Shown piece by piece: positions 1 through 8,572 of a stretch of 8,572 nt of DNA (positions are counted from its first letter, which is position 1; every line of letters starts with the position of its first letter). This DNA comes from a bacterium. GTDB taxonomy: Bacteria > CAIJMQ01 > JAADFP01. The translations under genes were made by a program, and so were the position numbers. The DNA is taken from assembly GCA_027021085.1 (NCBI GenBank), contig JALUVB010000123.1, positions 1-8,572 of the forward strand, read 5' to 3'. The notes beneath the pieces are model-generated. The model made no database searches, was not told the origin of the DNA, and saw only the letters and a list, made by a program, of their open reading frames with translations.

Positions 1-1062
1 GATATTAAGAAAGCGTACAGGAAGTTAGCGCTTCAGTACCATCCTGACCGCAATCAGGGGAATAAAGAGGCAGAGGAAAAATTCAAGGAAATCTCCGAGG
101 CCTATGCTGTATTGAGCGACCCTCAGAAGAGAGCGAAATACGACAGGTTTGGCCATGCAGGGATGGAAGAGATGGGTTTTCGCGGTTTTACTGATTTTTC
201 TGAAATCTTTTCTTCAGATGTTTTCCGGGATTTCTCGGATATTTTTGAAGGGTTATTTGGCGGTTCTCCTTTTGGAGGCGGGAGAGAATATGCCTGGGAG
301 AGAGAAGGCCGGGGAAGAGATTTAATGTATGAGATGTCTATCTCTTTCCGGGAGGCAGCGCAGGGAACGGAAAAAATGATCACGGTACCTCGCTATACTG
401 CCTGTCCGGATTGCAAGGGCACGGGAAGAAAATCCGGCTCTTCCTGGCGCACATGCTCCCAGTGTCACGGAAAGGGACAAATTTCCTATTCCCGCGGGTT
501 TTTCTTCTTCTCAGAAACCTGCCCCGCCTGTGGCGGCAGTGGTAGAACAAGTGACCCCTGTCCTCATTGCCGGGGTACAGGAAGAGTTAGGGAAGAAGCA
601 AAAATCCGGGTCAAAATACCGGCTGGCATCAAAGATGGGGCAAGATTGAGAATCAGGGGTGAGGGAGAAGCCGGGTTAAGAAAAGGAGGCAAGGGCGACC
701 TTTACCTGGTGGTTCGAGTAGCTCCTGACCCTGTTTTTAAAAGAGAAGGAGATAACCTGGTGGTAGAGGTCCCCATACCGCTGGAGATTGCAGTAATAGG
801 AGGAGAAGTGGAGGTGCCTACCCTGGGAGGTAAAGTAAAAATGAAAATTCCTCCCGGGACCCAGGATGAAGCTGTTTTCCGCCTGAGAGGCAAAGGAATT
901 CCTCATCTTTATGGTTCAGGGAAAGGGGATGAGTTAGTAAAAGTAAAGGTGGAGGTGCCCTCTCATCTTACCAGGGAGCAGAAAGAATTGTTCCAGAGGT
1001 TTCTTAAATCACTTACCCCTAATAATTATCCTAGGACACAATCCTTTAAAACTAAATGCTGA
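1..1062 (+). CDS. dnaJ: Chaperone protein DnaJ (Hsp40), 5' end cut by the window
   Basis: Co-chaperone that delivers unfolded proteins to DnaK and stimulates its ATPase, in the cytoplasm. The frame is open from base 1 and already lies inside the J-domain. The HPD tripeptide needed to activate DnaK is encoded at 40-48. A Gly/Phe-rich segment follows (about 170-300). The zinc-binding domain (about 403-582) carries all four CxxCxGxG repeats: [24 protein letters not shown] and CPHCRGTG. The two C-terminal substrate-binding beta domains come next (for example [20 protein letters not shown]). About 353 residues are visible. By comparison with typical DnaJ some 20 N-terminal residues are missing, giving a normal length near 373. 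A TTG at 112 is only an internal codon, not the start. The stop overlaps the next gene's ATG by 7 nt. All motifs are intact, so it is a type I DnaJ. Confidence 0.97.
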
Positions 1063-2486
1063 AAGAATCTTGTGTGTTGGAGGAGATTTCTTCCTCGCTC
1101 GATACTTCTATTCCTCACATATCCATAATCTTGGCCGCAGGCCACGGAAAGCGGCTGCGCTCCCACCTGCCAAAGATGCTTTATGAAATATGGGGAGTGC
1201 CCACTGTGGTGAGGGTGTCGCGGGCTGTAAGAGAAGGTTTTGCCACCCCCAATGAGATAGTGGTAGTGGGGATTAAATGGAAGGAGGTGGCGCACACCCT
1301 GGGAAAATCTCCCCATAGGGTTTTTGTCTTCCAGAAAGAACAAAAAGGAACGGGCGATGCAGTAAAAATTGCCCTGAGGGCAATACCGGAAGACTTTACC
1401 GGTAATATTTATATTCTACCCGGAGACATGGGACTTATTGATGCCGTAATTTTGCAGGAATTCAGGGAGGCTTTTGAGAAATCTGCTTCCCAGATGTTTA
1501 TTCTTACCGGGGAATATGAAGGAGATCCGGGTAAAAATTATTACGGAAGAGTAGTTAAAAAAGAGGGCGAAGTACTGGGGATAGTGGAGTATAGAGACAT
1601 ACTGTCTCTAAGTAAGCCACTGACCATCGGGAATCATACCTTCACTGCCCGGGAACTTTTGAATATCAGGGAATTCAACGCGGGTGTCTATGCCTTTGAC
1701 CATGCACAGTTAAGGGAAAGTATCAGAAAGATAAAACCGGATAATGTACAAAAAGAATATTACCTTACCGACCTGGTAAAAATATTTCGTCTGCAGGGAC
1801 TGCGGGTGGGCGCGCGAAAAGTAAAAAACTCCTCTTTTCTACTGGGTTTTAATGACCGCATCGTGTTAAAGCAGATGAATAATATTGCCCGTAAGAACGT
1901 GTACGACAAGCTAAAGCAGATTGTTACCTTTGAAGACCCGGACGATTTTTTCATTGCGGAAGAGGTAGTAGAAAAGATAATGGAAATGGGAGGAAAGGAG
2001 CCGGTGGATATTACGATTGGGCAGGGTGCCTACATAGGCAGGGGAGTAAAGCTTAGCCCCCAGGTGGTGATAGGGAAAAATGTCCGGCTGGAAGGTAACG
2101 TTACCTTACAGGAGAAAGTAAAGATTGGGGATGAGGTACGGATGAGCTCCTTTGCCCACCAGGAAATAAGGATAGGCAGGAACACGGAAATATTCTGGGG
2201 AGACGTGATAAAGGGGAATGTTACCATAGGAGAAAACTGCAGAATCGAGTCCTGGGTGAGAATAACCGGAAGCGATGAGTATCCGGTAAAAATCGGCAGG
2301 AAAGTTCTCATAAAGGGAAACTCCTACATCTTTGGCTGTGTAATTGAGAGTGAGGCAGAGATTGAGCATTCGGTGTTGAATAGGAAAAAAATAAAGAGTT
2401 TAAGAGACGGCAAAGGGAACGTGAAAAGGATAAAATACGTTCTCCCTCCTCCTGAAGGAGAGGAAGCCATGGAAGATTTACCATGA
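1056..2486 (+). CDS. GlmU-like sugar nucleotidyltransferase with C-terminal left-handed beta-helix
   Basis: Probable NDP-sugar pyrophosphorylase (NTP + sugar-1-phosphate to NDP-sugar + PPi), cytoplasmic, 476 aa against about 456 for E. coli GlmU. The N-terminal Rossmann-type domain has the nucleotide loop at residues 26-42 ([17 protein letters not shown]), GTG at 98-100, a metal-binding Asp in PGD at 122-124, YYGRVV...GIVEYRD at 162-181, and the second metal ligand Asn in EFNAG (N208). These match the GlmU uridyltransferase half. Residues 318-440 form hexapeptide repeats (IGKNV, IGDEV, IGRNT, IGENC). I do not see the GlmU acetyltransferase signature (the catalytic His in NHLTYIGD, or GAGTITCNYDG). 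Acetyl transfer is therefore unproven and UDP-GlcNAc is only the likeliest product. The ATG overlaps the dnaJ stop; no clear Shine-Dalgarno is present, and about 20 residues precede the core, so GTG 1074 or TTG 1077 are possible starts. It overlaps the downstream mutase by 4 nt. Confidence 0.85.
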
Positions 2487-3931
2487 CTATCATCTCCATT
2501 TCCGGGATACGCGGAAAACTAAACGAAACTATTTCCTGGAAAGAAGCATACCAGGCTGCATATTTGTTCCACCGTTACTATTTGAAAGACAAACCTCCCC
2601 GCCTGGTAATCTGCCGGGATCCCAAGAAATCGGGCAAGGAATTGGTTAAAGGCGTGCTATCTTTCCTGAAAGAGAAAAATTACCAGGTAATTTACCTGGG
2701 GATTAGTACTCTTCCTGTAATTGAATGGGCAGTTAAGCATTTTCAGGCGAGCGGAGGAATAATTATAACGGCAAGCCATAATCCCCTGGAGTGGAACGGG
2801 ATAAAATTTATCTCTTCTTTCCGGGAAGACGCTACCATTTTGCCGGCTGTCTTTATGCTCAGGATAAAAGAAGCCTGGGGGAAAACGCTGTTAGAGCCAA
2901 AAAAGGAAGAAAAATTACCTGAAGCTCTGGATTGTCTTGCCGAATACAACCAGGCAGTAAAGGAGAGAGTAAAAGAAATTGTAGAAGAAATAAGCGGGCA
3001 GAAGGGTTTGGGCGAAGAATTGGAAGAGAAAATCAGGAAGAATAACTTCAGGGTAGGATTGGATGCTACTTGTGGGGAGGGCGCACAGGTGCCACTTTCT
3101 TTCCTGTCCTCCCTGGGTATCAGGGAGGTAAAGGTTATAAATGATGCAGCCATAGAGAATTGCCCGCGGAGCCTGGAACCCGCTCCCAGGTTTCTAAAAG
3201 GGTTAAAAGATACAATACAAAAAGAGGGGCTGGATATAGGATTTGCTACTGACCCGGACCAGGACAGGCTGGTTGCTCTTCCCCTCTCTACCGAGGAGCA
3301 TACCCCTCTTCTCTGCGGAAAATTTCTTATGCAGCTGGGCAAAAGTAATCCTCGCAATCCATTAAGAAAAATCGTGGTCAACCTTTCCACTACTTCTGCC
3401 TGGGAAGAAATAGCAGGAAAATACGGAGTAGAAATAGTGAGGGTGCCGGTGGGAGAGGTAAATGTGGTGGAGGGCATGAAAAGGGGAAAAACTTTCCTGG
3501 GAATAGAGGGAAACGGCGGGGTAATAGCTTCTCCCGTGAACTACGGAAGAAACTCTACTGTAGCCATGGCTTTCCTTCTTTTCTACCTTGCCTGGAGCGG
3601 CAAAAGTATTGCCGAGCTGGAGAAAGAATTACCCTCGTATTACATGATAAAGGATAAAATTGAAATTGCGGGAGAAAATGTGGGGCAAATTTTTATGGAG
3701 GGAGTCAAAAGAATTTTGCAGGAAAAAGAAAGAGAAGTAAAAGCACTGGATACACAGGATGGCTACAAAATTCATTTTAAGGATTTTTCCTGGGTGCATC
3801 TGCGGCTCTCGAATACTGAACCGATTGTAAGAGTATTTGCGGAGAAAAGGGGAGTTGCAAAAAAAGAAGTTGAGGCTTTCTTAGAAGGAATTAAGACTCT
3901 CTTCCTTTCAGGAAGTGGTAAAATAAGTTAA
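2483..3931 (+). CDS. Phosphohexomutase, phosphoglucosamine/phosphomannomutase (GlmM/ManB) type
   Basis: Alpha-D-phosphohexomutase that interconverts sugar-6-phosphate and sugar-1-phosphate via a phosphoserine enzyme. All four family signatures are present in 482 aa. They are the active-site loop TASHNP (catalytic Ser98, residues 96-101), the Mg-binding loop DPDQDR (257-262), the sugar-specificity loop EGNGG (342-346) and the phosphate-binding loop RLSNTEPIVR (441-450). The N-terminal SGIRG (7-11) is also typical. The EGNGG loop and short N-terminus look closer to archaeal-type phosphoglucosamine/phosphomannomutases than to E. coli GlmM, so substrate choice (GlcN-, Man- or Glc-phosphate) is open. 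Next to a GlmU-like enzyme, glucosamine-phosphate is favoured by inference. The ATG overlaps the upstream stop as ATGA and a GGAAGA lies 6 nt before it, which supports this start and translational coupling. Confidence 0.92.
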   Translation: MTIISISGIRGKLNETISWKEAYQAAYLFHRYYLKDKPPRLVICRDPKKSGKELVKGVLSFLKEKNYQVIYLGISTLPVIEWAVKHFQASGGIIITASHNPLEWNGIKFISSFREDATILPAVFMLRIKEAWGKTLLEPKKEEKLPEALDCLAEYNQAVKERVKEIVEEISGQKGLGEELEEKIRKNNFRVGLDATCGEGAQVPLSFLSSLGIREVKVINDAAIENCPRSLEPAPRFLKGLKDTIQKEGLDIGFATDPDQDRLVALPLSTEEHTPLLCGKFLMQLGKSNPRNPLRKIVVNLSTTSAWEEIAGKYGVEIVRVPVGEVNVVEGMKRGKTFLGIEGNGGVIASPVNYGRNSTVAMAFLLFYLAWSGKSIAELEKELPSYYMIKDKIEIAGENVGQIFMEGVKRILQEKEREVKALDTQDGYKIHFKDFSWVHLRLSNTEPIVRVFAEKRGVAKKEVEAFLEGIKTLFLSGSGKIS

Positions 3932-3933
3932 TC

Positions 3934-4830
3934 ATGAAATGCCGTAGAGAGCCTGTTTTCCTGATAGGATATGATATAGAATCGCAAACCGAAGAAGAGA
4001 GAGAAAAAACCAGTGTTTTTCTCAGGTTAACCCCCCTTATCCACAGGGAGCTCGATATCCCCTGCACCTTTTTCATCTGCGGTAGGACCCTGGGAAATCA
4101 CAAGGAAGAGTTTATAGAGCTGCGGGAAAAATTTTCTGACCTGATAGATTTCCAGCAGCACGCATACTCCCGGGTCCTTTTCAAGGAAATCCGCTATCAC
4201 CGAACCACTCCCCTGCTGGACGCAGAAGAAAACGAAGTCTTCGCAAAAGGAGAAACAATTTACCAGGCAGGAGAGCCCCTGCAAATAGAGGAAGAGATAA
4301 AAAGGGCCAACGCATTGCTTAAGAGTATCCTGGGAGTTAGCTGTACTGGCCTGACTGTTCCTCTGGGTGCGCCCAAAGGACTTATGGACAGGCCGGACTT
4401 ACTTTACATACTGCAAAAAGAAGGCATAAAATTCATCCGTTCCTGGAACGGGAAAGAAGACAGCTGGGACCCTGTAAATGCCACTCCTTTGTCCATACAA
4501 CCATTCTTCTACACAGATTCCGGTTATCCTGAGATAATGGAATTTCCCTTGCACCTGGTGGATAATGTAAATCGCAGACGTTATGGCTGGAGCAATCATC
4601 TGCCTTATTTTGGCCTGGTAAAAGCAAAAATGGCAAAGGCACTGGAGGAGAAACTGGTGTTTTCTTATTGCCAGCATGACCATTCCAGTGTGATGGGGGA
4701 CGAAAACATGGAGCTTACCTACAAGATTCTTACAGAGGCAAAGAAAATGGGGTTTCAGTTCTATACTTACTGGCATTATTACCTGAAAGAGACAGCCAGG
4801 AGCAGATTAGCTTCATTGAGGGATTTATGA
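3934..4830 (+). CDS. Polysaccharide deacetylase-like protein (NodB/CE4-type fold), divergent
   Basis: 298 aa without a signal peptide or membrane segment, so probably cytoplasmic. Family marks are the first strand with Asp in GYDIES (D14), CTFFICG (44-50, the TFF motif of NodB-type deacetylases), DFQQHAYSR (72-80) at the position of the metal-binding HxxxH motif, and a late histidine cluster QHDHS (247-251). CE4-type enzymes remove acetyl groups from GlcNAc-containing sugars, and relatives hydrolyse other C-N bonds. Here the second His of HxxxH is Arg (HAYSR). The usual RxPxG strand motif appears as TVPLGAP (141-147), without the Arg. The reaction may therefore differ or the metal site may be rebuilt. 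It starts 2 nt after the mutase stop and overlaps pyrE by ATGA, so it belongs to the same transcription unit; a sugar substrate is inferred from that context only. The start is supported by position; the nearest purine-rich stretch (AGGAAGTGG, 3910-3918) is rather far. Confidence 0.72.
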   Translation: MKCRREPVFLIGYDIESQTEEEREKTSVFLRLTPLIHRELDIPCTFFICGRTLGNHKEEFIELREKFSDLIDFQQHAYSRVLFKEIRYHRTTPLLDAEENEVFAKGETIYQAGEPLQIEEEIKRANALLKSILGVSCTGLTVPLGAPKGLMDRPDLLYILQKEGIKFIRSWNGKEDSWDPVNATPLSIQPFFYTDSGYPEIMEFPLHLVDNVNRRRYGWSNHLPYFGLVKAKMAKALEEKLVFSYCQHDHSSVMGDENMELTYKILTEAKKMGFQFYTYWHYYLKETARSRLASLRDL

Positions 4831-5405
4831 GTCAGGAAGAAGTACGTCGTATATTTGAGGAGAAAGGTGCCCTGCTGAGAGGGCATTTTCGCCTTTCTTC
4901 AGGAAGACATTCTGATATTTATATGCAGTGCGCTCTTGTTCTGCAGTACCCGGAATTGAGCAGCAGGTTGTGTGAAGAGCTGGCAAGAAAGTTTAAGGGG
5001 GGAAGAGTAGAGACAGTAATAGGCCCTGCCATAGGGGGTATTATTGTCTCCTACGAGGTAGCTCGGCATCTTTCAGCTCGTTCCCTGTTCATGGAAAGGA
5101 AGGAAGGATGCATGACGCTCAGGAGGGGATTTCACATTGAGAAAGGGGAGAGGATTTTACTGGTAGAAGATGTAATTACTACGGGAAAATCGCTCAAGGA
5201 AGTGGAAGAAATAGTCAGAAAGAGGGGGGGAGAAATAATTGGCATAGGCTGCCTGGTAGATAGAAGCGAGGGTAAATCTCCCTTTGGTAAACAGGTGACC
5301 TCTTTAATCTCTTTAAAGACCAATGCCTGGGAGCCTTCACTCTGTCCTCTTTGCAAAAAGGGTGTGCCAATTACTACGCCCGGGACTCGTTTTTATTCAC
5401 GTTAA
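4827..5405 (+). CDS. pyrE: Orotate phosphoribosyltransferase
   Basis: Converts orotate and PRPP to orotidine 5'-monophosphate in de novo UMP synthesis; cytoplasmic, 192 aa, normal length for the family. The PRPP-binding loop LLVEDVITTGKS lies at residues 111-122. Other family segments are GHFRLSSGRHSDIYMQ (19-34), the IGPAIGGII strand-loop (65-73) and FMERKEG (88-94). The C-terminal part CPLCKKGVPITTPGTR (173-188), with its CxxC pair, is common in the longer bacterial and archaeal PyrE branch. The start overlaps the upstream stop as ATGA and has GAGGGA (4818-4823) just before it. The last 32 bp overlap the convergent kinase gene on the other strand. In this operon it would supply UMP and hence UTP for the neighbouring sugar nucleotidyltransferase; that link is inference. 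Confidence 0.95.
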   Translation: MSQEEVRRIFEEKGALLRGHFRLSSGRHSDIYMQCALVLQYPELSSRLCEELARKFKGGRVETVIGPAIGGIIVSYEVARHLSARSLFMERKEGCMTLRRGFHIEKGERILLVEDVITTGKSLKEVEEIVRKRGGEIIGIGCLVDRSEGKSPFGKQVTSLISLKTNAWEPSLCPLCKKGVPITTPGTRFYSR

Positions 5406-6228
5406 GTGCCCTTCTCTCTCTGGGAATGCTCTCGTGAAAATCTTCCCAGAATGACCATACATCTGGGTACCTGCGAAATGGCTCCTTTTCCAGGCATTTC
5501 ATTATGCACTTTCCCAGCTCGGCGGGGATGTTGTCCGTTGCCTCATGTACAGGCAACGGCTTAAAATTCAGGTGCTTGATAAGGATTTCCTCGGCTGAGT
5601 TGCCCTTGTAGGGAGTAACACCGGTTAACATCTGGTAAATAGTCACCCCCAGGGAATATATATCGCTTGCCGGGGTAAGAGGCTCTCCCTTTATCTGTTC
5701 GGGTGCCATATAGTGAGGGGTCCCCTTGGGTAAAACCTTGTGAAAATCTTTATGCCCGGAAGGATGAAAAAGGTCAAAATCACTTAACTTGGCAATATCA
5801 TTCTCGAAAAGAAGAATATTACTTGGCTTTATATCCCGGTGAATTACTCCTTTACGATGGATAAAATCCAGTGCACGCACTATTTGTCTTACCAGTGAAT
5901 AGACTTCTTCCACGGAAAGCTTCAAGCGATACATGAGATAAGTGTGAAGGCTGCCCTGCGTGGCCAGCTCCATGGCCAGGTAGTACGTTTTCCATTTTCT
6001 GCCCACTTCCAGGCCTTTCACCAAGTGCGGATGAGAGATGGAGAGAGAAAGTTTGGCCGAGCGCAAAAAGTATTCAATCCTGCGGTTTTTTTTCCACCCC
6101 GGACTTTCTACCACTTTTAATGCCACGTCTTTTCCGGAGGAAGTATCTTTTGCTCTATATACCGCTCCCATGCTCCCTTTTCCTATAAACTCATCCACGA
6201 CGTACCTGCCTAACTTTGTTCCTTTCAT
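5374..6228 (-). CDS. Soluble Hanks-type serine/threonine protein kinase with altered catalytic motifs
   Basis: A lone kinase domain of 284 aa from the ATG at 6228, with no transmembrane or sensor domain, so probably cytosolic. Visible motifs: glycine loop GKGSMGAVY (16-24 region), VALK with the ATP-binding Lys38, catalytic loop HRDIKPSN (130-137), MAPEQ (174-178) and DIYSLG (189-194). Two catalytic positions differ. The DFG motif reads DFD (150-152). An ungapped alignment by eye with PknB, using equal spacing from the VALK Lys, puts Ser57 where the helix-C Glu should be (LRSAK instead of RREAQ). It may be a weakly active or regulatory kinase, although HRD and its Asn are intact. A GTG two codons upstream (6232-6234) is an alternative start preceded directly by an in-frame stop. 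No Shine-Dalgarno is visible. Its 3' end overlaps pyrE tail-to-tail by 32 bp. Confidence 0.93.
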   Translation of the reverse strand: MKGTKLGRYVVDEFIGKGSMGAVYRAKDTSSGKDVALKVVESPGWKKNRRIEYFLRSAKLSLSISHPHLVKGLEVGRKWKTYYLAMELATQGSLHTYLMYRLKLSVEEVYSLVRQIVRALDFIHRKGVIHRDIKPSNILLFENDIAKLSDFDLFHPSGHKDFHKVLPKGTPHYMAPEQIKGEPLTPASDIYSLGVTIYQMLTGVTPYKGNSAEEILIKHLNFKPLPVHEATDNIPAELGKCIMKCLEKEPFRRYPDVWSFWEDFHESIPRERRALNVNKNESRA

Positions 6229-6237
6229 GGCCACTTA

Positions 6238-6266
6238 AGAATACCAGCTGGCAGGCAATAAATCAA
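6238..6266 (-). promoter_or_regulatory. Possible sigma70-type promoter of the kinase gene
   Basis: Reading the minus strand, TTGATT (6266-6261) and TATTCT (6243-6238) are separated by 17 bp. Transcription would begin only a few bases before the GTG/ATG start codons, which would make the mRNA leaderless or nearly so. That fits the absence of a Shine-Dalgarno. The match is short and could be chance. Confidence 0.3.
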
Positions 6267-6270
6267 GCAT

Positions 6271-6293
6271 AACGGGGTCAGGCTTGACCGCCT
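6271..6293. repeat. Small hairpin resembling dispersed GGTCA repeats
   Basis: GGTCA (6276-6280) and TGACC (6285-6289) form a 5-bp stem around GGCT. The surrounding GGGGTCAGGCTTGACC text resembles short dispersed intergenic palindromes seen in many genomes. Only one copy is in the window, so calling it a repeat is inference. Confidence 0.3.
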
Positions 6294-6330
6294 TAATGTA
6301 GAATAGACCTTGGCCCACAGACTTTATTCA

Positions 6331-6358
6331 GTAGCGGGTAGCGAGTAGTTAGTAGCGA
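6331..6358. repeat. Heptad tandem repeat, GTAGCGA type, block 1
   Basis: Four head-to-tail 7-bp units begin with GTAG and end in CGG, CGA, TTA and CGA. The first four bases are invariant and the last three vary. It opens the first composite repeat and is separated by 8 bp from the TAGAC block. Confidence 0.88.
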
Positions 6359-6366
6359 GGGGATTT

Positions 6367-6401
6367 TAGACTTTAGACCATAGACCTTAGACTGTAGACT
6401 G
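6367..6401. repeat. Heptad tandem repeat, TAGACYN type, block 1
   Basis: Five 7-bp units each begin with TAGAC and end in TT, CA, CT, TG and TG. The last part belongs to the 67-bp direct repeat shared with 6686-6752. A 6-bp spacer (GGAGAT) separates it from the AGTGAAC block. Confidence 0.9.
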
Positions 6402-6438
6402 GGAGATAGTGAACAGTAAGCAGTAAATAGTGAACAGT
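6372..6438. repeat. 67-bp direct repeat, copy A
   Basis: Matches 6686-6752 in the same orientation at an offset of 314 bp. There are two differences: TTTAGACC against TTTAAACC near the left end, and AGTAAAT against AGTGAAT near the right end. It spans most of one TAGAC block, the GGAGAT spacer and most of one AGTGAAC block. The similarity exceeds what independent heptad growth would give, so it points to duplication or gene conversion of a composite unit. Confidence 0.92.
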
Positions 6439-6442
6439 GAAT
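6408..6442. repeat. Heptad tandem repeat, AGTRAAY type, block 1
   Basis: Five 7-bp units: AGTGAAC, AGTAAGC, AGTAAAT, AGTGAAC, AGTGAAT. Degeneracy is confined to positions 4, 6 and 7. Confidence 0.9.
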
Positions 6443-6542
6443 AGATGGTTGGCACCCTGGTATCGTGGTAATCCTGGTTTTCTGGAATAGGATTCTGAGG
6501 GATATTAGGATTTGCAAGCATGATAAGTAACCAGCTCTACCT

Positions 6543-6569
6543 GTCATGCCTGCGGAAGCAGGCATCCAT
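6543..6569. repeat. Perfect hairpin with GGAA loop, dispersed-repeat-like
   Basis: ATGCCTGC (6546-6553) pairs perfectly with GCAGGCAT (6558-6565) around GGAA, a GNRA-type tetraloop if transcribed. It is flanked by GTC on the left and CCA on the right. This GTCATnCC...GGnATCCA arrangement is the layout of a common class of short dispersed intergenic repeats in bacteria. A longer relative seems to lie at 8497-8558 on the opposite strand. Confidence 0.7.
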
Positions 6570-6573
6570 AATT

Positions 6574-6601
6574 TAGACTATAGACTATAGACCTTAGACT
6601 G
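6574..6601. repeat. Heptad tandem repeat, TAGACYN type, block 2
   Basis: Four 7-bp units begin with TAGAC and end in TA, TA, CT and TG. It starts just after the GGAA-loop hairpin and is not followed by an AGTGAAC block, unlike the other two TAGAC blocks. Confidence 0.88.
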
Positions 6602-6652
6602 AAAGAGGAAATGCAGGATACAATATATAGGTGGGGGCATAGGCGGAACTGG

Positions 6653-6680
6653 CAACTAACAACTAACAACTCACAACTTT
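6653..6680. repeat. Heptad tandem repeat, CAACTAA type
   Basis: Four 7-bp units: CAACTAA twice, then CAACTCA and CAACTTT. It is the only block of this type in the window. The reverse complement is TTAGTTG, so it could be an inverted relative of the GTAGTTA unit. Confidence 0.88.
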
Positions 6681-6687
6681 CGGAGTT

Positions 6688-6715
6688 TAAACCATAGACC
6701 TTAGACTGTAGACTG
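6688..6715. repeat. Heptad tandem repeat, TAGACYN type, block 3
   Basis: Four 7-bp units: a decayed TAAACCA, then TAGACCT, TAGACTG and TAGACTG. It lies inside the second copy of the 67-bp direct repeat. Confidence 0.88.
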
Positions 6716-6721
6716 GGAGAT

Positions 6722-6749
6722 AGTGAACAGTAAGCAGTGAATAGTGAAC
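6722..6749. repeat. Heptad tandem repeat, AGTRAAY type, block 2
   Basis: Four 7-bp units: AGTGAAC, AGTAAGC, AGTGAAT, AGTGAAC. One unit shorter than block 1 and fused almost directly to the next GTAG block. Confidence 0.88.
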
Positions 6750-6750
6750 A

Positions 6751-6778
6751 GTAGTGAGTAGCGAGTAGATAGTAGTGA
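6751..6778. repeat. Heptad tandem repeat, GTAGCGA type, block 2
   Basis: Four 7-bp units begin with GTAG and end in TGA, CGA, ATA and TGA. As in block 1, the third unit is the most divergent (TTA there, ATA here). Confidence 0.88.
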
Positions 6779-6797
6779 GGGAGGAATAGATCCCTCC

Positions 6798-6834
6798 CCG
6801 CCTGTGCAGGCGGATATTCACCCCGAAAGTGGGG
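6798..6834. repeat. Two adjacent hairpins before the oxidase promoter
   Basis: CCGCCTG (6798-6804) and CAGGCGG (6807-6813) form a perfect 7-bp inverted repeat with a 2-bp centre. CCCC (6821-6824) and GGGG (6831-6834) flank GAAAGT. No T-tract follows, so a classical terminator is not supported. The first hairpin shares the CCTGC/GCAGG core with the one at 6546-6565. Confidence 0.55.
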
Positions 6835-6853
6835 ATTTGGCTGCGCCTCATAT

Positions 6854-6881
6854 TTGACATTCACCTGATGCCTGTGATACT
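6854..6881 (+). promoter_or_regulatory. Sigma70-type promoter with extended -10 for the oxidase gene
   Basis: A perfect -35 hexamer TTGACA (6854-6859) is followed by a 16-bp spacer and GATACT (6876-6881), a 4/6 match to TATAAT. TG at 6873-6874 supplies the extended -10 element. Transcription would start near 6888 and leave a leader of about 100 nt before ATG 6989. Confidence 0.55.
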
Positions 6882-6988
6882 TTTGGCTAAGATTAGACAT
6901 CTTTTCGTGTAGCTTATGCCAGATGCTTTAGCAGAAAATACGAGAGAAAGACATCACACAGTTTAGGGGTAAGGACCCAGGCCAAATC

Positions 6989-8416
6989 ATGATTATAAAA
7001 AAGGACAAAGAAGAGATACTTTCCTACCTGGAGGATGCCTCCAATTTTCCTCCGGGAAAAGCAGAGGCGCTGTTTATCCCGGAAAATGAAGCCGAATTAA
7101 GAGAAATCCTCCTGGATTGTGCAGGGAAGAGAATTCCCCTTACCATATCAGGCGCAGGAACAGGAACAGTAGGAGGCAGAATTCCCTCTTCAGATACGGG
7201 GGGATGCATCCTATCGCTGGAAAAACTTTCCTGCATCAAGGAAATAAATGAAAAAGAAAAGAGAGCAGTTCTGGGTGCCGGAGTTGTAATAGAGGAGTTT
7301 TTAAAACGCCTGGAATCCAAGGGGCTTTTCTACCCTCCTTTTCCCACAGAAAGAACTGCTTTTATTGGCGGTAATGTAGCTACCAATGCTTCCGGAGAAT
7401 ACAGTTTCTATTTCGGAGCTACACGCAGGTATGTAAAAAGAATTAAAGTTTTCCTCTCCGGTGGGGAAGAATGGAATCTTAAAAGGGGAGAGTTCAGGGC
7501 AAATGCGGATGGTGTTATAAAGATAGGAGATAGGAGAATACGCATACCAGGTTATACAAGTCCTGCTATTAAAAACTCTGCCGGATATTATTCTGCACCG
7601 GGGATGGACCTGATAGATCTCTTTATCGGCTCAGAAGGCACACTGGGAGTGATAACAGAAGTAGAGGTGGAAATCATCCCTTCTCTTCCGCCCAGGTTTA
7701 TTGCGGTAGCCTTCTTCCGGGAAAAGAAAGCCCTGCAAGTGGTAGGAGAAATTAAGAAGAGGAAAGAGCTTTCTCCTCTATCTCTGGAATATTTTGACAG
7801 AGAAAGTCTGCGTTTCCTGCAGAAAGATTTTCCCTCTATTCCCGCTGGTTCCGTAGAGGCACTTTATATTGAAGATATAGAAGATAACCTGGAAGAATGG
7901 GCAGAGTTCCTGGATGAATTTTCTCCTCTGGACAACTGGATTTCCCTGGATGAGGTAAGCTACAGGAAACTTATCAATTTAAGATACCGCCTTCCCGAAA
8001 ATGTGAATGAATACTTCAAACACCTGGGCTCCCACAAGATAGCCCTGGATATCGCTGTGCCTGAAGACAAATTCCCCTCTCTCTTTAATTACTACGAGGA
8101 AATCAGGGAGAAGTATTCTGTGGAAGGGGTAATATTTGGCCACATAGGAGAAGACCACCTGCATTTTAACCTGTTTCCTTCCAACCTGAGCAGGGAAGAG
8201 ATTGAGGATATTTATACTGAGGCAGTGAAATTCGGTATCTCCCTGGGAGGGACAGTCTCAGCTGAACATGGCATAGGGAAAACCAAGCACAAATATCTTG
8301 CCCTGATGTACGGAGAAAAAGGAATACAGGAAATGGTTAGGGTAAAAAAAGAGATAGACCCCTGGATAATTCTGGGGTTGGACAACATCTTTCCCCATAC
8401 TCTTTTACAAAGATAA
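6989..8416 (+). CDS. GlcD-like FAD-linked oxidase (D-lactate/glycolate dehydrogenase type)
   Basis: 475 aa flavoprotein that probably oxidises a 2-hydroxy acid such as D-lactate or glycolate; no signal peptide, so cytosolic or peripheral to the inner membrane. The FAD-binding PCMH domain shows SGAGTGTVGG (54-63), IGGNVATNASG (127-137), NSAGY (196-200) and SEGTLGVITE (215-224). The C-terminal cap has GHIGEDHLHFN (384-394), the family's metal/substrate histidines, and AEHGIGKTK (425-433). The usual NPGK-type ending after the conserved DP is GLDN here. The length is normal for GlcD/Dld. GlcD enzymes often work with an Fe-S partner (GlcF-like), which is not seen in the window. ATG 6989 is preceded by AAGGA (6971-6975), about 13 nt away, which is longer than ideal. 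The exact substrate cannot be read from the sequence. Confidence 0.9.
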   Translation: MIIKKDKEEILSYLEDASNFPPGKAEALFIPENEAELREILLDCAGKRIPLTISGAGTGTVGGRIPSSDTGGCILSLEKLSCIKEINEKEKRAVLGAGVVIEEFLKRLESKGLFYPPFPTERTAFIGGNVATNASGEYSFYFGATRRYVKRIKVFLSGGEEWNLKRGEFRANADGVIKIGDRRIRIPGYTSPAIKNSAGYYSAPGMDLIDLFIGSEGTLGVITEVEVEIIPSLPPRFIAVAFFREKKALQVVGEIKKRKELSPLSLEYFDRESLRFLQKDFPSIPAGSVEALYIEDIEDNLEEWAEFLDEFSPLDNWISLDEVSYRKLINLRYRLPENVNEYFKHLGSHKIALDIAVPEDKFPSLFNYYEEIREKYSVEGVIFGHIGEDHLHFNLFPSNLSREEIEDIYTEAVKFGISLGGTVSAEHGIGKTKHKYLALMYGEKGIQEMVRVKKEIDPWIILGLDNIFPHTLLQR

Positions 8417-8572
8417 GGAGAGAATTCCCGCGGTGCCTCAGGATAAACCATAAAAGTATATCTTTGGCACAACACCCAAAACTAATTTTCGCCTCTGCCT
8501 GTCCATATCCCGCTTTCACCTCGGAGTCGGGCTGCGCGGGTATGACATGCGGGCAGGCTTGCTGCTGCAAAT
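8417..8572. other. Non-coding tail after the oxidase gene
   Basis: No open frame with family likeness and no clear intrinsic terminator. A weak GTGCC (8433-8437)/GGCAC (8466-8470) pairing spans a long loop without a T-tract. Confidence 0.5.
8497..8558 (-). repeat. Imperfect palindrome, dispersed-repeat-like
   Basis: Outer arms GCCTGTCC (8497-8504) and GGGCAGGC (8551-8558) pair with one G-T type mismatch. Inner arms CATATCCCGC (8504-8513) and GCGGGTATG (8536-8544) pair with one bulged base. On the minus strand it contains GTCATACC (8546-8539), 7/8 identical to GTCATGCC at 6543-6550. It therefore looks like a longer member of the same repeat class with an enlarged loop. Confidence 0.55.

Follow-up and report, generated by a model that had tools for sequence, protein, structure and literature searches.

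The intergenic region at 6321–6795 of the window (the whole stretch of 8,572 nucleotides analysed here, contig C123 of the draft genome G000) is probably a copy of a dispersed, non-coding composite repeat that has been duplicated, as a block or as modules, into many intergenic gaps. The composite is real and genome-wide, and its heptad repeats are of a known kind, period-7 arrays being known in many bacteria. G000 is a 1.93 Mb draft of 307 contigs with 94% completeness. One genome per species was compared, including a separately deposited MAG of the same genus (G001, Caldisericota bacterium isolate M_MaxBin.041, 86% complete, which includes contig JAADFP010000050.1). Since G001 was labelled Caldisericota by its depositor, the lineage of the window was regarded as that of a Caldisericota-type uncultured bacterium. 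Genome-wide statistics were obtained from approximately 505 kb of stretches in G000, 20 of which were picked for containing matches (half of this sample was match-chosen), and from a 687 kb sample of G001.

The repeat region occupies the gap between two divergent genes, which encode a Ser/Thr protein kinase (Pkinase; 5374–6234, minus strand) and an FAD-linked oxidase (FAD_binding_4 and FAD-oxidase_C, GlcD-like; 6989–8416, plus strand). Direct counting at 6330–6779 confirmed the eight blocks and 34 units that the initial annotation had described, which belong to four families of heptads and share period 7, and their intergenic location was confirmed as well. TRF identified seven 7-bp arrays within the same interval, the previously described blocks being slightly merged or split. 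The match frequency at lag 7 across 6321–6800 was 0.478, compared with about 0.19–0.29 at other lags except the harmonics 14 and 21, and with a maximum of 0.342 in 2000 Markov-1 simulations. On a common strand, the families read AGTCTAN (a), AGTRARY (b), AGTAGYG (c) and AGTTGTN (d), with AGT or GGT in a fixed phase in all four; in the window, a and d are located on the minus strand, and b and c on the plus strand. A universal AGT core was considered and rejected, as a reversed control (TGAN4 x6) was found in about 33 of 193 genomes versus 25 for AGTN4 x6, and, by a rough estimate, the probability that four random heptads have some trinucleotide in common is near 0.07.

The leftmost block of the composite, which is delimited by BLAST depth and collinear copies, is a c block of four units (6330–6358). 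It is followed by a conserved spacer of the GGGGATT type (6359–6364), present at c-a junctions of other sites as GAGGGGGATTT or variants of it. A minus-strand a block of five units (6365–6400) is then separated by the spacer GGGAGAT (6401–6407), identical or near-identical at most sampled a-b junctions, from a b block of five units (6408–6442). The next segment is a non-heptad linker (6443–6540), repeated in G000 at a depth of 21–55 and almost absent from the G001 sample, which leads to a REP-like palindrome, TGTCATGCCTGCGGAAGCAGGCATCC (6541–6568), the end point of several copies of the left module. To its right are a second a block of four units (6573–6600, minus), a second linker (6601–6652) repeated elsewhere at a depth of at least 11, and a d block of four units (6653–6679, minus; CAACTAA on the plus strand). 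A third a block of four units (6687–6714, minus), a second copy of GGGAGAT (6715–6721) recognised by spacer comparison, a b block of four units (6722–6749) and, in phase with it, a c block of four units (6750–6779) complete the composite. Spacers, linkers and palindrome are given on the plus strand; all blocks were supported by TRF and direct counting, except the third a block, which was identified by direct counting. The linkers, the palindrome (ATGCCTGCGGAAGCAGGCAT) and the recurrence of the whole stretch elsewhere in the genome were missing from the initial annotation. Two reverse-strand ORFs, 6293–6565 (90 aa) and 6544–6900 (118 aa), cross the arrays because the heptad units contain no stop codons in that orientation; neither had a Pfam match, and both are probably spurious genes of automatic annotation. 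Linkers 5′ of the palindrome resemble degenerate octad repeats of the GTATCCTG type, as seen at L033 (3923), L038 (11501), L088 (9034) and 6455–6480 of the window.

A 530-bp query spanning the region returned 89 matches in its own genome. In the 505 kb of G000, 82 period-7 arrays were detected, compared with 0–3 for other non-harmonic periods between 4 and 20 (the harmonic 14 excepted) and none of period 7 in Markov-shuffled sequence. Forty contigs taken by number alone and not for matches (234 kb) contained 16 period-7 arrays, and at a lower threshold all 110 of 110 arrays in the G000 sample fell into the four families. The same families were present in G001, with 48 arrays at a score of at least 13 in 687 kb, together with a rarer GTATCCT family; period 8 ranked second there among the non-harmonic periods (13 arrays). 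The four families, for which a joint search of the genome and its relatives had been suggested, therefore recur together in G000 intergenic regions and in G001, and the possibility that the blocks occur only here was refuted by this recurrence within G000 and in a separately assembled genome of the same genus. Among 84,980 species genomes, from which the records of G000 itself may have been left out, the a-b composite was found only in the same-genus MAG and in one contig of a 'Geoglobus' MAG, and phages and plasmids gave no match. The 'Geoglobus' contig (L120, JALUWC010000114.1) carries a b-a composite and the same palindrome; it probably derives from this bacterial lineage and was misbinned. 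Some G001 gaps (L215 1764–2306, L227 and L239) contain an extra repeat, AACTCGT..GGTTGGGGTT..AACGTTATACGTAAGTCGTCCACCG, beside heptads and palindromes, which is absent from the window.

That the mosaic was copied ready-made, not grown in place from several seeds, follows from the block order, orientation, spacers, linkers and unit-variant order common to many sites. In the recurring layout, c is followed after about 11 nt by a on the opposite strand and, 7–8 nt further on, by b, often with an in-phase c next; d is frequently located 1 nt from a. The conserved spacers are GGGAGAT (or GGGGAAGC) at a-b junctions, GAGGGGGATTT at c-a junctions and AGTCCAAG at a-d junctions. Across 6101–7100, BLAST depth in the own-genome sample was zero outside approximately 6301–6820, including the flanks 6101–6300 and 6821–7100, and exceeded 10 throughout the non-heptad linkers; depth counts over the arrays are inflated because heptads match each other. 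Collinear copies extended to 434 aligned bases in G000 and to 418 in one case in G001, and many shorter copies ran only as far as the palindrome, terminating where it ends near 6568. Arrays of families a, b and c at different sites agreed in the order of their unit variants to a degree that none of 500 within-array shuffles reached. Copy numbers were low and narrow (3–6 units for a, mostly 3–4 for c and 3–5 for d). Many sites contained only part of the composite, and modular reshuffling also occurs. Since neither an end of the element nor a target-site duplication could be delimited, copying as a block rests on shared order and not on a mapped insertion.

The distribution of the arrays was analysed with a simple ORF caller (ORFs of at least 130 aa) and not a curated gene set, by which 171 of 175 arrays in the G000 sample and 112 of 126 in G001 were located outside ORFs. 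Heptad-bearing gaps were longer (median 455 versus 206 bp), and convergent gaps were somewhat enriched among them (7/30 versus 9/98 in G000; 12/54 versus 17/163 in G001). Among 25 aligned G000/G001 gaps with flanks of 78–89% identity, 12 or 13 contained heptads in at least one species, and the heptad content was not conserved between species. Clear differences in gap size at aligned sites included 8 versus 543 bp and 192 versus 39 bp, and the near-empty sites could be deletions. Six aligned gaps, which were diverged and not polarised for gain or loss, showed no target-site duplication.

The REP-like palindrome is closely associated with the heptads. It was found in 31 copies in the G000 sample (window included) and 42 in the G001 sample, often in inverted pairs, and was present in 17 of 30 heptad gaps versus 0 of 98 other gaps in G000 (p = 2e-13), and in 19 of 54 versus 7 of 163 in G001. 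Nested palindromes, with a second palindrome in the loop or arm of the REP-like one (e.g. TGCGAAAGCCCCGATATAAACCGGGACAGGCAGGAATGACA), were observed at L239, L203 and L205 in G001 and at L033, L038 and L072 in G000. The block copying might have taken place in trans, with the composite as a non-autonomous element that a RAYT-like HUH (Y1) transposase mobilises through its palindrome; the co-occurrence of palindrome and heptads by gap and the termination of several copies at the palindrome both agree with this possible route. Moreover, G000 encodes at C45 a Y1 transposase-domain protein of 225 aa (PF01797, above the Pfam cut-off), weakly similar to a solved TnpA-REP (E 0.0007); approximately 370 bp downstream of its gene lie a palindrome and a short array of family b. 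However, this protein scored 62.9 against the NCBIfam REP-associated transposase model, below its cut-off of 80, and no Y1 gene was found in G001 (86% complete), where palindromes are as many. Neither a constant GTAG nor a CGTC tag was seen by eye at the palindrome end, the adjoining sequence varying among CTACC, CCACC, CGCA and TTCT, and no excision or target site was mapped. We therefore regard this explanation of the composite as possible but unlikely. Within the stretch downstream of the Y1 gene, a palindromic motif, TTACACCCCGGGGGTGTAA, occurs twice, at L246 140–160 and 580–600, at either end of that stretch.

A further-reaching proposal, in which heptads and palindrome together would form a new non-autonomous mobile element with the heptads as working parts and not passengers, is very unlikely on present evidence; the heptads might then provide an HUH transposase or a repair polymerase, for example, with repeated contact sites. 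If true, the unexplained prevalence of period 7 among bacteria would be tied to the mechanism of a mobile element.

A fixed 7-nt-step process, either slippage or a protein or RNA reading 7-bp steps, could instead have worked independently on several seeds at each site. The initial annotation had preferred one such mechanism because unrelated microsatellites would not be expected to share a period. Consistent with it, period 7 is exclusive in this genome, unrelated heptads are adjacent in unrelated bacteria, and 7-base gaps between G000 copies are in local excess (16, versus 9 and 8 for 6- and 8-base gaps, in alignments that are not independent). However, single-base gaps predominate, and a heptad-step process is only weakly visible in this genome; the arrays are also short with narrow copy numbers. 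Separate action on several seeds was contradicted by the conserved spacers, collinear copies, linker depth and unit-variant order, so that this model is rather improbable, and a protein or RNA that reads 7-bp steps is neither needed nor supported. The recurrence of the four families thus stood, and a single mechanism acting separately on several seeds became unnecessary for this site. The expectation of unshared periods also failed, as many other bacteria have unrelated heptads next to each other. Across 49 loci (140 kb) of other genomes, chosen for one heptad array, 20 further period-7 arrays were located nearby, compared with 0–3 arrays at other non-harmonic periods, and the neighbouring heptads differed in sequence (for example at L252, L256 and L267). 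Evidence for seeds shared across phyla was weak at best and the idea was dropped: outside the genus, the family a pattern was found in 5 genomes versus 4 for its reversed control, and family b recurred in 10 versus 2.

Heptads are reported to be over-represented in bacteria and to form the commonest class of 5–11 nt repeats in most genomes; the reason offered was the length of the DNA stretch that the polymerase holds (Mrazek 2007, cited by PMC4679880 and PMC4692102). In view of this known general bias, a period shared across families is not surprising.

The arrays might also serve in regulation, as operators or in translational control, a role proposed for the TAACTGA repeats of Beggiatoaceae; the confinement of the arrays to intergenic DNA and the divergent genes on either side of the gap at 6321–6795 are in line with this. 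Divergent gaps were not enriched for heptads, however (5/30 versus 15/98 in G000; 6/54 versus 30/163 in G001), and the arrays were not kept in the aligned gaps of the two species. The region had no Rfam match, and its fold was unremarkable on the plus strand (z −0.8) and modest on the minus strand (z −2.0, unconvincing after two tests and partly due to the palindrome), so that a structured RNA was rejected; regulation is a highly improbable explanation. An assembly or binning artefact, suggested by the excess of arrays near contig ends (16/79 versus an expected 8.5%), is hardly conceivable given the arrays within long contigs with unique flanks and the same four families and layout in a separately assembled and deposited MAG, which refuted the artefact that the initial annotation had allowed for.

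Under the preferred reading of a composite copied as a block, short arrays of the four families would have been joined to the REP-like palindrome in the order c, a (minus), b, linker, palindrome, a (minus), linker, d (minus), a (minus), b and c, and the whole composite, or modules of it, would then have been copied into many intergenic gaps. The arrays may first have been born from the general bacterial bias for 7-nt duplication, usually attributed to polymerase slippage. Afterwards, the copies would slowly gain or lose single units, and the block may persist as nearly neutral sequence where no gene or promoter is disrupted. Transposition in trans, gene conversion and break-repair filler are candidate copying routes. 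The block structure separates two processes that are usually lumped, the origin of heptads and the spread of ready-made arrays, and seemingly 'independent' microsatellites in one genome can be copies of each other.

The arrays share with bacterial heptanucleotide SSRs or STRRs the tandem 7-nt units (at least three, well above chance) and the many, mainly intergenic copies. They resemble the TAACTGA repeats of Beggiatoaceae, Cyanobacteria and some Bacteroidetes (MacGregor 2015, PMC4679880) in being short intergenic heptad arrays. Mixed heptamers within single gaps, reported there for Microcystis, Gramella and Elizabethkingia, and relatives with shorter, repeat-free gaps are common to both systems; between-strain indels in 7-nt steps are described for TAACTGA (PMC4679880). 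In the orange Guaymas Maribeggiatoa, one unit dominates directly upstream of start codons (PMC4679880), whereas the composite described here combines four degenerate families and a REP-like palindrome in a fixed order. The TAACTGA unit occurs in none of the four families, and placement several nucleotides upstream of start codons was not found: there was no bias to divergent gaps, and the window arrays stop about 96 bp from the kinase start and about 210 bp from the oxidase start. Several families of short heptad arrays in one genome are also known from the STRRs of filamentous cyanobacteria, for which PMC4692102 cites three heptanucleotides from Calothrix PCC 7601; lineage and units differ, and within the open-licence literature available no fixed composite is described for STRRs. 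The G-rich heptads GGGAATC in Xanthomonas and GGGGA(C/T)T in Nostoc (PMC4692102) are likewise intergenic, length-variable between relatives and sometimes arranged as inverted pairs, but they are G4-forming arrays of one unit type, and the units of the composite contain no G-tracts. As in REP, BIME and REPIN sequences with RAYT transposases (PMC3116915, PMC3733652), the palindrome is short (in the range of about 20–40 bp), intergenic in many copies and often in inverted pairs, with a Y1 gene near one copy; it differs from them in having no constant GTAG or CGTC tag visible by eye and in being embedded in heptad composites. Outside the composite, an inverted repeat, GGTCAGGCTTGACC, is located immediately beside it at 6262–6290 of the window, where GGGGTCAGGCTTGAC had no further copies in the sampled contigs. 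A further palindrome of like style (TATCCCGC..GCGGGTATGACATGCGGGCAGG) lies at 8500–8560, downstream of the FAD oxidase gene.
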